A stretch of DNA of 5,632 bases from Candidatus Fermentibacterota bacterium (GTDB lineage Bacteria; JAFGKV01): the NCBI GenBank assembly GCA_030620115.1, contig JAUXFG010000210.1:1-5632 (forward strand), given 5' to 3'. A program made the translations under genes and the position numbers. The notes below the pieces were generated by a model, which saw only the letters and a program-made list of their open reading frames with translations, ran no database searches and had not been told where the DNA came from. Below, piece by piece: positions 1-5,632 of the stretch. Within the stretch, counting starts at the first letter, position 1, and every line of letters begins with the position of its first letter.

Positions 1-19
1 CTAGTCTCCTCGCAATGAC
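1..19. repeat. Right end of a TCATTGCGAG-type palindromic repeat (partial copy)
   Basis: The 14 bases at 6-19 (ctcctcgcaatgac) are identical to those at 118-131, where they form the right end of a fuller palindromic element. The sequence just after each copy is also similar (aggtggtgg versus tgatggtgg). This is therefore probably the end of a neighbouring copy cut by the window edge, which would make the elements a tandem pair. Confidence 0.6.
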
Positions 20-33
20 AGGTGGTGGAGCTG

Positions 34-131
34 GTCATCGCGAGCGGTAGCGTGGCGATCTCAGTTGAGAGCATGAGATTGCTTCGTCGCGGGCTCTATC
101 CTGAGCTTGCCGAAGGGCTCCTCGCAATGAC
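34..131. repeat. Imperfect palindromic intergenic element (TCATTGCGAG-type)
   Basis: The outer ends are gtcatcgcgag (34-44) and ctcgcaatgac (121-131), inverted copies with one mismatch. An inner pair, gcgatctca (55-63) and tgagattgc (74-82), is also inverted with one mismatch. The right arm carries an extra block at 99-117 (tcctgagcttgccgaaggg), similar to a short motif seen between genes in many genomes. No open reading frame is present. From memory, repeats ending in this motif are scattered between genes in several bacterial lineages, where they behave like small non-autonomous or REP-like elements. Whether this one is mobile, or works as a transcript hairpin, cannot be told from one copy. 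Confidence 0.6.
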
Positions 132-343
132 TGATGGTGGGGTCACGGTTCCGGGATCTCTCCAAGGGATACTGTATTCCTATCGTGAGCTGTAGCGCGA
201 GGCCGAGACCGTAAAACGAGAGAATGAAACATTCCAGAAATCTCGGAGAAAGGATAAGACAAGATCACCTCTCTTCCATCCCAATACCCCATTAACCCAT
301 CACTCCAGTTGCCGAGCGAAGCGAGGCCAAGATTCTCCCTTGT
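132..343. other. Non-coding gap downstream of the receptor gene
   Basis: Together with the repeats before it, this makes a gene-free stretch of 343 bases after the stop codon of the receptor gene. I see no convincing reading frame and no tRNA or rRNA. I also see no hairpin followed by a T-run that would end the receptor transcript. It contains the 8-nt repeat tract described separately. The piece at 310-335 (tgccgagcgaagcg and following) resembles a decayed fragment of the palindromic repeat family, but only weakly. Positions about 132-277 hold nothing I can name. Confidence 0.5.
278..309. repeat. Degenerate 8-nt tandem repeat, four units
   Basis: Four consecutive octamers align without gaps: atcccaat, accccatt, aacccatc and actccagt. 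They follow the pattern A-N-C/T-C-C-A-N-T/C, with the CCA core kept in every unit. The tract is pyrimidine-rich on the plus strand and ends 35 bases before the receptor stop codon. Four imperfect units are short enough for partial coincidence, but the register never slips. Confidence 0.45.
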
Positions 344-2791
344 CTACAGGTCCAGCTCGATGCCTGCGTAGAAGGTTCTTTCAGCGCCGGGCCAATAGTA
401 CCTGGCGCCCTCCCATGAATCATAGTAGCCCGATGTCTCATAGAGCTTGTCGATCAGATTGTCGACTCGGAACTCAAGAGTTGCCCTGCCGAGCCCATGG
501 ATCAGAAATGGCCCGACTCGGACCCAGCCATCCGTGAGGGCATAGGCGTCGATTGTGCGATCATCTTTGCCGCTGGTATCCAGATACTGCGTGCCGACGC
601 TCTTGAAGCGCAAGCCGATATCCAGCGGCGATAGCTGGTAAGCGAGGGTTGCATTCATCAATCGTTCCGGGAAGAGTGGGATCGGGTTGCCGGAAAGATC
701 CTCTCCCTCCTCATCCCAGCTCTCATAACTGGTAAACTTTTTTAGCTCGTTCTTGCTGAATGATCCCGTGGCGGCCAAAAGGATTTCCCCGTGGGGAAGG
801 CGCAACGGGGGAAGTCGAAGGGAAAGCTCGATCCCCCTGTGTTCCGTCTTCGGCGCATTGCCCGTCACTGGTGCGCCTCGATCTTGGTCGAATCTCCCAT
901 AGGGCACGATCTCGTTCTTGAACTGCATGAGGTAGAGTGCAATCCCCGCCTGGAAATCACCTTTCTTGAACTGGATGCCTGATTCATAGTCCGTCAAATC
1001 CTCTGGGTCCACCTGCGGATCCTTCCATTCGACGTATTCCACCTCCCCTTGGCCCGATCTGACAGTGTCTGCCGTGGTGAACAGCGGGTCGACAAACAGG
1101 TCATCCGGCCCATCCCACACGTCGAAGTAGTCATCATCCGCCGGTTCCCTGTATGCCTTGGAAACGTTGACATAGGCGGAAAGCCCGTTGATTGGTCGGA
1201 AGGTGACTCCCAGTCGCGGGCTGAAGAATGTATGGTCATCATCGAAGCGATTGAGCTCAACTCCCTGGAAGTTGCCTTCCTCTTCTTGCTGGAAATGATA
1301 CTTCTTCATCTGGACGGCGACGTCGGACATGATGTCCACACGGGACCCGAGGTGGGTGAGTAGATGGACGAAGGCCGACAGATTCAGCTTCTGCCCCTTG
1401 TACCGATAGTAGTCCCCTCTGACGGTATCCGCATACTCGGTCCAGAGCAGTTCCCCCCAATGCGTGCTACGATAGTACGAGAGCTCGCTGCCTAACGAGA
1501 CGTCGACCCAGCTTCCGCTCAGATCAGTCCGCGAGATCCAGCCAACTTGATCCTTCTTGACCTCCTTTTGCCGTATGAGGTCAGCCCTGGTACTGTCGTC
1601 GGTCGCAGGGACAACGCCGTAGTCTCGCAATTTCTTGTTGTACTTGAACTGTTCATAGTAGCCTCTGCCCCGAATGTAGAACAGACTGCTCCCAATCGTC
1701 ATACGCTCAGACGGGGTCATGGAGAAGTGAAGCTCATAATGCGGCTGATTGAAGCTGTCGATCTCATTGTGATACGCAACCGGATTGAACTTCCTGTTCT
1801 TTGCCAGGCTGTCTTCGTGGGCCGCATACCATCCCGCGTGGCTCTTGATGGGACCACCATAGGCATTGAACCGGATTATCTTGTTTTCCTTGATAGCCTG
1901 AGCAGCAAGGAAGTATGACCAGAGGTCTGAATCGGTACGATCCCTATAACCATCTGACAGCACGCGGGAGAAACGAGCGTACATAGAGCGGTTCTGTGAA
2001 GATGCGGATGTGAGGCTGAATGTGAATCGCCGGGTTCCCCAACTTCCCATTCCGCTGGAGAGATGGAAGCCTGGCTCCCCAGGAAGCGCTATGGTAGACA
2101 TGTTGACGGAACCGCCAAGCCCATGTTGACCGGAGAGTGCCGTGCCGACACCGCGCTGAACTTGAATGTCCCGGAGGCTCGACGAGAGCTCCGGCATGTC
2201 CACCCAGTAGACCTGGTGATCTTCCGGATCATTTAGGGGAATGCCGTTGATCATGACATTCACTCGTTTCTGGTCAAATCCCCTGATCTTCAGGTAGGAG
2301 TAGCCGACACCGTTACCTGCGTCCGAATAGGCGTAGACCCCAGGTACGAGATCCTGCAGCAGCATGGGCACATCCTCGACGCTGCGCTCCCGCACCAGTT
2401 CGGCTTCGGAGATGTCGGTAAAGGTGACAGGGGTGACCCCGCGCGTGGCCCGTTGCGCAGTAATGATCACCTCCCGGGCTGCCAGGATCCGTGGTTCCAG
2501 GCGGAAATCCTGTACGATCTCCCCACCGGAAATCTGGATGATACACCGCTGGGAGCGGTACGCGATGTGGCTCGCCTCCACTTCGTAGACGCCGGGTGGA
2601 AGTGGGCTGATCAGATAGGAGCCGGATTCATCGGTGATACTGCCGGCGCCAAGTCTCGCAACCTCAACATTGGCGTTGATGATGGGCTCACTGGTTTCGG
2701 CATCTAGTACATGGCCGGCCACGCTGCCGACCAATTGTGCATGGCCATGACCCCAGGCCAGCAACATGAGAAGCGGGAATATTGCCCTCAT
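344..2791 (-). CDS. TonB-dependent outer-membrane receptor, predicted thiamine/precursor importer
   Basis: This 815-residue protein is predicted to be an outer-membrane active transporter energised by TonB-ExbB-ExbD. Residues 1-18 form a signal peptide with a hydrophobic LLMLLAW core and likely cleavage after GHA. Residues about 21-100 form a carboxypeptidase-regulatory-like beta domain (GHVLDAETSEPIINANVEV, SGSYLISPLPPGVYEVE). REVIITA (106-112) may be the TonB box. The plug follows at about 115-235, with KIRGFD, VMINGIPLNDPE, IQVQRGVGTAL and GGSVNM. The rest is a barrel rich in aromatic, alternating strands, ending FYAGIELDL. Length is normal for the family. The ATG start is supported by a signal peptide and a ribosome-binding site six bases upstream. 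The substrate is inferred from the TPP riboswitch in its leader: riboswitch-controlled TonB receptors for thiamine are known in Bacteroidota. The sequence alone cannot separate thiamine from its pyrimidine or thiazole precursors. Confidence 0.9.
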   Translation of the reverse strand: MRAIFPLLMLLAWGHGHAQLVGSVAGHVLDAETSEPIINANVEVARLGAGSITDESGSYLISPLPPGVYEVEASHIAYRSQRCIIQISGGEIVQDFRLEPRILAAREVIITAQRATRGVTPVTFTDISEAELVRERSVEDVPMLLQDLVPGVYAYSDAGNGVGYSYLKIRGFDQKRVNVMINGIPLNDPEDHQVYWVDMPELSSSLRDIQVQRGVGTALSGQHGLGGSVNMSTIALPGEPGFHLSSGMGSWGTRRFTFSLTSASSQNRSMYARFSRVLSDGYRDRTDSDLWSYFLAAQAIKENKIIRFNAYGGPIKSHAGWYAAHEDSLAKNRKFNPVAYHNEIDSFNQPHYELHFSMTPSERMTIGSSLFYIRGRGYYEQFKYNKKLRDYGVVPATDDSTRADLIRQKEVKKDQVGWISRTDLSGSWVDVSLGSELSYYRSTHWGELLWTEYADTVRGDYYRYKGQKLNLSAFVHLLTHLGSRVDIMSDVAVQMKKYHFQQEEEGNFQGVELNRFDDDHTFFSPRLGVTFRPINGLSAYVNVSKAYREPADDDYFDVWDGPDDLFVDPLFTTADTVRSGQGEVEYVEWKDPQVDPEDLTDYESGIQFKKGDFQAGIALYLMQFKNEIVPYGRFDQDRGAPVTGNAPKTEHRGIELSLRLPPLRLPHGEILLAATGSFSKNELKKFTSYESWDEEGEDLSGNPIPLFPERLMNATLAYQLSPLDIGLRFKSVGTQYLDTSGKDDRTIDAYALTDGWVRVGPFLIHGLGRATLEFRVDNLIDKLYETSGYYDSWEGARYYWPGAERTFYAGIELDL

Positions 2792-2797
2792 TGAGTA

Positions 2798-2804
2798 CCT
2801 CCGG
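2798..2804 (-). promoter_or_regulatory. Ribosome-binding site of the receptor gene
   Basis: The minus strand reads CCGGAGG, then six bases, then ATG. It lies downstream of the terminator hairpin, so it is only transcribed when the riboswitch allows read-through. Confidence 0.8.
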
Positions 2805-2810
2805 GAAGAA

Positions 2811-2853
2811 GAGAAACAAAACGCCGCCCAGGCCGGTTGGTGCCGGGGCGGCG
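2811..2853 (-). terminator. Intrinsic terminator in the receptor leader (riboswitch expression platform)
   Basis: On the minus strand, CGCCGCCC (2853-2846) pairs perfectly over eight bases with GGGCGGCG (2829-2822). Above one mismatch, three more pairs (2842-2844 with 2831-2833) leave an eight-base loop. The stem is followed directly by TTTTGTTTCTC (2821-2811). It sits between the TPP aptamer and the ribosome-binding site, the classical position for transcriptional control. Ligand binding should favour this hairpin and stop transcription before the receptor gene. Confidence 0.88.
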
Positions 2854-2880
2854 CGAAACTCGGAAGAAGAGCGGCGATAT

Positions 2881-2968
2881 TCCCTGTCCCTACGCTGGCA
2901 TGACCCAGATCAGGTTCAAGGGGTCTTCTCTCAGGTACCGCGTGAGCGGACCACCCCCCGGGCTGGAC
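2881..2968 (-). promoter_or_regulatory. TPP (thiamine pyrophosphate) riboswitch aptamer
   Basis: The minus-strand RNA carries the hallmark thi-box elements in order. CUGAGA is at 2934-2929, followed by ACCCCUU, the GAACCUGAUC core (2917-2908), CUGG, and GCCAGCGUAGGGA (2899-2887). The P2 arm can be drawn: 2952-2946 pairs with 2941-2934 with one bulged U, closing on the tetraloop UCAC, and its last pair uses the C of CUGAGA as in known TPP aptamers. GGGGU (2957-2953) precedes P2 as expected. The outer P1 helix is less clear; CCC (2962-2960) with GGG (2884-2882) is one option, so the outer limits are approximate. One base departs from the usual UAAU after CUGG, which here reads UCAU (C at 2902). 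The aptamer controls the receptor gene 90 bases downstream. Confidence 0.95.
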
Positions 2969-2987
2969 TTTCTTCTATGTGCGAAAG

Positions 2988-3016
2988 AAATTCGGTGTTC
3001 GGGTTTCATTCGTCAA
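2988..3016 (-). promoter_or_regulatory. Possible promoter of the receptor transcript
   Basis: The minus strand has TTGACG (3016-3011), a five-of-six match to a -35 box. After 17 bases comes GAATTT (2993-2988) at the -10 position, a poor match. Position is the main support: a start near 2981 would put the first base a dozen bases before the riboswitch. The -35 box would overlap the mtaB ribosome-binding region on the other strand. Confidence 0.3.
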
Positions 3017-3019
3017 GGG

Positions 3020-3024
3020 AAGGA
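3020..3024 (+). promoter_or_regulatory. mtaB: Ribosome-binding site that fixes the mtaB start
   Basis: The purine-rich run AAGGGAAGGA (3015-3024) contains AAGGA six bases before the ATG at 3031. The frame stays open upstream to an ATG at 2782, but that stretch lies over the riboswitch and terminator DNA of the divergent gene and translates to unconserved-looking sequence. The start at 3031 is therefore preferred. Confidence 0.75.
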
Positions 3025-3030
3025 TCGGAC

Positions 3031-4314
3031 ATGATTGGACGCCGTGTCGCGTTTGCCACGCTGGGCTGCAAGCTCAACTTCGTGGAATCAGAGGAGATGC
3101 AGCAGCTCCTGCGGGACCAGGGCCATGCCATCGTCCCGTTCGGGGAAGAGGTGGACTTTACGGTGATAAACACATGTACCGTCACAGGCAAGTCCGATTT
3201 CAAGAGCCGGCGGCTCATAAGCAAAGCCCGTCGGACCAATCCGCAGGGCAAGATCATCGTGACAGGCTGCTATGCTGAGCTCGATCCTGGGATCCTCGCA
3301 GAGTTAGAGGGGGTTTCCGCGGTTCTCGGCCTCGGTCAAGAGCGACGGCTTGCTCAAGTGATGGAAGATCTTTGGCAAGGCCACGCCGAGAAGGTCGCGC
3401 CCCGTGGGGAATCAGACGCCAGGCTATCCGTCCTCCGGCGTGAGACAAACTTGAGTAGAGCATTCATCAAGGTGCAACGAGGATGCAACAACCGCTGTAC
3501 ATTCTGCCGTGTGTGGCAGGCCAGAGGGCCCTCAGTCAGTGAGCCCATAGAGCGCATTCTTGCCCAGACGGCGCTCTTCCTGGATCAGGGCTTCGAAGAG
3601 CTCGTGCTCACCGGCGTTGACATGGGGAGCTGGGGTAAGGATCTGGATTCGAAGCGCAGATTCAGTGATCTGTTAGCACAGCTGGTGGCTCTTCAGGGGA
3701 AATTCCGGATCAGATTGAGCTCCATCTATCCTATGGACATCGACGAGAATGTTTTCAATCTTCTCACCGAGCACCAACGTGTGTGCAGGCATCTCCACCT
3801 CCCTCTGCAGAGTGGAAGCCCCACTGTACTCAATCGCATGGGTCGCCACATGTCTCCTGATCAGTTCATTGATCTCACACGGCGGTTGCATGATGCCGCA
3901 GGCCGCTTCGGCATAGGCGCCGATGTCATTGCTGGATTCCCTGGCGAGAGCGAACGCGACTTCAATCTCACGCGAGAAGTCGTAGAACGATCCGCCATCA
4001 CCTACCTTCACGTATTTCCTTATTCGCCGCGCAGAGGGACGGCGGCTGCACGGTTTCCGGATCAGCTTGCCCCAGACACCATCAAGCACAGGGCGCGAGC
4101 GCTTCGGGAACTCGGAGAAATTAAGAGGGCGGCATTCAGAGCAAGCCATCCAGGTGGGCCGGTGGAGGTTTTGGTGGAACGGAGAAAGGACCGCAAGACC
4201 GGGCTCTTGACCGGTTTCACTAGCGGTTATCTGCGCGTCTTTTTCCATGGTCCCGATGAATGGATGGGGAAACTCCGGAGGATCGATTTTTCCCCCGGGT
4301 TGTCTGTGGGCTAG
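3031..4314 (+). CDS. mtaB: tRNA t6A37 methylthiotransferase MtaB (radical SAM)
   Basis: This 427-residue protein is predicted to add the 2-methylthio group to t6A37 in tRNAs that read ANN codons. It acts in the cytoplasm with two iron-sulfur clusters and S-adenosylmethionine. The N-terminal methylthiotransferase domain has the three auxiliary-cluster cysteines: C13 (TLGCKLN), C49 (INTCTVT) and C80 (VTGCYAEL). The radical SAM domain has C152, C156 and C159 (GCNNRCTFC). Family motifs follow: LTGVDMGSWGKDL, RLSSIYP, HLPLQSG, ADVIAGFPGE and HVFPYSPRRGT. A TRAM-like RNA-binding tail covers about 378-420. TLGCKLN and HVFPYS fit MtaB better than MiaB or RimO. After the third radical SAM cysteine the sequence is RVWQARGPS, where many relatives have an IIPxARG-type run. 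It is transcribed away from the receptor gene and overlaps the convergent hydrolase gene by four bases. Confidence 0.88.
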   Translation: MIGRRVAFATLGCKLNFVESEEMQQLLRDQGHAIVPFGEEVDFTVINTCTVTGKSDFKSRRLISKARRTNPQGKIIVTGCYAELDPGILAELEGVSAVLGLGQERRLAQVMEDLWQGHAEKVAPRGESDARLSVLRRETNLSRAFIKVQRGCNNRCTFCRVWQARGPSVSEPIERILAQTALFLDQGFEELVLTGVDMGSWGKDLDSKRRFSDLLAQLVALQGKFRIRLSSIYPMDIDENVFNLLTEHQRVCRHLHLPLQSGSPTVLNRMGRHMSPDQFIDLTRRLHDAAGRFGIGADVIAGFPGESERDFNLTREVVERSAITYLHVFPYSPRRGTAAARFPDQLAPDTIKHRARALRELGEIKRAAFRASHPGGPVEVLVERRKDRKTGLLTGFTSGYLRVFFHGPDEWMGKLRRIDFSPGLSVG

Positions 4315-5240
4315 AAAGGTAGCGGTTCGGTGCTGTCGATGAAGCGCACGCCCTGTTTCTCGTAGGTGGTGAACTGGGCAAGTGCCATGGCATGGAAGTC
4401 GATATTGGGATGCCGGACCGGCGACATGCAGTCACGCAGGATCAGGATCTTTGCCAGTTTCTCAGGAATCACGCCGAATTCCTGCACGAGGTCTCTTACG
4501 GTCTCGAGTACGCAGTGCGTCTCGGCTTGACCGGCGATGATGACGTAATCATAGGCATCAAGAAGATCGAGGAATTCCTGACTGAGTCCCCCTTGGGGAT
4601 GATTTGGAACAGGGATTTCCGGGCGAAGAATGGAATAGTGCTCGGTTCGGGGCAGACTGCCCTTTGTCAAAAGCGTTGGTTGATATCTCCGAGCAATGGC
4701 GTGCCAGAACACCGCTGACCAAAGCTCCGGGTCCAGAGCATTGCCCACGCCTCCGATGGGTACATGATAGGGCCAGATCACCAGCTCCTTCTTGGCGCGT
4801 TGCTGCAGCTCGTGTACGTAACGGACTGACCAATCGGGATCATTGACCGGTTGCCACCGCCCCACGGCAACGTCATCAGCCGTGATCACCGTAAAGGGCG
4901 CAGGATGCCGGCCGTCGACATCGACCCACCAAGCTGCATGAAAGATCTGGAACGGGTAATGCGAATCCAGGGAACAGGTGATGTGAGTGATCCGTTCGGC
5001 ATTCCGGTAGATGAATTGAATCAAGCGCCGGATGTCTTCCTCGGCGCCTGGAACGTAGAGAGACCCGCCTTCGTGGCAGAAATCCACCTGCATGTCGATC
5101 ACCAGCAGATGAACCTTGACGCTGTCTTTCGCAGCCGGCGGTAGCCCTGCCTGCTCGGCTGCGGTGGCGATGGTTAACACGTCGGGATGGAACAATGTGC
5201 CCACACGAACGGGATCATGGAAACCAGGAATATCTACCAC
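4311..5240 (-). CDS. Nicotinamidase-like cysteine hydrolase (isochorismatase superfamily)
   Basis: This 309-residue cytoplasmic hydrolase probably converts nicotinamide to nicotinate and ammonia in NAD salvage. Residues visible by family motif are the triad D49 (LLVIDMQVDF), K193 (LLTKGS) and C243 (AGQAETHCV). The metal ligands would be D92 and H94 (SLDSH) and H159 (WPYH). WPYH, TKGxxxxxEHYS and the pre-cysteine AGQAETH follow the nicotinamidase layout more closely than the isochorismatase one. At 309 residues it is longer than typical enzymes of about 180-220. It has some 40 residues before the first strand and longer loops at about 100-155 and 203-222. It starts with GTG, supported by CCGGAGG seven bases upstream. 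The upstream gene ends 26 bases before it on the same strand, suggesting an operon. Another amide substrate remains possible. Confidence 0.78.
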   Translation of the reverse strand: MVDIPGFHDPVRVGTLFHPDVLTIATAAEQAGLPPAAKDSVKVHLLVIDMQVDFCHEGGSLYVPGAEEDIRRLIQFIYRNAERITHITCSLDSHYPFQIFHAAWWVDVDGRHPAPFTVITADDVAVGRWQPVNDPDWSVRYVHELQQRAKKELVIWPYHVPIGGVGNALDPELWSAVFWHAIARRYQPTLLTKGSLPRTEHYSILRPEIPVPNHPQGGLSQEFLDLLDAYDYVIIAGQAETHCVLETVRDLVQEFGVIPEKLAKILILRDCMSPVRHPNIDFHAMALAQFTTYEKQGVRFIDSTEPLPF

Positions 5241-5247
5241 GATGAAA

Positions 5248-5254
5248 CCTCCGG
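5248..5254 (-). promoter_or_regulatory. Ribosome-binding site supporting the GTG start of the hydrolase
   Basis: The minus strand reads CCGGAGG, seven bases, then GTG at 5240. It is the same site as that of the receptor gene and decides in favour of the non-ATG start. Confidence 0.75.
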
Positions 5255-5266
5255 GCTAAGGATGGA

Positions 5267-5632
5267 TCAGAAATCGGCTCCCGCCTTGAGATCCAAGAAA
5301 AGGGTGGAGGTGGCGTCCCCATCTGCCGGGAACTCAATTGACGGTCGCGCCTCCGCCCGGAGCAGAAATGCCCCGAGTGCGCGCACCTCAAGACGAAAGC
5401 TTGATCGCAAGAACCACGCTTCCTTTTCACCTGACTTCCGTTTCCCTGCTCCTAGTTCGCCGCGGAATTCAATACCCCGGGCATCTGGACCAATCTGCAC
5501 GTAGTAGCTGGGCGCCCATGACCAAGATACATAATCCCCGCTGGTGCTCCTGCTCGCAGAGAACGATGCTCTCGAAAGGAGCATGGGATCCCATCTGCGT
5601 TCCCATCTTCCCCACAAGGACCTGTATTGTGC
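5267..5632 (-). CDS. 3' end of an unrecognised protein, possibly outer-membrane beta-barrel (partial)
   Basis: The last 121 codons of a gene are visible, and the frame stays open to the window edge, so the start is missing. I do not recognise the family. The sequence shows several stretches with alternating hydrophobic and polar residues: MLLSRASFSAS, YVSWSWAPSYYVQIG, GIEFRGELGAG, SSFRLEVRALGAFLLRAEA and STLFLDLKAGADF. It also has many aromatic residues and a final phenylalanine. That pattern fits the last strands of an outer-membrane beta-barrel ending in the usual assembly signal, but it is inference. The stop codon is 26 bases before the GTG of the hydrolase gene on the same strand, so the two are probably co-transcribed. 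A spurious frame is possible but unlikely, as it is the only frame open across this stretch that fits the operon spacing. Confidence 0.6.
   Translation of the reverse strand, partial: AQYRSLWGRWERRWDPMLLSRASFSASRSTSGDYVSWSWAPSYYVQIGPDARGIEFRGELGAGKRKSGEKEAWFLRSSFRLEVRALGAFLLRAEARPSIEFPADGDATSTLFLDLKAGADF

Follow-up and report, generated by a model that had tools for sequence, protein, structure and literature searches.

A TPP riboswitch upstream of a TonB-dependent receptor, a predicted thiamine importer, in a Fermentibacterota-related bacterium

Results

Organization of the receptor locus

The stretch of DNA analysed here (the window) is a complete contig of 5632 bp, C162 of genome G000. On its minus strand, a TPP aptamer (read from 2968 to 2869) is followed by a terminator with its T-tract (2854-2814), a Shine-Dalgarno sequence (2802-2798) and the reading frame of an 815-aa TonB-dependent receptor, which begins with ATG at 2791 (Table 1). 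A sequence-only reading of this DNA had claimed a full TPP aptamer in the minus-strand leader, a terminator and a ribosome-binding site in the order of an off-switch, and a position directly before the receptor gene, and all of these were borne out. The divergent neighbor encodes the methylthiotransferase MtaB and lies outside the system. It marks the synteny with the related genome G001, where an orthologue of 57.8% identity occupies the same divergent place (locus L002).

Table 1 Features of the window and the basis of their assignment.
Feature	Position	Strand	Basis or remark
Dispersed repeat at the contig end	1..160	.	71 matches in its own genome; internal 23-nt direct repeat
TonB-dependent receptor, 815 aa, predicted thiamine/vitamer importer	344..2791	-	Pfam, fold, TPP-linked orthologues
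Shine-Dalgarno sequence GGAGG	2798..2802	-	Sequence; 6 nt before ATG
Terminator T-tract TTTTGTTT	2814..2821	-	Sequence
Intrinsic terminator hairpin	2821..2854	-	In MFE and centroid folds
Antiterminator, predicted 3' half; shares bases with the loop and 3' arm of the terminator	2826..2836	-	Pairing with 2968-2958
TPP riboswitch aptamer	2869..2968	-	Rfam RF00059, full length
5' strand region of P1; antiterminator, predicted 5' half	2958..2968	-	GUCCAG.CCGG pairing
MtaB methylthiotransferase	3031..4314	+	TIGR01579, 391.9 bits; divergent neighbor
309-aa protein	4311..5240	-	Partial isochorismatase/nicotinamidase match only; overlaps mtaB 3' end by 4 bases

The TPP aptamer and its expression platform

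The Rfam covariance search of the leader, as the sequence-only reading had proposed, identified RF00059 with 64.3 bits against a gathering score of 54.3 (E = 2.2e-11), and all model positions from 1 to 105 are covered. Only three Watson-Crick pairs are formed by P1 in the Rfam alignment. This is the single RF00059 match in the whole genome (4.10 Mb, 98.3% complete), and the search for further TPP riboswitches found none besides the leader's own. The identity of the TPP riboswitch and the off-switch order of the leader are thus supported.

The terminator stem is built of eight Watson-Crick pairs and one GU pair, followed by three further pairs beyond a mismatch. A simple consensus scan for promoters and terminators listed nothing and was uninformative; it probably missed the hairpin at 2854-2821 because the stem is interrupted. 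A duplex of 10 base pairs with one mismatch is possible between 2836-2826 and the 5' side of P1 along with its preceding bases (2968-2958). The fold constrained to this antiterminator has an energy of -62.1 kcal/mol, compared with -66.7 kcal/mol for the fold without constraint, in which the terminator is present. For a transcript of 151 nt, the antiterminator state is the best fold. When 28 terminators were tested against the aptamer of the window, the strongest duplex was the one with its own terminator. The complementarity between aptamer and terminator over 28 leaders gave a permutation p of 0.015, which rests on few loci with the window among them, and the antiterminator is for this reason a prediction for the window leader and not a rule of the family. 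The whole-leader fold is no more stable than shuffled sequences (z = -0.7), so that folding energy alone provides no evidence. From these models, the layout is predicted to be a classical off-switch, in which P1 and the antiterminator would be mutually exclusive.

A hairpin and a T-run after the aptamer were identified in 27 of 31 relatives' leaders as well as in the window. The closest relative, L002, is without a terminator, and a small CUCC/GGAG hairpin (L002:5903-5960) covers its Shine-Dalgarno sequence instead. Judged from the leader sequence, this hairpin suggests translational control in place of a terminator, and the type of expression platform may have shifted among close relatives.

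Family and fold of the receptor

The receptor carries an N-terminal CarboxypepD_reg_2 domain, a TonB plug (PF07715, 55.4 bits) and a TonB_dep_Rec barrel (PF00593, 103.1 bits), with the plug and the barrel above their gathering scores. Its AlphaFold model (pLDDT 86) superimposes on FecA with a Z score of 40.4 and an rmsd of 2.8 over 613 residues, and on BtuB with a Z score of 38.0; FecA, BtuB and PqqU range from 38 to 40 in Z at only 16-18% identity. PqqU is the best Foldseek match (TM 0.67/0.82). The fold is the same as that of the cofactor-importing receptors PqqU/YncD and BtuB of E. coli, whereas the identity to them is 16-18% over the structural alignment, and their ligands and regulation are different. 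Sequence searches of the PDB returned no solved structure of this receptor subfamily, only partial profile matches to the plug or the barrel, and all solved receptors whose substrate is known are less than 20% identical. The best NCBIfam match is a TonB-siderophore subfamily, below the cut-off. Fold and sequence alone give the receptor no substrate. In the tree, it is the sister of a Fermentibacterota receptor with 100/100 support, whose locus likewise has MtaB in divergent orientation and a symporter downstream.

Conserved linkage of the receptor with the TPP riboswitch

To the receptor we compared 33 relatives from several phyla (35-60% identity where aligned), which were picked by receptor sequence alone in a scan of one-genome-per-species contigs, the riboswitch not being a criterion. 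A full TPP aptamer was found upstream of the receptor in 31 of these 33 loci by Rfam scans. As for the two exceptions, merely 121 bp of upstream sequence is present in L017, and L014 has no TPP match in 389 bp upstream, even at E 0.1. Since the loci were chosen without regard to the riboswitch, the linkage is conserved over several phyla. The earlier reading had also proposed to cluster the receptor with known TPP-regulated receptors; that of a Caldithrix abyssi MAG (L020) falls in the same tree. The thiamine-type substrate, which had been claimed from regulation, is supported by the RF00059 match, this linkage and the conserved TPK, ThiL and symporter neighbors. On this comparative sequence evidence, thiamine or a vitamer is a well-supported candidate substrate of the receptor.

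Some relatives show peculiarities of their own. The receptor reading frame at L029:3290-6226 includes an N-terminal CsgG-like domain in one frame of 978 aa and is a possible fusion. L013 and L031 are titled Armatimonadetes/Armatimonadota yet resemble Cloacimonadota: the L013 receptor groups inside the Cloacimonadota clade, and the symporters of both are more than 90% alike to a Cloacimonadota symporter or to each other. These may be misbinned contigs or mislabelled MAGs.

Contig end and inner-membrane partners

The contig ends 343 bp past the receptor stop codon, within a dispersed repeat whose units contain CTCCTCGCAATGAC. It was probably this repeat that made the assembly break off there. 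Because the contig ends, neither a symporter nor TPK is seen in the window. Taken literally, the earlier statement that the window holds no inner-membrane transporter is correct. The window is the whole contig, however, and with its end so close to the receptor, such an absence says little about the operon.

The 33 loci of the relatives contain an SSS-family symporter in 26 cases, a YkoEDC-like ABC system in 3, a TPK homologue in 13 and ThiL in 2, the last being located between the TPP riboswitch and the receptor (L003 and L009). An inner-membrane transporter stands beside the receptor in 29 of the 30 informative relatives, a set that leaves out L023, L029 and L032, where the loci run off the contig. 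The YkoEDC-like genes (PF09819 and a double ATPase) are divergent from the receptor in L010, L016 and L022 and replace the symporter there. In the two nearest genomes, G001 and G002, which belong to the same family as G000, a symporter comes directly after the receptor: it starts 349 bp after the receptor stop in G001, where the divergent MtaB orthologue is likewise present, and a 76% identical symporter follows a receptor fragment about 0.27-0.29 kb later in G002. The claim of a lone receptor with its transporter encoded elsewhere is not supported by these arrangements, and the apparent isolation of the receptor is probably an assembly artefact of the contig end.

A truly lone receptor does exist in Cloacimonadota. 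At L028:5778-8385, a TPP riboswitch and the receptor have no thiamine transporter or thiamine genes among the scanned neighbors, and this locus is a better example than the window.

Thiamine metabolism of the genome

Neither ThiC nor the TMP-TENI (ThiE) family was detected in G000, G001 or G002, with the control genomes positive. In G000 (296 contigs, 98% completeness), the PnuC/PnuT, YkoE and ThiB families were not detected, and neither was TPK. No symporter orthologue was found in G000; the best match (29% identity, at C110) is PutP-like and lies beside MenA, and it was rejected as the partner. ThiL was identified at C89 with 235 bits. Its scanned neighbors (TatC, a prenyl synthase and LysRS) include no transporter. 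Five TPP_enzyme_C matches are found in the genome. In the search for pnuT and thi genes that had been proposed, PnuT, ThiC and ThiE were undetected and ThiL was present. These results suggest that G000 is a thiamine auxotroph. Among the papers searched, none linked Fermentibacteria and thiamine.

The presence of ThiL without TPK or ThiE means that the cargo could be phosphorylated, or else that a kinase was missed or lies in an assembly gap. TPK and ThiL are both present in G002, and in G001 neither scores over the cut-off, for which reason gaps in the fragmented assemblies are the simpler reading of this pattern.

Discussion

The locus very probably represents an OMthi-type gene, repressed by TPP, for thiamine scavenging at the outer membrane, and the Fermentibacterota-related bacterium carrying it apparently cannot make thiamine. 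Under TPP scarcity, the antiterminator would form by pairing of the 5' side of P1 with the terminator, and the receptor would be transcribed. When TPP is bound, P1 would close, the terminator would form and transcription would stop. Energised by TonB, the receptor would bring thiamine, or else a vitamer that is phosphorylated or a precursor, as far as the periplasm. A carrier in the inner membrane would then move the vitamin into the cell, and this carrier is most likely the SSS-family symporter found after the receptor in the closest relatives. Because no symporter orthologue or TPK was found in G000, we infer this downstream partner, placing the symporter just past the contig end.

It is conceivable, though rather unlikely, that the receptor is truly lone, that this genome no longer has the symporter, and that a transporter from some unrecognised family, encoded elsewhere, takes the vitamin across the inner membrane. 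The failure to detect the symporter orthologue, PnuT, YkoE and ThiB in an assembly of this completeness fits such a loss, and L028 demonstrates that a lone TPP-linked receptor exists, its predicted neighbors not being thiamine genes. However, the contig breaks within a 71-copy repeat so shortly after the receptor, both same-family genomes keep the receptor and then the symporter, and a gene of 1.4 kb flanked by repeats could have ended up on a small contig left out of the bin. With the SSS orthologue, PnuT, YkoE and ThiB all undetected, there is no candidate for a transporter at another place in the genome, but there is one for a position just beyond the contig end.

The sequence cannot tell thiamine, HMP, TMP and TPP apart as cargo. 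A phosphorylated vitamer (TMP or TPP) as the main cargo, with ThiL converting imported TMP to TPP, would agree with the ThiL of G000 beside undetected TPK and ThiE, as well as with the ThiL genes between riboswitch and receptor in L003 and L009. Against this improbable reading, TPK adjoins the receptor in 13 relatives, which fits free thiamine, L003 has TPK in addition to ThiL, G002 also encodes both, and assembly gaps, a ThiK-like thiamine kinase or a ThiN-type TMP synthase could explain the pattern. Quite improbable, too, is a direct import of TMP or TPP in this lineage by the receptor together with an inner-membrane carrier of an unrecognised kind, in which case ThiL would complete the cofactor and TPK would be dispensable. 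TPP riboswitches govern precursor salvage too in other bacteria, and YkoEDC-like systems, present near three relatives, are thought to carry HMP or thiamine. HMP or a degradation product is nevertheless a very improbable cargo, as G000, G001 and G002 have no ThiE to join HMP with the thiazole and the TPK neighbors in the relatives need intact thiamine. The least probable reading takes the protein for a receptor of iron siderophores or B12 that came to lie behind a TPP riboswitch by chance: the sub-cut-off NCBIfam match and the fold ties with FecA and BtuB point that way, but 31 of 33 orthologues are TPP-linked, thiamine genes recur in their loci, and the identity to every solved receptor of known substrate is so low.

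TPP-regulated outer-membrane thiamine transport was predicted by Rodionov et al. 2002, as cited in PMC5317091 and PMC5613172. Caldithrix abyssi, represented among the relatives by the MAG L020 with a locus of this type, has a TPP riboswitch, a TonB receptor, a sodium:solute symporter and TPK in succession (Cabys_3975-3977, PMC5317091), and its receptor was called highly similar to BT2390 (PMC5317091). The window shares the riboswitch before the receptor, whereas the symporter and TPK are not seen in it, as the contig ends, and TPK is found nowhere in G000. BT2390 (OMthi) of B. thetaiotaomicron is likewise a TPP-riboswitch-controlled outer-membrane TonB receptor, and its role in thiamine uptake is genetically supported: its deletion in a biosynthesis mutant raised the thiamine EC50 from 2.8 to 15.8 nM (PMC5613172). 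The transcript level of the B. thetaiotaomicron thiamine transport operons was unchanged with thiamine (PMC5613172), which counts against the present reading. The partner there is PnuT (PnuT-Tnr3), undetected in G000, whereas the relatives of the window carry the SSS symporter or the YkoEDC-like ABC system in its place, and B. thetaiotaomicron makes thiamine while G000 apparently does not.

In conclusion, the window locus is a further member of a known TPP-regulated receptor arrangement. The present analysis contributes the lineage in which it occurs, how widely riboswitch and receptor are linked, and the observation that inner-membrane partners replace one another. TPP-controlled outer-membrane thiamine uptake is extended to a Fermentibacterota-related lineage, with substrate evidence for the receptor family across KSB1, Calditrichota, Cloacimonadota, Acidobacteriota and Fermentibacterota. 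One receptor type pairs with at least two unrelated inner-membrane carriers across the family. The auxotrophy to which the genome points would matter for cultivation, in which thiamine would be supplied.
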